Source: a virus
DNA length: 58,733 nt
Reading direction: 5' to 3' (one strand)
Virus record (IMG/VR): IMGVR_UViG_3300028766_000008
Span: 1-58,733 of that record
This document shows positions 1 to 58,733 of this stretch, one piece after another; the first letter of the stretch is position 1, and each line of letters opens with the position of its first letter. The notes under the pieces are model-generated. The model did not search any database. It worked only from the letters and a program-made list of their open reading frames with translations, and was not told the DNA's origin. The translations under genes were made by a program, and so were the position numbers.

Positions 1-747
1 GACGAGTTTTATAAAACTGCCAAGGAGAAGGATAAGGATAAGGGCGACTACAGCACAGCCGCATCGTCGGGCTACTACAGCACAGCCGCATCGTCGGGCT
101 ACGGCAGCAAAGCCGCATCGTCGGGCGACTACAGCAAAGCCGCATCGTCGGGCAAGTACAGCAAAGCAGAAAGCTCTGGGGAGCATAGCGGATGCACAAG
201 CATTGGCTACCGTGCAGCCGTCAAAGGTGATCTTGGCAACCTGCTAATGGCTTCCGAATATACCAAAGACGGCGTGCCAGTTGGCGGAAACGCCGATTTA
301 GTTGACGGCAAGAACCTTAAAGCCGGAAGCTGGTATATCGTTGAAAAAGGCGCATGGGTTGAGGTTGATTTTACAGATCGGGTATTTTCTTACGTCCTCT
401 CCAACAAGAAGGGCGTGAAGAAGGTCAAAACGGAACAAGGAAAAGTTCTGTACGTCGTAAGCGACGATAAGGGCAATTCCGCGCACGGAGAGACAATTGC
501 CAAAGCGCGTGAGGATTTGATTTACAAGGACATTGCAAAATTCGATGGAGAATTGCCCAAGAAAGCCACAGGCAAAGAATGGGTTGGCATTTATCGTGCT
601 GTTACAGGCACTTGTGCTGCCGGAGTCAAAAACTTTGTCGAACAAACCGGCAAGAGCCTTGACGATACATACACCGCAAAAGAAATTGCCAAGCTGGTGC
701 ACGGTAATTTTGGTGCAGAACAATTTGCTAAAAAGTTAAACAAATGA
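1..747 (+). CDS. DUF7666-like tandem-repeat protein, 3' part (5' part at the other end of the window)
   Basis: Open from base 1 without a start codon. The missing N-terminus is the partial gene at 58511-58733, so the joined protein would be about 275 residues. It has five 9-residue repeats of the form xxS[T/K]AASSG, then a CTSIGYRAAVKG cap, a WYIVEKGAWVEVDF segment, and a C-terminal helical domain containing AHGET and VTGTC. From memory, this order matches an uncharacterised phage/bacterial family (DUF7666-like) with repeats of the form ASATGDYGA. It is a paralogue of 57348-58274, which lacks the C-terminal domain. The repeats resemble beta-roll head repeats. Function is unknown. Confidence 0.8.
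   Translation, partial: DEFYKTAKEKDKDKGDYSTAASSGYYSTAASSGYGSKAASSGDYSKAASSGKYSKAESSGEHSGCTSIGYRAAVKGDLGNLLMASEYTKDGVPVGGNADLVDGKNLKAGSWYIVEKGAWVEVDFTDRVFSYVLSNKKGVKKVKTEQGKVLYVVSDDKGNSAHGETIAKAREDLIYKDIAKFDGELPKKATGKEWVGIYRAVTGTCAAGVKNFVEQTGKSLDDTYTAKEIAKLVHGNFGAEQFAKKLNK
46..180 (+). repeat. 27-base tandem repeat, five units
   Basis: Units read DY, YY, YG, DY and KY followed by S[T/K]AASSG; the fifth is degenerate (AESSG). The equivalent array at the right end begins DY, YY, YG, YG, so the two ends differ at the fourth unit. Confidence 0.9.
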
Positions 748-833
748 TAAGATGGTTATGTAAAAAACATCATTGCGAGCATCATAGAATAGAAAGATTA
801 AAAAAGCTTACGAAGTTGTCCAATAAAGCATAA
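744..833 (+). CDS. Possible 29-residue basic peptide
   Basis: The ATG overlaps the preceding stop (ATGA), which suggests coupling. The peptide starts MIRWLCKKHHCEHH and is rich in Lys, His and Arg. No family is recognised. It is kept only because many other very small genes here are coupled in the same way. Confidence 0.25.
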   Translation: MIRWLCKKHHCEHHRIERLKKLTKLSNKA

Positions 834-865
834 TAGAACAAAGAATTCCTCATGGCTGGGGAATA

Positions 866-900
866 GCCGGAGAGGGTAAAATCTCTCCGGCTTCTAGCTT
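866..900 (+). terminator. Hairpin, probable terminator of the rightward terminal block
   Basis: A perfect 9-bp stem (GCCGGAGAG / CTCTCCGGC, 866-874 and 883-891) has an 8-base loop and is followed by the moderately T-rich TTCTAGCTT. It sits just past the repeat-protein gene. The T-tract is weak, so termination may be partial. Confidence 0.55.
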
Positions 901-922
901 AACCTTTAACCCCCACACCCGT

Positions 923-1081
923 ATGCCCACCCTCACCGAATTATCATTCCTCGCAATTGGCGCTATCCTAGGTGCTTGGTGGAGGGGAAAACGCATCATC
1001 AAGCATGACGCGGAAATTCAAACCGGTATTCACACGCTGGTTAGGTCATTGGCGGATGCGAAGGATCAGACGGTTTTATAG
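923..1081 (+). CDS. Small membrane protein, 52 residues
   Basis: One hydrophobic segment at about residues 5-20 (ELSFLAIGAILGAWW) is followed by a basic, amphipathic tail. It is preceded by AACCTTTAACCCCCA (901-915), a 15-mer repeated exactly before the gene at 56251. Its 3' end overlaps the convergent endolysin gene by 16 bases. It could be a lysis-related small membrane protein from its position next to the lysis cassette, but nothing in the sequence proves that. Confidence 0.5.
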   Translation: MPTLTELSFLAIGAILGAWWRGKRIIKHDAEIQTGIHTLVRSLADAKDQTVL

Positions 1082-1476
1082 AATGAGTGCGCTCCGATTA
1101 CCGCGCACGGCGTTAAATTACGGTTCCATGCCGTCACAAGGCCCGTTACACAGTAGGAATCCGCGCCGCCAGTGGGATCAATCAATTTACCGGAAATCGC
1201 ATCAGCGGCTATTTGTGAGCATCCTTGAAACACTGGATCGGCAACATCCACATTCATGATAATGGCGCGATTTGGATCATTGGCGTTCCATGTGCTAAAT
1301 TGCTCATACTTTAGACAAACATCACGAGGATTGTCTCCCCACCATCTCGGACTATTGGCCCGGTTCATAATCACGGATGCAACGCCGACTTGGCCGAGGC
1401 GGGGTTGGTTGCGACTTTCCCCATACACGGTTCTGGCGACTATCCCAGCATCCGAAAACTGGTCAGTGTCGCTCAT
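1066..1476 (-). CDS. SleB-like cell wall hydrolase (endolysin), 136 residues
   Basis: Resembles the Hydrolase_2/SleB family of peptidoglycan hydrolases. The signature ARTVYGESRNQP at residues 14-25 carries the probable catalytic Glu (YGESR), followed by GVASVIMNR and two further conserved blocks. There is no signal peptide, so it would need a holin or another export route. It is the last gene of the leftward late block, downstream of small membrane proteins and a spanin-like lipoprotein. It is the probable lysis enzyme that degrades host murein. Confidence 0.85.
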   Translation of the reverse strand: MSDTDQFSDAGIVARTVYGESRNQPRLGQVGVASVIMNRANSPRWWGDNPRDVCLKYEQFSTWNANDPNRAIIMNVDVADPVFQGCSQIAADAISGKLIDPTGGADSYCVTGLVTAWNRNLTPCAVIGAHSFYKTV

Positions 1477-1697
1477 CTCGTAAGATCCTGGGCTTGGCCG
1501 AATGACTCTATAACGCCCCTCAGATCATTTGAATTAAGGTGAATTATCATTTTAAGAAATAAAACAAATATAACCGCGAGAATGGCCTTGAATGTCCATC
1601 GGCCAAATGTTGCAAACTTTTCGTCTAACCATGCTTTGGTTATCATGTCGAAAAGCCGTTTTTGCTCATCAATACGGCGTTGTTCTCTGTCTTGCAT
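1473..1697 (-). CDS. Single-pass membrane protein of the lysis cassette
   Basis: About 74 residues. An N-terminal charged amphipathic part (QDREQRRIDEQKRLFDMI) precedes one transmembrane helix (AILAVIFVLFLKMII, around residues 42-56). The ATG at 1697 follows the previous stop directly; a GTG at 1709 inside the previous gene is the alternative. It overlaps the endolysin start by 4 bases. A holin or inner-membrane spanin role is possible from topology and position only. Confidence 0.65.
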   Translation of the reverse strand: MQDREQRRIDEQKRLFDMITKAWLDEKFATFGRWTFKAILAVIFVLFLKMIIHLNSNDLRGVIESFGQAQDLTR

Positions 1698-1698
1698 A

Positions 1699-1905
1699 TT
1701 AGACACCACAAGCCCTAATCTCTGCCCGTAGCTTGGCGTAGTCCTCCATTGCAGGGATTAACAGAGATCCAGGCGGGAGCATGTCGATTTCAGCTGCCAT
1801 AGTATCTTGCTGGTCGTTTGTCCAAGGGCGCAATGGCGGGCAAGCGTTCGATACACTGCTAGAAGCGCATCCAGTGAGCAGAATTAGGGCAAGAAGAGCT
1901 TTCAT
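1699..1905 (-). CDS. Rz1-like outer-membrane spanin lipoprotein candidate
   Basis: 68 residues. A short hydrophobic signal ends in a lipobox (LLTGC), so the mature protein begins at Cys13. The tail starts CPPLRPW and ends in an RACG motif. Short Pro-containing lipoproteins beside an endolysin are typical o-spanins, which fuse outer and inner membranes at lysis. It has a good purine-rich ribosome-binding site (AAGGGGAAATT). The i-spanin partner is not obvious; the neighbouring TM proteins are candidates. Confidence 0.65.
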   Translation of the reverse strand: MKALLALILLTGCASSSVSNACPPLRPWTNDQQDTMAAEIDMLPPGSLLIPAMEDYAKLRAEIRACGV

Positions 1906-2105
1906 AATTTCCCCTTGCGTAAGAGTGCTTCCATCGCCGTTTCGTCTGTAGGAGCTGTTTCTGCGGCCTTGGCCTCTGCCATAATCGCGTTAACATTTGC
2001 CTGTAGATCGTCGGCGCGTTGGGAGTCTGCCGTTTTGGCAGGAAAAAGCCGCCCCCAGAATGTGCTGAAGGCGGCTTTAATCACTGAGGCGATAAAGCCC
2101 CACAT
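1902..2105 (-). CDS. Small protein with hydrophobic N-terminus
   Basis: 67 residues. MWGFIASVIKAAFSTFWGRLF is hydrophobic/amphipathic and is followed by an Ala/Glu-rich helical tail ending LLRKGKL. The start overlaps nothing upstream and its end overlaps the lipoprotein start by 4 bases. Short proteins of this shape are common in phage lysis regions. No specific function can be assigned. Confidence 0.6.
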   Translation of the reverse strand: MWGFIASVIKAAFSTFWGRLFPAKTADSQRADDLQANVNAIMAEAKAAETAPTDETAMEALLRKGKL

Positions 2106-2107
2106 GC

Positions 2108-2521
2108 TTAGGCTGCAGGTGCTGGATCGACAGGAGCAGCTTCGGCGGGTGCAGCAGCAACAGGCGTAGCAGCCACCGGAACGGCAGTCACAGCCTGATT
2201 ATGCACGGCTGCAACAAACGTGCTGAGCGTAGTAGCCGCAACAGTCTTGCCAGCCGTTACAAAAGCCTGTTCGGCAAGAGAGATGCCTTCGGAGATAATG
2301 GCAGAAGTTGGATTGCCAGCAGCAACGCCAGCAAGGATCGAAGTGCCGACATTTTCAACAATACTGAGTAAATCGCCAGGAGCGATTGTCTTTAGTTCAG
2401 CCCAAGCCGCTGTAGCAGCCGTATCAATGGCCGAACCTACGGTTGAGCCCTGCCAGCCAGCAGCGATGTCATGAAATACCGCGCTAAAGTTACCTGCTTC
2501 TAGATCCTGCAAAACGCCCAT
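2108..2521 (-). CDS. Ala-rich hypothetical protein of the lysis region
   Basis: 137 residues with a strong GGGAG ribosome-binding site. The central part is moderately hydrophobic and rich in Ala, Thr and Val. The C-terminus is a low-complexity Ala/Pro tail (VAATPVAAAPAEAAPVDPAPAA-like). No catalytic motif is visible. It lies between a tiny TM peptide and the putative spanin genes. Confidence 0.6.
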   Translation of the reverse strand: MGVLQDLEAGNFSAVFHDIAAGWQGSTVGSAIDTAATAAWAELKTIAPGDLLSIVENVGTSILAGVAAGNPTSAIISEGISLAEQAFVTAGKTVAATTLSTFVAAVHNQAVTAVPVAATPVAAAPAEAAPVDPAPAA

Positions 2522-2570
2522 TTTACTCTCCCTGTTTGATTAGGTATTGACACTTAACATATTTAGGTAG

Positions 2571-2642
2571 TTATCGCAACGACAAGAATACCATCCCTAG
2601 CACCATTATGACCATTATCGCCGCTATGATGTATTTTTCCAT
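2571..2642 (-). CDS. 23-residue transmembrane peptide
   Basis: The ATG shares a base with the stop of the upstream HicA-like gene (TGATG), implying translational coupling. The peptide MEKYIIAAIMVIMVLGMVFL is almost entirely one hydrophobic helix. It sits at the head of the lysis cassette, so a small holin-like role is conceivable. Confidence 0.45.
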   Translation of the reverse strand: MEKYIIAAIMVIMVLGMVFLSLR

Positions 2643-2836
2643 CATTTAGGTTCGATCCCCGCCTGTTTGAGGATCTTCTTCCGCATGTTCCGATCTCGTA
2701 ACGCATACGGAACGGTTATCTTGAGACCTTCCTTGCAAAACTGGTGATGATCGCCTTTACCTTTGCCCTTAATATGCTCAAAACCGTTTCCCAACAGTTT
2801 CAAGCGTACATCGTGGAAAAGCTCGTGGTTGCTCAT
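2642..2836 (-). CDS. HicA-like RNA-binding protein (toxin fold), no HicB next to it
   Basis: 64 residues. The pattern GNGFEHIKGKGKGDHHQF, then ITVPYA, then KKILKQAGI matches the HicA/YcfA double-stranded-RNA-binding fold, including the GxHHxF segment around the catalytic His. Classic HicA (about 60 residues) is an mRNA interferase paired with HicB. Here both neighbours are unrelated phage proteins, so it is an orphan or has another role. Its start overlaps the upstream stop by 4 bases. Confidence 0.7.
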   Translation of the reverse strand: MSNHELFHDVRLKLLGNGFEHIKGKGKGDHHQFCKEGLKITVPYALRDRNMRKKILKQAGIEPK

Positions 2837-3090
2837 TTCGGATCCATTCCCAAAATCGCATTCACTGGAATCAATCGCCTGTTACGTTCCGCCTCGTCCA
2901 TTGGCGGTTCTAAGAAAAACTCCACGCCTACCAGCGTGCGCCTTAGAAAATCCCGCGTGTCGGATAGCCTAACATCACCAAATGCCGCCCGTGATGCCGA
3001 CTGATAAATCCACCGCAGCGCATCCTCACGATCCGCTATCGAGTTCGTAAACCTATCAGCATCAAAGATTTGGGCGGCGAAGTGGGGCAT
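2833..3090 (-). CDS. Hypothetical protein, 85 residues
   Basis: Starts MPHFAAQIFDADRFTNS; predicted mostly helical with charged residues, and a Pro-containing FFLEPPMDEAERNRR segment. It shares its first base with the stop of the gene above and overlaps the HicA-like gene by 4 bases. No family is recognised. Confidence 0.6.
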   Translation of the reverse strand: MPHFAAQIFDADRFTNSIADREDALRWIYQSASRAAFGDVRLSDTRDFLRRTLVGVEFFLEPPMDEAERNRRLIPVNAILGMDPK

Positions 3091-3386
3091 TAGAGAGAAA
3101 CGGCCCCCACAATACCTGTCGCGTTAAGAGCGGCAACCCACGCGACCTTTTGAGTACGCGCAATCGGCAATACAGCAACTTTTGCAGTGGTGTCTGTATA
3201 AGGAACGGCGGCAACTGCTGGTGTTATTACCGTTACACCGTCAGTGTCGTAAACAGCAGGGGTTCCGACAGGAGCTGGCAAATTGACCACTGTATTGCCC
3301 AAAATTCCTGCGCCATTGTCGAAAGTAAAAGCAAACGTATATGAACCGTCTTCATTAGCGGTTACTGAATTGATCGTATCGGCCAT
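3090..3386 (-). CDS. Beta-rich hypothetical virion protein
   Basis: 98 residues. A beta-strand-like start (SVTANEDGSYTFAFTFDNG) is followed by Val/Ala/Pro-rich stretches and no charged helices. It lies immediately downstream of the fibre-like gene (3-base gap), so a fibre accessory or structural role is likely, but no family is recognised. Confidence 0.55.
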   Translation of the reverse strand: MADTINSVTANEDGSYTFAFTFDNGAGILGNTVVNLPAPVGTPAVYDTDGVTVITPAVAAVPYTDTTAKVAVLPIARTQKVAWVAALNATGIVGAVSL

Positions 3387-3389
3387 GTT

Positions 3390-4703
3390 TTATACTCCGT
3401 CACAGTCATAATCTATTTTACCCGCAAGAGCCGTCCCCGTGACGGTCAAAACGGTAGTTGTGTAGCTATAGGCAAAGGCTGCATTAACAGATTGGCTCGT
3501 TACGCGGCAATGGTTCCATGTGCTGTAGCCCGTACCTGCGAAGGTGATTGTGCAGGAGGCGGGAGTTCCGGCTGTAATGCTTACAGTGCCGGATTTGTTA
3601 TTTGCGCGTGCATCGATTGTGTTTGTTCCGCAAGCCGAAACCACAGGAGCGGCGAGGCTGTTGCTGTTAGCGAATATCATGCCGCCGATGTTGATTTCAT
3701 TGGATGTGGAAGAGGCTACAGTATCCACCGCAGTACTCGTGCCGATCAGGATATTCGAATTACCCGTCGTAAGCGTCGTATTAGCAACATTATAACCAAT
3801 AAGTGTGTTGTTCGTTCCATTAGTGACAGTGCCGCCAGTAAAGGCACCAAACGCCGTATTACGGGCGCCAGTAGCAACTACAAGCGCCTGCGAACCGACG
3901 GCCGTCTCCCCGCTTGAAGAAGAATTAGTATACAAAGCCTGGAAACCAAATGCTGTATTATCCCCTCCGATATTGTCATTGGTGAGCGCGGAGTTACCGA
4001 GCGCGGAATTTCTCCGTCCCGTAGTTATAGAGTTTCCGGCTTGGTATCCCACGGCGGTATCAGCCAACGCCGCAGTGGTCATAGTACCGTTCAAGGCCTG
4101 ATAACCTATAGCTGTATTTCCGTAAGCTGCGCTGGATGTCTGCCCTGATAGAGCATTAACGCCAATCGCAATCGATCCACCAGTTGTTGAATCCGTGGTT
4201 GGGAATCTGATGGCATTGTTGCCATTAAACAGAATGCCGCCGGTCGTCAGATTGAGATTACCTGTACCCTGCGGGGTCAGGTTCAACGTAATATTCGTAT
4301 CCGTACCCGCTGCAGCGATGATCGGATTTGCTCCAGTTGCAGCACCAGCGAAAGTTGGATAGTTCACAACCGTGCCAGAACCTTGCAAGAATCTTCCGGC
4401 CTCTTTACCTCCAGCGGCAACAGATAAGGTCGATGATGTTGCGGATTGAAACAGACCTGATGCCGTATCCGTCGATACTGCCCAGCCCGGTGCGCTGACA
4501 GTGCCCTTGTTGAACGTTCCGCCGCCACCAGCAGAACAAGTATTAGTAGATGGTACCCAGACATAACCAGCAGTTGAGCAACCAGTTTGTGTTTGTATAG
4601 CTGCCGCAATCGACGCAGCAGTAGTCGGAACGGTTGTAACGGCTTTTAGACCAGCATATGCAGGGCAACTTATAAGCAGCAAGAATATTAGAAGATATTT
4701 CAT
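3390..4703 (-). CDS. Secreted fibre-like protein with trimeric-autotransporter head-type repeats
   Basis: 437 residues. The start at 4703 gives a clear Sec signal peptide (MKYLLIFLLLISCPAYA). Residues about 190-340 contain many short repeats such as GNTAIGYQAL, DTAVGYQAGN and NTAFGFQAL, the YadA-head/trimeric-adhesin pattern also found in phage fibres. The C-terminus is a small beta-rich domain. It begins one base after the upstream stop. It is a likely adhesin-like fibre; a cleavable signal is unusual for a virion protein. Confidence 0.75.
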   Translation of the reverse strand: MKYLLIFLLLISCPAYAGLKAVTTVPTTAASIAAAIQTQTGCSTAGYVWVPSTNTCSAGGGGTFNKGTVSAPGWAVSTDTASGLFQSATSSTLSVAAGGKEAGRFLQGSGTVVNYPTFAGAATGANPIIAAAGTDTNITLNLTPQGTGNLNLTTGGILFNGNNAIRFPTTDSTTGGSIAIGVNALSGQTSSAAYGNTAIGYQALNGTMTTAALADTAVGYQAGNSITTGRRNSALGNSALTNDNIGGDNTAFGFQALYTNSSSSGETAVGSQALVVATGARNTAFGAFTGGTVTNGTNNTLIGYNVANTTLTTGNSNILIGTSTAVDTVASSTSNEINIGGMIFANSNSLAAPVVSACGTNTIDARANNKSGTVSITAGTPASCTITFAGTGYSTWNHCRVTSQSVNAAFAYSYTTTVLTVTGTALAGKIDYDCDGV

Positions 4704-4704
4704 A

Positions 4705-5046
4705 TTACGAGCCAGTTCCCAAATGAAGTATAAGACTACCCGTTCCGCTATCAGCAAGAGATGAATAATAATTATTCCCGTTACGGCCAACAATCATAAC
4801 AGCCCCCGCAGGGATGTATATTTGCGCCGTTCCAGGAGCAGTAGCCGTGTTAACAGCAACAACAGAAGCCCCACCCAAAGCCAATTGAACACCGACAGAC
4901 CCGTTATTGACCACCATAACGTCAGGCCAATTCGCATTGCCAGCAGCAGTAGGTGTGAGCAAAGAGGCAGCAGTCGCTGAAGTTCCTATGCTCGTGTTGC
5001 TGACTTGATTCCCGACAGTAAAGTTCTGAACGAACATTGCTGGCAT
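4705..5046 (-). CDS. Beta-rich hypothetical structural protein
   Basis: 113 residues, Ala/Gly/Val/Asn-rich (for example TSIGTSATAASLL and PDVMVVNNGSVGVQLALGG), with no charged helices. The composition is that of a small beta-sandwich decoration or fibre-associated protein. No specific family is recognised. Confidence 0.55.
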   Translation of the reverse strand: MPAMFVQNFTVGNQVSNTSIGTSATAASLLTPTAAGNANWPDVMVVNNGSVGVQLALGGASVVAVNTATAPGTAQIYIPAGAVMIVGRNGNNYYSSLADSGTGSLILHLGTGS

Positions 5047-5050
5047 AGAA

Positions 5051-5590
5051 TTATCCCTTCAAAGCAGCAGCAAATTCATCCATCTTATTCTTCAACTTAG
5101 CACTCGCAGCGGCAGCGTATTGTTCATGGGCAATCGCGCGAGCCTCTGCTTCCAAGGCATTATTCTTTATTTCTTCGATTTCAGCCTTCTTCGCTGCAAC
5201 GAGCCGGTCAAACATGGATCGATCATCTTGCAGAGACGCAACATTAGATTGGTGGGTGTTTACGGAACTAGATAAATCGGACACACGAGCATTGTGTTCA
5301 TTCTGCGCGTTTTCCAAAGCAGCCTCTCTTTCAAGAAGCGATTTTTCTTTCGCGTCAAGCTCCTGTTGTTTGGTATCAGCGACATCCTCGGCCCCCTTAG
5401 CGTTCTTTTCACGCAACTCAGCCGCCATAATCCGTGCTTCGGCGCTTTCTTTAGCGGACAAATTCTTTTCCAGAGCGTCTTTATGTTCGGCAATCTTGTC
5501 CTGCAATGCAACGATGTTCGCTTTCACCTTGTCTGGGTCAGATACAAGCTGTAAGATAGCGGTTAACATATCATTGGTTGTGATGCTCAT
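5051..5590 (-). CDS. Coiled-coil protein, 179 residues
   Basis: Nearly continuous Glu/Lys/Ala heptad-like sequence from about residue 25 to 175 (for example EKSLLEREAALENAQNEHNAR). There is no signal peptide or TM helix. It starts 4 bases inside the upstream gene. A long rod-like helical oligomer is expected. Its position among fibre genes fits a fibre-associated or chaperone role. Confidence 0.65.
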   Translation of the reverse strand: MSITTNDMLTAILQLVSDPDKVKANIVALQDKIAEHKDALEKNLSAKESAEARIMAAELREKNAKGAEDVADTKQQELDAKEKSLLEREAALENAQNEHNARVSDLSSSVNTHQSNVASLQDDRSMFDRLVAAKKAEIEEIKNNALEAEARAIAHEQYAAAASAKLKNKMDEFAAALKG

Positions 5591-5769
5591 TCTATCCCCG
5601 CTACAAACAAAGAGTTTATTTCACGTTTGAAAACAGACTTCTTGAAGCCACTGTTTTCGTCAATAGTGATAAGCTCCCAACCTTCGGCTCCGAGCTTATT
5701 ATAACGATCTTCCATTTCCTTCTCATCCAAAGGAGGGAATGCCGTTATGCGATATTCAAATTTTGCCAT
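5587..5769 (-). CDS. DUF4177-like small protein
   Basis: 60 residues. It matches the DUF4177 pattern: a beta strand (FEYRIT), then LNxLGAEGWELI-like residues (NKLGAEGWELITID), then a closing strand (KKSVFKRE). The family is widespread in bacteria and phages and has no known function. Confidence 0.7.
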   Translation of the reverse strand: MAKFEYRITAFPPLDEKEMEDRYNKLGAEGWELITIDENSGFKKSVFKREINSLFVAGIE

Positions 5770-5780
5770 ACTAAACCCCG

Positions 5781-6302
5781 TTAATCCGGCGATACGCCGA
5801 GTGAGAATGAAAAGTCAGTTGTTGATGCTGGCGTGACTCCACCAACACCTACTACTATGCAAACATAAGCCTTGTTAGTTTGTATGGTGTCTGTGTTGTT
5901 AAAGCTAAGCCCCAAATTCATTGCCGTTGTGCCAGCAGTAGGTGTTGATCCTTGTGGCGCAGCTAAAGTAACGGATGATGTGTAAACAAGCTTAGCCACA
6001 TCAGCCGCATTTAGGGCAAAGGCACTCGTGTCCGTGCATGTAGAGGCGGTTGGGTTCGCACTAAAAACATAAATCGTAACCGCAGGCGTAACACCACTAG
6101 ATGAACGAACGGAAGCCCATTGCAGCCGAGCGCCACTAAGCCCAGAACGGAACACGGGGACGGTGTATAGCCCGCCTAAAGATTTACTGGCAATATAGGC
6201 ACCTGCCGTGACTGTCATGGGAACAGCAATAGAAGAATCATAGAGTTGGTCGGCCATTGCTGGCGAGGCCAAAAACAAAAGAAGTGAGAGAAGTTTTTTC
6301 AT
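5781..6302 (-). CDS. Secreted hypothetical protein
   Basis: 173 residues from the ATG at 6302, which lies directly after the upstream stop and yields a Sec signal peptide (MKKLLSLLLFLASPAMA). A longer reading upstream of this start would run through the neighbouring gene and is rejected. The mature part is beta-rich and low in charge (GGLYTVPVFRSGLSGARLQW). One of three exported proteins in the late block. Confidence 0.65.
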   Translation of the reverse strand: MKKLLSLLLFLASPAMADQLYDSSIAVPMTVTAGAYIASKSLGGLYTVPVFRSGLSGARLQWASVRSSSGVTPAVTIYVFSANPTASTCTDTSAFALNAADVAKLVYTSSVTLAAPQGSTPTAGTTAMNLGLSFNNTDTIQTNKAYVCIVVGVGGVTPASTTDFSFSLGVSPD

Positions 6303-6303
6303 G

Positions 6304-6639
6304 TTAAATTCCTGTTGGTATAGGAGGTTCAGTTGGCAAAACAGTTGATGTCGTATCTGCGCCCGTAACAATGGCGCGTAAGGCATTGCGGTATGTTTGG
6401 TTAGCCGAAGGAACGGCAACTCCCGCGCTATAGCAACGGATAACGGTTATGTCTGATTTGGTGAGGGCGGCTTGCGCCTCTGATGGCAGCATATTAGGTG
6501 GTGCATATGGCGTTGGTGTATTTCCTGCCGCTACCCATGCCAGGTAGACTTGATAGTCACTATTGCGCACGTCGGCAGGAATATACGCTTGGTCAGCGTC
6601 ACGAATGATAGTTGTTGTGGCGGTGAGAGTATATGCCAT
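6304..6639 (-). CDS. Tail-fibre-associated protein, probable fibre assembly type
   Basis: 111 residues. The order IRDADQAYIPADVRNSDYQ, then YLAWVAAGNTP, then SDITVIRCY, then TYRNALRAIV, then a Pro-rich end resembles phage tail fibre assembly/XkdW-like small proteins. It lies immediately downstream of the main fibre gene, the usual location. Confidence 0.65.
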   Translation of the reverse strand: MAYTLTATTTIIRDADQAYIPADVRNSDYQVYLAWVAAGNTPTPYAPPNMLPSEAQAALTKSDITVIRCYSAGVAVPSANQTYRNALRAIVTGADTTSTVLPTEPPIPTGI

Positions 6640-6641
6640 GC

Positions 6642-8264
6642 TTATAGCTCCGCACTTGCTGTTGAACCTGTACCGATCACCGCTTCAGCAGTGGACGTTA
6701 TGCCCACAACTGCCGAATCAGTGCTGAGCGCAGATTGACTTCCATTAATACCAGAATATGACATCGTAGGTGTCACACGTTTGGAAGTTTTGAAGGACCA
6801 TATGACTCGTGAAGAACCCGATGCCGCAAAAGTACCATTGAGATTATTATTCAAAAGTTCAAAATACCTTTGGCATAATACCAGCTCTAACCCATCCGAT
6901 CTTCGTTCAAATGGCGTCGCCTGTGTCCCGTTTTCGAGTTGCCATTCGCCGATTGTCCATGTGCCGGAAGTTTGCGAGCCCACTGAAAGTTCAATCTCAA
7001 GCCCAGCCGTTATGTTTGCACCCAAGGCAATTTGTGCCGAATATATTGCGGCAGTTGACGAAACGGTGAAAGTTCCTGTTGCAATAGACGTTCTCGATGT
7101 CCATGTGTCAGACGAACCAGGATAATAAGCCGTCCATGTTACTGTTGTCAGCAAACTGTTTGCCAATTGGACGGAGAATGTCGCTGTCGTTGAAGCTAGG
7201 TCATAGACATTCGTCGATTCATATCTTTGTCCGAACGCAATTCCCGTGACCGAGGCCGCGCCCGTAAATTTATAAACGTACTGGTTGGGAGCCGACCCCG
7301 CAACGCGCTGCCCCGTGACATTAGCGCCCGTACAAGCGGCATAAAATCGGTCAACAGTATATGCGTTTGATGTCCCAGAAGTTCCAGCGGTAATCGTCTG
7401 GCTCGCGCCTGAATTTCTTTGATCGATACGAAAATCACCATTTATCGTACGATTGCGAAGACCGGCGAGTTGACCGCCATTGACGGATGTGGTCTGGACT
7501 GTTCCACCCGTCACGTTGCCCGTCACGTTGCCCGTCACGTTGCCCGTCACGTTGCCCGTCACGTTGCCCGTCACGTTGCCCGTCACGTTGCCAGTAATAG
7601 TCCCAGATGCGTTAATGGCGGCTGTAGTCGTTGTTCCCGTTACCGCCAAATTCCCGCTAATCGTTCCACCCGCCAATGGCAAATATGTTCCAGAAGCGTT
7701 GATAGTTTGAATATTAAGAGCAAGCGACCAATCCCCGGACGCTAAATCCGTTGCCCATGTTCCAGACGTATTTGCAATAGCGCAGACATACAGGTTGTTC
7801 GTATATGCGCCGTTCACGCCGTCCTGAACGATGTCGCCAAAATTGTAAATGACGTTGGTAGCCCACACGCCACGGTAGGAGCCACCGCGAGCGGATACTT
7901 GCTGGATTTCCATGCAAAGAGTATCAAGGGCTTGTTCTGTAACTTGTGGCGCAAAATCGCCTTGATTCTGGATGCTGATAAGTTGCTGTAAAGGAAGCGT
8001 GCGCGTAATCGTACAAGTATAACCAACGCCAGGGGCACTATTTAAAGTTACATATCCCCCCACACCCCAAAGCTGACCAGTCGTGGCTGAATTAAGCGTT
8101 ACTGTATATTGCGATGCTGTTAGAGTGGTGGATGCGCCAGTGCTTGTATTTGTGGTCTGAACAGTAATGTCAGATGCAGCATCGGCGATAAATGAAAATG
8201 GAACGACAGTTTGAGCCGCTATCAAAACAACGGCGGTGGATGAAGCGGTTGTGCTGATTGTCAA
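6642..8264 (-). CDS. Tail fibre / receptor-binding protein
   Basis: 540 residues. The reading starts with TTG (8262-8264) behind a good GGGAG site. The N-terminal ~140 residues resemble the podovirus fibre attachment domain (YTCTITRTLPLQQ, QGDFAPQVTEQALD). Residues about 225-252 are GNVT tandem repeats. A jelly-roll-like C-terminal part follows, with TIGEWQLENGTQATPFERR and LELVLCQRYFE, a motif common in phage fibres. Expected to attach to the virion by its N-terminus and bind the host by its C-terminus. Confidence 0.85.
   Translation of the reverse strand: MTISTTASSTAVVLIAAQTVVPFSFIADAASDITVQTTNTSTGASTTLTASQYTVTLNSATTGQLWGVGGYVTLNSAPGVGYTCTITRTLPLQQLISIQNQGDFAPQVTEQALDTLCMEIQQVSARGGSYRGVWATNVIYNFGDIVQDGVNGAYTNNLYVCAIANTSGTWATDLASGDWSLALNIQTINASGTYLPLAGGTISGNLAVTGTTTTAAINASGTITGNVTGNVTGNVTGNVTGNVTGNVTGNVTGGTVQTTSVNGGQLAGLRNRTINGDFRIDQRNSGASQTITAGTSGTSNAYTVDRFYAACTGANVTGQRVAGSAPNQYVYKFTGAASVTGIAFGQRYESTNVYDLASTTATFSVQLANSLLTTVTWTAYYPGSSDTWTSRTSIATGTFTVSSTAAIYSAQIALGANITAGLEIELSVGSQTSGTWTIGEWQLENGTQATPFERRSDGLELVLCQRYFELLNNNLNGTFAASGSSRVIWSFKTSKRVTPTMSYSGINGSQSALSTDSAVVGITSTAEAVIGTGSTASAEL
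7507..7590 (-). repeat. Perfect 12-base tandem repeat, seven units
   Basis: Seven identical copies of cccgtcacgttg on the plus strand encode GNVT repeats in the fibre shaft. They are identical at every base, implying recent expansion. Confidence 0.95.
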
Positions 8265-8341
8265 TATAGTCTCCCTGTCTGCATCACGCAGATAGTCTGA
8301 GCAGTATTATAGGTGATATTTGTTTAAAAAGCTATCCATAT

Positions 8342-8376
8342 ATTATAACGGACGATTGTTCTGTAGCAATTGTCAA
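8342..8376 (-). promoter_or_regulatory. Candidate leftward promoter for the tail fibre gene
   Basis: On the minus strand TTGCTA (8364-8369) lies 16 bases from a perfect TATAAT (8342-8347). A TTGACA (8371-8376) lies slightly further up. It is the only sizeable gap (205 bases) in the left half of the late block and would allow separate fibre expression. Confidence 0.5.
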
Positions 8377-8405
8377 GGGTCACCGGCATAAAACAATTTT
8401 GACGG

Positions 8406-8449
8406 CATAGTATCATTTAACTATGTGTTATTCCACAGTATTATACTGT
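8406..8449. promoter_or_regulatory. Two dyads upstream of the fibre gene
   Basis: CATAGT...ACTATG (8406-8411, 8420-8425) and a perfect palindrome ACAGTATTATACTGT (8435-8449). Neither is followed by a T-tract, so operator sites or mRNA ends are both possible. Confidence 0.4.
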
Positions 8450-8469
8450 CGCTGGGTGTGTTTGGGTGT

Positions 8470-10908
8470 TTAAAGCTTGTTGTTGCCCAGCAATCCGCTA
8501 GATGCGCCACCCTTGGCAAGATAAACACCAGGAACCCCCCACGGAACGCCAGCACCAGGACTATATCCAATCATCGTATTATTGCCTTCTTGTCTCAATC
8601 TTTGATTTGCTCTTTCGAAGTAACCCGGATCAGCAGCCTCCAACAAGTGATACGCAATCAGATAATCATACGCACCCTTGACGTAAAATAGATTGGCGAA
8701 AGGAACGTGATTAACCGCCATGTGCGCCAAATCAGGCCACAGTTTATTCTTCTCGCCCTCAACATCGCCCATCGCTTTACCGTATAGCGAGGCTATGTCG
8801 TTCAAGTCTCCGGCAACGGGGCCAGCAGCGGCAATAACACCCTGCTTGCCCATACGCTGAATTTGCCCAAACAACTCGTCACCAGCAATACCGAGGAACC
8901 CACTATTGGCAGTTGCCTCTAGTGCCGTCTTTATGTTCATCGGATCAGGCAACGGACGACCTGCTAATTTGGCGTTCACAGCCATTCTCATATATCCAGC
9001 GGGAACGCCGAGAGCGACAAGCATCCCCATATTATAAACGACTTCTTTTTTGGATAGGCTTTGAAAGACATTTCGTTCAAGTATCTGGTTATAAGCAGCA
9101 AGAGGCCACGCTTTGAACTGCATCAAAGATTTTACCAATTCGCTAGGCAATGTTCCTTTTCTCAAATTGCCGTACATATACGCTTGTTCTTTAACGCCAG
9201 ATGTCACAACCCCTTCACGGGCAGAATCGGAATAATAGGACAGGATTTTATCGGATATATTTCTCGCATCAGGATGATCGCCCAAACCCTCCATAATCGA
9301 AGTTGGCGTCAGGTATTTATTGCCGTTGTACTCACGAAGGTTGCCCTCTGTTTTTTGTATCAACCCCCACGCATCCGCATTAATGCCGTAGCGAGATAGC
9401 TGATTTTTAATGTGCGGTTCCAGAGCATCAAAGTTAGTCCTAATCGACTCAGCGAGATTATTTGAAATCATACTCTTGATGCCAGCTTTCCAGCGATCAA
9501 ATAGAAAATGGATTCCAGTTGCATCCATGAATTTGTTGGCAAATGCGCTAACCGCTCCCGGCACCGTGCTTTCACCAAATACATTCGATTGATGCCGGAA
9601 CATGCCGTCATCATACGCACCATTTTCAGCAGCAATCCGCGCCCATTCCCCCTGTGGCTTGCCTTCGAATATACTCTTAGCCATCATCCCAAACGCGCTT
9701 AACCTATTAATGCCGTTATGAGCAGCCATATTGGGAATCGCATACACACCAGAGAAGAAATGCGTCCACATAACACCGCCTAATTTCGTAGTACCCTCAA
9801 ACGCACGAAGCGCGGGGCCAGCTTTTGCAACGAATCCCATGTTGTACGGGATGTTGGCAGTTCCGTCGAGTAATGCCATCTCGTTGCGAATGTTGTTCGC
9901 CTGATCTCTAAAACTCCTTACGGCATCCCCTTCGCTCTTATACGTTTCCTCAACGCGACGAATAACCATGTTAAGATTAGCCATTGGGTTGTTGCCGAAT
10001 TGCTCCATCAATGCGCCAGCCCGTGCCATGCGATCAAAGATATTTGCAACGGTTGTAGCCAGATTGGGGCTTTTGCCGTATTTCTGGGAATAGGAATAAG
10101 CAGATTCGCCGTCTTTCCAGACTATCGCACGATGCGCGGAAACTTGATTGGACACGTTCTTTGTATTCTCAAAATCCTTGGGAACGAACCCGCTCTCGGT
10201 AGAACCAACCTTTTCATGAACGCCCGTGTAGAGGCTGTCATACATATCGCGCATCAAGCGCATTTGCATATCGGCGGCAGATTCACCTGCTTTTGGCATA
10301 TCGCCCCTGAATGTTTTGGGCGACATCCATTGTTTTACATCGCCATACCAAGCATTAAATGCTTCATCCAATGTCTTCCCAGAACCCGCAGCAGCGCGTA
10401 ACTTTTCAGAACTGTGATCTGTTGCGATTGCATAATCACGGGCGTCCTTAATTCTTCCGCCAACGGCATTTACATCATCACGCGCACCATCGGTGAACTG
10501 GACAATCAACTTTGCCAATGTAGAAACGGGGGAATTTCCTATCTTCTCACCGTTCTGCAATTTATACATTGCAGTATATGTGTCTTTGTCCATCAAGCCA
10601 GAATTAAAAGCCTTAGTCAAATTTGCCTTTCGTAATTCCTCACCAAATAACGTGCTGTATTGACCGCGTTTTGAAATCCATTTGCTCTGAATGCTGTTCG
10701 CAGCCTCATTAACATTCTTGAACGATCCGCGTAACAATGCGTGGAGCGTTTCAGCCGCATTCTTTATGCCCCCATTGCCAAAAATCTTTGTCATAATCCT
10801 GTCGCGCTTAACAGCAGAATCCAGCGCGTCCATCTTCTTCTCACGGGCTTCCTGCGCGTCACGCATAGCCTTTTGAAACTCACCACGCTCCATGCTGCAA
10901 GTCGCCAT
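8470..10908 (-). CDS. Large internal virion (ejection) protein, 812 residues
   Basis: Highly charged and helical in its N-terminal half (REKKMDALDSAVKRD), with hydrophobic Gly/Ala stretches later. There is no enzyme motif. It is the last of three giant proteins whose stop and start codons overlap by one base (TAATG), as in the internal-core genes of BPP-1-like and T7-like phages. Its likely role is an inner-core protein ejected with DNA. Confidence 0.7.
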   Translation of the reverse strand: MATCSMERGEFQKAMRDAQEAREKKMDALDSAVKRDRIMTKIFGNGGIKNAAETLHALLRGSFKNVNEAANSIQSKWISKRGQYSTLFGEELRKANLTKAFNSGLMDKDTYTAMYKLQNGEKIGNSPVSTLAKLIVQFTDGARDDVNAVGGRIKDARDYAIATDHSSEKLRAAAGSGKTLDEAFNAWYGDVKQWMSPKTFRGDMPKAGESAADMQMRLMRDMYDSLYTGVHEKVGSTESGFVPKDFENTKNVSNQVSAHRAIVWKDGESAYSYSQKYGKSPNLATTVANIFDRMARAGALMEQFGNNPMANLNMVIRRVEETYKSEGDAVRSFRDQANNIRNEMALLDGTANIPYNMGFVAKAGPALRAFEGTTKLGGVMWTHFFSGVYAIPNMAAHNGINRLSAFGMMAKSIFEGKPQGEWARIAAENGAYDDGMFRHQSNVFGESTVPGAVSAFANKFMDATGIHFLFDRWKAGIKSMISNNLAESIRTNFDALEPHIKNQLSRYGINADAWGLIQKTEGNLREYNGNKYLTPTSIMEGLGDHPDARNISDKILSYYSDSAREGVVTSGVKEQAYMYGNLRKGTLPSELVKSLMQFKAWPLAAYNQILERNVFQSLSKKEVVYNMGMLVALGVPAGYMRMAVNAKLAGRPLPDPMNIKTALEATANSGFLGIAGDELFGQIQRMGKQGVIAAAGPVAGDLNDIASLYGKAMGDVEGEKNKLWPDLAHMAVNHVPFANLFYVKGAYDYLIAYHLLEAADPGYFERANQRLRQEGNNTMIGYSPGAGVPWGVPGVYLAKGGASSGLLGNNKL

Positions 10909-13900
10909 TACCCAACCCCATTTTCACCTAGGCATTGCCCAAGTTCCTTCATTTTATCGGAATAAACTTTATCTGCATCCGCAGCTTCTTTATAGGCTTG
11001 CTGAATATCAGCTCGTTCTTCGACCGTCATTCCAGAAGCATTGATTGTTCTCTCGGCATCGGCAATGCGTAAATCCAATTCATCGCCGCCGCCGATTGCA
11101 CTCTTAAACAATCCTTCATCGGCAGGTTTTTGTTCAACATTTGGCTTAATCTTGTCGCCACGCGCTTGCATGGCTTGTTTAGCGGATTTCTCCATGCCGC
11201 TTAGGACACCTTGCTCTCCGCCTCCTGCGACATTCTTTGCTGGCTCGAAGGTTGTGGGTTTTTCTTCTGATCTTTCTTTTACCGCATTAGAAAAATCACG
11301 GACAAAATCAGTTGCGTCGCCTATGCTCATGCCTGACTTTTCAGACATCCCCTGCGCCATTGCCTTAAAGGATTCCTCTATGGTTAATCCCCTGTCTCTC
11401 AATTCATCCAACGCACCCTTGAACCTTATAAGTGCGGCCTGAGCCGCAATAGAAGCCTTACCTTCTTTGACAGATAGAATTTCCTCTGGCAGCATCTTCC
11501 TTATTCCAAGGGTTCCGATATATCCAATGTCTTTAATATCATCATGCGGCGTGAAAGTGATGTCACTGTGAGCTTTTATTAACTCGTCCAAATCTTCTTT
11601 TGTTGCGCCAGTTTCACCAATGCCATAAATAAGCTTCTGTTGTTCTGGCGTTAATTTATCCTCTATCTCACCAAGTTCCTTGCTGGCTTTGTCGGCACGG
11701 GCATGATCCATGCTTTCGGACTGCCGGACAAGGCGATTAAACCTTTTGGCTTCTTCATCGCTTCCAAGGGCTTTTATAAGTTTCTCATGGTCAGATAAAT
11801 GCGTTTCATCACGCATCTGTTCCAGAGATTCACGGGGTAATTTATATAAATCGCCTTTTGTAACTACTTCACCGCTTGCGCCGCTTGCTGTTGGCCCATC
11901 ATCTGTGCCTGTTCGTCCTGCGTCGGCTCTTGCACCTTCGGCTCCGCGTCCAGCAAGCTCTGAGTTGACTTGTTCAGAGCCTTGAATGCCTCCCTCGTTT
12001 CCGGCTTCAAATTCGGATCGCTCATCGCCTGCGCTGATTTCTGGTTCATCTGCTGTATGTGCGCTAGTCGGGACGGTTTCATTGGCATGAATATCCTCCA
12101 TATCTGGATAGTAATCTCGTTGTAATGATGGATCTTCTTTATCTAGCAAATCAAGAGCATTATGCTCTTCTGCCGCCTCTCTAAGCTGTTTCTCAAGCTC
12201 AGCATGAATTTCTTCTGGTTTCATCCCAGTAGTATCAATGCCCATCTCTCCTGCATGACGCTCTAAATCTTCATGGTATTCACTCAATACAGTCTTTTCG
12301 TCTCTCGCTTCCATCGATGATCTATTGCGTTCTGAATAGACATGATCCTTGTTCAGGCCACGACGAATCAGCTCAAGAACTTGGTTGTCTGATGGTGGGT
12401 TGTGTGCATCGAATCCGGTATATTCTCGTCCAGCCAACTCAAGACCTAATTCATGCAAACTGCGCCCGGTGTCACGAATAAGTCTGCCACGACCGGGGAC
12501 AAATTCTGTTTCTGCGCCCATAGCTTTGAGATCGCCATGTGGCTTTAATCCGCCCATTTCAGCGGCAAGTTGAATAACATTAGGGTTTTTAAATGGAGAA
12601 ACTGTACGTTTTTGCGGAACGGTAATTTCAAGAGGTTTTTCAGAATTAAATACCTTCGGAACATTGATTACTTCTGTCTTGGCCTTTGCATTTTGCTTAA
12701 TGGCCTCACGAACATCTAATGCGCCTTGTGCAATCTGTTGCTTCGTTAATCCAGCTTTATCAGTCAGAAAACTTACAAACTTGTCATGCGCTGGTGATTT
12801 ACCTTTTCCGCCCACAATATAAAGAGCCTTATCAATGTCACTATTAAAGGCTACCTCTTTACCATCGGCCCAACGAGGGGAGGATTTGGATAATTCAGAA
12901 GGTAGTCTTGGCTCTGCAACAGGAACAGGACGAGGTGCAACTTCAACGGGCTTTGGCGTCAGATCAACTGATTTCCAGACAGATTCTGGGTTTCTCTCAC
13001 CAGCCTCTACTTTTGCCAAAGGACGCGGTTTAGCAACACCTTCTGGATTAATCTGCTCAGCCTTAATTCTTGCTATTTCCTGAACAACGCTATCGTCAAC
13101 ATTCTCGATGCCAGCGTTCGACAATTCCTGTTTTACCGTTCCTTTATAACGGTTAATTTCATCGTCCGGCAAACGCGAGGGCTGAGGCTCAACCTTTAGG
13201 CCATTCGGAAGAATTGTTTTTCTTGCCGCCGCCATTTCTTCTGGCGTCATATTGGGGGAATAGCCGTTCTGATTTTGTTGCTTCCTGTCATCAGCAATTT
13301 GCGATAAATTGGGCGGTTGCCCATCCTTACCTATGACTGCCGAAGGATCAGCCGGACGACCATTAACAACATCAGCAATCGTCGAGTTCATCGCCGCAGC
13401 TTTAACGGGCGCTGGTTGGCGAAGAATATCTGCTGCTTGTGATTGAAAGTCAGTCTTGAGCGTCTGCGCCCTCATTAACTCGTCGGGCTTCAGAACGCCA
13501 CTCTCATGCAACGCGCTTCCGAACCCACCATGAATTAATGCGCCTCCGACAGCCCCGAACGCCATATCACTAAGAGCAGACTTCACATCGTAGTCACCGC
13601 CCTGATACGCGCTGATGCCCAATTGCGCTCCGGCCAAAGGCACCATGGAAGCCGCGCCGCCAACAGCGCCTGATATTACCCTCGCGCCCACTCTGGCTGC
13701 TGTAGTGGCTGTATCAACGCCCAAAGCACCAAGGCCAGCTAAAACCTTGCTGCTGCTGAGAATCGCGCCTCCGTATGCCATTGCAGCGATACTGGCAGGA
13801 TCGGCTAACGTTGCAGCCGCGCCAGATGCCAATGTCGGCAATAATCCATGCGTATTACTATAACGAGCATTCATATCCTCATTAACTAATTCTCGCTGTT

Positions 13901-14225
13901 TATCCTTAGTAATCATATTGGCGACATTCTCATACATCGGCTCATCAGTAATATGAACCTGCTTGCCGTCATTGCCAATCGGAGCCGAGGAATTAATTTG
14001 TTCGGCAGATATTTTCTGAGACTTCGGAAGATTGAACCCAAGCGCATTAGATGTGGCGTCTATAGCTGTATCTACGTTCTCCGCAACGAACGATCCAGCT
14101 TTATTCGTAAAGTCTGAGGCTATATTATTCCCAGTCAATCCAGTCCATGTTGGAGACTCTTTCTGGAAATCAAAAGCAGCGCTCTCTTGCGGCATCTGAA
14201 ATGGTGTACCATCAGGGATATACAT
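10908..14225 (-). CDS. Very large internal virion protein, 1105 residues
   Basis: Residues about 130-235 are an Ala/Gly-rich hydrophobic region that could insert into membrane. The middle is Pro/Glu/Lys-rich and disordered (KPRPLAKVEAGERNPES). A helical region around residues 560-720 includes RDTGRSLHELGLELAGREYTG. One-base overlaps with both neighbours show a fixed operon. Probable ejection protein. A 74-residue open frame lies inside it in another frame on the same strand (11864-12088). Confidence 0.7.
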   Translation of the reverse strand: MYIPDGTPFQMPQESAAFDFQKESPTWTGLTGNNIASDFTNKAGSFVAENVDTAIDATSNALGFNLPKSQKISAEQINSSAPIGNDGKQVHITDEPMYENVANMITKDKQRELVNEDMNARYSNTHGLLPTLASGAAATLADPASIAAMAYGGAILSSSKVLAGLGALGVDTATTAARVGARVISGAVGGAASMVPLAGAQLGISAYQGGDYDVKSALSDMAFGAVGGALIHGGFGSALHESGVLKPDELMRAQTLKTDFQSQAADILRQPAPVKAAAMNSTIADVVNGRPADPSAVIGKDGQPPNLSQIADDRKQQNQNGYSPNMTPEEMAAARKTILPNGLKVEPQPSRLPDDEINRYKGTVKQELSNAGIENVDDSVVQEIARIKAEQINPEGVAKPRPLAKVEAGERNPESVWKSVDLTPKPVEVAPRPVPVAEPRLPSELSKSSPRWADGKEVAFNSDIDKALYIVGGKGKSPAHDKFVSFLTDKAGLTKQQIAQGALDVREAIKQNAKAKTEVINVPKVFNSEKPLEITVPQKRTVSPFKNPNVIQLAAEMGGLKPHGDLKAMGAETEFVPGRGRLIRDTGRSLHELGLELAGREYTGFDAHNPPSDNQVLELIRRGLNKDHVYSERNRSSMEARDEKTVLSEYHEDLERHAGEMGIDTTGMKPEEIHAELEKQLREAAEEHNALDLLDKEDPSLQRDYYPDMEDIHANETVPTSAHTADEPEISAGDERSEFEAGNEGGIQGSEQVNSELAGRGAEGARADAGRTGTDDGPTASGASGEVVTKGDLYKLPRESLEQMRDETHLSDHEKLIKALGSDEEAKRFNRLVRQSESMDHARADKASKELGEIEDKLTPEQQKLIYGIGETGATKEDLDELIKAHSDITFTPHDDIKDIGYIGTLGIRKMLPEEILSVKEGKASIAAQAALIRFKGALDELRDRGLTIEESFKAMAQGMSEKSGMSIGDATDFVRDFSNAVKERSEEKPTTFEPAKNVAGGGEQGVLSGMEKSAKQAMQARGDKIKPNVEQKPADEGLFKSAIGGGDELDLRIADAERTINASGMTVEERADIQQAYKEAADADKVYSDKMKELGQCLGENGVG

Positions 14226-17158
14226 TATTTAATCGCCTCGTTAATAATATCAGCCAATGAACCCTTGACTGGAATTTCACCACGTCCCAAGTATTGATTG
14301 GGTGTCGCAGCCAAACCGCCTTGGGATTCACGTTCTTTCGCTTTTGCAGCAAGATTTTCAACACCAGAAGCAACTTTCTTCCCTGCCGATTCAGCAATAC
14401 CTGGAATTTCGGAGAAGCTAGGCGCTTTATCAGCCAATGAACCCTTGACTGGAATTTCACCACGTCCCAAGTATTGATTGGGTTGCACAGTTAAATCTGG
14501 TGGACGCACGACAGGCTTCCGCATAGCAGCATCATTAAAGCCAACAGATATTTGCTTACCGTCCAAACCAAGAACAGGAAGCCCATGATTGTCGATCATC
14601 AGTAATCTTTGATTGGCCTCATCGGTTAAAAAAGAAGATGATGTTTGTAAATCTTGGATATAGTGTTCTCTTGAAGCATAAGTTGGCGGCACATATTGTT
14701 GCGGAGATACTAGATCCCCAATGTGCTGCTGATAAAACTGGGTGTTTGTAGATATGCTATCAATTCTATTTAAGGGAACGCGATCTCCTGATGGCAGATA
14801 GCCATAACCATGCGTCATTGCAGCAACAGCCTTATTGGTAGCATCTTTAATACTTCCGGCTGCTGGGTCATAAAACTTAATCGCCATAGACATATGTTCG
14901 GCTTGGTCTTGTATTTGCTGTAGATATTGTGGGCTTGCACCCGATCTACGCATCGACAACATAAAAGATTGTAAATCAGTATTGCTGGTCACGGCATCTT
15001 TCATTGCCGTAAGATTTTCTTTACCGCCCATAATAAATTCGTCTGTTTTACCCTTCGTCAAATCATCCGAACCAAGTTTAGCATCCATTGCGCCATACTG
15101 CGCCATCATCGGGTCTTCTGCCGTGTGTGCCTGAGTTTGCTGTTGGAACGTCAGGCCGAGTGACTTATAAACTTGGGGCCATGTATTTCCGTAATTCCTT
15201 GCCATCTTCGCAAGCTTGTCTGGAGCCTGCTCTGGATTCGCAGTTAAATCATTCTGAATTGCCGCAGCATAAGCTTTTGGCAAAACAGAACGATTAACTT
15301 CTGGCACCTGTAGGGCTTCCTGACGAGCCGCAACAGCATTAACGTAATTAACCATCTTCTGCGGGTTCTTGGTATCCTGAACAGCATCTTGGAATTGATT
15401 GCTTAATTTAGTATCATTGCTAGTTATCATGCCAGCGGGATCATCACCTAGTTGCTTATAATAGTCCTGAGCCGCTTTCTGCATTTTGCCATACAAATTT
15501 GACTGCTCACCGAAGTTCTGCGAACCGCTCATGCGTCCAGTGACATCAGCAACATAAGAAGAAACGCTTTTACCGTTCTTATCTGATGTATTATTTATCC
15601 AAGGCGTAGGGCTTCCGGCAGGAGCAACATTTCCAGCACCAGAAAAATACCCAACCGCGATTCTTGCTGGATCGCCGTTAAACTTGCTTGATAGATCATC
15701 AATAATGCGATGACCAACCGCCTCATTATCTTTGGGGTTGTTTATATCTTCACCAGGTTTGGCGTATTGTGCAAAGGTTCCGGGAGTAATCTGCCATCCA
15801 CCTACAGAAACTCCGTTAGCAGGAGCGTTCGCTTTACCGCCAGATTCTTGTTGATGAATGGAATCGGCAATCGACATGCCGTGAGGGGCAAACGCATCTA
15901 ATGCCGCCTGATTTTGAGCAGGCGTTCGTGTGGGCATCCCGCCAACAAAACCGGCAACCTGATGAAGCTGATTTACTTGGTTTAGAAAGTCTTGTGCTTT
16001 ATCTGGATCTTTTCTAAAAGCTTTTTGAACTGTAGCAGGATCATAAACGCCGACTGGGGATTTCCCAGCGTAAGCTAGAGCCTCGTCATTCTTATAGGCT
16101 TGGTTTAAATCATAACGCGCCTGCTCTGCGCCAAAACTAGTTTGCATATTATCAAGATGATGCGTCATGGCATCTATATCATCCTGACTTCTTCCTGCGC
16201 GTTGCATTGAACCAACAACAGCGGCTTTATTATAATTGTCTCCTGTTACCGCATATTCTTTTGCATCCTGTATCGTCTGATTTTGCTGACGCACAAATTC
16301 TTGTTGCATAGCATTGGTAATTTCAGTGCGTTGTTGCGCATCAACATAAGGCACGTTCGTTACAACTTGATTGCCGTCCTTATCAACGCCAACAGCTTGG
16401 TATGAACCATTCAGATATTTATTGGCTATAGATTGCGCCAAATCTGGGCTAGTACGAATATTTGAGTTAATAGCACCTGATATTGCTGTGCCTATATGTT
16501 TTGCCGACATACCAGCAATCGCAGATGGATCAGTAATACCTTGATGGTCAGCTAAATCAGCCGTGTCATTTCTAATCTTATCAATATAAGTAGACGCAGT
16601 AGGGTTGTTTGCATTAAGCGCAAACTGATTGGCATTATTATCTATAGAAGATTTTAATGAGGTGAGTTGTGCGGATTCGGCTTGATCTGCAACATAAGCA
16701 CCAGAACGAAAAATAGCACTGCTGGCTTCATGCGAAAAATCGTCTTTGAATTTATTCTGCGCCGCCAAATTTGGCATAGAATTGGCGTATTTTTCTTGAA
16801 TTTGAGAAACGCTATCCTGAAAAGTTTTATAAGCGTTTACGGAATTATTGCCTTTGTTTTGTCTAAAAGCCAATTCCGCATCAGATAATTCTTTAGACGC
16901 ATTTGTTACGCCGTCACGCGCAGACGAGTCAGCGTACATTTGGGCAAAATGCGTAGCTAAATCACTCGCTTCATCTCCTAATTGCTCACCAGTTTTACCC
17001 GCTTGCTCTAACGCCTGTCCTACATTTGCACCGAAATCATTCGGATTGGCTTGAACCTCAAAACGCGGCCCACGACCAGCAGGTGAATCCGTATCCGCAA
17101 TACCCGATGGGCTTGCGTTATAACCTTGATAAACATCTTGAGGTTTTGGGCCAGCCAT
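14225..17158 (-). CDS. Internal virion protein with lytic transglycosylase domain, 977 residues
   Basis: Around residues 425-520 there is an SLT-like lysozyme domain: IADSIHQQESGGK (probable catalytic Glu at about 437), then SVGGWQITPGTFAQYA and ARIAVGYFSGAGNV. The rest is long, polar and helical. This combination is typical of podovirus internal proteins that digest murein during DNA ejection. The C-terminus holds two copies of NQYLGRGEIPVKGSLAD, encoded by a perfect 56-base direct repeat. Confidence 0.85.
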   Translation of the reverse strand: MAGPKPQDVYQGYNASPSGIADTDSPAGRGPRFEVQANPNDFGANVGQALEQAGKTGEQLGDEASDLATHFAQMYADSSARDGVTNASKELSDAELAFRQNKGNNSVNAYKTFQDSVSQIQEKYANSMPNLAAQNKFKDDFSHEASSAIFRSGAYVADQAESAQLTSLKSSIDNNANQFALNANNPTASTYIDKIRNDTADLADHQGITDPSAIAGMSAKHIGTAISGAINSNIRTSPDLAQSIANKYLNGSYQAVGVDKDGNQVVTNVPYVDAQQRTEITNAMQQEFVRQQNQTIQDAKEYAVTGDNYNKAAVVGSMQRAGRSQDDIDAMTHHLDNMQTSFGAEQARYDLNQAYKNDEALAYAGKSPVGVYDPATVQKAFRKDPDKAQDFLNQVNQLHQVAGFVGGMPTRTPAQNQAALDAFAPHGMSIADSIHQQESGGKANAPANGVSVGGWQITPGTFAQYAKPGEDINNPKDNEAVGHRIIDDLSSKFNGDPARIAVGYFSGAGNVAPAGSPTPWINNTSDKNGKSVSSYVADVTGRMSGSQNFGEQSNLYGKMQKAAQDYYKQLGDDPAGMITSNDTKLSNQFQDAVQDTKNPQKMVNYVNAVAARQEALQVPEVNRSVLPKAYAAAIQNDLTANPEQAPDKLAKMARNYGNTWPQVYKSLGLTFQQQTQAHTAEDPMMAQYGAMDAKLGSDDLTKGKTDEFIMGGKENLTAMKDAVTSNTDLQSFMLSMRRSGASPQYLQQIQDQAEHMSMAIKFYDPAAGSIKDATNKAVAAMTHGYGYLPSGDRVPLNRIDSISTNTQFYQQHIGDLVSPQQYVPPTYASREHYIQDLQTSSSFLTDEANQRLLMIDNHGLPVLGLDGKQISVGFNDAAMRKPVVRPPDLTVQPNQYLGRGEIPVKGSLADKAPSFSEIPGIAESAGKKVASGVENLAAKAKERESQGGLAATPNQYLGRGEIPVKGSLADIINEAIK
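14248..14303. repeat. 56-base direct repeat, copy 1
   Basis: Identical to 14428-14483, exactly 180 bases (60 codons) apart and in frame inside the ejection-protein gene. Confidence 0.95.
14428..14483. repeat. 56-base direct repeat, copy 2
   Basis: Identical to 14248-14303. The flanking bases differ at both ends, so the edges are sharp. Confidence 0.95.
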
Positions 17159-17165
17159 GATTTAC

Positions 17166-17240
17166 CTATTGACTTGGATAAGCTGAACCAGAACCAACGG
17201 TGCCAAAACTAGAATCTACCGTAGGAGCAACAGAACCGCT
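17166..17240 (-). other. Possible +1-frame extension of the upstream gene
   Basis: In the +1 frame the sequence reads SGSVAPTVDSSFGTVGSGSAYPSQ and stops at 17166-17168, leaving a normal AGG spacer before the ATG at 17158. Otherwise this would be one of the few empty gaps in a tightly packed operon. It could be programmed frameshifting, a recent one-base mutation or a homopolymer sequencing error. Confidence 0.4.
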
Positions 17241-17859
17241 AAAAACCACTGCGGCCACCATTCGTGGTAAATTTAGCGTAATTACTAGCAGCACTTCCCA
17301 ACCCACCAAGCACAGAAGAACCCGCTCCAATGTCTCCGGCTGTTTCAGCTTGGCCTGCAGAAGAAGTGTCTAAATTTGACTGCGCCGTATCATTGGCACC
17401 TTGGACTTGGTACCCATAAGCCGTTCGAGCAGCATTAGAGCGGATTGTAATGGCGTTTAATTCTCCAAGTTGGCGAGCCGACGATTGTACTTGTAAGTTT
17501 GACCCTGAATTAATATCAACGCCAGATGCGCCTTCGTTAGCAACAATGGCCCCAAGTTTTGCGCGTGACTGAAGCCCAGCTTGTTCGGCTTGTGCTGTGC
17601 CAGCTGCCCCAGCGTAATTTGCGCTTTGTGTAGCTATAATAGCATTATTAGCAGCTATCTGGGCGTTGGATTTATCTGTGGCAGATGTGGCTTCTCCTTG
17701 TTGTATGGCACCAACTGTACCCAACCCAGCAGCTCCTATGGATGTGATGGCACCTATAGCCCCCAAATTAGCTCCAATAGCTGCTGTGGCAGTTCCAAAG
17801 GTACCAGCCCCACCAGCGGCGGCGGCTATTCCAGCGGCAGATACAGTTCCACCCGACAT
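17239..17859 (-). CDS. Gly/Ala-rich internal virion protein, possibly frameshifted at its end
   Basis: 206 residues. The N-terminal 60 are extremely Gly/Ala/Ile-rich (GGAGTFGTATAAIGANLGAIG), then a helical Gln/Ala-rich domain (SNAQIAANNAIIATQSANYAG). Small proteins of this kind precede the large core proteins in BPP-1-like phages. The annotated stop follows a run of five T. Skipping one base there opens a further ~24 codons that end at 17166, just before the next gene. Confidence 0.75.
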   Translation of the reverse strand: MSGGTVSAAGIAAAAGGAGTFGTATAAIGANLGAIGAITSIGAAGLGTVGAIQQGEATSATDKSNAQIAANNAIIATQSANYAGAAGTAQAEQAGLQSRAKLGAIVANEGASGVDINSGSNLQVQSSARQLGELNAITIRSNAARTAYGYQVQGANDTAQSNLDTSSAGQAETAGDIGAGSSVLGGLGSAASNYAKFTTNGGRSGF

Positions 17860-17864
17860 ATTAT

Positions 17865-18323
17865 TTACTTCCCCGTAATGGTAACATGATTGATGGCGTC
17901 TTCATTGCGCGAGAATAGAAGGTGCGTCTCATCCGTAAATTCTTCTTCAGCTTCTTCAACCGTTTTTGCGCTCGTTGGGAAGACCATTGTAACGTAAGTG
18001 TCACCTATCGCATATCCAGCTTGTTTGCGGTTGGCGTTCCCAGAGAATACATTGTACCCATGCAATTCAATGGGTTCGTTATCAATATAAATAACAAAAT
18101 CACCGCTCAAAATTAGTAATGTTGGAATCTTCATAAGCGAACCAACTATTGTCACACCAGCTGGAACCATAATCGTTCGTGAATACATTCCAGCGTGAAT
18201 CAAATGAGATGTCGGAATTAAGGTTTGTGGTAATTGACCAACAAAAGCCTCAAGACGACGAACATTGGCAATCGTCACTTCACTCATAGTATCTATGCGA
18301 CGCTCAGCCACTGCATTAGACAT
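17865..18323 (-). CDS. Hypothetical protein, 152 residues, cupin-like appearance
   Basis: A central beta-rich segment (MYSRTIMVPAGVTIVGS, then ILSGDFVIYIDNE) resembles a small beta-barrel/cupin strand pattern, but metal-binding residues are not clear. It begins inside the upstream acetyltransferase gene by 8 bases. Its role is unknown. Confidence 0.6.
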   Translation of the reverse strand: MSNAVAERRIDTMSEVTIANVRRLEAFVGQLPQTLIPTSHLIHAGMYSRTIMVPAGVTIVGSLMKIPTLLILSGDFVIYIDNEPIELHGYNVFSGNANRKQAGYAIGDTYVTMVFPTSAKTVEEAEEEFTDETHLLFSRNEDAINHVTITGK

Positions 18324-18774
18324 TCGTTAATTTCCTGAAAAACACACGATTAGTCTCAACATACCCTATATGGGGTAAAACTTCAGCTAGATTACCACCA
18401 AAGGGGGCACTAATAAAGAGGCATGGAGATTGTCTTTCTGCGGCATATTCTTCAGCAGCGCGAATAAGTTTAAGACCAGCGCCTGTTTTACGATGCTCTT
18501 TAGCAACAAAAAGGCTTTCAGTGACGGACATAAGAACCCCGCAATGAGGGAAAATAGATATTAAAACAGTTACAAAACCGACTAATTTATCGTCCAAAAA
18601 CGCACCAATCGCCTGCAAAGAACCCAATTTTTCAAGGTTATAATACATTTCCATCTTAGCAGAAAACGGGGGTGCGCCGTCCACAACAAGTTCAGTCGCA
18701 TATTCAGCCAATAAATCTGAAAAATTTGGTGCAGATTCAAGGCGCGATACGGTACATTTACAAATATTAATCAC
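18316..18774 (-). CDS. GNAT-family acetyltransferase
   Basis: About 152 residues from a GTG (18774) that overlaps the upstream stop. The GNAT order is visible: KLVGFVTV (strand 4), a central SVTESLFVAKEHRKTGAGLKLI with the acetyl-CoA loop R-x-x-G-x-G/A, then a C-terminal FGGNLAEVLPHIGY. The substrate is unknown. Phages of this group often carry GNAT genes in the tail module. A longer ATG start at 18801 inside the nozzle gene is possible. Confidence 0.75.
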   Translation of the reverse strand: MINICKCTVSRLESAPNFSDLLAEYATELVVDGAPPFSAKMEMYYNLEKLGSLQAIGAFLDDKLVGFVTVLISIFPHCGVLMSVTESLFVAKEHRKTGAGLKLIRAAEEYAAERQSPCLFISAPFGGNLAEVLPHIGYVETNRVFFRKLTNV

Positions 18775-21652
18775 TCGTATCCCCCATTTCATACCAAACA
18801 ATAAGGCTGTTAAGGTTTATAGGAAGGGGGTACTGCGTTTGAATAGCAATTTGTGCGTTTGTTTCCCAATCGGCGGGAGCTTCAATATATTCATCGCCAG
18901 TATATAATGGCACTGAATTACCAGGGATAACAGCAGCATTTCGTTCTCTTGATGAATAAAGACCCGTCCACGTTATATTAGCATTATTTGGCTGGGTGGA
19001 TGCATCAGGCTGATTAACACCAATTGAAATGCCCCTTGATGCCTCCATACGCGCCGTAACGCCAAATATTGACTTACGTTTGCCTTGGGGCGTGTCTTTT
19101 TGTCCTGGTGGGTCAAGGTACATAGTTTGTAATTGACACGTGTACGGCAATCCTACGGTTATTTGGGAGGCTGCCAGAGGCAATGTCACGGTGCCGTTAA
19201 CAACAGTCTGACTGGGAACGACAGCGCCATCCGCCAATATAGAAACTTCCAAACCGTTTAAATGATTTAACCCGCTCACAGACGTTGTTGGCGTTCCTAT
19301 TGACCAGTTCCCTGATATTTGGGGTATTGGCGTATTATTCGGGTCATTGGGAATAGTTTTAGTTATAGGTGTCGTTATGTTGGCCGTAACACTTGTTCCT
19401 GACGTATAAGACGTAATTGTAGCCACCCCACCGCCAGTTCTAATAACATCCCCAACCATGCCAGAAGAAAAAACCGAAGATGAAGTTGTGAAAACAACAT
19501 TATTGGTAATTACGGCGCTGACAACCGCACCCGAACCTGTACTATCGGATATTAATATACTGGTTTCACCTAATGTATAATTTTGGCCTTGAGTTAATGG
19601 AGTAACTGCTGTGATAACACCAGCAACAACCGTAACACTAAAAGTAGCCCCAAAACCTTGCCCACTGGCGTCGAGCGCAACAGCAGTAGGTGCTGTATAT
19701 CCTTCTCCTCCAAAAGCCACGAGGGTACTTGATATATTACTTGTTCCGTTTGCCGATGCTGCATAAATTGTAGCTGATGGATAATTTAAAGCCAAAGTGA
19801 GCCCTGCATCAACGCACCAGCAACTACCAACATCTTGCCACAAACGATTATTCATGCGTTCTGAATAATAAACGTAAACACCATTTACCAAACGCTGCGT
19901 TACAATATACAAAGCATCTACAGGTGGCTCTACAACAGTGCAAACGCTGGCATACAATCCATTGGTGTCGTGTCTTGCCCAAGCATAAACATCTTGTTCT
20001 TTAAGGTATGTAAAAGATAACATAGTGCCGTCATTTCTGACGCACCATATAAGTTTGTACGGTTCCTCAGCATAAGCCCATTGAATGATCTCATAACCAG
20101 TAAACAATTGGTTTGAAAGAACAGTAGTGTCCGTTCCAGTATAAATGTTAACAAAGAAATTATAAGACAAATCCCTTACGATTGATCCTTTGGCTTGCAC
20201 ATATAAAATATCGTAATTAACCACGATAGGCGGGACGGTTGAATTGCAACCATTATATGCTTGGGGCTGTGCGTCCTGACTTGACGGTGTAATAGCTGCA
20301 CTATTACCACCATTTAATTGCCATGCCCCAGAACCTGTCAAAACAACTAACCCACCTGGCATGGGAACAAGAAATTGAATGCCATTAACTTGTTGCGCCC
20401 ACGGTGATCCAGTTATTGAATCAGAATCGGCAATAGGTATGGCATAGTCAAAATTAAGAAAAGCCCCTGGCTGGCTCATGTAATACGTATCTGGATTATC
20501 AATTGTACTTGCATAAACGCGACGTTGCTGAAAATACGCTACGCATCCGGGGTAATAACCCGTCCCTGTAAAAGGGTTTTGATGCTGAGGGGGGACAGTC
20601 GTAAAATCAGGTTGAATGTTTGTGTCAACAAAACTTGTCGATAAACTTGTCCCGGCAAAACCAAAAAGAACTCCCGAAGGTTGCGCGGTTCCATACGAAG
20701 GCGTTGCTTCATATATATTGTAGCTTGTAGCCCCGGTCACGGCTGACCACGTAATAGTATTGCTACCTGCGTATATTGATATGTCGTTATTGTAACATTG
20801 AGCTACATTTGAAGCGATACTTTCTTCGCCATCGGAAGCAACAGCCGTAACAACATACTGATAATAAGTTGTCGCAGTTGTGGAAGAATTAGCTGTAGCG
20901 GAAGCACCAGTAGGAGCAGATATAGAAGAAGCAAATGTTACTTCTGTAAAAACCCAATTTGTCGCCCCATCACGCTGAAGATCATAGGGCGGATAATCAT
21001 AGGGTGAACTTTCATTAACATAAGAAACACATGTCAAAGACATTGTGTTCGCGCTTTGAGTATATTTTAAATAAGGCAAATCTACAGCAGCGTATGGAGA
21101 TGTCACAGTATAAATACGGGCAACCGTGCCGCCAGTAGAAGCGGTTGCCGAAGTTACGTTATTTCCAAAAAGATCTTGAACATTAAAAGTATTGGTGGTT
21201 TTCGCTGTAACAACCCAAACTAATCCGCTAAAACCCGTATTTCCAGAATCATAAATCCAATCGCCAACACGATAACCATGAGCCGTAGCTGTAAATAGTC
21301 CAGCGGAACTGACACTTGTTACAGTAACGGCGCTTTCTAAAACGTATGCGCCATCAGACAAGATGCGCATATATTCATCACCAAATTCCAGCGCATAACC
21401 TTGGTCAATGTTAAATTGAAAAGGAATTAACCGTGGTGGATAGCTAGATATTGTGCCACCAACATTAGGGGCGTTTTGCTTACACATTCCGCAATACGCA
21501 GTGCCTGCGCGTGACGCGGCTCCTCCACGATAATTGGCGAAGAAATTACGATAAGTAGAAGCCCCCGAATGATATTTCTGAAGATCCGTTCTGCCAAAAA
21601 CCGAAGGACTAAGTTCGCCTGACGAAAAGCTGTTTTGAATAGTGGTTAGCAT
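18767..21652 (-). CDS. Tail nozzle / stabilisation protein (gp12-like), 961 residues
   Basis: The start LTTIQNSFSSGELSPSVFGRTDLQKYHSG is the characteristic N-terminus of podovirus tubular tail B/phage stabilisation proteins. ALEFGDEYMRILSDG follows. The rest is long and beta-rich with fibronectin-like Ser/Thr/Ala stretches. It overlaps the adaptor gene by 7 bases. It forms the tail tip through which DNA leaves. Confidence 0.85.
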   Translation of the reverse strand: MLTTIQNSFSSGELSPSVFGRTDLQKYHSGASTYRNFFANYRGGAASRAGTAYCGMCKQNAPNVGGTISSYPPRLIPFQFNIDQGYALEFGDEYMRILSDGAYVLESAVTVTSVSSAGLFTATAHGYRVGDWIYDSGNTGFSGLVWVVTAKTTNTFNVQDLFGNNVTSATASTGGTVARIYTVTSPYAAVDLPYLKYTQSANTMSLTCVSYVNESSPYDYPPYDLQRDGATNWVFTEVTFASSISAPTGASATANSSTTATTYYQYVVTAVASDGEESIASNVAQCYNNDISIYAGSNTITWSAVTGATSYNIYEATPSYGTAQPSGVLFGFAGTSLSTSFVDTNIQPDFTTVPPQHQNPFTGTGYYPGCVAYFQQRRVYASTIDNPDTYYMSQPGAFLNFDYAIPIADSDSITGSPWAQQVNGIQFLVPMPGGLVVLTGSGAWQLNGGNSAAITPSSQDAQPQAYNGCNSTVPPIVVNYDILYVQAKGSIVRDLSYNFFVNIYTGTDTTVLSNQLFTGYEIIQWAYAEEPYKLIWCVRNDGTMLSFTYLKEQDVYAWARHDTNGLYASVCTVVEPPVDALYIVTQRLVNGVYVYYSERMNNRLWQDVGSCWCVDAGLTLALNYPSATIYAASANGTSNISSTLVAFGGEGYTAPTAVALDASGQGFGATFSVTVVAGVITAVTPLTQGQNYTLGETSILISDSTGSGAVVSAVITNNVVFTTSSSVFSSGMVGDVIRTGGGVATITSYTSGTSVTANITTPITKTIPNDPNNTPIPQISGNWSIGTPTTSVSGLNHLNGLEVSILADGAVVPSQTVVNGTVTLPLAASQITVGLPYTCQLQTMYLDPPGQKDTPQGKRKSIFGVTARMEASRGISIGVNQPDASTQPNNANITWTGLYSSRERNAAVIPGNSVPLYTGDEYIEAPADWETNAQIAIQTQYPLPINLNSLIVWYEMGDTSD

Positions 21653-22437
21653 AGGCTAAATCCCCAATTAATGTTGTCATACCCTACGCCTTGCCAAACA
21701 TCCCATCCACCAGAGCCGCCATTTCTTGCGGATATCCAGTCAGGGACGTGATCTTGACAGTTGCTGCCTTCATTCCCATCAGCCGTCCTGGCTTGCATAA
21801 TAATTTCTTCAGCCAACCGAGCTTGCATTTGCATCAACGGCAAATTCATAGCAATGCCAGGGCATAAAAAGGCCGCCAAAGACGCCACAAATGCAGCTTC
21901 AAATTGCGAATCCCAAATTGTTGGGATTGGTTGATTAACAATATAATTAAGTTGAGCCTGATCTTGATTGGTCAAGATAACGCTAATAGGACTTCCGCTT
22001 GCATTTGTGCTGTAAGCAACCTTAAAAGGAATTTGACCGCGACCCCGAAAATAGATGGGCGCTGGAACACTACCAGTTGTATAATTCGTGCCACTTAACT
22101 GGGCCGGATACGTAGGAACAATAGCTCGTGCTTTAAGCATGTCAGTAGGGGCTGCATACATATAAAGCCAAGGTGTAGGAACGGTTAAACCATAGCCAGT
22201 AGTTCCACCTTCAGGCGTACCTGCTGCCGCTCCCAATATTGACAATGAAGCTTGTTGAGATAAACAATTCCACCAAGCAGTTCGCGCTAAAGATTGAAAT
22301 GTGGGAAGATACAAAAGATTGCAAGCATTTGCGGCAACACTTTGATCGCTAGGAAATACGCTGCTTATGGTTGATTTGCCGCCTATTGCCATCAAAGATC
22401 GTTGGCATAGACTTAATTGGCTGGATGCTGATGTCAT
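21646..22437 (-). CDS. Head-tail adaptor / tail tubular protein A-like
   Basis: 263 residues. The N-terminus reads CQRSLMAIGGKSTISSVFPSDQSVAANACNLLY, then ARTAWWNCL and PTPWLYMYAAPTDMLKARAI, the pattern of gp11/gp4-like connector proteins. It would join the portal dodecamer to the nozzle encoded immediately downstream. Confidence 0.8.
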   Translation of the reverse strand: MTSASSQLSLCQRSLMAIGGKSTISSVFPSDQSVAANACNLLYLPTFQSLARTAWWNCLSQQASLSILGAAAGTPEGGTTGYGLTVPTPWLYMYAAPTDMLKARAIVPTYPAQLSGTNYTTGSVPAPIYFRGRGQIPFKVAYSTNASGSPISVILTNQDQAQLNYIVNQPIPTIWDSQFEAAFVASLAAFLCPGIAMNLPLMQMQARLAEEIIMQARTADGNEGSNCQDHVPDWISARNGGSGGWDVWQGVGYDNINWGFSLC

Positions 22438-22448
22438 GCTTCACCTGC

Positions 22449-22826
22449 TTAATAATACAGGTTGCGACCTTTATTGCCACGACCTTTGAGTTTCTTTTTG
22501 GGCATTTCATCACGCTCAACTTCGGCTTCTTCTGCCTGCTCGTTCTCACAACTCATAAATTTGATTTGCAGACTAACGCGGCATTTTTCGCCGTCTTCAT
22601 TTTGTTCAGTATTAATTCCCGTAACTTCCGCCATACAAAACAAATGAATCAAATCGCCAATTTCGCAATTTTCATCCAAGCCAAGCTTTTCAAGTTCAGC
22701 ATCACAAAGCGTAATTTGAAGGCCATAAGGATATTTGGGAACAGATTCGCCTAGAGCAAATGGAACGCCCATTGACTGTTCATCTTCGAGGCTTCGCGCC
22801 ATATCAACCAATTTTGGCATTTTCAT
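22449..22826 (-). CDS. Conserved small capsid-associated protein (staple-like)
   Basis: 125 residues: KYPYGLQITLCDAELEKLGL, then EIGDLIHLFCMAEVTGI, a beta-rich core and an acidic-then-basic tail (EEAEVERDEMPKKKLKGRGNKGR). The pattern resembles proteins annotated as capsid staple or structural in other phages, recalled rather than searched. The position upstream of adaptor and nozzle fits a virion role. Confidence 0.55.
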   Translation of the reverse strand: MKMPKLVDMARSLEDEQSMGVPFALGESVPKYPYGLQITLCDAELEKLGLDENCEIGDLIHLFCMAEVTGINTEQNEDGEKCRVSLQIKFMSCENEQAEEAEVERDEMPKKKLKGRGNKGRNLYY

Positions 22827-22835
22827 ATTTAACCC

Positions 22836-23558
22836 CTAAGCCGCAAGATTTTCAATTTCATCAACAGATATAGGCCGGATATCTTCAGCCACATGCTCTA
22901 CTGGAATCACATTTGTTACTTTTGGAAACATATATTCATATTCGCCAATATGCCCAATTTCTTGCGATAAATCATGATCGCAGAACATTTTGACGCCATG
23001 CACACGTAAAAGTGTCGAAAAATAAATATCCGATCCAACATAATCTTGTTTTTCTTCAAGCCAACGGATTTCAAAACGAGGCTTAGGAATTTCTCTAAAA
23101 GACGACACGCGAGCCAAAAAACTTGCCCCGCCCATAGAAGCGACTTCTTGCAATCCTGTCTTACCAGTTGAATCCAAACGGTTGCCGTTTATGTCACACA
23201 AAATGCCTTTAACTTCATTAATATCATGCATAGTTTTGTGACGATAATTTGTTGTCACAACATCCTTATCATGCTGAATAAGACGATCAACAATATTGTT
23301 AGGAAATGTCATATCGTCATCTAAAGATAACCAATGGGTGTAATTCCCATTAATCATCTCATCGACAAATTTTTCTTGGGCTATAGGAAGAACGCTAACT
23401 TGGCCGTATGAACGAAACTGAACATCTTGGAGTTTATACCCAGATACGCCAATGCCAGTTGTCATCAAATAGGACATAAGTCCTACAAGGGAAGAGCCAA
23501 ATTTGCCCTTCCAATCTCTATTGCTGGCCACGCTAACATAGAGCCTTACATTTTCCAT
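22836..23558 (-). CDS. GT-A-fold glycosyltransferase-like protein
   Basis: 240 residues. HWLSLDDDMTFP at about residues 74-85 carries a DDD/DxD metal-nucleotide motif. RRH-type residues and a conserved GGASFLARVS and GSDIYFSTLLR follow. These match phage family-2-like nucleotide-sugar transferases. It would transfer a sugar to a virion protein or to host surface glycan; neither target is shown by the sequence. Confidence 0.75.
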   Translation of the reverse strand: MENVRLYVSVASNRDWKGKFGSSLVGLMSYLMTTGIGVSGYKLQDVQFRSYGQVSVLPIAQEKFVDEMINGNYTHWLSLDDDMTFPNNIVDRLIQHDKDVVTTNYRHKTMHDINEVKGILCDINGNRLDSTGKTGLQEVASMGGASFLARVSSFREIPKPRFEIRWLEEKQDYVGSDIYFSTLLRVHGVKMFCDHDLSQEIGHIGEYEYMFPKVTNVIPVEHVAEDIRPISVDEIENLAA

Positions 23559-23569
23559 TAAAATCCTCT

Positions 23570-24100
23570 TTACGACAACCTATCAACCCAGAAATTAGAG
23601 CCTGCGTTAAGCGTAGTAGCCGTTGCGTTGCTGACATTTTGAGAGAAAGATAGCGCAAAAGTTCCTGTTGTTGCAGCTAAAATCGTACCTGTAATGTTAA
23701 CTGTGGTAACTGCCCCTGTATAAGCCAGAAGATTGCTTGACAGAGCCGTAATGTTACCTTGTGCGGCCACCGTAGCGGTATTGTAGGCCCAAGTATCAGC
23801 AGACAAAGTTGTTGCGGTAGCAGTGCCAGTAAATTGAAGCTTTAGACCGCCAGATGCACCGTTAGTTACCGACAAATAAACGTCAAAAACATAAACGCCA
23901 GCAGCTTGCAAAATAACTGACATGCCGCTTGACGTAATAAGCGTAGTCGAAGTTACCGAAACGCTATTGGCAAAATACGTGCTGCCCTCAAAGTTAGTGA
24001 TTTGCGTAAGACTGAATTGCTCAGTCGTGGCCGCAGGATAACCGTTTCCAGAAATACCCTGTACGATTACTAGTTCGTTACCAATAGGAAGTGTTGCCAT
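23570..24100 (-). CDS. Beta-sandwich (C1q-like) virion protein
   Basis: 176 residues. AGVYVFDVYLSVTNGASGGLKLQFTG and TATTLSADTWAY resemble the C1q/TNF-like jelly-roll domains seen in phage decoration and fibre proteins. Highly Thr/Ala/Val-rich with almost no charge. No signal peptide. Probably displayed on the virion. Confidence 0.6.
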   Translation of the reverse strand: MATLPIGNELVIVQGISGNGYPAATTEQFSLTQITNFEGSTYFANSVSVTSTTLITSSGMSVILQAAGVYVFDVYLSVTNGASGGLKLQFTGTATATTLSADTWAYNTATVAAQGNITALSSNLLAYTGAVTTVNITGTILAATTGTFALSFSQNVSNATATTLNAGSNFWVDRLS

Positions 24101-24102
24101 GA

Positions 24103-24513
24103 TTAATCATTCCCTTCTTTTTCGCCACCCTTGGTGGCTTTGTCTATGATTTTGTCTTTCTTTTCGTGCGATTGCATTTCTTTTTGATGTTCGGGTTCGC
24201 CAAGCTCTTTTTCATGGCGAGAATGCATTTCTTTCATTTCTTTTTCGTGACGAGTATGCATTTCTTTTTTATCAGTATGACCTTTGGCATCATGCATAGC
24301 ATGTTCGTGTTCATGACGAGAATGCATATCATGGCGTTCTTTGACGTGGCGGACATGTGCTGGCATTACTTCATGATTATCGGCTTCTTTCATGGTTTCA
24401 TGGTTGCCAGCTTTTTTGGAATCTTTTTCAATACGGCTAATTTCCATATCTCCGTCTTCTCCACGTTTCATCGTAGGAGATTTGCCGTACATGCGTTCAG
24501 CTCTGCTGCTCAT
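24103..24513 (-). CDS. His/Met/Lys/Glu-rich repeat protein
   Basis: 136 residues. The middle is built of degenerate repeats of the form EMHSRHEKE and DMHSRHEHEH, with about 20 His. Such composition suggests metal or nucleic-acid binding and a helical or disordered fold. It overlaps the upstream gene by 4 bases. No family is recognised. Confidence 0.65.
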   Translation of the reverse strand: MSSRAERMYGKSPTMKRGEDGDMEISRIEKDSKKAGNHETMKEADNHEVMPAHVRHVKERHDMHSRHEHEHAMHDAKGHTDKKEMHTRHEKEMKEMHSRHEKELGEPEHQKEMQSHEKKDKIIDKATKGGEKEGND

Positions 24514-24794
24514 TTTTTAACCTTTCCATACATAGATTTCATAAGAGTCTTAGCCCCAACGTGCTTTTTCTTATGTGCTTCTTTTTCAAACGTTTCAGCT
24601 AAACGAGCTTCTTTTCCAAGCTTACCTGGTGCATTTTTTTCTTCTTCAGCATATTCATGAACGGATTTACCGGCAGCTTTTGCTTTAGCCGTAAAAATTC
24701 CTTTATGGCTTTCAGGAACCGCTTTTTTCATCCATTTCTTTTTTGGTTTTTCAGACATTGATTTTGCACCATCAACAAGATTGGACATTACCAT
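24510..24794 (-). CDS. Lys-rich basic protein
   Basis: 94 residues with about 25 Lys (KPKKKWMKKAVPESHKGIF; KEAHKKKHVGAKTLMKS). Very basic and histone-like in composition; DNA or capsid binding is plausible. It is paired with the His-rich gene by a 4-base overlap. Confidence 0.6.
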   Translation of the reverse strand: MVMSNLVDGAKSMSEKPKKKWMKKAVPESHKGIFTAKAKAAGKSVHEYAEEEKNAPGKLGKEARLAETFEKEAHKKKHVGAKTLMKSMYGKVKK

Positions 24795-24799
24795 TTAGA

Positions 24800-25276
24800 T
24801 TAACCAAGTTTTTCGATTTTAGAAGCGCGTTCTTCATTGTTTCCAACAAATTCAGAAGTTGTTTCTGGGCTAACTTTTTGAATACGCTTCTTGCTATTCA
24901 TTTTAGCGCCCATAATTTTAACACCATTAGGGTTTTGAACCGTTTGCAAACGACGAGCATCTTCTGAAGCGTTGGCAATCATTTCATCTTTAGTGCGTGG
25001 ACGACCAGCATAATAACGACCATTGCGCTCAGCTACAATGCGTGCGCTTTCTTCCAAAGAATCAACATATTTTTCAAACGCTTCTTGCGCCAGTTCATTC
25101 ATTGGCTCCATATCCTCGTTCGGCGTATCATAAAGAACAATGAGTTCGCCCGATGGATGCAGCGTGTCATCTGGGCCAAAAAATCCCTGTTCATTAAGAA
25201 TACGATAAACAGGACGATCTTGCGGAATAGCAGGATCGCGTTTTTGAACGGGAGGCGCTGTAAAAAGCTGAACCAT
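24800..25276 (-). CDS. Hypothetical virion-module protein
   Basis: 158 residues: VQLFTAPPVQKRDPAIPQDRPVYRILNEQGFFGPDD, then helical acidic and basic segments. It lies directly downstream of the cement protein. Phages of this type often have such a protein here, but I cannot name a function. Confidence 0.65.
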   Translation of the reverse strand: MVQLFTAPPVQKRDPAIPQDRPVYRILNEQGFFGPDDTLHPSGELIVLYDTPNEDMEPMNELAQEAFEKYVDSLEESARIVAERNGRYYAGRPRTKDEMIANASEDARRLQTVQNPNGVKIMGAKMNSKKRIQKVSPETTSEFVGNNEERASKIEKLG

Positions 25277-25332
25277 AAAGTCTCCTTTGTTTAGAAAAAC
25301 CCGTGACCATTTCTGGCCACGGGGTATGCGTA

Positions 25333-25890
25333 TTAACCAGCGATGTAATTGTTTGCGTATTGATTGCCCAGCAAACCAGCTTTTGTGCCAGCAAAGCTTG
25401 GAGGATTTAGCGTCATAAACGAATTGACGCTAAGGGTAATGGTCGTGTTCGATACCGTGTAAACAAGCTTGTAAAAGCGAGGAAGTGCTTCGCCCATAGC
25501 TGCCAAGGTAGACGGTACAGGAAAGTACAAAACAGAACCAGCGTACAGCATCGTACTGCCAGAAAGCGCAGCGGACGTGTAAATGGTAGTGTAAGTGCCT
25601 TGACCATACGAACCGTTATCAGGAGCAGCCTGCAAGGTGATAGTCATGGTGCCGGTTACTGTCGTGACGGTATTAATCGTTACGACAACATAAGGTTGTG
25701 CCATTCCATCGCCAACACCGTAATCAACGCCGATTGCAGTATTGGTTGCAGGGAAACCATTAATCATTGAAGGAGCATTGCCTGAGCCAGCACCCGTAAT
25801 ATCAATGATGGTGGAGGTTGTGGTTGTATTAGCGATTGCTAGTACAGTGTTGACCGCCGTATTGAAAGACAAACTATTATCCAAGTACAT
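25333..25890 (-). CDS. Bbp16-like capsid cement protein
   Basis: 185 residues. MYLDNSLSFNTAV, TNTAIGVDYGVGDGMAQPYVVV, FPVPSTLAAMGEALPRFYKLVYTVS and LLGNQYANNYIAG match the BPP-1 Bbp16 cementing protein pattern. It lies directly downstream of the major capsid gene. Expected to form a trimeric jelly-roll that stabilises the capsid surface. Confidence 0.85.
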   Translation of the reverse strand: MYLDNSLSFNTAVNTVLAIANTTTTSTIIDITGAGSGNAPSMINGFPATNTAIGVDYGVGDGMAQPYVVVTINTVTTVTGTMTITLQAAPDNGSYGQGTYTTIYTSAALSGSTMLYAGSVLYFPVPSTLAAMGEALPRFYKLVYTVSNTTITLSVNSFMTLNPPSFAGTKAGLLGNQYANNYIAG

Positions 25891-25901
25891 TAGATTTCTC
25901 C

Positions 25902-26966
25902 TTACGACAGTGTTGCTTCAGTGTTGGTCAAAGCATCGACCACACGGATGGGGATATCACGGAAGGCCAATACGGGATCGCCTGCAAAGTCCTTGCTCGA
26001 CAACAAAACGTTTTTGTCGCGAATAGCTTGGATATCCAAGTTTTCACGAACAGTACGGTTGCAATACCAAGCTGGGTTAATACCAGGAGCCGGTTCACGA
26101 GGACTGTCGCTTTCAGTAATGCCAGAAGCGCGACGAGTAAGGGTAGGCAACTTAACAACTGCACGCGACATCAAAGCAAACAAGTCAGGAGGTGTCGTTG
26201 AGAACAGGCCGCCTGCGTTTGTAGTCGTATCAATGTTGCAGATACGAACCGTATAGCGCCAATCCTTAACAGCTAGGCCGCACTTCCAGCAGAAATAGCT
26301 GGTGTAACCTTCAAACTGGTTGCCGTTCGTATCGTAAAGAGCGCGAACGTCACCCTTGTCTTCATACTGAAGACCGGCTGGCGAACCCTTGGGGAAAATA
26401 CCAAACAAAGTTTCGTCGCCCCACCCACCAAGCCACAAAGAAGCGTTGGCTGATGCTGTACCGCCAGCATTAAGTACGTTTACGGCATTCTTCGCGTTTG
26501 AAGACGTAATCGTATTATACTGAGGTGCAAGACCAGTAAACTGCTGTGGGTTCGTGGCTTCGTTTGAATAGAACAAAGCTGAAGCGATCTGCTGGCTAAG
26601 ACCTTCAATATGCGCCATGTCTTGCGACAAACGGAAAGCCTCTACGTCACCATTCAGGGATGCTTCAGACTTATCTACCAAGCTGTAATCAACCAATTCG
26701 CCAATGGCAAACTGGAACTGAGCTTGGAGGGGTTTGGTGGACGCAACACCTTGGTTGTTGCCGCGCCATGTACCTTGCGGTAAACCAGCACGAACCGAGA
26801 TTTTGTGGCCAAGAGGAAGATTGCCTTCCTTCCAGATAATATCCTTCAGGACTTCGTTGCATTGAGAAAGCAATTCTGCAATGTCAGCAACTGCACCATC
26901 GGGATCGACGCTCCGTGCCCAATCAACGAGATTTGGTAGGACGTTATAGCTAAATGCACCAGCCAT
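25902..26966 (-). CDS. Major capsid protein
   Basis: 354 residues with the P22/BPP-1-type capsid pattern: NVLPNLVDWARSVDPDG, GHKISVRAGLPQGTWRGNNQGV, SLVDKSEASLNGDVEAFRLSQD and GDETLFGIFPKGS. No delta domain or protease is fused, and a separate scaffold gene lies upstream. Very likely the HK97-fold shell protein. Confidence 0.9.
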   Translation of the reverse strand: MAGAFSYNVLPNLVDWARSVDPDGAVADIAELLSQCNEVLKDIIWKEGNLPLGHKISVRAGLPQGTWRGNNQGVASTKPLQAQFQFAIGELVDYSLVDKSEASLNGDVEAFRLSQDMAHIEGLSQQIASALFYSNEATNPQQFTGLAPQYNTITSSNAKNAVNVLNAGGTASANASLWLGGWGDETLFGIFPKGSPAGLQYEDKGDVRALYDTNGNQFEGYTSYFCWKCGLAVKDWRYTVRICNIDTTTNAGGLFSTTPPDLFALMSRAVVKLPTLTRRASGITESDSPREPAPGINPAWYCNRTVRENLDIQAIRDKNVLLSSKDFAGDPVLAFRDIPIRVVDALTNTEATLS

Positions 26967-27050
26967 ATTATTAGCTCCTTCTAAGGGATGGGACGATTCA
27001 CATCGTTCCAGTTATGCCTTGCTAAAGGGCGATAATTACTTCGAGAAGTG

Positions 27051-27899
27051 TTAGCTTTTCTTCCCGTAAAATCTTTGTTTGCGCGAAACTTGTTGAGCGG
27101 GTGGAGTTCCAGCAGGGACAGCCGTAGGCTCAGAAAGATTCGCGGTAGCTTTAGCAAAAGCGCGAATAACAGCTGGATGATTGCCAATGCCCGTTGTTTG
27201 CATAAGCGTTCTAAGTTCCTTTTGTTGTTCTTCACTTCCACCATGACGACGAATAAATTCACGTGCCGCAGCAGCAGTCTCGTCTTTACGATTTCCGCCA
27301 ATTTCAGGATCTTTAACAAAAGAATCGTACCAACCCTTTGTTTGGTCTTGCCACGATTTTTTGTAAGCTTCCGCAATTTTCTCGACAACCGCTTGTACAC
27401 TTTCAATATGACGATCAATAATTTTCTGTCCAAACTTTTGAACTAAAGCATGGTCTGCTTTAGACTCAAGTTCAAATTCAGCAAACATCTTGTTAACTTT
27501 TCCCAATTGGGATTGGTCAACAGTCATATTTTCAGGAAACTTCCACGGCTCATAGGACGGCAACGGAGCTGGTTCATCAGACTGGTTGCTCTTTTCCTCT
27601 TTGTTTGCCTCAGTCGCTTTTTCAGCGCCATCAGCAGAATCTTGTTTAGCATCTACCTTAATGTCCGATTTAACTTCAGATTTTAAATCTTTTGGTTCAG
27701 TTTTAATTTCTGTCGAAACATCAGATTTATTATCAGATTTAATTTCTGTAGATACTTCGGTTTTTACATCAGCTGGTGCTGTATCTACAACGTCACTGCC
27801 CAGTACGGTATCCATAGATGCCGATGCGCTCTCTGTTGATAAAACAGGAGCAGATTGTACTGGCTCAGGTGCCGTAACATTAACCACTTCTTCAGTCAT
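27051..27899 (-). CDS. Capsid scaffolding protein
   Basis: 282 residues. Residues 1-115 are acidic, low-complexity and disordered, with repeats of D[V/N]STEIK type. A helical C-terminal part (SYEPWKFPENMTVD; EKIAEAYKKSWQDQTKGWYDSFVKD; GNHPAVIRAFAKA) ends in basic residues. This layout, immediately upstream of the major capsid gene, is standard for scaffolds. Confidence 0.85.
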   Translation of the reverse strand: MTEEVVNVTAPEPVQSAPVLSTESASASMDTVLGSDVVDTAPADVKTEVSTEIKSDNKSDVSTEIKTEPKDLKSEVKSDIKVDAKQDSADGAEKATEANKEEKSNQSDEPAPLPSYEPWKFPENMTVDQSQLGKVNKMFAEFELESKADHALVQKFGQKIIDRHIESVQAVVEKIAEAYKKSWQDQTKGWYDSFVKDPEIGGNRKDETAAAAREFIRRHGGSEEQQKELRTLMQTTGIGNHPAVIRAFAKATANLSEPTAVPAGTPPAQQVSRKQRFYGKKS

Positions 27900-27958
27900 G
27901 GTTAAGTATTATATAGAAAATTTATACTCATTAATATCCTACGGAAGCATGATGCATA

Positions 27959-28159
27959 TTAAATATGCAATGAACCATTAGAAACTAAAATTGCAACAGC
28001 GTGCGGAATATTACGGGCTTCAATTTTATTTCTTACAGATAGAACATGAGTTTTTATTGTTGTTATTTCCAATTGGAGATTTTGTGCAGCTTCTTGACAC
28101 GTTAATCCGTTTGCCAAAAGCACCATGACTTGCTGTTCTCTAGGACTCAATATCTTCAT
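27959..28159 (-). CDS. Lone LuxR/GerE-type helix-turn-helix protein
   Basis: 66 residues, essentially only the GerE domain: LSPREQQVMVLLANGLTCQEAAQNLQLEITTIKTHVLSVRNKI, with the conserved E, G, A and T-V-K-x-H positions. No receiver or ligand domain is present. It sits between portal-side genes and the scaffold gene, an unusual place for a transcription factor, and could tune the capsid genes below it. Confidence 0.8.
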   Translation of the reverse strand: MKILSPREQQVMVLLANGLTCQEAAQNLQLEITTIKTHVLSVRNKIEARNIPHAVAILVSNGSLHI

Positions 28160-28481
28160 TTTTCCCTGCTTCTTTACGCATTTTTATACAAAGCTCAGGA
28201 GCGGCTTCTTCAATTTCCATCCAAATCATTTTACCAAGGTTAGCCATTCCGATATTGCAATAAGTTTCGTGAGAATCTCCACGGACAATAGGATTTCCAA
28301 ACATATAGCTGGCTTCAAGTATATGGTATATCCATGCGCGTGCTTCTTTAACGGACATGATCCCACGTATAACTTCGTCGTTCTGTATTTTTGCGCGAGC
28401 AGCTTTTTTGCGTGCCCTATTAACTTGTTCTTTGTCGTCAGCATTATATTGATCTTCTTCTTCAATCATAATTTTGACCAT
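28140..28481 (-). CDS. Conserved phage hypothetical protein
   Basis: 113 residues. The motif SVKEARAWIYHILEASYMFGNPIVRGDSHETYCNIG recurs, from memory, in BPP-1-like phages next to the portal. Acidic and basic helices flank it. It overlaps the LuxR-type gene by 20 bases and the gene above by 16. Function is unknown. Confidence 0.65.
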   Translation of the reverse strand: MVKIMIEEEDQYNADDKEQVNRARKKAARAKIQNDEVIRGIMSVKEARAWIYHILEASYMFGNPIVRGDSHETYCNIGMANLGKMIWMEIEEAAPELCIKMRKEAGKNEDIES

Positions 28482-28735
28482 TTAACATTGATGTCATGAA
28501 ACAATGCAGTTACAGCCGATACAATTTGTGACCATGTGGAAGACCCGTGGCATATATGGGTAAAAACATGCCCGTTGCTTTCAATATAAGCTACACACAT
28601 TCCGACTAATTCACCACGCTCTGCTTTTTGATTAAGGTTTTCCAATAAGCAAATAATGGATGTAGGCGTATCACCCGTTGGAAGATGAGATTCTGTTAAC
28701 GCAATAATTTCAGCTGATTTGCGTTCTTTTGGCAT
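28466..28735 (-). CDS. Hypothetical protein, 89 residues
   Basis: Contains SAEIIALTESHLPTGDTPTSIICLLENL and CVAYIESNGHVFTHICHG; mixed alpha/beta. It shares one base with its upstream neighbour. No family is recognised. Confidence 0.6.
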   Translation of the reverse strand: MPKERKSAEIIALTESHLPTGDTPTSIICLLENLNQKAERGELVGMCVAYIESNGHVFTHICHGSSTWSQIVSAVTALFHDINVKWSKL

Positions 28736-29049
28736 TAGTTAATAATAAGCTTTTGCGGACGGCTTTCATCAAGAGCAGCAACGGATTTTTTTTGTTTGCC
28801 ATCTATCATCTGCAACACATCAAAACGAGACATTGGTTTTGATTTCCATAAATTAACGCCATGATTATGGATTTCGTCCAACAGTTCGCTGACATCAGCC
28901 CAAATTGGGTGATTTTGCAAACGAGACATTTGCATAGCCGCAGAGGATGCTTGTCTTAAACCTTCAACAAAAAACTCAAATGTTTCTCTTTCAGTAATGG
29001 GTGTAAGAGATTTATCTTTTGCATCTGTTGCATTAATGCCTACTGACAT
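28735..29049 (-). CDS. Small portal-adjacent protein, paralogue of the next gene
   Basis: 104 residues. The segment ERETFEFFVEGLRQASSAAMQMSRLQNHP aligns with EILKRFIDGLTKSSGAAAQMVHSHQDP in the gene at 29033-29239. The two overlap by 17 bases and look like a tandem duplication. Helical; function unknown. Confidence 0.65.
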   Translation of the reverse strand: MSVGINATDAKDKSLTPITERETFEFFVEGLRQASSAAMQMSRLQNHPIWADVSELLDEIHNHGVNLWKSKPMSRFDVLQMIDGKQKKSVAALDESRPQKLIIN

Positions 29050-29239
29050 TTTCCACCTTTATGCCGCTTCCTTTAATGGCCATATTAATTGCTTTATCCC
29101 GAACCGCTATAAGCTTTTCTTTAATTGGCAAAAATCGTGGATCTTGATGCGAATGAACCATTTGCGCCGCAGCACCACTAGATTTTGTCAATCCGTCGAT
29201 AAAACGTTTTAAAATTTCAGTTTGTTTTTCTTCGGTCAT
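29033..29239 (-). CDS. Small portal-adjacent protein, paralogue of the gene below
   Basis: 68 residues, helical (FIDGLTKSSGAAAQM, LPIKEKLIAVRDKAINMA). Starts directly after the portal stop. See the paralogue at 28735-29049, which has an extra N-terminus and C-terminus. Confidence 0.65.
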   Translation of the reverse strand: MTEEKQTEILKRFIDGLTKSSGAAAQMVHSHQDPRFLPIKEKLIAVRDKAINMAIKGSGIKVENVSRH

Positions 29240-31120
29240 TTACCCACCATTCGCTCCGGTTCCTAATAACTGAGAAAGCGCATTAGCGCCGCCGCCTATA
29301 TCTGTACTTGCAAGAGTTTGTCCAGCTTGTGCGGCTATATTGGCTGTTTGCGCAACATGCTGCATTGCTTGCATCTTAGCCGTTGCCTGAGCAGCCTTAG
29401 CTTGCATATCGTTAATCTGTTTATATTGATCTGGCGAACGAATGATGCGCTGCTGGTTGCCAAGAAGGTCGTTCATAACACGAACATATTGTTCAGCATC
29501 AAGAATATTTTTAATTTCAGGATATATAGGATCCATATTGCCAATTAAAGCAGCCAAACGTTCCAATCCTCCTGTAGCAGCAGCTTTTTGAGACAACGCC
29601 AACATAGAAACAAAATTGACGCCCAAAGGCACACCCTTTAACGAAGGGGGCGGTGGATCTATAAAACCTTTGCGTTGCAAAATTCCGTAAATACGTTTCA
29701 GTTTTAACTTTAAAACCCCAAGCATATTTTCGATAACAGGCCCAAGTACAGTTAATTTTTCTTGAACTTTTTGTGCCACTTCGTATGCCGTCATACGATC
29801 AGAACCAGCACCTTGCTCTAGCATCAAAAACAAATCATTAAAAAAAGCTACTTTAATACGTTGCTCAATCGCCGCAATGTTTGCCGACATTGCCGCCACA
29901 TCAGGATTAACTTGATATATGGAACGCATACCCGTTCCTGCATCAAGTTTAGGCACATATGTAACATGGCCAGGCAATGCCGACGATGGTTGATTCTTCA
30001 TTGACATGTCCGCCAACAAAGGTGGACGAACCTGCTTTTCAATGGCTTCCGCTAATCTGCGTGTCATAACTTGGAGCTGAATAACATCAGGGAGAGCGTC
30101 CATACCGGGACTGCGCCCATAAGCATCGTTTGATTGTGTTGACCAACGAGCAACCGTAAACGGCTGGTCATGAAACCCACGAATTGATAAAGGTTCTTTG
30201 CTGCCAGAAGCCCACACCCAGTAAACTTCTCTCCACGCAAAATCGCCAGGTACTTTACCAATTTTTCCTTTTCCAACAGCAAAATTTGGTTCAATAGAAT
30301 GTGATATAGTGCGTTCCTGATCTAACGCAGAACCTTTTTGTGACCACATAGCTTTAATATCGTCAGGAGGAGTCTGACTGCCAAAAAAGTCTATGGTTTG
30401 TAAAATGGTTTGTAGAAATTGACGGTTAAATGTATCAACTCTATTTGATCCATCATTCCCTAAATAATGTTCGCCAATGCAAGGATTATAACAACGAATA
30501 ATGTCTCTTTGATCTTCATAAATAAGACATGGGGCTGTCCCAAAAACAACCACATCTTCTTTTTCCTGGGCTTCAGATTCATAAAAATTAGAAGCAGCCA
30601 ATATTTTATAAAAACGATCTTCAGTTTCGTCCATCCATTGACGGCCAGCGGTATCAAGATCTTTATGGGCAATCGCCGAAACCATTTTAAACCAAGGCCG
30701 CGATGGCGATACCAAGCCAGATACAAGGCCGCCAGAGCAAATACGTGCGGCATAAGTAGCTGTAGGATCAACAATTGATTTATTGATTTCTCTGCCACGA
30801 AGCATATTATTGGGGGTTGGCATACCGCCAGAAGATTGAGTCAACCAAATAGAACGACGAGGCAATTCAAACTCAGCTAAATCAGACCAGTTTTGCATCC
30901 ACCACGAATAACGCCATGCTCGTAATCCGTTTAATCGTTCAGTTAAATGCTTTTCAAGTTCTTGCCAATCTTTACCTATTGGCTTTTTGTTCATAGGTGG
31001 ATCGTTTGGCTGCAAACTTAATACGGTTGGGCTTTCTTGATCGTAAAAAGCACCCACAGAATTTTTCGGCATTGCCACAGGGTTTTGTTTGGTTATTTTA
31101 TTTAATAACTGTTTACCCAC
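29240..31120 (-). CDS. Portal (head-to-tail connecting) protein
   Basis: 626 residues. Matches the podovirus Head-tail_con family: WMQNWSDLAEFELPRRS, NKSIVDPTATYAARICSGGLVSGLVSPSRPWFKM, VVVFGTAPCLIYED and MTAYEVAQKVQEK. This portal type is found in T7-like and BPP-1-like phages. It forms the dodecameric DNA entry ring and docks terminase. It overlaps the small gene above by 8 bases. Confidence 0.92.
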   Translation of the reverse strand: MGKQLLNKITKQNPVAMPKNSVGAFYDQESPTVLSLQPNDPPMNKKPIGKDWQELEKHLTERLNGLRAWRYSWWMQNWSDLAEFELPRRSIWLTQSSGGMPTPNNMLRGREINKSIVDPTATYAARICSGGLVSGLVSPSRPWFKMVSAIAHKDLDTAGRQWMDETEDRFYKILAASNFYESEAQEKEDVVVFGTAPCLIYEDQRDIIRCYNPCIGEHYLGNDGSNRVDTFNRQFLQTILQTIDFFGSQTPPDDIKAMWSQKGSALDQERTISHSIEPNFAVGKGKIGKVPGDFAWREVYWVWASGSKEPLSIRGFHDQPFTVARWSTQSNDAYGRSPGMDALPDVIQLQVMTRRLAEAIEKQVRPPLLADMSMKNQPSSALPGHVTYVPKLDAGTGMRSIYQVNPDVAAMSANIAAIEQRIKVAFFNDLFLMLEQGAGSDRMTAYEVAQKVQEKLTVLGPVIENMLGVLKLKLKRIYGILQRKGFIDPPPPSLKGVPLGVNFVSMLALSQKAAATGGLERLAALIGNMDPIYPEIKNILDAEQYVRVMNDLLGNQQRIIRSPDQYKQINDMQAKAAQATAKMQAMQHVAQTANIAAQAGQTLASTDIGGGANALSQLLGTGANGG

Positions 31121-31307
31121 GATGATCGCCCCTATTGATTGAACCGCTGCTTACGCCGTGGATAAGGTTGTGTTTTGCTAAATTTAATTTACCGACAATT
31201 TTTTTTTCTTTATCAGTATTTTGTTTAACAATATGCTTACGATTAGCCCTAACGGGGGCTCCGTCAGCTTTAATAATTGGTTTGTTAACAGGCGTAGAAT
31301 CAACCAT
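31113..31307 (-). CDS. Small basic protein
   Basis: 64 residues, Lys/Asn-rich (RANRKHIVKQNTDKEKKIVGK), no motif. It shares one base with the upstream stop and overlaps the portal start by 8 bases, so it is firmly in the operon. Confidence 0.55.
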   Translation of the reverse strand: MVDSTPVNKPIIKADGAPVRANRKHIVKQNTDKEKKIVGKLNLAKHNLIHGVSSGSINRGDHRG

Positions 31308-31504
31308 TAACCGCCCCTACCCACGACACGTTGATTTAAATATTCATCAATAATGTCTTTAGCACGATCTCGGTCAAATTTTAAATAACTGCCATTGTCA
31401 TCAAATTCTATGGATGTGCATTCAGCAAGAGCATCAAGCATCAATGTTTCCAGCCCACCCGTAAATATATTCTGACTACGATTATCGCGATAAGCTGTCG
31501 TCAT
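31307..31504 (-). CDS. Small acidic protein
   Basis: 65 residues: GGLETLMLDALAECTSIEFDDNGSYLKFDRDRAKDIIDEYL, a compact alpha/beta pattern. Overlaps the upstream gene by 4 bases. No family recognised. Confidence 0.6.
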   Translation of the reverse strand: MTTAYRDNRSQNIFTGGLETLMLDALAECTSIEFDDNGSYLKFDRDRAKDIIDEYLNQRVVGRGG

Positions 31505-31743
31505 TTCTTTGCTCCCAATAAAAGTTTTAAGGCCATCTTAACTTTGTCTTTAAAAACATATTCTTTAGGATTGAGTAACTTTTTTCCGACAACCCAAAGG
31601 TGGTTCTGGATGGAAACTGAGACTTGGGCTTGGCTAAATCCCATGGCCTTTGCCTGTTGGTCAAAATTTTCAAACCATTGTTCTTTAAATGTGACCCCCA
31701 AACTTTCGGCATATTGTCGAGACCCTTCGTAGTTATAATTCAT
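31501..31743 (-). CDS. Small hypothetical protein, 80 residues
   Basis: Helical, aromatic-rich (EQWFENFDQQAKAMGFSQAQVS), basic C-terminus (KDKVKMALKLLLGAKK). Coupled to both neighbours by short overlaps. Function unknown. Confidence 0.6.
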   Translation of the reverse strand: MNYNYEGSRQYAESLGVTFKEQWFENFDQQAKAMGFSQAQVSVSIQNHLWVVGKKLLNPKEYVFKDKVKMALKLLLGAKK

Positions 31744-32030
31744 TATTGCCCCAACAATTTCTGCTGAGCCGTGCTTTGTGGAACCGTAAGCCCCTGTTCC
31801 CCCAGAGGCCCTGCTGTTCCACTGGCCGCCGCCGCCCCACCAGCCGAAGCAGCGGACCGACTACGAGCTGTTGCGGTAGCCTCGGACGATTGATTAATTG
31901 TTTGAGCTGCAATAGGAGGTGAAGCAGCTGGAGGCGGCACAGGAATTGCAGGCGCGGATGGTGCGCCTCCACCCATATAACAAATCCACGGTTCGTAAAA
32001 AACATAACCATTGTTAGTGAACTTAATCAT
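31743..32030 (-). CDS. Pro/Ala/Ser-rich small virion-module protein
   Basis: 95 residues. A Pro-rich stretch (APSAPAIPVPPPAASPP), an Ala/Ser-rich middle, and a C-terminal TAQQKLLGQ. Short proteins with a Gly-Gly-Gly-Ala-Pro start and this composition are common next to podovirus portals. Mostly disordered. Confidence 0.6.
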   Translation of the reverse strand: MIKFTNNGYVFYEPWICYMGGGAPSAPAIPVPPPAASPPIAAQTINQSSEATATARSRSAASAGGAAAASGTAGPLGEQGLTVPQSTAQQKLLGQ

Positions 32031-32031
32031 C

Positions 32032-32484
32032 TTAACTCCTTTTGCTTAACTTCTTTTGCAACAAAACGTGACCTCTGCGATATTCATAATCCTTAAGATA
32101 TACCTCCCATGGAGCGGGGCATTCTACCTGTGAGATTGTGCATCCTATACTTTCGGCCCAATCCTCGACCTGCTTTGTGTATGGTATCCAGCCACCTATT
32201 GTCTCCATAAACTCTTGCCAACCCTCAACCCGAACCCCCGTCAAACAAATAAACCTTAGTTCTTTCGCGGCAGGATATTCAAGAATCTGCGTTATTATAA
32301 ACCCGTCCAGATCATCGTCCTCAAAAGCCAGCCATATCTGCATATGATTAGTTCTAATATATTCAATGACATCCTCGGCCCTTAACCTTCCCAAGCTATA
32401 CGAACACGCAACAACAAGCTTAGGATACACAACATCAAGATATGGTTGCAGGTCATCATACGGCGTTGGAACGAGCCGTTTCAT
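32032..32484 (-). CDS. GNAT-like hypothetical protein
   Basis: 150 residues: QIWLAFEDDDLDGFIITQILEYPAAKELRFICLTGVR is the strand-turn-strand pattern of phage GNAT-like proteins, and CPAPWEVYLKDYEYRRGHVLLQK forms the C-terminal part. The acetyl-CoA loop is poorly conserved, so enzyme activity is uncertain. Confidence 0.65.
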   Translation of the reverse strand: MKRLVPTPYDDLQPYLDVVYPKLVVACSYSLGRLRAEDVIEYIRTNHMQIWLAFEDDDLDGFIITQILEYPAAKELRFICLTGVRVEGWQEFMETIGGWIPYTKQVEDWAESIGCTISQVECPAPWEVYLKDYEYRRGHVLLQKKLSKRS

Positions 32485-32663
32485 TTTCCCTTCTTATAAA
32501 ATTTTGATTTACGGGATTGGAATTTGGACTGCTTTTTGTCTGCATCAGTAAAATCTCTACCAACAGACTGCGGAATACCGGCGTATCCACCTTTTGTATG
32601 GGCGGCGATTTGCATTATCTTATGTTGTGCTTTTGACTGACTTGGCACGCCTTTTGAACCCAA
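32481..32663 (-). CDS. Small conserved phage protein
   Basis: 60 residues. SQSKAQHKIMQIAAHTKGGYAGIPQSVGRDFTDADK follows a pattern that recurs in many phages and prophages (SEAQxxAMxAAA...GIPxxVGxEFVxADK). The tail is Lys-rich. Function unknown. It overlaps the GNAT-like gene by 4 bases. Confidence 0.65.
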   Translation of the reverse strand: MGSKGVPSQSKAQHKIMQIAAHTKGGYAGIPQSVGRDFTDADKKQSKFQSRKSKFYKKGK

Positions 32664-32709
32664 AAAACGGTAATTTGGGTGTTATCTTAACACTAAATTT
32701 ATGTTAAGT

Positions 32710-33012
32710 CTAGGTTATCGTTCTTGCATAACCCGTTAAAGCTTGAATGAATTTCCATGCAGATGCTTTATCGAACTGCATCCAGGCGCATTCCTTTTCA
32801 AATTCAAGCGTAAGTTTGTTATCGGAAATACCAATCTTCATTGCCATTTGAGAAGGCATTTCGGTTGGCTTAACAATTGTACCATCGGGCTTTGGCTTAA
32901 AAACAACCCCCTGATCCGGCGCTGCTGGTTTTGCTGCAAACCCAGTTCCATTGCCATCAAGATTGTTTGGCAATCCCATTGCGCTACGAATTTTTTCAAA
33001 ATTGTCGGTCAT
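32710..33012 (-). CDS. Hypothetical protein, 100 residues
   Basis: N-terminal disordered linker rich in Gly/Pro/Lys, then a compact segment (LTLEFEKECAWMQFDKASAWKFIQALTGYA). Two bases downstream of the GT9-like gene's stop. No family is recognised. Confidence 0.55.
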   Translation of the reverse strand: MTDNFEKIRSAMGLPNNLDGNGTGFAAKPAAPDQGVVFKPKPDGTIVKPTEMPSQMAMKIGISDNKLTLEFEKECAWMQFDKASAWKFIQALTGYARTIT

Positions 33013-33014
33013 GT

Positions 33015-33752
33015 TTACTCCGTTATTTCCAAATGTTCAGCATCAGGCACAAAATGCCACGGCAGTTTCAAGATATTTACAATCGGCTCAAAGCTAACGG
33101 GTTTGTAACGAGATATGACATACAAAGGTTTTTGTAGTTTCAAAACTTCGCACAGCAAAACCAGTGACGTATCTATTGTAATCACCCGTTCTGCTTTTTC
33201 AATAACGCCAATCCAATCAAACAAAGTAAAACCTGGAGTTTCACGCAAATACACCGTATTTAACTGCGTATTAATCTGCATTTCGCCTGTACTGCAATGA
33301 CCATTAACCAATGTGTAGGAACCTTCAATTTTTAGTTTTTCTTCCAGTTCTGCCTCTTTTTTAGGCAAACGGTTAATTTTGACATAATTTGCCCAATCCG
33401 ACCAATCCATCTTCAAAAACGAATATTTGGATGTCATCATGCTACCGTTCATTGCTTGATAGGCAGATCCAATGGGTAAAAACACAAATTTATCAGAATG
33501 ACGGACGGGCGATGTAAACGGTTTATTGGCCGTCTCATTATGCAATTTGGTAAATTCGTTAGAATACTCAAAGTCAGTTCCTAAAATTTGATACTCGACA
33601 TTAGGATGGGATTCAAAATAAGAAGCAATCCAATAATGGCGATCAAGTAATGGGAAAACAACTTTAAATCCCATGTCAGCATATCGCTTTACAATTTTTT
33701 GAATAAACATGACATCGCCAATGCCATGCGGTTGGTCAATCATAATCTTCAT
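33015..33752 (-). CDS. GT9/heptosyltransferase-like glycosyltransferase
   Basis: 245 residues from the ATG at 33752, which overlaps the upstream stop by 4 bases. IDQPHGIGDVMFIQKIVKRY at residues 5-24 is the nucleotide-sugar-family N-terminal motif. A second half has LVNGHCSTGEMQ and AERVITIDTSLVLLCEVLKL, corresponding to the donor-binding region of GT-B enzymes. It may modify host or virion glycans together with the GT4-like protein encoded upstream. Confidence 0.7.
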   Translation of the reverse strand: MKIMIDQPHGIGDVMFIQKIVKRYADMGFKVVFPLLDRHYWIASYFESHPNVEYQILGTDFEYSNEFTKLHNETANKPFTSPVRHSDKFVFLPIGSAYQAMNGSMMTSKYSFLKMDWSDWANYVKINRLPKKEAELEEKLKIEGSYTLVNGHCSTGEMQINTQLNTVYLRETPGFTLFDWIGVIEKAERVITIDTSLVLLCEVLKLQKPLYVISRYKPVSFEPIVNILKLPWHFVPDAEHLEITE

Positions 33753-34834
33753 ATCAGAGATCCCAAATAGTCTTCCCATTCTTTTGCACGAGCATCCCAA
33801 TTACACGCACGCGCGTAGGCAACTTGACCTTCCCTGTCAAACCACGAAAGATTACTTATTGAATTAACAACATGCGCTGCAAATCTGCCAGCCACGATAG
33901 GCGTAATATCGGGTTGTAAATCCATCAACGCCCCAAACCCGGCACACGTTTCAGGCAACGCGCCCAGCTCGGTTGATATAATCCCGCAACCAGCCGCCAT
34001 AGCTTCCATAGCTGATATGCAAGACGTTTCTGGAAACGTAGAAGGATATGTCCAATAATCTATGCCAGCCAATTCATCAGCCAGCCGAACTTGCGATAAT
34101 GCGCCGACATACTCAACACCATCCAACTTACGAGCAGTTTCATACAATCCTTCATAAGGGTCAGTTTCTCCATAAATCGCCATGCTCGAAAATATCTTTA
34201 AACGGCATTCAGGTATATGTTTTCGTATCGTCGAAAACGCCAACAGCAACACATCCAACCCGCGATAGGGCGTTGATGTATAAGCAAGCGTAATGTTATC
34301 ATGTAAACGACGCTCAACATTTAAGAACGGTTCGCTTATCGCATTCCTGATAATTCTGGTTTTATCAAATATCCGAAACGACAATTCGTAACGCGACTTT
34401 TGCCATTCACTTACAAATACAAACCCAGAGTAAATGGATTTTTCCTCCGGCGTTGCCAAATTAAAACATGCCGGTTGATTGCTATCATGATGTGCCCACA
34501 AAACAATCGGCTTTGTGCAACCAACAGATTTCAATTTGCGACCCAACGGCACAGAAACGGGAATCAAAATATCATAATCATTGGGTTGAACTTTTTCGCT
34601 TTGCGAAATGAATTTAACGTTCTCAACTTCGCGTGGCTCCGCAACACCATTCACAACCGTAACGTCATGCCCACGTAATGCCAAAGCTTTCGACAATCCA
34701 GCCACAGCCGATTGCGTGCCTCCAAGGGGTTCGCTTAAACCCGTTAAACAATCATAGGCGCGTGGGGAAAGGTCAATAAAAAGAAGTTTCATGCCCGCTC
34801 CAGCGCATGATGGCGTGATTACAGATTTACTCAT
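33749..34834 (-). CDS. GT4-like glycosyltransferase
   Basis: 361 residues (or 347 if the ATG at 34792 is used). N-terminal FIDLSPRAYDCLTGLSEPLGGTQSAVAGLSKALALRGHDV and C-terminal FPETSCISAMEAMAAGCGIISTELGALPE (around 268-297) carry the E-x7-E-type donor site of GT-B family 4. The start at 34834 is favoured because a 20-residue micro-ORF is coupled to it by ATGA. The acceptor is unknown. Confidence 0.85.
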   Translation of the reverse strand: MSKSVITPSCAGAGMKLLFIDLSPRAYDCLTGLSEPLGGTQSAVAGLSKALALRGHDVTVVNGVAEPREVENVKFISQSEKVQPNDYDILIPVSVPLGRKLKSVGCTKPIVLWAHHDSNQPACFNLATPEEKSIYSGFVFVSEWQKSRYELSFRIFDKTRIIRNAISEPFLNVERRLHDNITLAYTSTPYRGLDVLLLAFSTIRKHIPECRLKIFSSMAIYGETDPYEGLYETARKLDGVEYVGALSQVRLADELAGIDYWTYPSTFPETSCISAMEAMAAGCGIISTELGALPETCAGFGALMDLQPDITPIVAGRFAAHVVNSISNLSWFDREGQVAYARACNWDARAKEWEDYLGSLI

Positions 34835-34893
34835 CTCCGCCCCTCAATGACATTGCAGATAACCAAAGTTGCGAGTGCGAGGAGCCAGCTCAT
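34831..34893 (-). CDS. 20-residue coupled hydrophobic peptide
   Basis: MSWLLALATLVICNVIEGRR. Its ATG overlaps the RHH gene stop and its stop overlaps the glycosyltransferase ATG, both as ATGA. It may be a real micro-protein or only a translational bridge. Confidence 0.4.
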   Translation of the reverse strand: MSWLLALATLVICNVIEGRR

Positions 34894-35039
34894 TTCTCAC
34901 CGCCCATTTTCACCAACAACTGTTCAATAATCGTGCTGATCTTTAATCCCGTTTTTTTGACACGATCCAATAATATTTTGTCAGCCATGCGCGACAAACT
35001 AATCGTTCGTCTTACTGTGTTTCCATTATCTATCGGCAT
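34890..35039 (-). CDS. Ribbon-helix-helix-like small protein
   Basis: 49 residues from the ATG at 35039. NTVRRTISLSRMADKILLDRVKKTGLKISTIIEQLLVKM has a short strand followed by two helices, the Arc/MetJ pattern. A 62-residue version from 35078 would overlap the coiled-coil gene. Possible regulator of the late block. Confidence 0.55.
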   Translation of the reverse strand: MPIDNGNTVRRTISLSRMADKILLDRVKKTGLKISTIIEQLLVKMGGEK

Positions 35040-35040
35040 G

Positions 35041-35334
35041 TCAGCGTTTCCTGCGTTTTTGTTTTTTCTTGGCAACAATTTTCTTTTTTTTCAATCCATC
35101 GTCAATCTTATTATCAAGAGCAATAATTTGTTTTTGATGATAATCGTACATTCTGTTAAGCGCATCTTCTAGGTCAACAAGCCTATTGTGCAGGTCTTTG
35201 TTATGCCTTCCTAGCGTTTGTATTTGCGCTTTAATATAATTTAATGTTGCAAAATCTTCTTGCAAAATAACAGTCCTGTCATCTTCGTGCAAGACCACGC
35301 CGCGCAAAATCCATTTTCTAAACCATTCAAACAT
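35041..35334 (-). CDS. Coiled-coil protein with very basic tail
   Basis: 97 residues. An amphipathic N-terminus (FEWFRKWILRGVVL), a heptad-like helix (IKAQIQTLGRHNKDLHNRLVDLEDALNR), and a C-terminal tail of almost only Lys/Arg. Could bind nucleic acid or membranes. No family. Confidence 0.6.
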   Translation of the reverse strand: MFEWFRKWILRGVVLHEDDRTVILQEDFATLNYIKAQIQTLGRHNKDLHNRLVDLEDALNRMYDYHQKQIIALDNKIDDGLKKKKIVAKKKQKRRKR

Positions 35335-35346
35335 ATTAAAAACTCC

Positions 35347-35628
35347 CTACCGACATGTATAACAATCCCCAAACTGCGACGTAAACCGTTCAGCAGGAGT
35401 TTGCGCGTTATATTGTTGCAATTCGCGTTGTTGATCTTGAATTTGCTGTTGATACTGCCGCTCTCGTGCATCTTCCTGCATTTGCTGATTACGCGCAGCA
35501 CCTTCGTCATACGAATTATTCGAATACGAATTGTCGTTATACGAATTATGCGACGAATACGAATCGTAACTGTCGTATTGAGCAAATGCTGGGGTCGAAA
35601 TAACCATAAACAATATTAGGTATTTCAT
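35347..35628 (-). CDS. Secreted Tyr/Ser/Asn/Gln-rich protein
   Basis: 93 residues with a Sec signal peptide (MKYLILFMVISTPAFAQ). The mature part begins with YDSY/SNNSY low-complexity repeats, then Gln-rich helix, and ends FGDCYTCR with a CxxC pair. Predicted periplasmic or extracellular. An unusual product to find next to terminase. Confidence 0.65.
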   Translation of the reverse strand: MKYLILFMVISTPAFAQYDSYDSYSSHNSYNDNSYSNNSYDEGAARNQQMQEDARERQYQQQIQDQQRELQQYNAQTPAERFTSQFGDCYTCR

Positions 35629-35918
35629 AGATAAACTCCGTAGTGTGAACTTTCATAATTTCAATCTATACCTCCTGTAAAAAATAGCAAGCATAAAAGT
35701 GTGAAAGTTGTTTTTTCGGTGCGATATAGGCGGGGGTATATACGCCTACGACTATGACTTTGGGGGGACTCCCCCGCCTACCCGTGCCCCTAAAACACTG
35801 TTTCGGCATTGTGGTCTGGGCAAGGGATTGAACTAAACTGCTATTGAATTGATATGCTTAGATAAATACAGTATGAATGTTATGACATACCCCCAGACAT
35901 ACCCCATATGTAATGACA
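35629..35918 (-). other. 290-base non-coding gap with nested inverted repeats
   Basis: TAGGCGGGGG (35727-35736) and CCCCCGCCTA (35771-35780) are perfect 10-base inverted repeats. The left arm can instead pair with CGCCTA (35743-35748), and GGGGG (35762-35766) with CCCCC (35771-35775), so two alternative structures exist. No T-tract follows on either strand. Candidates: structured RNA leader/attenuator, mRNA processing site, or packaging site next to terminase. Confidence 0.55.
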
Positions 35919-37367
35919 CTAGAGACCGCGAGCGGCATCTGTCGTCAATGGATTGTAGTTATATTGATGATTGCCTTCATCATGCTTCATGCCACTATCG
36001 GCTTTTTTTGTATCTGGCCTTGAATAACGCAGCATCATAATTGCATAGCGACAAGCCGATATAACGTCATCGAACTCTTTGACCACTTTGCCATCCTTGC
36101 GATGATACATAAGCATTTCATCAAAGAACAATTGGCAGCTATCGAAAACTTTGAATGTGCCATTTTCCATGCGCGTCAGCATGTCCATAATTCCAGCCTC
36201 AACGCCGTTCGATCCATCGTCAAAGGTTGCGCGTTCAGGCAACATGGCTAGACCTTCGCGGCGATATTGATCAGCTAGGTTTTCGCCCGATCCTTTATCA
36301 TGTTGCAATCCGTCATGCGGCCACGACCACGGCAAATCTTTGCCCCATGATTTTAACGCGCTCGCATGAATGGCAGGAATAGCCTCAGAACGTTTATAAA
36401 CATTGATAAGGTAAATAATATCCATATCAGGATTGTAAGCTATCTTAGCTGCAGCTGTCGGATGATCCCAACCGAAATCGATGCCACCGATCTTGCGATA
36501 CCACTGTGGAACCTCAAAACGAGGAACTTTTATCAATTCCTCAGATACCGGAAATATGCGACCCGATCCAAGCATCGGTTTACCGTTAATGCGTGCCTCG
36601 CGTTCATGCGCGGGATAGCTTGCGATAATACGCAGTTTTTCATCTTCTGAAATATGCGTAACATCGGATATCGTCATATTGATATCAACGCGATCAGGCG
36701 AAGGTTCATTCAGGAATCTACGCACAACGGTGGACATCCCTAAAAGAGGGGTAAATGTCGTCCACAAAATACCGCCGGTCGCATTGGTACGTGTGAGGAT
36801 TTCCATATAAATATCATCGGGCGGTTCTTCGTCATTCCAAGCCCATTGCAACGTGTCGGCCTGGAACTTCTCGCGCCCCTGTTCATAGTATTTCAGCTTA
36901 ATACGTGAAACGCCACCCCTGACATGCTGAACAAGTATCGTATCCGCAAGCCCTGCCACACCGCGAGCGTTAATGACTTCCTTGATGTCCTTGTGCGGAA
37001 TAAACCCCGTTCCCTCTTTACCAACAGCGCCGATCAACAATCTTTGAATGGTGTCGCGTGTCACCTCGCCTGTAACGCCCGATGCCCAGCCATCATTAGC
37101 TTTGTCAAAACGTTTGCCATCCCACCAATCAGGATACCGCCCCGTTGCGTGCATAGCGGCCTCAGCGCCGCCAGCCAATGATTTTCCTAATTGGTTGCCT
37201 GCCCGAAACAATCTTTCACGTTTCGTCTTGCCCAGGCTGTGGAATTGTTTCTGTTTCGGGTAAGGTTGATACAATTCGAGCTTGCGCCTCAATAACTGTT
37301 CCTCGATCTTGGCCTGAAACATCAGCAATTCGGATTGAGAGAGCATCGCGGAGTCTGAGAATGTCAT
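35919..37367 (-). CDS. Terminase large subunit
   Basis: 482 residues. Walker A AGNQLGKS at residues 56-63, a Walker B-like LQWAWNDEEPP around 180, and an RNase H-like nuclease start GGIDFGWDHPTAA near 295, with further acidic residues downstream. The FRAGNQLGKS...AMHATGRYPDWW pattern is typical of podovirus terminases. It packages DNA into the prohead. The reading overlaps the small-subunit gene by up to 152 bases; internal ATGs at 37346 and 37322 are alternatives. Confidence 0.92.
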   Translation of the reverse strand: MTFSDSAMLSQSELLMFQAKIEEQLLRRKLELYQPYPKQKQFHSLGKTKRERLFRAGNQLGKSLAGGAEAAMHATGRYPDWWDGKRFDKANDGWASGVTGEVTRDTIQRLLIGAVGKEGTGFIPHKDIKEVINARGVAGLADTILVQHVRGGVSRIKLKYYEQGREKFQADTLQWAWNDEEPPDDIYMEILTRTNATGGILWTTFTPLLGMSTVVRRFLNEPSPDRVDINMTISDVTHISEDEKLRIIASYPAHEREARINGKPMLGSGRIFPVSEELIKVPRFEVPQWYRKIGGIDFGWDHPTAAAKIAYNPDMDIIYLINVYKRSEAIPAIHASALKSWGKDLPWSWPHDGLQHDKGSGENLADQYRREGLAMLPERATFDDGSNGVEAGIMDMLTRMENGTFKVFDSCQLFFDEMLMYHRKDGKVVKEFDDVISACRYAIMMLRYSRPDTKKADSGMKHDEGNHQYNYNPLTTDAARGL

Positions 37368-37650
37368 CGAGCGTTAACTCCTCAAATGGATCAAGTTTTT
37401 TAATATCGAGTTGTTGGATCGGTTTGCCTTCAACGCGGTTGATTATTTCTTGAATGGCGGCGGAGTTGCCTTCCATAGCCTGCTTGCAAAGTGTTTCCGC
37501 CAGCAAGGCCGCTTTATTGCCCAAGGAACGGTTATCTTTTGAAAGGTCATAATCCCTAGGCAAACTTAAAATAACGCTTAGAGCATCGGTTATAGGCTTA
37601 GCGGAACGTCTTCCGCCAGGATTTCCGGATTGTCCTGGCTGAAAAGGCAT
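37216..37650 (-). CDS. Terminase small subunit-like (DUF5681)
   Basis: 144 residues. FQPGQSGNPGGR at residues 3-14 is the DUF5681 hallmark. KAALLAETLCKQAMEGNSAAIQEIINRVEGKPIQ is a helical DNA-binding region common in small terminases of this type. First gene of the late block, downstream of the divergent control region. It likely recognises packaging DNA. Confidence 0.75.
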   Translation of the reverse strand: MPFQPGQSGNPGGRRSAKPITDALSVILSLPRDYDLSKDNRSLGNKAALLAETLCKQAMEGNSAAIQEIINRVEGKPIQQLDIKKLDPFEELTLDDILRLRDALSIRIADVSGQDRGTVIEAQARIVSTLPETETIPQPGQDET

Positions 37651-37687
37651 TCATTTCAATCCTTAAATAATTGAATATTAACTAATG

Positions 37688-37695
37688 TGCCTAAA
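37688..37695. promoter_or_regulatory. TGCCTAAA operator half-site upstream of terminase
   Basis: Same 8-mer as in the 37726-37742 palindrome, 38 bases away. Confidence 0.45.
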
Positions 37696-37725
37696 CTTTA
37701 ATCAAAAGTCAACCACGAATAAAAC

Positions 37726-37742
37726 TGCCTAAATTTTAGGCA
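37726..37742. promoter_or_regulatory. Palindromic operator TGCCTAAATTTTAGGCA
   Basis: A perfect 8-base dyad with a one-base centre in the divergent region between the late and early blocks. Half-sites occur at 37688 and 38092. Size and symmetry suit a dimeric repressor; the Cro-like protein at 42654 is one candidate. Confidence 0.6.
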
Positions 37743-37836
37743 CCAAATTTGACAACCACGCAAAAAGCCCAACAAAAGCGCCACCAACAGCATAACTACG
37801 GCAGAATTGGGTAAAAACTAGGATAAGGAATCAACG

Positions 37837-37910
37837 TTTGCAGGGGTTTTTCTTTTATTTAGTCAATATATATATATATTATAATATAAAAAGAAAAAGA
37901 GAAGGGGTGA
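37837..37910. other. AT-rich stretch in the divergent region
   Basis: Contains a TATATATATATATTATAATA run (about 37867-37888) followed by a purine-rich AAAAAGAAAAAGAGAAGGGG. Nothing codes here. It could be an unwinding element or promoter; no direct repeats typical of an iteron origin were seen. Confidence 0.3.
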
Positions 37911-38062
37911 TAAGAAGCCACCGATATCTTCTGATGGTGGGCAAATGTTGACGCTATATCGTAAGTTTTCCTGTAACTCATTGATATTTATCTGATATAT
38001 GCATTTCCTTATCGTAGTTTTTTACATACGTGACTACATTACACGACATCACAACATCACTA

Positions 38063-38099
38063 TTGCACAATGTAGTTTATTGTGGTAATAATGCCTAAA
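38063..38099 (+). promoter_or_regulatory. Candidate early promoter with overlapping operator
   Basis: TTGCAC (38063-38068), an 18-base spacer, AATAAT (38087-38092), immediately followed and partly overlapped by TGCCTAAA (38092-38099). The first early gene begins at 38123. Binding at the operator would block this promoter. Confidence 0.55.
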
Positions 38100-38122
38100 T
38101 AACTGTAATGAAAGGATTTTAT

Positions 38123-38344
38123 ATGGCTTTTGAGATAGACTGGTCAAAAGTACCACCGCCGCCGCCTATCAGGCATTGGCCTTTTAAAAACTGGCAAATC
38201 GGTCAAACGGAATTCTTTCCAGAAGACGGGAGGAACACCACCGGCGCGGCTCAGTGTTGGGCATCAAGAACAAAAAAGAAATTCAGAACCAAAAAGACAA
38301 TGGAGAACGGTGTAATGGGAACGAGAGTGTGGCGGGTAGAATGA
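38123..38344 (+). CDS. Small early protein, paralogue of the next gene
   Basis: 73 residues from the ATG at 38123 with an AAAGGA site; the upstream ATG at 38108 lacks one. WPFKNWQIGQTEFF... and KKKFRTKKTMENGVMGTRVWRVE align with the neighbouring 73-residue protein. The pattern of a basic strand-turn-strand ending in WR[V/I] is seen in small phage proteins that probably bind DNA. Function unknown. Confidence 0.65.
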   Translation: MAFEIDWSKVPPPPPIRHWPFKNWQIGQTEFFPEDGRNTTGAAQCWASRTKKKFRTKKTMENGVMGTRVWRVE

Positions 38345-38562
38345 ACAAGCCAGAAAGATCAAACCGAAGCAGGAAATACCATTTTGGGCAGTGGGAACTA
38401 GGACACGCTCAATTTATTGCCTTTCGTGTGGGTTCAAAGGAGTATTTCAATAAAATGCGATGCACGCTTAGAAATTGGAACTATCGGACAGACAAGCGTT
38501 TTAAAACAAAAACTGTAATGGAAAACGGCATAATGGGCTTGCTGATAAAGCGTACTAAGTAA
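38341..38562 (+). CDS. Small early protein, paralogue of the previous gene
   Basis: Also 73 residues; ATGA overlap with the gene before. YHFGQWELGHAQF and DKRFKTKTVMENGIMGLLIKR correspond position by position to the first copy. Tandem duplication at the head of the early operon. Confidence 0.65.
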   Translation: MNKPERSNRSRKYHFGQWELGHAQFIAFRVGSKEYFNKMRCTLRNWNYRTDKRFKTKTVMENGIMGLLIKRTK

Positions 38563-38700
38563 TTTTATTGCTTTCTTCTAACGTGTTGTAATTATTGAAT
38601 ACTAACATGGCGATTATGCTTTACAGACGGTAAATTGTGGGATAAGATGCAGTCATAAGCGAGACCGCGCCTCGGGAAATCAGGGGCTGGAGTAGATACC

Positions 38701-39564
38701 ATGTCAGATAATTCCACTTCTTCCAATTCCCACAACTACGAAGCCATTGCCAAAGAAACCTTGACGCAATCAGGCAAGCTTTGCGCCGCTTATCGTTACT
38801 TCCACCGCTATTCAATCGGTAATCAGTTCTTAGCGATCATGCAGCTTGCACAAGCCGAACCGATTAACACTTATAACGGGTGGAAAGAATTAGGTCGCCA
38901 AGTTAAAAAAGGCTCGAAGGCCATCGCGTTGCTAATGCCTTGCGTGTCGAAGGACAAAGTTTCGGGCGAAGTTAACGGCATGTTCTTCATTCGCCGGAAT
39001 AACTGGTTCGGATTGAGCCAGACCGAAGGCGATGACTATGTTATGCCGGAAACGCCAAGCTTTGATATGGCAAACGCACTTGTCGGGCTAGGCATAACAA
39101 CCGAGCATTTTTCAACGGTCAATGGCAACGCGCAGGGATACGCAAAGCCGAATGCAAAAACAATCGCCGTTAGCGCACTGGCAGCTAATCCCCTTAAAAC
39201 CCACTTGCACGAAATCGCGCACTGTTTGCTACATGCCGATGATGTTTTGCTTGCCGACAGCGCCGAACTTCCCAACACCGTTATCGAAGTAGAGGCCGAG
39301 CTAACCGCTTATGTCGTGCTTTCCGTTCTTGGCATCACCGAAGGGCTGGAATACTCGCGCGGTTATATCGCCAACTGGAACAGCGGCAACGCAGGGGAAA
39401 AGGTACGGTATGGGAAGGTATTTAGCGCCGTGGACGCGATATTGAAGGCGAGGCCGCATGAAATACGCTCTACAACGCGCCCCAATGCCGCATCGTTTCC
39501 TCGTGATAGATACGAGCACCCGCGAGACGGTAGGAGCAGGGCTGACCATCCTGCAAGCTTATGA
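38701..39564 (+). CDS. ArdC-like antirestriction / zinc metallopeptidase protein
   Basis: 287 residues. An N-terminal ssDNA-binding DUF1738-type part (FHRYSIGNQFLAIMQ; YNGWKELGRQVKKGSKAIALLMP) is followed by a metallopeptidase domain with HEIAH at residues 170-174 and acidic ligand candidates near 198-200. This is the ArdC architecture, which protects entering DNA from host restriction. Early expression fits. The last 36 codons overlap another small gene in a different frame, and this tail is Arg/Pro-rich and may be non-functional. Confidence 0.8.
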   Translation: MSDNSTSSNSHNYEAIAKETLTQSGKLCAAYRYFHRYSIGNQFLAIMQLAQAEPINTYNGWKELGRQVKKGSKAIALLMPCVSKDKVSGEVNGMFFIRRNNWFGLSQTEGDDYVMPETPSFDMANALVGLGITTEHFSTVNGNAQGYAKPNAKTIAVSALAANPLKTHLHEIAHCLLHADDVLLADSAELPNTVIEVEAELTAYVVLSVLGITEGLEYSRGYIANWNSGNAGEKVRYGKVFSAVDAILKARPHEIRSTTRPNAASFPRDRYEHPRDGRSRADHPASL

Positions 39565-39622
39565 GCTGGCTACGATGTTGAACTTACGTTCTCTTAAACT
39601 TGAACATGGAAAGGCGGCTTAA
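39458..39622 (+). CDS. 54-residue hypothetical protein overlapping the ArdC-like gene
   Basis: Begins MKYALQRAPMPHRFLVIDTSTRE; LTILQAYELATMLNLRSL looks like a normal helix. It overlaps the ArdC-like gene by 107 bases and ends two bases before the next ATG. Its reading looks more protein-like than the overlapping ArdC tail. Confidence 0.5.
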   Translation: MKYALQRAPMPHRFLVIDTSTRETVGAGLTILQAYELATMLNLRSLKLEHGKAA

Positions 39623-39623
39623 A

Positions 39624-39860
39624 ATGACCAGAACATGCAAAGCAATACCCCTAACGATTGATACCGCCGCTGCCTATATCGTGGGATTAATTAAAAACCA
39701 CAACCTGGCATTCACAGGTGGCTATGGCATTGATTGCGACATGGGCGTTGAAAGCTGGGGCGATATTTACCAAGGCAACGGCAAACACGTTGAGCTTAAC
39801 TATCAACGCAAGGGCGGTCATGTTGTCGTAACGGCTTTTGAAACAACGGTGACGGCATGA
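39624..39860 (+). CDS. Small early protein, 78 residues
   Basis: ATG with AAGG upstream. TIDTAAAYIVGLIKNHNLAFTGGYGIDCDMG, then a two-strand end (GKHVELNYQRKGGHVVVTAFET). Probably alpha/beta. Part of a chain of ATGA-coupled genes. Unknown function. Confidence 0.6.
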   Translation: MTRTCKAIPLTIDTAAAYIVGLIKNHNLAFTGGYGIDCDMGVESWGDIYQGNGKHVELNYQRKGGHVVVTAFETTVTA

Positions 39861-40009
39861 AACGCTTTATCATCATGATGCAACTAAGCGAAGATAACGA
39901 AACACCGCTTTATTTTCCTTGCGATGCCGATGACGCTGACCATGCGGAAGAACAGGCTTTAGACGCCTATCCAGGCTGGCATTGCGTAACAATCTATCAG
40001 GAGGTCTAG
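39857..40009 (+). CDS. Small acidic early protein, 50 residues
   Basis: ATGA overlap with the previous gene. KRFIIMMQLSEDNETPLYFPCDADDADHAEEQAL: a strand then acidic helix, the look of small phage dsDNA-mimic or inhibitor proteins, but no family is recognised. Confidence 0.55.
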   Translation: MKRFIIMMQLSEDNETPLYFPCDADDADHAEEQALDAYPGWHCVTIYQEV

Positions 40010-40011
40010 CC

Positions 40012-40200
40012 ATGCTTATTCAATTACCGAATGACGCCAAACTTACCGGGGTTAAGCAAACAAAGCCCTTCACGTTCGAACAAGTTTTCAAAAGTGAAAG
40101 CGCCTCTTTTATCGGGACAGAAAAAGAGTTTTTGACCGCTGGCAAAGCCTATAGCTACGTCTCGCTTGATAAATTCACTCGCTTACAGGTGCAATCATGA
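40012..40200 (+). CDS. Small early protein, 62 residues
   Basis: Good site (AGGAGGTCTAGCC) before the ATG. Sequence LIQLPNDAKLTGVKQTKPFTFEQVF... no motif. Coupled downstream by ATGA. Confidence 0.6.
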   Translation: MLIQLPNDAKLTGVKQTKPFTFEQVFKSESASFIGTEKEFLTAGKAYSYVSLDKFTRLQVQS

Positions 40201-40358
40201 TTGAAGTCACAGAATGCGAAGAAATTGGCAATACGTATCCGCCTTGTAAAACGTTTATCGAAGCTTGCGCCACATTGGAAAAGCTTAACCCGGACTGGCG
40301 GGAGTTTTGGACAATTCAGCAACGCGACAATATCGCCGAAAGCATGGTGCAATCATGA
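40197..40358 (+). CDS. Small early protein, 53 residues
   Basis: ATGA overlaps at both ends. IEVTECEEIGNTYPPCKTFIEACATLEKLNPDWREFW. Two Cys but no zinc pattern. Unknown. Confidence 0.55.
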   Translation: MIEVTECEEIGNTYPPCKTFIEACATLEKLNPDWREFWTIQQRDNIAESMVQS

Positions 40359-40687
40359 CTTGGCTTACCAATAACCCCGAAACTGCGGCCAAGCTAAACG
40401 CCGCTGATAAAGCTTACAACAAAGCTCGCGCTGACGCCTTTCATCTTAGCCTTGAACAAAAGGTTGACCTATCCCACCTTCGCGCAATCGAAGCCAGATT
40501 AAACCGCGAAAAAACACGCTTGTTTCATGCCGTGAACGAAAAAGAGCGAGTGTTTCGGGAAACACAAGTTAAACAAGCTCAAAAAGAACTGGACGGGGAA
40601 AAGAAGTTTCTTGCCAAAAAGGGCATTGTTATCCCTGAAGAAATCGAAATGAGCGATGATGAATTGTTGAGGGAGTTAATGTCATGA
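40355..40687 (+). CDS. Coiled-coil early protein, paralogue of 55464-55688
   Basis: 110 residues. DLSHLRAIEARLNREKTRL... and GEKKFLAKKG...EMSDDELLRELMS match DLSHLNALENGLANELMRL and GEKKFLGIE...LMSDDELLAELSA in the distant gene at 55464. Mostly helical with an acidic DDELL end. Function unknown; the duplicate suggests a conserved module. Confidence 0.65.
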   Translation: MTWLTNNPETAAKLNAADKAYNKARADAFHLSLEQKVDLSHLRAIEARLNREKTRLFHAVNEKERVFRETQVKQAQKELDGEKKFLAKKGIVIPEEIEMSDDELLRELMS

Positions 40688-40842
40688 CCATGCTCACATG
40701 CAAAGAATGCGGCATATGGCTAGATCACGAACTAGCCCACGCAACATCGGTTAACAAAGACTACCCGTATTGCGACGAGTGCATATGGTTAGCGCAGGAG
40801 CAGGAAGAAATGGACAACGGGCAATTCGGGGTGGGCGCATGA
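40684..40842 (+). CDS. Zinc-ribbon protein, paralogue of 54613-54780
   Basis: 52 residues. C6-x2-C9 and C30-x2-C33 form a treble-clef/zinc-ribbon-like set. The last eight residues NGQFGVGA are identical to the end of the protein at 54613-54780 on the other strand. Coupled by ATGA on both sides. Confidence 0.65.
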   Translation: MTMLTCKECGIWLDHELAHATSVNKDYPYCDECIWLAQEQEEMDNGQFGVGA

Positions 40843-41045
40843 TAATCCAAGAAGATTGGCAAACAATGGATACAGCACCACGGGACGGCAAGCCTTTTCT
40901 TGTCTATGGAAAGGGACTTTATGCGATTTATAGGTGGGAACAAGAACTTGGACATTTTGAGAATGAAGGAGATTCATATCTTGATTGGCATAAAGCTAGA
41001 GGTTGGATGACTTTACCCAAAATGCCAGATAGAGGGGATTTATGA
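40839..41045 (+). CDS. DUF551-like small protein
   Basis: 68 residues. DWQTMDTAPRDGKPFLVYG and a Trp-rich end (ARGWMTLPKMPD) follow the DUF551-type pattern (W..MDTAPRDG..W.P). A diverged counterpart is at 51330-51527. Function unknown. Confidence 0.7.
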   Translation: MIIQEDWQTMDTAPRDGKPFLVYGKGLYAIYRWEQELGHFENEGDSYLDWHKARGWMTLPKMPDRGDL

Positions 41046-41398
41046 CCGCCTTTTCCTTCAAACCCATATTCGTGCCTAAAATCCTCGCTGGCGAAAAGCT
41101 ATCGACTATTCGTTCGACCAAGCGTTGCGAGGTTGGCGACACGATGCAGCTATACACGGGGTTGCGCACTAAGAAATGCCGTAAGCTCATGGACGCGCTT
41201 TGCATTGGTGTCGCGCCAATTATGATCCGTGAGCCTGACATATGGGCAATTATTGGCAAGATCGAAGGCAATATCCATCCAGCCAGTGTTTTACATATTC
41301 AAGAAGGTTTTAAGAACGCGCAAGATTTCTTGGAGTTCTTTCGCCACGAATACGGATTGCCCTATCGCGGCTGGATACATGCATGGTTGCCGAAATGA
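41042..41398 (+). CDS. ASCH-like RNA-binding domain protein
   Basis: 118 residues. FKPIFVPKILAGEKLSTIRSTKRCEVGDTMQLYTGLRTKKCRKL matches the ASCH/PUA-like pattern (K..F...I..G.K..TIR...GD...LY.G.R). The rest contains a conserved EGFKNAQDFLEFFRHEYGL. These domains may act on RNA; the specific role is unknown. Confidence 0.75.
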   Translation: MTAFSFKPIFVPKILAGEKLSTIRSTKRCEVGDTMQLYTGLRTKKCRKLMDALCIGVAPIMIREPDIWAIIGKIEGNIHPASVLHIQEGFKNAQDFLEFFRHEYGLPYRGWIHAWLPK

Positions 41399-41577
41399 GA
41401 GAAATTCACAAGCTAACTAACATTGATAACCCATATGAAGGTACTGAACCGCCTGATCTTTTAACACTTATGATTAAGTGCCAAGATTATGTCGTGCTAG
41501 GCATACCGTACAAGAAAAACAGAAGCGCACGATTGCAGAAGAAAATGCGAAAGATTGTTAGGGGAATGAATGAGTAA
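41395..41577 (+). CDS. Small basic early protein, 60 residues
   Basis: ATGA overlap supports the start at 41395. A mixed N-terminus (NPYEGTEPPDLLTLMIKC) and a Lys/Arg-rich C-terminus (KKNRSARLQKKMRKIVRGM). Unknown. Confidence 0.5.
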   Translation: MREIHKLTNIDNPYEGTEPPDLLTLMIKCQDYVVLGIPYKKNRSARLQKKMRKIVRGMNE

Positions 41578-41917
41578 CCACCCATCACGATCCCGCCGCA
41601 AACGGAACGCTTTAAGGTTTCGCCTATACGCAGCAGACGGGCGCATTCTTGGCGTATATTCGCGCCGGTATCTAGCCGAGCGTGAACAGGCTTTGCATAA
41701 TGGCTCGGTTTTGAAAGTGGAGGGCGGAAGTGGAGGGCGGGAAATGACTGACCACATGAGTCTCTTGCACTGGACACACGAACAACTTGACGCAGAACTA
41801 GAGCGTGATAATCCTAGCGAAGCCGTGATCGTCGCGTGCCGAATCGCCATTAAAAAGCTAGAGGACGGAGGACATGCAAAAACCTTCGCAGAAATGAGCC
41901 AGCCGAACGATGATTAA
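41570..41917 (+). CDS. Hypothetical early protein, 115 residues
   Basis: N-terminal basic beta-like part (SRRKRNALRFRLYAADGRILGVYSRRYLAEREQAL) then an acidic helical part (HMSLLHWTHEQLDAELERDNPSEAVIVACRIAIKKL). The two halves could be two fused small proteins; an internal ATG sits at the join. Unknown. Confidence 0.55.
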   Translation: MSNHPSRSRRKRNALRFRLYAADGRILGVYSRRYLAEREQALHNGSVLKVEGGSGGREMTDHMSLLHWTHEQLDAELERDNPSEAVIVACRIAIKKLEDGGHAKTFAEMSQPNDD

Positions 41918-42077
41918 CCCACATAAGCACTTCATTATCAAATGTGACCGTTGTTATACGGTTATTGCCCAGTGCAGATGCTTCGATAGTTACCGCACAT
42001 TGAAATGGGAAAGGTGCGAGAATTGCAAACAGCCTAGCTTGGCGCAAATGTGCATAGACCCACGCGAGTCGGAATGA
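41910..42077 (+). CDS. Cys-rich zinc-ribbon-like protein, 55 residues
   Basis: Contains CDRCYTVIAQCRC and CENCKQPSLAQMC: two CxxC-type knuckles. Its start overlaps the previous stop and its own stop overlaps the next ATG. Too short for the automatic list, but the Cys pairs support it. Confidence 0.55.
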   Translation: MINPHKHFIIKCDRCYTVIAQCRCFDSYRTLKWERCENCKQPSLAQMCIDPRESE

Positions 42078-42502
42078 TCGAACGGCGCAGCGGGAGAGAA
42101 CGACGAGCGTTTAAATCCCTGATCGTTAACCGCGCCAACTATAACTGGCATGGTGCTAACAATGTACGCAGGTCAGAGCGCCGCGCATACGTTGAACCTC
42201 CTATAACTTGCGTACTACCGCAGCCCGAACAACCGCCAATCCGCGAGTTTGCGCCACGCAAACAGATACGACAAACCATAACGCAGCTAATCCGCGACCA
42301 CTTGCCAGACTTTTGCTGGATGACCGCGCACGAAGTTCTAGCGGTTATTCAGCAGCTTGATGATACTGTACAATCGAAAAACGTACATATGGCACTCATG
42401 AAGCTTGCTCGAAAAGGTGAGATCGAGCTAAGACAGTGCCGCCAAAATATGAAGCGAAATGGCAAGCGCGTGGTTTTTGAATACAAGGCAATTTCCTCTT
42501 GA
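42074..42502 (+). CDS. Winged-helix-like DNA-binding protein
   Basis: 142 residues from the ATGA-coupled start. A basic N-terminus (ERRSGRERRAF) leads to MTAHEVLAVIQQLDDTVQSKNVHMALMKLARKGEIELRQCRQN, which has the helix-helix-helix-wing look of phage regulators (recognition helix VHMALMKLARKG). Possible early-gene regulator. Confidence 0.6.
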   Translation: MIERRSGRERRAFKSLIVNRANYNWHGANNVRRSERRAYVEPPITCVLPQPEQPPIREFAPRKQIRQTITQLIRDHLPDFCWMTAHEVLAVIQQLDDTVQSKNVHMALMKLARKGEIELRQCRQNMKRNGKRVVFEYKAISS

Positions 42503-42591
42503 CACAAATGGTTGACGGACAATCAGGTTATCACACTACCCAATGACGATAAAAACAAAAAATCATTCCGTATAAGAAATAAATAATGTTT

Positions 42592-42621
42592 TTGACCAAA
42601 GGAAAGAATTGGATATATATT
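42592..42621 (+). promoter_or_regulatory. Candidate promoter for regulator and replication genes
   Basis: TTGACC (42592-42597), spacer 18, TATATT (42616-42621); an overlapping TATATA gives spacer 16. It lies 33 bases before the HTH gene in the only 150-base gap of the early block. Confidence 0.55.
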
Positions 42622-42653
42622 GAGCGTAGAACCCCGCCAGTTGAAAGTTCCCC

Positions 42654-42833
42654 ATGTATATTCCGATTAGCGTTAGTGAAGCCGTTGAATTAGTCGCAAA
42701 ACGTGCCAAAAAGCTTAAAATATCGGTTTCTGTTCTCTGCACTCAGGCAGGTGTTTCGCCAGCTACTATCACACGCTGGAAAACCCGCAACAAATCTTAC
42801 AAAGTTTCGACATTCCTGCGCCTCATGAAATAG
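42654..42833 (+). CDS. Cro/CI-type helix-turn-helix regulator
   Basis: 59 residues. LKISVSVLCTQAGVSPATITRWKTRN (about 21-46) is a clear lambda-repressor-like HTH: S-x-L-C-x-x-A-G-V-S-x-x-T-I-T-R-W. No oligomerisation or cleavage domain. A Cro-like switch protein; its operator may be the TGCCTAAA sites, which is an untested guess. Confidence 0.75.
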   Translation: MYIPISVSEAVELVAKRAKKLKISVSVLCTQAGVSPATITRWKTRNKSYKVSTFLRLMK

Positions 42834-42842
42834 GGGCGAGGT

Positions 42843-44198
42843 ATGGCAAAAACATCCAGTGCTAGGACTATCGCGCTTAATGATATGAACAAACGGTTTG
42901 CCGTTGTTTGCATCGGCGGCCTTGTGCGGATTGCAGATTTTTCGCAGGATATTCCGCGTTATTTGTCGGTTAATGACTTCAAAACCCTACTGGACAACAT
43001 ATTCGTTGAAGAAGAAGCGCCGACCACAGAGGAAGAAGAATCAAAAAAGCCAAGCAGAAAGAAGATAGCTTCTTCATGGCTATCATGGAAACAGCGCAGA
43101 CAATATGAATCGGTGGATTTTGCGCCGAATATTGAGCTGGACAGCAGTTCATACAACCTATGGAGGGGCTTCAAATTTGAGCCAAAAGAGGGCGGGAAAT
43201 TTGATTTATTTCTCGATCACGTCAAGACAAATATATGCAGCGGGGAGGATTACCTTTATTCGTGGGTGCTAGACTGGCTTGCTGACATGTTCCAACGTCC
43301 AGAACGTAAAAACGGGGTTGCTCTTGTGCTAAGAAGTTCAGCAGAGGGCACGGGTAAGGGCCGATTCGCTACCACAGTATCAAACCTTATCAACCAAGCT
43401 AATTACGTCCACATCTTGCAATCACAACAGCTTGTGGGAAAATTCAACGCACAATTGCAATACAAACTTTTAGCCTTTGTTGACGAGGCTTTTTGGGGCG
43501 GCGATCAGCAAGCAAAGGGCGCTTTGTATGGCATGATAACTGAACCTTATTTGAACATCGAAGGGAAAAACAAGGACGCCGATTTTAAACGCAGCTATAT
43601 CCGCTTTATCATGGCCACTAATTCGACGTGGGCAGTACCAGCTAATGCCACAGCACGGCGATTTTGCGTTCTGGACGTAGCGGAAAACGCAATAAGAAAC
43701 CGCCCCTATTTCGCAGCAATCGAAAAGCAACTAACCGACGATAACAATGCCGGATATAAGGCTTTACTGAGTTTCTTTTTAAATAGAAAATATGACGAAA
43801 ATATTTTTTCGGATGTTCCTAAAACAAACGCTCTTTTAGATCAAAAACTCAACGGCATAGCAGACGAATTAAAATGGTGGCACGAGGTATTATTGACGCG
43901 CCGTATAGGGGCAGCAAATCCGTGGGACACAAATCCGCTTAACCCAACGATAGGATGTAATGAGTTCTTTGAAGCCTATATAAAATGGGGCGAACAGGCG
44001 AGAGTTAAGCACCCAAAAACTTCTATATGGCTGGCGAGGAATATCAACGAATACGCCGGACTTGAGAAAAACGAGCTTAGACTAACACGTAAACAGGAGT
44101 CTTCTAATGGATCGACCTACTATGCGTTGGATAGGATAGAATATTACCGCGCTGCCTTCGAGGAAAGACTGAATCAACCCATAGATTGGGAGGAATAA
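42843..44198 (+). CDS. SF3-type replicative helicase (DUF5906-like)
   Basis: 451 residues. Walker A-like SSAEGTGKGRFA around 163-174, Walker B LLAFVDEAFWGG around 207-218, a sensor segment FIMATNS near 258 and an arginine-bearing TARRFCVLDV. This is the helicase half of phage/viral primase-helicases; no primase motif precedes it. It would unwind phage DNA at replication. Confidence 0.85.
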   Translation: MAKTSSARTIALNDMNKRFAVVCIGGLVRIADFSQDIPRYLSVNDFKTLLDNIFVEEEAPTTEEEESKKPSRKKIASSWLSWKQRRQYESVDFAPNIELDSSSYNLWRGFKFEPKEGGKFDLFLDHVKTNICSGEDYLYSWVLDWLADMFQRPERKNGVALVLRSSAEGTGKGRFATTVSNLINQANYVHILQSQQLVGKFNAQLQYKLLAFVDEAFWGGDQQAKGALYGMITEPYLNIEGKNKDADFKRSYIRFIMATNSTWAVPANATARRFCVLDVAENAIRNRPYFAAIEKQLTDDNNAGYKALLSFFLNRKYDENIFSDVPKTNALLDQKLNGIADELKWWHEVLLTRRIGAANPWDTNPLNPTIGCNEFFEAYIKWGEQARVKHPKTSIWLARNINEYAGLEKNELRLTRKQESSNGSTYYALDRIEYYRAAFEERLNQPIDWEE

Positions 44199-44201
44199 AG
44201 C

Positions 44202-45209
44202 ATGTTGTGTGATGAACTTTACGAGAGCCATACTGGAAAAGTAGGGGCATATTTCAAATATGACAAGGAAGGAATTGGCTCCTTATGCAGGAAGTTCATA
44301 GAAGCTCATAAATTTGTTGTGAGCGACGATGCTTACGAAATGGCTCGACACATTAGAGAGCAGAAACCATCATCAATGCTAGAAAGTATGAATTTCGCAA
44401 GGCCACCGTTCCCCCTAACGTGGATTGAGTATAGTTCATCGGCAAAACGCGACAGTAATATAGATGATCTACGCACAGAGGCCGAAGCACCCAGAACAAA
44501 GAAAATAGGGTTTCTGGTAGAAGAAAAGAGCGAAAATGAATTGCTTATTTCGATGGGGTATTCTTTTAGAGATTCATCTTTGCCGCCGATTATGAGCATT
44601 CTTTCTTATGTTTACGACAAAAAGAAAGGGGCGGAAATGATGGAAGAACTTATTAACCTGGGATCTGGCATAAAGGTAGATCCAAGTACGTATATGAAAG
44701 CACAGGATGCAAAGATTTCCGAATGGGTAGAAACATTATCTTCGCACGAATTGGAAGCAGCGAAAAAAATTGGGGAAATGTTTGTACCTTTCCCATTCCC
44801 GCATTACATGAATACAATGTATGAAGGAGGAAAACTCGATCAAAAGATAATGGTTCAGTCTATGCAATCCGCAGCCGCAGATTGGATTGGAGAAACATTG
44901 TTTCCTCAATTGTTTTTTATCCTTATGAACTGTAAAAACGCAGTAGAAATCCAAGATCACGAAAATATTGAAGCTTTAAATAAGAAAAGAATCCGCAACG
45001 GAAAGCTGGCATTATTTGATCATAAAACTATTGTATTAACCAACAAGTTAAAGGCAGCAATTAGAGAGGACGGCGAAACAGACGAGCATGTAAGAATGCA
45101 CTGGCGAAGAGGGCACTTTAAAATTAGAAAAACTGGCGTGTATTGGTGGAGTCCGCACTTAGCCGGACGTAAAGAACTGGGAATGATCGAAAAGGATTAT
45201 GTATTATGA
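44202..45209 (+). CDS. Hypothetical protein linked to replication genes, 335 residues
   Basis: N-terminal half with ESMNFARPPFPLTWIEYSSS, a pattern I associate with phage proteins beside helicases, and C-terminal MHWRRGHFKIRKTGVYWWSPHLAGR. It follows the helicase by 3 bases. No enzyme motif. Confidence 0.6.
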   Translation: MLCDELYESHTGKVGAYFKYDKEGIGSLCRKFIEAHKFVVSDDAYEMARHIREQKPSSMLESMNFARPPFPLTWIEYSSSAKRDSNIDDLRTEAEAPRTKKIGFLVEEKSENELLISMGYSFRDSSLPPIMSILSYVYDKKKGAEMMEELINLGSGIKVDPSTYMKAQDAKISEWVETLSSHELEAAKKIGEMFVPFPFPHYMNTMYEGGKLDQKIMVQSMQSAAADWIGETLFPQLFFILMNCKNAVEIQDHENIEALNKKRIRNGKLALFDHKTIVLTNKLKAAIREDGETDEHVRMHWRRGHFKIRKTGVYWWSPHLAGRKELGMIEKDYVL

Positions 45210-45529
45210 AACCATCCGAAGCACTTCATGCTTTACAGCCATGTTCTTTAAAATTATGGCAAGAGCAGCGCATGAAAACAGAAACAAACCGCGTATCGTT
45301 GATGCTGGCCGACCCGAAGGAAATCGACCTGTACCTAGACGGAGCTTCAAATTACATGTTTGACGGAAGTTTCTGGGAACAGCAGCACCTGTATCACCTG
45401 TTCTGTTTCCTGTGCTGGAATAGGTCAAAACGCGAACCAGAGGGGCTATTAAAACGCCTTCTAGCTAATGGCCGCGCAATCATCGAACGGCGCATTAACG
45501 CCGACAATTCAGACAGGATGGGGTTCTAA
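45206..45529 (+). CDS. Hypothetical protein, 107 residues
   Basis: ATGA overlap upstream, one-base overlap downstream. SLKLWQEQRMKTETNRVSLMLADPKEIDLYLDGASNYMF; helical. Unknown, in the replication gene chain. Confidence 0.6.
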   Translation: MKPSEALHALQPCSLKLWQEQRMKTETNRVSLMLADPKEIDLYLDGASNYMFDGSFWEQQHLYHLFCFLCWNRSKREPEGLLKRLLANGRAIIERRINADNSDRMGF

Positions 45530-46101
45530 TGGCTAAAGGGAAGTTTACACGCAACAAACCCACACTCGCCGCGCTACAGGCACAAATGAGAAGCCAAGCT
45601 CCAAGCGGCTGGGGTAACAAGACTTCGGCCACTCCATTAGCCTTCATGGACAAGACACCGCGAGCGCCGCGCAAACCACGAGCTCCAGGACAAAAGAACG
45701 CGCACGAGGAAAACACCACACAGGCCGCTGTCGTGCACTACCTACATCAAATGTGCCCACAGGTAACGGTTTCCGCGTCAATGAACGGTGAAATAGGTTA
45801 TATTCGGCGGTTTATGAGTATGCAGCAATTTATGGGGTTAGTAGCTCGTTTCAAAGCCAAGGGAATGCTCAAAGGCGAACTCGATCTAATGCTTACGTGG
45901 CACCCTGCTCGAATAATCTTTATCGAACTTAAAAAGGAAAAAGGCGGTGTTGTTTCGGAAGCGCAAGAACTTGTGCATAAGGCGCGAGTCGATCAAGGCT
46001 TTAAAGTCTACGTGCTAGATAACGGAATCGATGGCCTCAAGGAAATCATATCCCTAGAGGCAATCCCGTGTCGAGAGCATCATTATTCGACCCCGTTCTA
46101 A
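45529..46101 (+). CDS. VRR-NUC nuclease
   Basis: 190 residues. A basic N-terminus, then E-N-T-T-Q (about 61-65), G-E-L-D-L (116-120), F-I-E-L-K-K (131-136) and S-x-x-Q (about 143-146): the PD-(D/E)XK core of VRR-NUC enzymes, which act as Holliday-junction or flap nucleases. The residues look intact. Likely role in resolving phage recombination or replication intermediates. Confidence 0.85.
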   Translation: MAKGKFTRNKPTLAALQAQMRSQAPSGWGNKTSATPLAFMDKTPRAPRKPRAPGQKNAHEENTTQAAVVHYLHQMCPQVTVSASMNGEIGYIRRFMSMQQFMGLVARFKAKGMLKGELDLMLTWHPARIIFIELKKEKGGVVSEAQELVHKARVDQGFKVYVLDNGIDGLKEIISLEAIPCREHHYSTPF

Positions 46102-46282
46102 CGCAACCACGTTGCCCGCATGTCCAAGTCCCCAGATACTCAGATTTCTTCAACCTATGCGCCAAAAGCAAATTCACGCCAGTTCCGAACGAGCCTTGTG
46201 CGCCGCATACGCATGGGTGGCTGAACCAGGTAGTGCCGCTTCGGTGCTTTCGGATGGAGGGGTTATTTCTTGAGATACTCAC
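46046..46282 (-). CDS. Possible Cys-containing small protein in a leftward two-gene unit
   Basis: 78 residues from a GTG overlapping the end of the ribbon-helix-helix gene. PCVCGAQGSFGTGVNL and LGTWTCGQRGC resemble the CxxCGA..FGFGV...WYC zinc knuckles of small phage/plasmid proteins. It overlaps the nuclease gene on the other strand by 56 bases. A rival open frame on the plus strand (GTG at 46068) looks less protein-like. Confidence 0.4.
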   Translation of the reverse strand: MSISRNNPSIRKHRSGTTWFSHPCVCGAQGSFGTGVNLLLAHRLKKSEYLGTWTCGQRGCVRTGSNNDALDTGLPLGI

Positions 46283-46406
46283 GGATTAGGCCACGAATAA
46301 TTTGGGAGACTTTCATGTCTTTTGACTTAGCATCGGCCTTCAAAGCCTTGTGCATATCGGATGGAATATCAACCGATAGTCCTGGTGTTTTTTTAATTCG
46401 TGACAT
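46263..46406 (-). CDS. Ribbon-helix-helix regulator transcribed against its neighbours
   Basis: 47 residues: PGLSVDIPSDMHKALKADAKSKDMKVSQIIRGLIREYL, a strand and two helices of the CopG/Arc type. It lies on the minus strand inside the rightward block, with overlapping back-to-back promoters upstream (46431-46470). Probable autoregulator of the recombination operon. Confidence 0.7.
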   Translation of the reverse strand: MSRIKKTPGLSVDIPSDMHKALKADAKSKDMKVSQIIRGLIREYLKK

Positions 46407-46430
46407 TTGTAATTTACCCCATTTATTTTA

Positions 46431-46470
46431 TTGACGCCCCATTAATAGCATTGTAGAGTGTTTTTGTCAA
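46431..46470. promoter_or_regulatory. Overlapping divergent promoters
   Basis: Rightward: TTGACG (46431-46436), 17 bases, TAGAGT (46454-46459). Leftward: TTGACA (46465-46470 complement), 17 bases, TATTAA (46442-46447 complement). They interpenetrate, so polymerase binding must be mutually exclusive. Confidence 0.6.
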
Positions 46471-46563
46471 AGAGAGAATCAACCTTCAATTAGGAGCCAC
46501 GACATGGCGCTATCGAGTTGAATGTGGCGGAAATAATTCTTTCAAAACAAGTGGAAAAGCCAA

Positions 46564-47508
46564 ATGCCAATAATTATTAATTACGAGAGTGAGCAAGAAT
46601 GGCTTTCCCACAAGGAAAAGGCTATTACTAGCAGCGAAGTAGCCGCTCTGTTTAACGAGTCTCCATACACCACAGAATATGAGCTATTCCATCGCAAGAA
46701 AGACGGAATCTCCATCAGCATGGAGGACAATGATCGGCTTCGTTGGGGACGTAGGCTCGAAATGCCGATAGCCCACGGGTTGGCTGAAGATTATGGTTGG
46801 GAAGTTAAGCCGCTTAAAGTTTTCATGCTGCACTCGACCTGTGCTCGCTATGGATCGAGCTTTGATTTTGAAATCAGGCGGGGAAACGAAAAGGGATTAT
46901 TCGAGTTAAAGAATGTCGATTATAAAGAGTACAAAGAAAAGTGGATATCTCTTGACGACGAAATAGAAGCGCCTGTTTCTATAGAACTGCAATTACAGAG
47001 CGAGTTAGAAGTCGCCAACAGTAATAACCCAGAGCCTTACACGTTCGGAATTATTGGCGCTTTAATTGGTGGGAACAAACCCGTCATTGTTGAGCGCACC
47101 GTGGATCGTGAAATCGGCAAGCTTATTTGCGACAAGGTTTCAACATTCTGGCGCATGGTTAATATCGGCATTGAACCAACTCCTGACTTTCAGCGCGATG
47201 GTGAGATCATAAAGAGGTTGTATTCAGATACATCAGGCGAAGCTATAGACCTTTCATCAAATAATAGATTTGCATCTTTGATTGGCGAATATGGTCATCA
47301 TCAATCAATAGAATCCGTAGCCAAGAAAGCTAAAGAAGCCGCCAAAGCTGAAATGACTACAATAATGGGAAATGCCAGTACAGCCCGTTGCGGAATTGAC
47401 TGGGTGACACGTAAAACCGTAAACCGAAAAGGCTATACAGTCGCAGGTCAAAGCTACGTAGACCAACGCATTAAACTAGGAAAAGGAGGACATGACCAAC
47501 AAAGGTAG
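46564..47508 (+). CDS. YqaJ-type viral exonuclease
   Basis: 314 residues. ITSSEVAALFNESPY (21-35), RWGRRLEMPIAHGL (60-73), SSFDFEI with Asp101, and GLFELKNVD with Glu114 and Lys116 form the lambda-exonuclease-like active site. It works with the RecT-like annealing protein encoded just downstream in single-strand annealing recombination. Confidence 0.88.
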   Translation: MPIIINYESEQEWLSHKEKAITSSEVAALFNESPYTTEYELFHRKKDGISISMEDNDRLRWGRRLEMPIAHGLAEDYGWEVKPLKVFMLHSTCARYGSSFDFEIRRGNEKGLFELKNVDYKEYKEKWISLDDEIEAPVSIELQLQSELEVANSNNPEPYTFGIIGALIGGNKPVIVERTVDREIGKLICDKVSTFWRMVNIGIEPTPDFQRDGEIIKRLYSDTSGEAIDLSSNNRFASLIGEYGHHQSIESVAKKAKEAAKAEMTTIMGNASTARCGIDWVTRKTVNRKGYTVAGQSYVDQRIKLGKGGHDQQR

Positions 47509-47683
47509 AAGGAAGAACGGAAAAGAAGAACTGATATTCTGTAAAAATGGACATGAATTGACTGGTGATAACGTAAGAATTGAAGTCACTGGTTTTAGAA
47601 GGTGCGTCAAGTGCAGAAGCGAGTACGGCTTAAAATATAGACAACACAAAAAGGATGAACAAAATGAACGAACCGCAAACTAA
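47492..47683 (+). CDS. Small zinc-ribbon protein, HNH-tail-like
   Basis: 63 residues. FCKNGHELTGDNVRIEVTGFRRCVKCRSEYG has the C-x-x-G-H...C-x-x-C knuckle that ends many phage HNH endonucleases, as in the HNH protein at 49705-50166. No HNH core is present: a stand-alone zinc ribbon or an HNH remnant. It overlaps both neighbours. Confidence 0.6.
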   Translation: MTNKGRRKNGKEELIFCKNGHELTGDNVRIEVTGFRRCVKCRSEYGLKYRQHKKDEQNERTAN

Positions 47684-48590
47684 GCAAATAACCGTCATAG
47701 ATGAAGTCAGGGCAAACATTCAAAAAATGAGTGGTCAATTCGCTATGGCATTACCGAGCCACATAAGCCCTGAAAAGTTCCAGCGCGTGGCCATTACGGC
47801 CATTCAGAACAGCCCAGACTTGCTTAATGCAGATCGTCGCAGCCTGTACGCTGCTTGCATGAAACTTGCTCAAGACGGGGTTATTCCCGATGGACGTGAA
47901 GCTGCACTCGTCACATTCAGTACCAAACAAAAAGACGGCACATGGATTAAGGCAGTCCAGCCGATGATTATGGTTGCAGGTATTTTGAAAAAGATACGCC
48001 AATCAGGAGAACTCGCAACGCTCCACGCTGCGGTTGTTTATAAGAACGACCAATTCCGTTACTGGGTGGACACTGAAGGCCAGCATATCACGCACGAGCC
48101 TATTTTATTCGGAGAACGCGGAGCCGCGATAGGCGTTTATGCAATGGCTAAGACAAAGGACGGAAGCGTGTTTGTGCAACCGCTTTCATTGGCCGATGTT
48201 GAGAAAATCCGCGCAGCTTCACGTTCCAAAGACTCAGGGCCGTGGACTTCATGGTGGGAGGAAATGGCTAAGAAGTCAGCTATTCGCCGTCTTGCTAAGT
48301 ACCTGCCACAATCAACAGACGTTGAACAAGCGTTGAAAGCAGACGAAGATTTGTTTATGCCGGACTTACCAGCGAAAGATCATGCTGAAAATCAAGCTTT
48401 GCTAGAACTGGCGCAAGAAGAAGATAAGCCAAAACGCAAGTCACGACTCGACAAGGTTAAGGAAGCAGCAACGCCTGTTGTGGAAGCGGAAGAAGCTATG
48501 CCGCCCATCCCCGACAACATGCGCCGTGGACGTGACGAACAACCACCAATGCCAGAACCAGGATTATTCGAGCCAGAAGATGTAATTTAG
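47664..48590 (+). CDS. RecT-family single-strand annealing protein
   Basis: 308 residues from ATG 47664 (AAGGA 7 bases before). SRSLYAACMKLAQDGVIPDGREAALVTF, QPMIMVAGILKKIRQSG and GPWTSWWEEMAKKSAIRRLAKYLP are the RecT signature blocks. The C-terminal 70 residues are acidic/Pro-rich. Partner of the exonuclease encoded upstream. Confidence 0.9.
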   Translation: MNEPQTKQITVIDEVRANIQKMSGQFAMALPSHISPEKFQRVAITAIQNSPDLLNADRRSLYAACMKLAQDGVIPDGREAALVTFSTKQKDGTWIKAVQPMIMVAGILKKIRQSGELATLHAAVVYKNDQFRYWVDTEGQHITHEPILFGERGAAIGVYAMAKTKDGSVFVQPLSLADVEKIRAASRSKDSGPWTSWWEEMAKKSAIRRLAKYLPQSTDVEQALKADEDLFMPDLPAKDHAENQALLELAQEEDKPKRKSRLDKVKEAATPVVEAEEAMPPIPDNMRRGRDEQPPMPEPGLFEPEDVI

Positions 48591-48666
48591 GAATCCTCGC
48601 GCCAAGGTAACGAGTAGAGCATGGCGCTGGCAGCACGGAATTAGACGGCAATTATTTGGAGGGAAG

Positions 48667-48876
48667 ATGAAACCCAGCACCGACCTTATTCTTTGGCAAA
48701 ATCTAGGCCAAAACTGCCATCATCTGACAAAATACATTTATGAACGATCTGTAAATAAAAAAACCGTTCCTAAATGGTACTATGAACATGAGATAGAGAA
48801 AAGATATGCGCGTAAAACCCTACAAGCCCCGCCTACCGCATCCGAACCCCAAAATAGGCGAATACTGGATTGTTGA
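48667..48876 (+). CDS. Small hypothetical protein, 69 residues
   Basis: Strong GGAGG site. LILWQNLGQNCHHLTKYIYERSVNKKTVPKWYYEHEIEKRY is a plausible helix. Its last 71 bases overlap the next gene in another frame and that tail is less protein-like. Unknown. Confidence 0.45.
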   Translation: MKPSTDLILWQNLGQNCHHLTKYIYERSVNKKTVPKWYYEHEIEKRYARKTLQAPPTASEPQNRRILDC

Positions 48877-48994
48877 ATATCACGGCAAACGCGAGGTTAT
48901 GAAGCTGGCCATGCGCACGAATCCGCAATGGTATCGCTGTGAACATCATGACGCTGTATTTGATGTAAAGCCAGTTAAACGGGTTAACATTTAG
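48806..48994 (+). CDS. Small hypothetical protein, 62 residues
   Basis: PRLPHPNPKIGEYWIVEYHGKREVMKLAMRTNPQWYRCEHHDAVFDV, compact and beta-rich, no family. No good site; probably coupled to the overlapping upstream gene. Confidence 0.5.
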   Translation: MRVKPYKPRLPHPNPKIGEYWIVEYHGKREVMKLAMRTNPQWYRCEHHDAVFDVKPVKRVNI

Positions 48995-49039
48995 TTAATT
49001 ATATATCCGCTGGCGAAACGAATTATTGCATTGACTATC

Positions 49040-49056
49040 GTTGTACACTGTGCAAC
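49040..49056. promoter_or_regulatory. Inverted repeat before the arc-like gene
   Basis: GTTGTACACTGTGCAAC: 8-base arms with a one-base centre and one mismatch. TTGACT lies just left (49031-49036), so the dyad would cover a promoter spacer. A natural operator for the RHH protein encoded 27 bases downstream. Confidence 0.5.
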
Positions 49057-49082
49057 AATCATAATCATAGAACGGAGCTAAC

Positions 49083-49223
49083 ATGAAGATCAAGAATATC
49101 CACATAGGTTTAAGAATACCGGCTGATATTCTGGCAACAATCCGCCAGAGCGCAAAGTCAAACACGCGCAGCCTATCAGCCGAAATAATCCACCGGCTCA
49201 AACAAACCATCAGGAGCAAATAG
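49083..49223 (+). CDS. Arc-like ribbon-helix-helix protein
   Basis: 46 residues: IGLRIPADILATIRQSAKSNTRSLSAEIIHRLKQTI, the classical Arc pattern (strand, then two helices with S-x-x-x-E-I). GGAGC site. Likely autoregulator through the inverted repeat at 49040. Confidence 0.75.
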   Translation: MKIKNIHIGLRIPADILATIRQSAKSNTRSLSAEIIHRLKQTIRSK

Positions 49224-49225
49224 CC

Positions 49226-49420
49226 ATGTCAAACGTTACGCCACTTGCACCAAAGCCACCGTTTAACGCTGAGTGCCGCAAAGCATACGCTACAGGCCGT
49301 TATATCCACGAATGGGCGGCTATCGACCAAGGCGCGCGGGAGCTTGACGAACGTGCACGCAAGGCAGTTGAGCATCTAAACCGCGCCTGTGATGTGATTA
49401 TGTTTGGCGGCAAGCTGTGA
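49226..49420 (+). CDS. Small hypothetical protein, 64 residues
   Basis: PPFNAECRKAYATGRYIHEWAAIDQGARELDERARKAVEHLNRACDV; helical. Follows the arc-like gene by two bases. Unknown. Confidence 0.6.
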   Translation: MSNVTPLAPKPPFNAECRKAYATGRYIHEWAAIDQGARELDERARKAVEHLNRACDVIMFGGKL

Positions 49421-49608
49421 ACGAGGACACCGAACAAACCTTAATGCGCCTACAGCGTAAACTTTTAAATGGAGGATATGATGATTATCTCAATAGCCAA
49501 CAAAACCCTGTTTCTTGTGTTGACCCTGTGCATACTGGCAAATTTAGGGGTTATGGTGTGGCAAACCCATTTATTCGTTCAGGTGACTTTCGGGAATCCT
49601 CCCGTTGA
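49417..49608 (+). CDS. Doubtful GTG-started frame
   Basis: 63 residues; GTG overlaps the previous stop. Only the first ~25 residues look protein-like and it overlaps the membrane-protein gene at 49481. Possibly a coupling peptide. Confidence 0.25.
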   Translation: MNEDTEQTLMRLQRKLLNGGYDDYLNSQQNPVSCVDPVHTGKFRGYGVANPFIRSGDFRESSR

Positions 49609-49702
49609 GCAGGTCGCGCTTGCACCAGCTTTAGACATGGCGCTTATGCAGCCGTTGCCTACGCACCCAGCGCCGCAAAAAAAGCCTAAGATTAAAGGAT
49701 AG
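49481..49702 (+). CDS. Single-pass membrane protein with Pro-rich tail
   Basis: 73 residues. A GGAGG site favours ATG 49481 (49478 also possible). One TM helix (ANKTLFLVLTLCILANLGVMVW) then a Pro-rich tail ending KKPKIKG. Topology N-in is likely. Role unknown. Confidence 0.6.
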   Translation: MIISIANKTLFLVLTLCILANLGVMVWQTHLFVQVTFGNPPVEQVALAPALDMALMQPLPTHPAPQKKPKIKG

Positions 49703-49704
49703 AT

Positions 49705-50166
49705 ATGTTCGATTTGGAAAAACTTCCTCAAAGAATAAAAAATAAAATAATGCCTGAACCAAACTCTGGATGTTGGTTATGGATGGGGGCTATTGATATA
49801 GGAGGGTATGGTGTAACTTGCAGCGGAAAACACCAAAAGGTGACAAAAGCACATAGATTTGTGTTTAAATCTTTTCACGGAGGAATAGATATAAATTTAT
49901 GTTTAGACCATCTTTGCAGAGTTCACTCTTGTGTAAACCCCGCCCATCTCGAACAGGTTACTCACAGGGAAAATATGAGGCGTAATAAACCTTATATAAT
50001 TCATACATCTCATTGCCCGCATGGCCATGAATACAACGATGCAAATGCTTACATAACTTTTGATAAAAAAATAAACAAACAGCATAAAGTTTGTAGGGCA
50101 TGTGACGCTGCTAGAGGAAGAAAAAAAAGAACAAAAATAAGACTGGAAAAACTCAACAGGAGCTAA
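49705..50166 (+). CDS. HNH homing endonuclease
   Basis: 153 residues. GCWLWMGAIDIGGYG, then LDHLCRVHSCVNPAHLEQVTHRENMRR (66-93) is the HNH core with zinc-binding Cys/His. A C-terminal CPHGHEY...CRACD zinc ribbon follows. The gene is more AT-rich than its neighbours, as expected for a mobile endonuclease gene. Selfish, or used in phage DNA processing. Confidence 0.88.
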   Translation: MFDLEKLPQRIKNKIMPEPNSGCWLWMGAIDIGGYGVTCSGKHQKVTKAHRFVFKSFHGGIDINLCLDHLCRVHSCVNPAHLEQVTHRENMRRNKPYIIHTSHCPHGHEYNDANAYITFDKKINKQHKVCRACDAARGRKKRTKIRLEKLNRS

Positions 50167-50169
50167 CCC

Positions 50170-50514
50170 ATGGCCGCACCCTTTGACATCCCCGACCTTT
50201 TGCCCGAATATATGCTGTACGATTTTGCAACCGCCTACGAAACCCAAATTGAGGCCGACATGCGTTTGAACCGTCCGTTTGATGTTGGGATGCTGGTAGC
50301 CGTGCATTCGTTCTATGACACGAATTTGAGGATCGGCACGGGAATCGTTCGCAAGGTCGAATACGGCGAGGCGTTTGGGCAATGGCTATGTGACGTAGAG
50401 ACCGCCCATTGCATGATGTATTGCATTGCCGCGTCACGGCTTAAACGTCAGGTGTTTACCAATGTTAAGGCTTTGCTACGGCAACGGGTTATTCAGGGAG
50501 GTGTGTTATGCTAA
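50170..50514 (+). CDS. Hypothetical protein, 114 residues
   Basis: FDIPDLLPEYMLYDFATAYETQIEADMRLNRPFDVGMLVAVHSFYDT; mixed alpha/beta. Overlaps the next start by 7 bases. Unknown. Confidence 0.6.
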   Translation: MAAPFDIPDLLPEYMLYDFATAYETQIEADMRLNRPFDVGMLVAVHSFYDTNLRIGTGIVRKVEYGEAFGQWLCDVETAHCMMYCIAASRLKRQVFTNVKALLRQRVIQGGVLC

Positions 50515-50912
50515 CGCCAATGTCGAAAAGAGTCATTAAGAAAATTAGCAAAAAGCCGAAAAAGACGGCATCCCCTAAACGGGTGATTGACAAAAAACAT
50601 ATTTACGAAGACGCAATTTGCATTGATCCGAAATGCCCAGATCATGCCGCTAAAGACGATCCACGCGCACCGATTGCTGCGTGGTTCCCCAAAGATTCCC
50701 CGCAAGCCTCTACGCAAGCAAGCTCAAACCGAGCACCTGAATTAACAGGGCCCCATGCAAACGATACTAGTCACGCGCATGGTGGGGGAGATCCATCCGA
50801 ACACGACATAATCCCGACAAAAACCGACTTAACCGTCATGTTCATTTGTGGTATGCTGTCAATGGCGAGTATGGGGCTAGTGCTATGGTTCGTAGTGAAA
50901 CTGCTGTCGTAA
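50508..50912 (+). CDS. Tail-anchored membrane protein
   Basis: 134 residues. A very basic N-terminus (SKRVIKKISKKPKKTASPKR), a disordered middle with His/Pro/Ala, and a C-terminal TM helix (LTVMFICGMLSMASMGLVLWFVV) at 110-132. Probably exposed to the cytoplasm and inserted by its C-terminus. Confidence 0.6.
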   Translation: MLTPMSKRVIKKISKKPKKTASPKRVIDKKHIYEDAICIDPKCPDHAAKDDPRAPIAAWFPKDSPQASTQASSNRAPELTGPHANDTSHAHGGGDPSEHDIIPTKTDLTVMFICGMLSMASMGLVLWFVVKLLS

Positions 50913-51055
50913 TACCGTTTCCGGCTAAGATCGTCGCGTATAACCCATTCCTGATCTGGCAATGGTACGTTGAAATGTGGACGGCATGCCTTCCAGTTGT
51001 GCGCCATGAGTGCAAGATTTACAGGTTTCCGGCTAGGGAAATAGCGCCTAGATAG
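50885..51055 (+). CDS. Small hypothetical protein, 56 residues
   Basis: ATG inside the previous gene (28-base overlap). VVIPFPAKIVAYNPFLIWQWYVEMWTACLPVVRH is hydrophobic/aromatic. Last rightward gene before the convergent block. Confidence 0.4.
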   Translation: MVRSETAVVIPFPAKIVAYNPFLIWQWYVEMWTACLPVVRHECKIYRFPAREIAPR

Positions 51056-51064
51056 TCGTTTGAG

Positions 51065-51340
51065 TCATAGAACACCTCGATCATCGTTAAGTGCCATTTC
51101 AAGTTCTTTCTCTAATTCTTCTATCTTTTGCATCAATCTGATGTTCTCTGCGGCGAGATTTATACCGCCTGATGTCATCGTAGCTTTCATGATGAGGTTT
51201 TTGGCTTCTGGTATAAACTTATTAAGCCCAGCATAGAAATCGTCCATATCAAGTTCATGGTTTTGGTTGAGTCCAAGATAAATATCCATCCAATCCAAAA
51301 TTTCCTGAACGGCTGGCGTCGTTTGTGGATTAAGTTTCAT
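51065..51340 (-). CDS. Helical protein with a PQTT leader
   Basis: 91 residues from ATG 51340, which lies 11 bases inside the DUF551-like gene. MKLNPQTTPAVQEILDWM resembles the start of the gene at 52402. The C-terminus is a coiled coil (NIRLMQKIEELEKELEMAL). Unknown. Confidence 0.6.
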   Translation of the reverse strand: MKLNPQTTPAVQEILDWMDIYLGLNQNHELDMDDFYAGLNKFIPEAKNLIMKATMTSGGINLAAENIRLMQKIEELEKELEMALNDDRGVL

Positions 51341-51527
51341 TTGGCGGCTCCGGTAGTGGCATCCAGTGGGTGGGAATGATTTCATCTTCAAAATCATCCC
51401 AGTACCAAGCTCCCTCTGACTTATGAGCAATTGAAGGTTGTGCCCACGACTTGGCAAATACAATGACGGACGCATCATCTTCGCCATCATAGGTTTCAAT
51501 TGGCTTCCAGTTCGTCGTTTCAGTCAT
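51330..51527 (-). CDS. DUF551-like protein with MTETT leader
   Basis: 65 residues. MTETTNWKPIETYDGEDDASVIVF and an end THWMPLPEPP follow the DUF551 pattern. Distant counterpart of 40839-41045. Confidence 0.65.
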   Translation of the reverse strand: MTETTNWKPIETYDGEDDASVIVFAKSWAQPSIAHKSEGAWYWDDFEDEIIPTHWMPLPEPPNET

Positions 51528-51723
51528 TGTGCTTCTCCAAAGTTTCGCTCAAGGCGTTCAATGCCTCTTGCGCCGACGGGTAACCATGAACTCCTCGACT
51601 CTCTGATATTCTACTCGATAGTTTATGAGCGCGTGCTTTCCATTCCTTTTGGAAATAATCACAGCTTACCTCTTCGAGACACCACCCGATGGGAAAGTCG
51701 AATGTTAAGGTGGTTTCAGTCAT
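51520..51723 (-). CDS. Small protein with MTETT leader
   Basis: 67 residues: MTETTLTFDFPIGWCLEEVSC, then YPSAQEALNALSETLEKHND. Overlaps the next gene by 8 bases. Unknown. Confidence 0.6.
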   Translation of the reverse strand: MTETTLTFDFPIGWCLEEVSCDYFQKEWKARAHKLSSRISESRGVHGYPSAQEALNALSETLEKHND

Positions 51724-52019
51724 TGATTTAGCCCCTTCAGTTCCTCAGTGATAATTTCATCGAGATATTCATCTATCCCCTCGTTATGAAATCGAATAGC
51801 TCGATCACGATCAGCAACCATCCTATTCAGGGTCTTTGCTTTTTCTGGGTTCTTCTTTTCCCATTCCTCATAACCAACCCAACGCTTGAAGTCGTCCTTT
51901 TCATCCCAAAAATATTTTAGGCTATCACCGGGGACCGCATGGCCTCGATCAATGTCTCTGCCGTACCTATCTAGGATTGGCTCCGGCGTCGTTAGTGATT
52001 TATTTACAGGCATCATCAT
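51720..52019 (-). CDS. Hypothetical acidic/basic helical protein
   Basis: Up to 99 residues; three ATGs in a row leave the start uncertain. GDSLKYFWDEKDDFKRWVGYEEWEKKNPEKAKTLNRMV. Unknown. Confidence 0.55.
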   Translation of the reverse strand: MMMPVNKSLTTPEPILDRYGRDIDRGHAVPGDSLKYFWDEKDDFKRWVGYEEWEKKNPEKAKTLNRMVADRDRAIRFHNEGIDEYLDEIITEELKGLNQ

Positions 52020-52188
52020 TTTCCATCATCGCTAAAAAACAATTCTTAGCTGCATCACGATAGTTTTGCGCACCCACTGATCCTGATACATCAGGCCAAT
52101 CTTCTTCGTTACACATAACGGTTCCGTAAGCGGCTTTAGCCCCAGCTTCAATCATCTTCTCTGTGGGGTAGGTCGTTTTAGTTGTCAT
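52000..52188 (-). CDS. Small protein, phage DUF-like
   Basis: 62 residues from ATG 52188. MTTKTTYPTEKMIEAGAKAAYGT and AQNYRDAAKNCFLAM follow a recurrent phage pattern (P.EEM..AGA.A......YR.AA..CF.AM). Unknown function. Confidence 0.65.
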   Translation of the reverse strand: MTTKTTYPTEKMIEAGAKAAYGTVMCNEEDWPDVSGSVGAQNYRDAAKNCFLAMMENDDACK

Positions 52189-52189
52189 G

Positions 52190-52402
52190 TTAGTTCTCCA
52201 AGGCGTCTGATGATAAGCGTCCGATTTCGTGGAAGCCTTCGATGTATTCATCCTTATTGAGCGAACACATCTGATTTATCTGCCGGAATACCTCTTTGAG
52301 ATAATCGACCGCTTCAATGGCATCTGCCACCGTCTGAATATCTTGGTCGAGAATGCCGCGCTTGATGGTGTCAAATTTCGTCGTTTGTGGTTCAATCTTC
52401 AT
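52190..52402 (-). CDS. Small helical protein with PQTT leader
   Basis: 70 residues from ATG 52402. MKIEPQTTKFDTIKRGILDQDIQTVADAIEAVDYLKEVF. Overlaps the upstream gene by 11 bases. Unknown. Confidence 0.55.
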   Translation of the reverse strand: MKIEPQTTKFDTIKRGILDQDIQTVADAIEAVDYLKEVFRQINQMCSLNKDEYIEGFHEIGRLSSDALEN

Positions 52403-52592
52403 CTGGTGAATCTCCAAGCCATGCTTCACACATCTCAAGTGTGTCGCAGATAAAAATATCCTCATTGTCTTCCGTATGATCAGCCGGAATCCGCATCTTA
52501 GGTGGACGACCTTCGGAACACATTTTACCAATCATGCTGCGTGACTTTTTGCAGCGGTCAATGATTAGTTGTCGGTTCGTCGTTTGAGTCAT
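52392..52592 (-). CDS. Small protein with MTQTT leader
   Basis: 66 residues. MTQTTNRQLIIDRCKKSRSMIGKMCSEGRPPKMRIP, then acidic tail. Four Cys without a zinc pattern. Unknown. Confidence 0.55.
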   Translation of the reverse strand: MTQTTNRQLIIDRCKKSRSMIGKMCSEGRPPKMRIPADHTEDNEDIFICDTLEMCEAWLGDSPDED

Positions 52593-52831
52593 GACTTGAT
52601 TACTCCCTTCATGGCTTCGATAAGCACTTGGATTTCTTGGACACTGACGTAGATAAAATCATCCATCCATGGGCGCTCGATACTTTCTAAAGCCTGTTTT
52701 GCTTTTATAAGATGAACAAAACATTCATCAAAATGTTTCTTATAGTGCTGGCTACTCATCGCAACCCGTCCAAGATCTTGCGCTTTCTTTGTAACTTGGT
52801 CTGTTACGTCGATGCCATTTTGAACAATCAT
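52589..52831 (-). CDS. Helical hypothetical protein
   Basis: 80 residues from ATG 52831, chosen because it is coupled by ATGA to a 23-residue upstream micro-ORF. DQVTKKAQDLGRVAMSSQHYKKHFDECFVHLIKAKQALESIERPW. Unknown. Confidence 0.55.
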   Translation of the reverse strand: MIVQNGIDVTDQVTKKAQDLGRVAMSSQHYKKHFDECFVHLIKAKQALESIERPWMDDFIYVSVQEIQVLIEAMKGVIKS

Positions 52832-52899
52832 AAAATCCCCCAAGGCCAGCACAAATTAAAGGCGTAATGTCTAAACCTACTTTTCGTCGTTTCAGTCAT
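52828..52899 (-). CDS. 23-residue MTETT micro-ORF
   Basis: MTETTKSRFRHYAFN... Its stop overlaps the next ATG and its ATG overlaps the previous stop. It carries the recurrent MTETT leader but almost no body. Confidence 0.35.
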   Translation of the reverse strand: MTETTKSRFRHYAFNLCWPWGIL

Positions 52900-53072
52900 G
52901 CCGTTCTCCTGTAGATGAAGCCCGGCCACACCACCACTTCGTCGTCGGCAAGCTGTGATAGCGCAACCGCACCGCCGCGATCTTCTGTTGCCTTGCGGTC
53001 ATAACGATAGCGTCCACCCGGATAATCCAGAAATTCAGGCGGTTCTGTGGTTACTGTTTTTCGATCGTTCAT
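52896..53072 (-). CDS. Small hypothetical protein, 58 residues
   Basis: PEFLDYPGGRYRYDRKATEDRGGAVALSQLADDEVVVWPGFIYRR; ATGA overlaps on both sides. Beta-rich end. Too short for many gene callers but well packed in the operon. Confidence 0.55.
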   Translation of the reverse strand: MNDRKTVTTEPPEFLDYPGGRYRYDRKATEDRGGAVALSQLADDEVVVWPGFIYRRTA

Positions 53073-53494
53073 GACATCTTCACTCCCGTATCGTGCAGGA
53101 TGCCTTCGGCCTGTAAAATTCCCAATGCCCTGACGATGTATATTTCCACCATCGGATCATGGATAAGATGCGGCACCATGTGTGGGCCAGCCTCAACCAC
53201 GTTGGTTTCGTTTTCTTCCCAATAGGCAAAAACTTTATCAGCATTGCCGTGAAATTCTTTGCCGAAGTCGTAAAGCCTTCCGATGAACACTCGCGCCTCT
53301 GGCGAAAGTTTCCAGCAAGCATCTTTGAAAGCCTCTTTCCCTTTCGGCGTTGCCCTACGGTGAGCGCCTTCCGAAAGGTCGAGTATCCTAATGGCCTCTT
53401 TGATTAGCCGCTGTTCCTCTGTTAGTTCGATCTGTGATGACTCACGCTTGTCGCAAGCCTGCGCTGCGTGCTTTTCTTCTATGTCCATTATCAT
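53069..53494 (-). CDS. Helical hypothetical protein, 141 residues
   Basis: EEQRLIKEAIRILDLSEGAHRRATPKGKEAFKDACWKLSPEARVFIGRLYDFG and a long acidic helical end. No motif. Its start lies just downstream of the methylase stop. Confidence 0.6.
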   Translation of the reverse strand: MIMDIEEKHAAQACDKRESSQIELTEEQRLIKEAIRILDLSEGAHRRATPKGKEAFKDACWKLSPEARVFIGRLYDFGKEFHGNADKVFAYWEENETNVVEAGPHMVPHLIHDPMVEIYIVRALGILQAEGILHDTGVKMS

Positions 53495-53937
53495 GCTACT
53501 TCCTCCATAAAAGCTGTTATGAAACCTTCCGCTTGCGCGGCATTGATGGCATTGCCGTAACCGCGCAGTCGTCCCACTCTCGCGGAAGCCCCATGAGCCA
53601 GCGGGAATGTGCTGGGTTCAACTGGCCTCCACTTTCCATCCCGGCAGTAGAGCCAGTCAGCATCTCGCCAGAAGCCGTTAGTCGGGCCGCTTGCGGGTCT
53701 GCCCACGCCTTCGCCTGCATATTCAAATCCGACAGGCATATCCCCATCGACTGCGACCCGTTCTCCATGCTCTTGCGCTTTCGTTCCAAGAAAGCTTCCG
53801 GCTCTCCGTTCGCGTGGTTGGTCAGCGGCGTTCCCCATCCCGCTAGAACCGCCTGCTGGCTCAACGGAACTCCCGTATCGTGCGGCCTCGCTTCCCTGCC
53901 GCCCCTGCTGTGATCCTGCGCTGTTGGCGATACCCAT
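53491..53937 (-). CDS. Out-of-frame cytosine-methylase C-terminal segment
   Basis: 148 residues in a second frame under the methylase gene. The end [22 protein letters not shown], then [21 protein letters not shown], matches the C-terminal part of phage C5-cytosine methylases (GYGNAI motif). The N-terminal half is Gly-rich and poorly structured. It stops 26 bases after the overlying frame and overlaps the next gene by 4 bases. Either a translated overlapping gene or a fossil frame. Confidence 0.5.
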
Positions 53938-54440
53938 CCTGCCAATTCCGCAACTCTTGGTTTCTGAGTTGGATGATCTCCGCGTGTTTCTCCGTTAGCT
54001 CGCATACAGCCATTCCATAAAAATTGAATGCGCCTAACCGCCTTTGGTAAGTTAGTCCAAGCCAATTCACAATCCGCAAAATCCGTGTCTCCGTTTAGCT
54101 TATCCCAAACAAGCCAACATGATGTTGGCGGAAGATCATAATAGTTGCCGCCAAATATGATCTGATATTTTCCACAAGATCTAACTAAATCCATAAGCTC
54201 TTTAGAAATTGGCTCTTTGTCCCAATCATCATTTCCGTAATCTTTTTGATATAAAGATGCTTTCTTTAGTCCAGAAGTAAGGCCGCTTGTTCTTGTTTTT
54301 GCTTTACCGGCACTTTCACCAATCCCGTATGGAGGATCGGTAACAACCGCAGTACGTGAATAATCAAACGGAATTGAAGAAAATAAATCCTTACAATCAC
54401 CCAAGAATAATCTGCAATCTCCTATGACAACTGAGTTCAT
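53517..54440 (-). CDS. Chimeric DNA methyltransferase
   Basis: 307 residues. Residues 1-161 look like the N-terminal half of an N6-adenine/N4-cytosine methylase: TDPPYGIG (34-41), then HPTQKP (156-161). After HPTQKP the expected SAM-binding block (D-x-F-x-G-S-G-T) is absent. Instead comes [11 protein letters not shown]..., [40 protein letters not shown], a segment typical of another phage methylase type. Probably a recombinant, activity doubtful. ATGA-coupled to the upstream gene. Confidence 0.7.
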
Positions 54441-54616
54441 GGGAGCACCCTTTCTAGATGCTTAATCCAGTCGGCCTCAAATCGCCAATCCTTGCCTTCA
54501 TATCTAACAATAACATCCACTCTGCTTCCCTGTTGGCAACATTCAACTAGAGACTCTATTGAGTTCTGTTGTAAGTTGTTGAGCATATCTTGTGATAACA
54601 TCCAATCGCTGTTCAT
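54437..54616 (-). CDS. Small hypothetical protein, 59 residues
   Basis: From ATG 54616, overlapping the zinc-ribbon stop. [44 protein letters not shown]; helix then strands. Unknown. Confidence 0.55.
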
Positions 54617-54780
54617 GCCCCCACCCCAAACTGACCATTTTCTTCCTCTTCGCACTCATTGGCTATATCAATACATTGCAAGCAATACGGGCCTTCTTTG
54701 TTAAGCATCGTATAATGCCGATCACCTACGTTCACACCGCAATCAAGACAGATAAAATCGCCTGATATTTCCTTGTTCAT
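54613..54780 (-). CDS. Zinc-ribbon protein, paralogue of 40684-40842
   Basis: 55 residues. C11-x2-C14 and C33-x2-C36, ending NGQFGVGA exactly like the early-block paralogue. ATGA coupled on both sides. Confidence 0.65.
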   Translation of the reverse strand: MNKEISGDFICLDCGVNVGDRHYTMLNKEGPYCLQCIDIANECEEEENGQFGVGA

Positions 54781-55358
54781 GGCAAATTCCTTTTAGCCTT
54801 ACGTTTTATCTTCGCGGCATAGTTAGCCTGCTCTATAGGGCGCCTCCCAAGCACTGATTTGGCCGTATTGAGGGAAACACCAGCCTCCTTAAGCAAAATC
54901 TCTGTAGGCCATTCCTTTGAAGGCATGGGCCACCTGTCTTTGATCTTGGCAATACCTTCTGCGCTTTTCTTTTTGCGAATATCTGCGGATATTTTACCAC
55001 CTACCTTGGCAGCGCCATTTTTACGAGCATCTTTCCATGCCATAACAAAGGGCAATCGAGGAATTGGCGTTTTCCATGATTGATTTTCCTCAACGCTATG
55101 TATTAGCGCGCCGCGCTTGTTAGCCATATTAATAAAGTTATTAATGTCTTTTTCATCGTCTGAAATAACGGCTATGCTCGAGACATAAAATTCTGTAATA
55201 GATTTTCTTTTTGTGTTTCTGAGCAAACTATACATGCCAGACACACCTTCAAAAATATTAATTTGATCCGGAGGAAGCATAGCCGCAGGAGCAATCGTCA
55301 AAACTTGGTGAGTTTTGCTTCTCCACGTTAAGTCAGAAATAAAGGCATTTGAGGTCAT
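54777..55358 (-). CDS. Resolvase-like DNA-binding protein, first gene of the leftward accessory block
   Basis: 193 residues. A middle part (IAVISDDEKDINNFINMANKRGALIHSVEENQSW) recalls the end of serine-resolvase-type N-domains. The C-terminus has WPTEILLKEAGVSLNTAKSVLGRRP, a helix-turn-helix. The catalytic Ser region is not recognisable, so it may be a DNA-binding derivative rather than a recombinase. Its promoter is half of the palindromic divergent pair, fitting a regulator. Confidence 0.5.
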   Translation of the reverse strand: MTSNAFISDLTWRSKTHQVLTIAPAAMLPPDQINIFEGVSGMYSLLRNTKRKSITEFYVSSIAVISDDEKDINNFINMANKRGALIHSVEENQSWKTPIPRLPFVMAWKDARKNGAAKVGGKISADIRKKKSAEGIAKIKDRWPMPSKEWPTEILLKEAGVSLNTAKSVLGRRPIEQANYAAKIKRKAKRNLP

Positions 55359-55388
55359 TTTGTAACTTTCTTGCGTTTCGTTGTTGAC

Positions 55389-55431
55389 ACTATAATTCGT
55401 GCTTGACAGTTTGTCAATGACGGATTATATC
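55389..55431. promoter_or_regulatory. Back-to-back promoters sharing a palindrome
   Basis: TTGACAGTTTGTCAA (55403-55417) provides a perfect -35 for each direction. Rightward: TTGACA, 17 bases, TATATC (55426-55431). Leftward: TTGACA, 17 bases, TATAGT (complement of 55389-55394). A dimeric regulator on the palindrome would switch off both blocks. Confidence 0.75.
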
Positions 55432-55463
55432 TTTTTATATCAAGACAACAAACGGAGCCAATC

Positions 55464-55688
55464 ATGAAAGACCTATCTCACCTTAACGCTTTAGAAAATG
55501 GCCTAGCGAATGAACTGATGCGCCTTTCTAACGCTAAAACAGCTGGCGAACGAGAAATGCGTACGGTGTGGGTCAATCAACGCAAGAAAGAAATTGCCGG
55601 AGAAAAGAAGTTTTTGGGCATTGAAGAAACAGCCCTAGATGTTCTCTTGATGAGCGATGACGAACTACTTGCCGAACTTTCAGCTTAG
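55464..55688 (+). CDS. Helical protein, paralogue of 40355-40687
   Basis: 74 residues, GGAGC site. DLSHLNALENGLANEL, GEKKFLG and MSDDELLAEL match the early-block paralogue. First gene of the terminal block. Confidence 0.65.
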   Translation: MKDLSHLNALENGLANELMRLSNAKTAGEREMRTVWVNQRKKEIAGEKKFLGIEETALDVLLMSDDELLAELSA

Positions 55689-55849
55689 CCACTAACCCCA
55701 ATTTTTACTAAGTGAGCCGCCACAGGTCAGGCGGGGCTGAAATTCAGGATTGACCGTCTTGAAAAGCCGCAACCGGCTAGAGAAATCTAGAGCAGGGCCT
55801 CACGCAGTAAGAATTGCATCAACCCCTAACCCCAGAATTGGACAAATCA
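55689..55849 (+). other. Structured non-coding gap
   Basis: Begins with CCACTAACCCCAATTT. It contains three short dyads: AGCC-GCC with GGC-(GG)-GGCT, AGCCG-CAAC-CGGCT and CTAGA-GAAA-TCTAG, the last two abutting and tetraloop-like. CTAACCCCA recurs at 55826-55834. It may be a structured leader or small RNA. Confidence 0.4.
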
Positions 55850-56212
55850 ATGAGCTTACCTTTTCTCTATCTGATTTTTTGCGTTCTTCCATCCGCTGCT
55901 GGATGGGCTGGAACTTTCACGATCTTGGGGATTATTACTCTTGTCGTGCTAGGCATCGCAATTGCCTTTATGACGTCAGTTGAATACAACGATGACGACA
56001 AAAAGAAATCAGCAGCAGTTATTTCTTATGCAAAGAAACTTTCTGGTTTCGTAATCTTGCTGGTGATCTTGGATGTGTTTCTTCCAGACCAAAGTCAGAT
56101 TTATAAAATTACTGGCGCATATGCCGTCACCAATAATGCTGAAATGGCTAAATTGCCTGACAACATTCTTAAGGCGGCAAATGGCTATCTTGAGAAGTTG
56201 AACGCAAAGTAA
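55850..56212 (+). CDS. Two-helix membrane protein
   Basis: 120 residues. TM segments at about 2-42 (LYLIFCVLPSAAGWAGTF; ILGIITLVVLGIAIAF) and 60-78 (LSGFVILLVILDVFL), then a helical ITGAYAVTNNAEMAKLPDNILKAANGYLEKL end. I recall similar membrane proteins near phage glycine-repeat genes. The start site is weak; a TTG at 55814 in the leader is an alternative. Confidence 0.65.
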   Translation: MSLPFLYLIFCVLPSAAGWAGTFTILGIITLVVLGIAIAFMTSVEYNDDDKKKSAAVISYAKKLSGFVILLVILDVFLPDQSQIYKITGAYAVTNNAEMAKLPDNILKAANGYLEKLNAK

Positions 56213-56250
56213 CCTTTAACCCCCAGAAACTTAACCCGAAGGAGAAGCCC

Positions 56251-56625
56251 GTGAGCAAATTAGACGATCTTACTATTGGAGAAGCCAAACAACTCGCTTC
56301 TCTTTTCTGCAAAGCCAATACGCCAATCGAATCGTGCTCGGATAATCACCCCATGATCGGCAAGCGTTGCTTGATTCGCACATATTCGGCTGGTGTCCAC
56401 ATTGGCGATGTTGTCGCCGTCAACGGTATGGAGGTGCAACTCGAAAACGCCCTGCGCCTTTGGAAGTGGGAAGGCGGCGGCCTCTCGCTTTCTGCCGTGG
56501 CAAACAATGGAATCGTCAAGGGCCGTTTGAACAAAACTGGCAGCATTTACTTGACGAATGCCATTGAGTTTATTCCCACAACCAAGGAAGCGGAGAAGTC
56601 CTTTGCAAAATTTATCGAAGATTAA
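56251..56625 (+). CDS. Conserved small protein of the repeat module
   Basis: 124 residues from GTG 56251 with GGAGAAG. NHPMIGKRCLIRTYSAGVHIGDVVAVNGMEVQLENALRLWKWEGG matches, from memory, a phage family (IGK.YLIRT....G.LV.V...ELVLEDA.W) that often precedes Gly/Tyr/Asp/Ser-repeat proteins. Beta-barrel-like. Function unknown. Confidence 0.7.
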   Translation: MSKLDDLTIGEAKQLASLFCKANTPIESCSDNHPMIGKRCLIRTYSAGVHIGDVVAVNGMEVQLENALRLWKWEGGGLSLSAVANNGIVKGRLNKTGSIYLTNAIEFIPTTKEAEKSFAKFIED

Positions 56626-56959
56626 AGCTGCTCATCATGGGGTTGATTGCTACGGCGACGGCTACGGCTCCGGCTCCGGCTACGGCTCCGGCTCCGGCTA
56701 CGGCTACGGCGACGGCTCCGGCTCCGGCGACGGCTCCGGCTCCGGCTACGGCTCCGGCTCCGGCTACGGCTCCGGCTCCGGCTACGGCTCCGGCTCCGGC
56801 TCCGGCTACGGCTACGGCTACGGCTCCGGCTACGGCTACGGCGACGGCTCCGGCTCCGGCTACGGCTACGGCTACGGCGACGGCTCCGGCTCCGGCTACG
56901 GCTCCGGCGACGGCTCCGGCTCCGGCGACGGCTACGGCTCCGGCTCCGGCGACGGCTAA
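56558..56959 (+). CDS. Gly-rich repeat protein (frame uncertain)
   Basis: The frame giving alternating Gly and Tyr/Ser/Asp (GSGYGDG) for about 100 residues is the one seen in related phages. Its only ATG (56558) is inside the previous gene; a start closer to 56630 on a rare codon is possible. The other two frames are also open through the array (56637-56969 starting MGLIATATATAP; an Arg/Leu frame). Composition is of a flexible or glycine-rich repetitive protein. Confidence 0.45.
   Translation: MPLSLFPQPRKRRSPLQNLSKIKAAHHGVDCYGDGYGSGSGYGSGSGYGYGDGSGSGDGSGSGYGSGSGYGSGSGYGSGSGSGYGYGYGSGYGYGDGSGSGYGYGYGDGSGSGYGSGDGSGSGDGYGSGSGDG
56651..56956 (+). repeat. Hexanucleotide array, 51 units
   Basis: Units are only TACGGC, TCCGGC or GACGGC, in irregular order, with no other variant over 306 bases. 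Confidence 0.95.
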
Positions 56960-57007
56960 AAATTTTTAATTTTCTGAATGCACACTAACCCCAAAACGAG
57001 ACAGATC

Positions 57008-57313
57008 ATGAAAAAACTAGCCCTTATGGCACTGTGGATATTGGCAGCATGTCATCCTGATAAGCCAGCAAAAACAGACGACACCTATTCCGCATCCTGT
57101 CTTGAAAAAGATTACACAGGTATGTACGGCAATGATCTTGTTGTTGGGCTTGGTTCTGAAGCCCAAGGTGCATGCAATGTACTCATTGGCTCTTATCTCT
57201 CGGTTCCGGAATCTCACCCTGACTATTTTGAGAACATCGGAAATCGGCTGTGCCGCGATATAAGGACAGACCAGTCACTAGATTGCAAAACCGGGCTTCC
57301 AATCAACCACTAA
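57008..57313 (+). CDS. Small Cys-rich lipoprotein
   Basis: 101 residues. Signal and lipobox (MKKLALMALWILAAC), then a mature part with further Cys (SASCLEKDY, GACNVLIG, LCRDIRT, DCKTG). Predicted periplasmic/outer-membrane lipoprotein with disulfides. CTAACCCCA lies 15 bases upstream. Confidence 0.7.
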   Translation: MKKLALMALWILAACHPDKPAKTDDTYSASCLEKDYTGMYGNDLVVGLGSEAQGACNVLIGSYLSVPESHPDYFENIGNRLCRDIRTDQSLDCKTGLPINH

Positions 57314-57347
57314 CCCCAATTTCTACAAACCAGCCAAAGGGAAACGT

Positions 57348-58274
57348 ATGACTACACAAAAGAGCCAAGCCGAAATTGAAATCGAAGCCCTTCAGGATGT
57401 TTTTAACATTGCCACAACTGGCTTTAATGAGTTTTACAAAACAGCCAAGGAAAAGGATAAAGGCAACCACAGCACAGCCGCATCGTCGGGCAACGGCAGC
57501 ACAGCCGCATCGTCGGGCAACTACAGCACAGCCGCATCGTCGGGCTACGGCAGCAAAGCCGCATCGTCGGGCAACTACAGCACAGCCGCATCGTCGGGCA
57601 ACCACAGCACAGCCGCATCGTCGGGTGACGACAGCACAGCCGCATCGTCGGGCAACGGCAGCACAGCCGCATCGTCGGGTGACCACAGCACAGCCGCATC
57701 GTCGGGCTACGGCAGCAAAGCCGCATCGTCGGGCTACGGCAGCACAGCCGCATCGTCGGGTGACCACAGCACAGCCGCATCGTCGGGCTACGTCAGCAAA
57801 GCCGCATCGTCGGGCTACTACAGCACAGCCGCATCGTCGGGCTACTACAGCACAGCCGCATCGTCGGGCAACTACAGCACAGCCGCATCGTCGGGCTACG
57901 GCAGCACAGCCGCATCGTCGGGTGACGACAGCAAAGCCGAATGTGCAGGAGAGAACAGCGGATGCACAAGCATTGGTTATCGCGCCGCCGTTAAAGGCGA
58001 TCTTGGCAACCTGATAATGGCTTCCGAATATGTTGTGGAAAACAACAAGGCCATTCCAGTCGGCGGCAAAGCAGACATCATTGACGGTAAAAAACTTAAA
58101 CCGCAGTGCTGGTACATCGTTGAAAAAGACGCATGGGTTGAGGTCGATTTCACGGATGGCGTGTTCTCATACGTCCTGTCCAATAAAAAGGGCGTGAAGA
58201 AGGTCAAGACCGAACAAGGAAATGTTCTATATGTCGTAAACGACAAGAAAAGATTGGATTTGAAAAATGTCTGA
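57348..58274 (+). CDS. DUF7666-like tandem-repeat protein, long repeat form
   Basis: 308 residues. N-terminal helix (1-39), 18 repeats of 9 residues (40-201, xxS[T/K]AASSG), the CTSIGYRAAVKG cap, then WYIVEKDAWVEVDFTDG. Compared with the paralogue at 58511/1, the last ~80 residues are missing: after YVVND it ends KKRLDLKNV. AAAGGGAA site. Repeats resemble stacked beta-roll turns. Function unknown. Confidence 0.8.
   Translation: MTTQKSQAEIEIEALQDVFNIATTGFNEFYKTAKEKDKGNHSTAASSGNGSTAASSGNYSTAASSGYGSKAASSGNYSTAASSGNHSTAASSGDDSTAASSGNGSTAASSGDHSTAASSGYGSKAASSGYGSTAASSGDHSTAASSGYVSKAASSGYYSTAASSGYYSTAASSGNYSTAASSGYGSTAASSGDDSKAECAGENSGCTSIGYRAAVKGDLGNLIMASEYVVENNKAIPVGGKADIIDGKKLKPQCWYIVEKDAWVEVDFTDGVFSYVLSNKKGVKKVKTEQGNVLYVVNDKKRLDLKNV
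57465..57950 (+). repeat. 27-base tandem repeat, 18 units
   Basis: Constant part AGC-A[C/A]A-GCC-GCA-TCG-TCG-GG[C/T]. Two variable codons are NAC then CAC/GGC/TAC/GAC/GTC. The last unit is degenerate (ECAG). Confidence 0.95.
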
Positions 58275-58467
58275 TCAAACAACTACGAAATGCTGGCCTT
58301 GGGCGCATCAATGGTCGAAATGGTCAGAAGTCATAACGGGATATGTTGGAAAAAGCCAATGGCGTGTTTGCAGCTGCTGCGGAAAGATAAAATCTCGAAA
58401 CATAGAGTACGCGAACCAAGCTGATTCATACACAATAAACAATGCCATTAAGGAGATACCGCAATGA
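58267..58467 (+). CDS. Small Trp/Cys protein
   Basis: 66 residues. WPWAHQWSKWSEV and WRVCSCCGKIKSRN: the W.KW...RxC..CGK pattern of small phage zinc-binding proteins. Overlaps the repeat gene by 8 bases. Unknown. Confidence 0.6.
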   Translation: MSDQTTTKCWPWAHQWSKWSEVITGYVGKSQWRVCSCCGKIKSRNIEYANQADSYTINNAIKEIPQ

Positions 58468-58514
58468 AACCACTAACCCCAATTTCTACAAACCAGCCAA
58501 AGGGAAACGTATGA
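58464..58514 (+). CDS. 16-residue bridging leader peptide
   Basis: MKPLTPISTNQPKGNV. Has its own AAGGAG site, an ATG overlapping the previous stop and a stop overlapping the next ATG. The leader motif CCACTAACCCCAATTT lies inside it. Confidence 0.45.
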   Translation: MKPLTPISTNQPKGNV

Positions 58515-58733
58515 CTACACAAAAGAGCCAAGCCGAAATTGAAATCGAAGCCCTTCAGGATGTTTTTAACATCGCCACAACCGGCTTTGACGAGTTTTAT
58601 AAAACTGCCAAGGAGAAGGATAAGGATAAGGGCGACTACAGCACAGCCGCATCGTCGGGCTACTACAGCACAGCCGCATCGTCGGGCTACGGCAGCAAAG
58701 CCGCATCGTCGGGCTACGGCAGCAAAGCCGCAT
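58511..58733 (+). CDS. DUF7666-like tandem-repeat protein, 5' part (continues at base 1)
   Basis: Its first 36 codons match the paralogue at 57348 almost exactly. Codons 27 onward coincide with base 1 of the window, so this is the start of the gene that ends at 747. Confidence 0.85.
   Translation, partial: MTTQKSQAEIEIEALQDVFNIATTGFDEFYKTAKEKDKDKGDYSTAASSGYYSTAASSGYGSKAASSGYGSKAA
58589..58733. repeat. Terminal overlap with bases 1-145
   Basis: Bases 58589-58714 equal 1-126; then one repeat unit differs (TACGGC against GACTAC) and 13 further bases agree. Confidence 0.95.

Follow-up and report, generated by a model that had tools for sequence, protein, structure and literature searches.

C5 methylases composed of two polypeptides are represented by M.EcoHK31I and, likewise, M.EaeI, and the small subunit of M.EcoHK31I is nested in the gene of the large subunit in another frame. 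The large polypeptide of M.EcoHK31I carries motifs I-VIII and X and the small polypeptide motif IX, with the TRD predicted in the large subunit, and M.AquI is a naturally split C5 methylase (PMC3404938). A different type of overlap is the ShiLan element, in which an out-of-frame HNH endonuclease resides inside a phage methylase gene as an inserted homing element (PMC11855218). Here we describe a locus in a 58,733-nucleotide stretch of viral DNA (the window; positions 1 to 58,733 of IMG/VR virus record IMGVR_UViG_3300028766_000008), which is a broken relic of a gene used in two frames; the interesting part is the arrangement found in its family. In hundreds of phages, one stretch of DNA appears to encode simultaneously, in two frames, the catalytic half of a C5 methylase and another protein by which the target sequence is probably chosen. 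Throughout, we refer to the C5-frame protein of intact relatives as alpha and to the protein of the overlapping +1 frame as beta.

The chimeric methylase frame of the window

The original prediction was of a methylase chimera in which a DPPYG...HPTQKP half is joined to the tail of another methylase, and both the alignments and the PHROG matches agree with it (Table 1). With the whole long frame as the query, PHROG profile matches were obtained to phrog_31772 (6.6e-34) and phrog_1008 (8.8e-16), as well as to phrog_23224 (1.4e-22), the last covering the N half; the final 146 residues of the chimera are a beta-type tail that closes with a short basic end. The C5-frame ORF (53491-53937) lies one base out of register with the 307-codon frame, ends ..RLRGYGNAI...MEEVA and matches phrog_363 (3.7e-15), position 53491 being the end of this ORF and 53517 that of the long frame. 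The two translations, searched separately as had been proposed, therefore each have matches, and these are to different families (31772/1008 vs 363). The absence of a GSGT-type motif from the long frame, also predicted, was confirmed: relatives of the N half (up to 72-73% identity) run on to DPFMGSGTTG or similar about 20 residues past HPTQKP, and at this position the window chimera reads RVAELAGW..., so that DPPY is kept and GSGT is gone.

Table 1. Coordinates of the chimeric locus and its neighbors in the window.
Feature	Position	Strand	Basis or remark
Chimeric ORF, 307 aa	53517..54440	minus	N6/N4 methylase half + in-frame beta (+1-frame) tail
N half of chimera, residues 1-161, DPPYG to HPTQKP	53958..54440	minus	phrog_23224, 3.2e-23
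Junction, methylase half meets beta-type sequence	53950..53965		Alignment to both parents; GC step
Beta-frame variable part, two GWxxP units, likely target-recognition region	53691..53957	minus	Frame identities
Doubly coded tail, beta frame	53520..53690	minus	phrog_31772, phrog_1008; family fourfold-site identity
Motif-IX-like segment, beta frame	53574..53621	minus	Profile alignment, E=0.29; family pattern
C5-frame (alpha) ORF remnant, 148 aa	53491..53937	minus	Tail intact, catalytic half gone; phrog_363
GYGNAI, C5 motif X, alpha frame	53545..53562	minus	Sequence; placement relative to WLMG motif
Next gene; ATG overlaps alpha-frame stop (ATGA)	53069..53494	minus	ORF list; relatives L521-L523
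Upstream ORF, 72 aa; stop overlaps ATG of chimera (ATGA)	54437..54655	minus	ORF list

The tail of the window (about 190 bases) has mostly 80-90% DNA identity to C5-methylase genes from phages of many unrelated hosts, and both of its frames are kept (identity 0.83 and 0.85). Phages of laboratory E. coli such as Bas70, Bas72 and Bas73 are among those with this DNA. In the variable part, amino acid identity to relatives is 0.76 in the +1 frame vs 0.48 in the C5 frame. Neither alpha nor beta is complete in the window, as only the tail of each is left: none of the C5 catalytic motifs I-VIII was identified, and PF00145 had no match in the whole record. PF01555 (N6/N4 methylase) likewise had no match in the record, the chimera included, and by searches with these two profiles no second methylase was found anywhere in it.

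The junction, at approximately position 53957 (a placement good to a few bases), falls at the start of a GWxTP unit, which is of the GWxxP type, and GC content steps across it from ~0.40 to ~0.6. The fusion may have arisen by a deletion or illegitimate recombination that placed a truncated N6/N4 methylase in frame with the last repeat units and tail of beta. In some prophages, adenine methylase genes, which may be of another family than that of the window, are located directly upstream of the C5 gene, and a deletion between such neighbors would be a simple origin for the fusion. We consider the chimera to be probably a dead deletion fusion, because the record yielded no other methylase, and its product to be probably inactive, because the catalytic half of alpha and the SAM motif of the adenine methylase are both missing; as judged from its motifs, neither half would be expected to work as a methylase.

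An unlikely origin, although one to be taken seriously, is that two genomes were joined in assembly to give a chimera. The source is an IMG/VR virus record, the GC step is sharp, and the junction was seen nowhere else, a search with the junction pattern yielding no instance of the same fusion in other viral contigs. In addition, in L521, a contig with a relative of the next gene, no methylase lies upstream of this relative, the likeness of the window to L521-L523 being limited to the next gene (53069..53494). However, a long shared word is not obvious at the junction, the fused frame is open, and the ATGA overlaps with the neighboring genes are kept at both ends. That the fusion is instead a working enzyme or a specificity subunit, for instance one acting with an alpha from another phage or prophage, seems to us improbable. 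Its frame is open and its tail is intact in both frames, but a recent event explains intact frames equally well, and the SAM motif and alpha are missing and no second example was found.

Repeats were noted in several places. In L521 (3898-5256), a relative of the next gene is near a long protein of SAVxRAVNSAVDNAVYG repeats. In the window, two genes (56649-56958 and 57462-57939) are composed of tandem repeats, an 18-base array encoding GSGYGYG and a 27-base array encoding GN-STAASSG, and a 27-base unit very like that of the 57462-57939 array is present at both ends of the record (42-167 and 58630-58733), so that the end of the record may fall within a repeat, or the record may be a circle that was cut open.

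Alpha and beta in the intact relatives

Related loci were collected from viral contigs, some of them being fetched repeatedly, and tests were consequently performed on non-redundant sets (e.g., 49 loci for the shuffle test and 143 for the test of +1 stops); part of the sample was fetched by a C5-frame query, i.e., was chosen blind to the +1 frame. In the 143 non-redundant intact relatives, the C5 gene is overlapped by an almost gene-long open +1 frame of at least 220 codons that ends in the WLMG tail. The C5 genes of the non-redundant set vary in length from 264 to 563 codons, and the spacing between the tail motif of the C5 frame and that of the +1 frame is usually fixed. Both proteins are complete in 139 of the 150 loci fetched by the C5-frame query and in 75 of the 80 fetched by the +1-frame query, the exceptions being mostly contig ends together with a few frame-shifted loci. 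Among all loci fetched, a +1-frame gene without a C5 gene was found only in truncated ones.

The two proteins have different motif contents. When aligned with M.HhaI and monomeric C5 methylases, alpha (of the L108 branch, see below) matches over motifs I-VIII only; it also keeps a GN-type motif X, seen by eye as GNAI/GNGQ, and the motif-IX pattern was found in 0 of 143 alphas. By comparison to monomeric C5 methylases, the best profile alignment of beta falls, weakly (E=0.29), on motif IX, and LNPxxxxWLMG or a close variant is present in 140 of the 143 beta proteins. Four beta proteins tested against Pfam gave no match, HNH included. No relatives of beta with a solved structure were found by sequence, nor by fold, the model of beta alone (pLDDT 62) being too poor to weigh; in the model of a natural fusion, L247 (pLDDT 55), only the catalytic part was recognizable as a C5 methylase, resembling M.HhaI. 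Neither model was good enough to reveal a small domain formed jointly.

In most loci an ATG is located at C5 codons 25-39, often behind an AGGAG-like sequence. Anti-SD pairing at this start is only moderately above the null (-4.9 vs -3.5 kcal/mol in shuffles), with pairing of -4 or lower in 65% of loci vs 42% in shuffles. The first ~45 residues of beta are an open frame with no conservation, and this ATG is a candidate start only, since codons 35-67 are open (0.90 vs 0.57 expected) but their sequence is not conserved.

Taken with their motifs, this arrangement makes it likely, in our judgment, that alpha and beta are a two-polypeptide C5 methylase like M.EcoHK31I, with a catalytic alpha and a nested beta that pairs with it and chooses the target. 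Alpha would be the catalytic polypeptide, with motifs I-VIII and X. Beta would start at its own ATG inside alpha, often behind a Shine-Dalgarno-like sequence, and run almost to the end of alpha, its GW-P-TP repeat units serving in target recognition and its end being motif-IX-like. Most likely, the two proteins combine as a single methylase, the putative use of which is protection of the phage DNA. What the data establish is the double coding, the frame under constraint in each region and the motifs present in alpha; we infer the pairing, the target recognition by beta, the presence of motif IX in beta and the protective use.

An alternative of low but not trivial probability is that beta acts separately in another role, e.g., as a homing endonuclease, a regulator or an anti-restriction factor, and merely shares DNA with the methylase. 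There is precedent in the overlapping homing endonucleases known in phage methylases (PMC11855218), and beta has no Pfam or solved-structure match; however, the overlap falls on motifs of the methylase itself and is not an insertion, beta was found only with the C5 gene among the fetched loci, and alpha is without motif IX. Less probable again would be programmed frameshifting that produces a fusion of the alpha catalytic part to the beta recognition part, with no separate beta protein. The recognition region, immediately past motif VIII of alpha, is under constraint in the +1 frame, and an indel in L247 yields exactly such a fusion; against this, constraint on the +1 frame is present before this point as well, the frame has ATG and ribosome-site signals, and a second shift back would be required to reach motif X.

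Frame-shifted loci occur in both directions. In L247 (1691-2902), an indel in the variable region swaps the frame to produce a fusion of the alpha catalytic part to the beta tail, and indels in the variable regions of L044 and L051 produce fusions of the beta N-terminal part to the alpha tail.

The region encoding alpha and beta also has a second branch, typified by L108, which encodes a canonical C5 methylase with FAGAGGG, FPCQDIS, FVENS and IGNGQ. The +1 frame of L108 is open along nearly the whole gene and has LNPTWVEWLMGWPLGWTD near its end. Of 64 non-redundant loci of this branch retrieved by a C5-frame query, 62 had p<0.01 by shuffling, and fourfold identity in the tail block was 1.00 vs 0.31. 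The +1 proteins of the two branches align by profile (E 2.9e-12), part of which the shared C5 gene could account for. The +1-frame protein also occurs in bacterial genomes, mostly proteobacterial.

Constraint on the two frames

The original prediction proposed that this DNA is used in either frame in different lineages. For intact loci this did not hold, as both frames are intact together (239 loci fetched, 143 non-redundant), and it applies only to rare relics. In the window the tail survives in the +1 frame and in L054 in the C5 frame, and phage phiKX1 keeps beta while the end of alpha has diverged. Nearly all intact loci hold both frames, whichever served as the query, and we consider use of one frame here and the other there to be very improbable. 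Rather, the DNA would appear to be normally used in both frames at once, since neither tail is a shadow and both frames are intact and conserved in the intact relatives.

Selection on the second frame was assessed against a null in which synonymous codons were shuffled within each C5 gene, keeping its protein and codon usage. The open +1 frame was longer than the null mean in 49 of 49 loci (all p≤0.058, 35 at p<0.01), and the +2 frame was unusual in 0 of 49. Between C5 codons 100 and 172, none of the 143 loci has a +1 stop, an outcome reached by 19% of shuffles per locus. At fourfold C5 sites in distant pairs, third-base identity upstream of the conserved part of beta was 0.31 and 0.32, close to the 0.27 expected, and climbed to 0.56, 0.70, and 0.87 through the catalytic region into the tail (0.27 expected in the tail; tail figures are from the 73 loci with a recognized motif pattern), dropping past the end of beta to a median column of 0.44 and a mean of 0.53. 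Because the loci share ancestry, these values cannot be counted as independent trials, and the argument is how regions within a single gene differ. Changes in the tail are also rarer at codon position 3 (0.15) than at position 1 (0.19), as is characteristic of a second frame.

The variable middle has a different pattern. For 493 module pairs with 79% DNA identity, the +1-frame proteins were 84% identical, compared with 52% for the C5 frame and 55% for the third, and the +1 frame exceeded the C5 frame in all 493 pairs. Substitutions were concentrated at the third codon position of the +1 frame (6905 vs 2608 and 1471). From these two results, the C5 frame is a passenger in the variable middle, evolving without detectable constraint. 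We lean, with some reserve, toward target recognition in this large family of phages and prophages being encoded in the nested +1-frame protein by GW-P-TP modules that shuffle, with the variable region of the methylase itself as an unselected linker.

These per-frame substitution patterns, which had been suggested as a check, therefore reveal selection in both frames of the tail and in the +1 frame alone in the variable middle. Together with the PHROG matches, the fourfold-site conservation upholds the claim that both endings are real methylase-family tails, both under selection. The caveat that one frame could be a shadow of composition fails for both tails and holds for the C5 frame of the variable middle (~53691-53957 in the window). 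As an explanation of the whole, a composition shadow, in which only the C5 frame codes and the other is open through GC content and codon bias, has a negligible chance of being correct: a second open frame is frequent in GC-rich genes and the shuffle test gives no better than p ~0.05 for some loci, but silent sites are conserved in the tail and catalytic region, the +1-frame protein is the more identical in every variable-region pair, and the +2 frame is never unusual, the effect being present also at 0.49-0.52 GC. It was rejected, the shuffle, silent-site and frame-identity tests all being against it.

In L054 (2985-3260), a relic in the C5 frame consists of the tail alone, is fused to a short ORF MADKTPDNLTEYQRGAL... 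and is located downstream of the end of a DPPY-type methylase. In Komagataeibacter phage phiKX1 (L528, 1777-2385), the annotated gene is in the beta frame, and alpha, unannotated, has an end diverged from motif X.

Comparison with known systems

If the arrangement is as proposed, many annotations in the family are incomplete, as records often list one protein of the pair and omit the other, and a methylase cloned with altered codons would lose its partner. Tailed phages would also have here a long overlap of genes on the same strand that is very widespread. Specificity would evolve in one frame while the same DNA keeps the other open and its catalytic ends intact, making the family a clean test of recognition-module exchange under double coding.

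The second frame has been seen before, in that the pair is annotated as two genes in phage K1G and relatives and the PHROGs hold both families. In K1G the same pair is annotated as ORF31 (C-specific methylase) and ORF30 (Mte8-like), an annotation only; in the open-licence literature we found no functional or selection analysis of ORF30/ORF31, no paper on an overlapping alpha/beta methylase pair, and none on selection on both frames or on recognition in the nested frame. PHROG 363 is the alpha family and PHROG 1008/31772 are beta, and the two frames of the window fall in them. All three are labelled DNA methyltransferase, and the overlap is absent from the descriptions shown.

ShiLan is similar in having a second open frame inside a phage methylase gene, but the alpha/beta overlap covers the methylase's own motifs and tail and has no inserted HNH element. 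M.AquI differs in that its small subunit comprises the distal variable region with motifs IX and X, whereas the phage family keeps X in alpha. The closest likeness is to M.EcoHK31I, as phage alpha also has motifs I-VIII and X without IX, a likeness drawn from motif content. In both, the second polypeptide would be inside the first in another frame, the phage +1 frame being open and, from its conservation, apparently selected in 143 non-redundant loci. The phage family differs in having several shuffling GW-P-TP units and in its recognition region, which is apparently in the nested frame, whereas the TRD of M.EcoHK31I is predicted in the large subunit.
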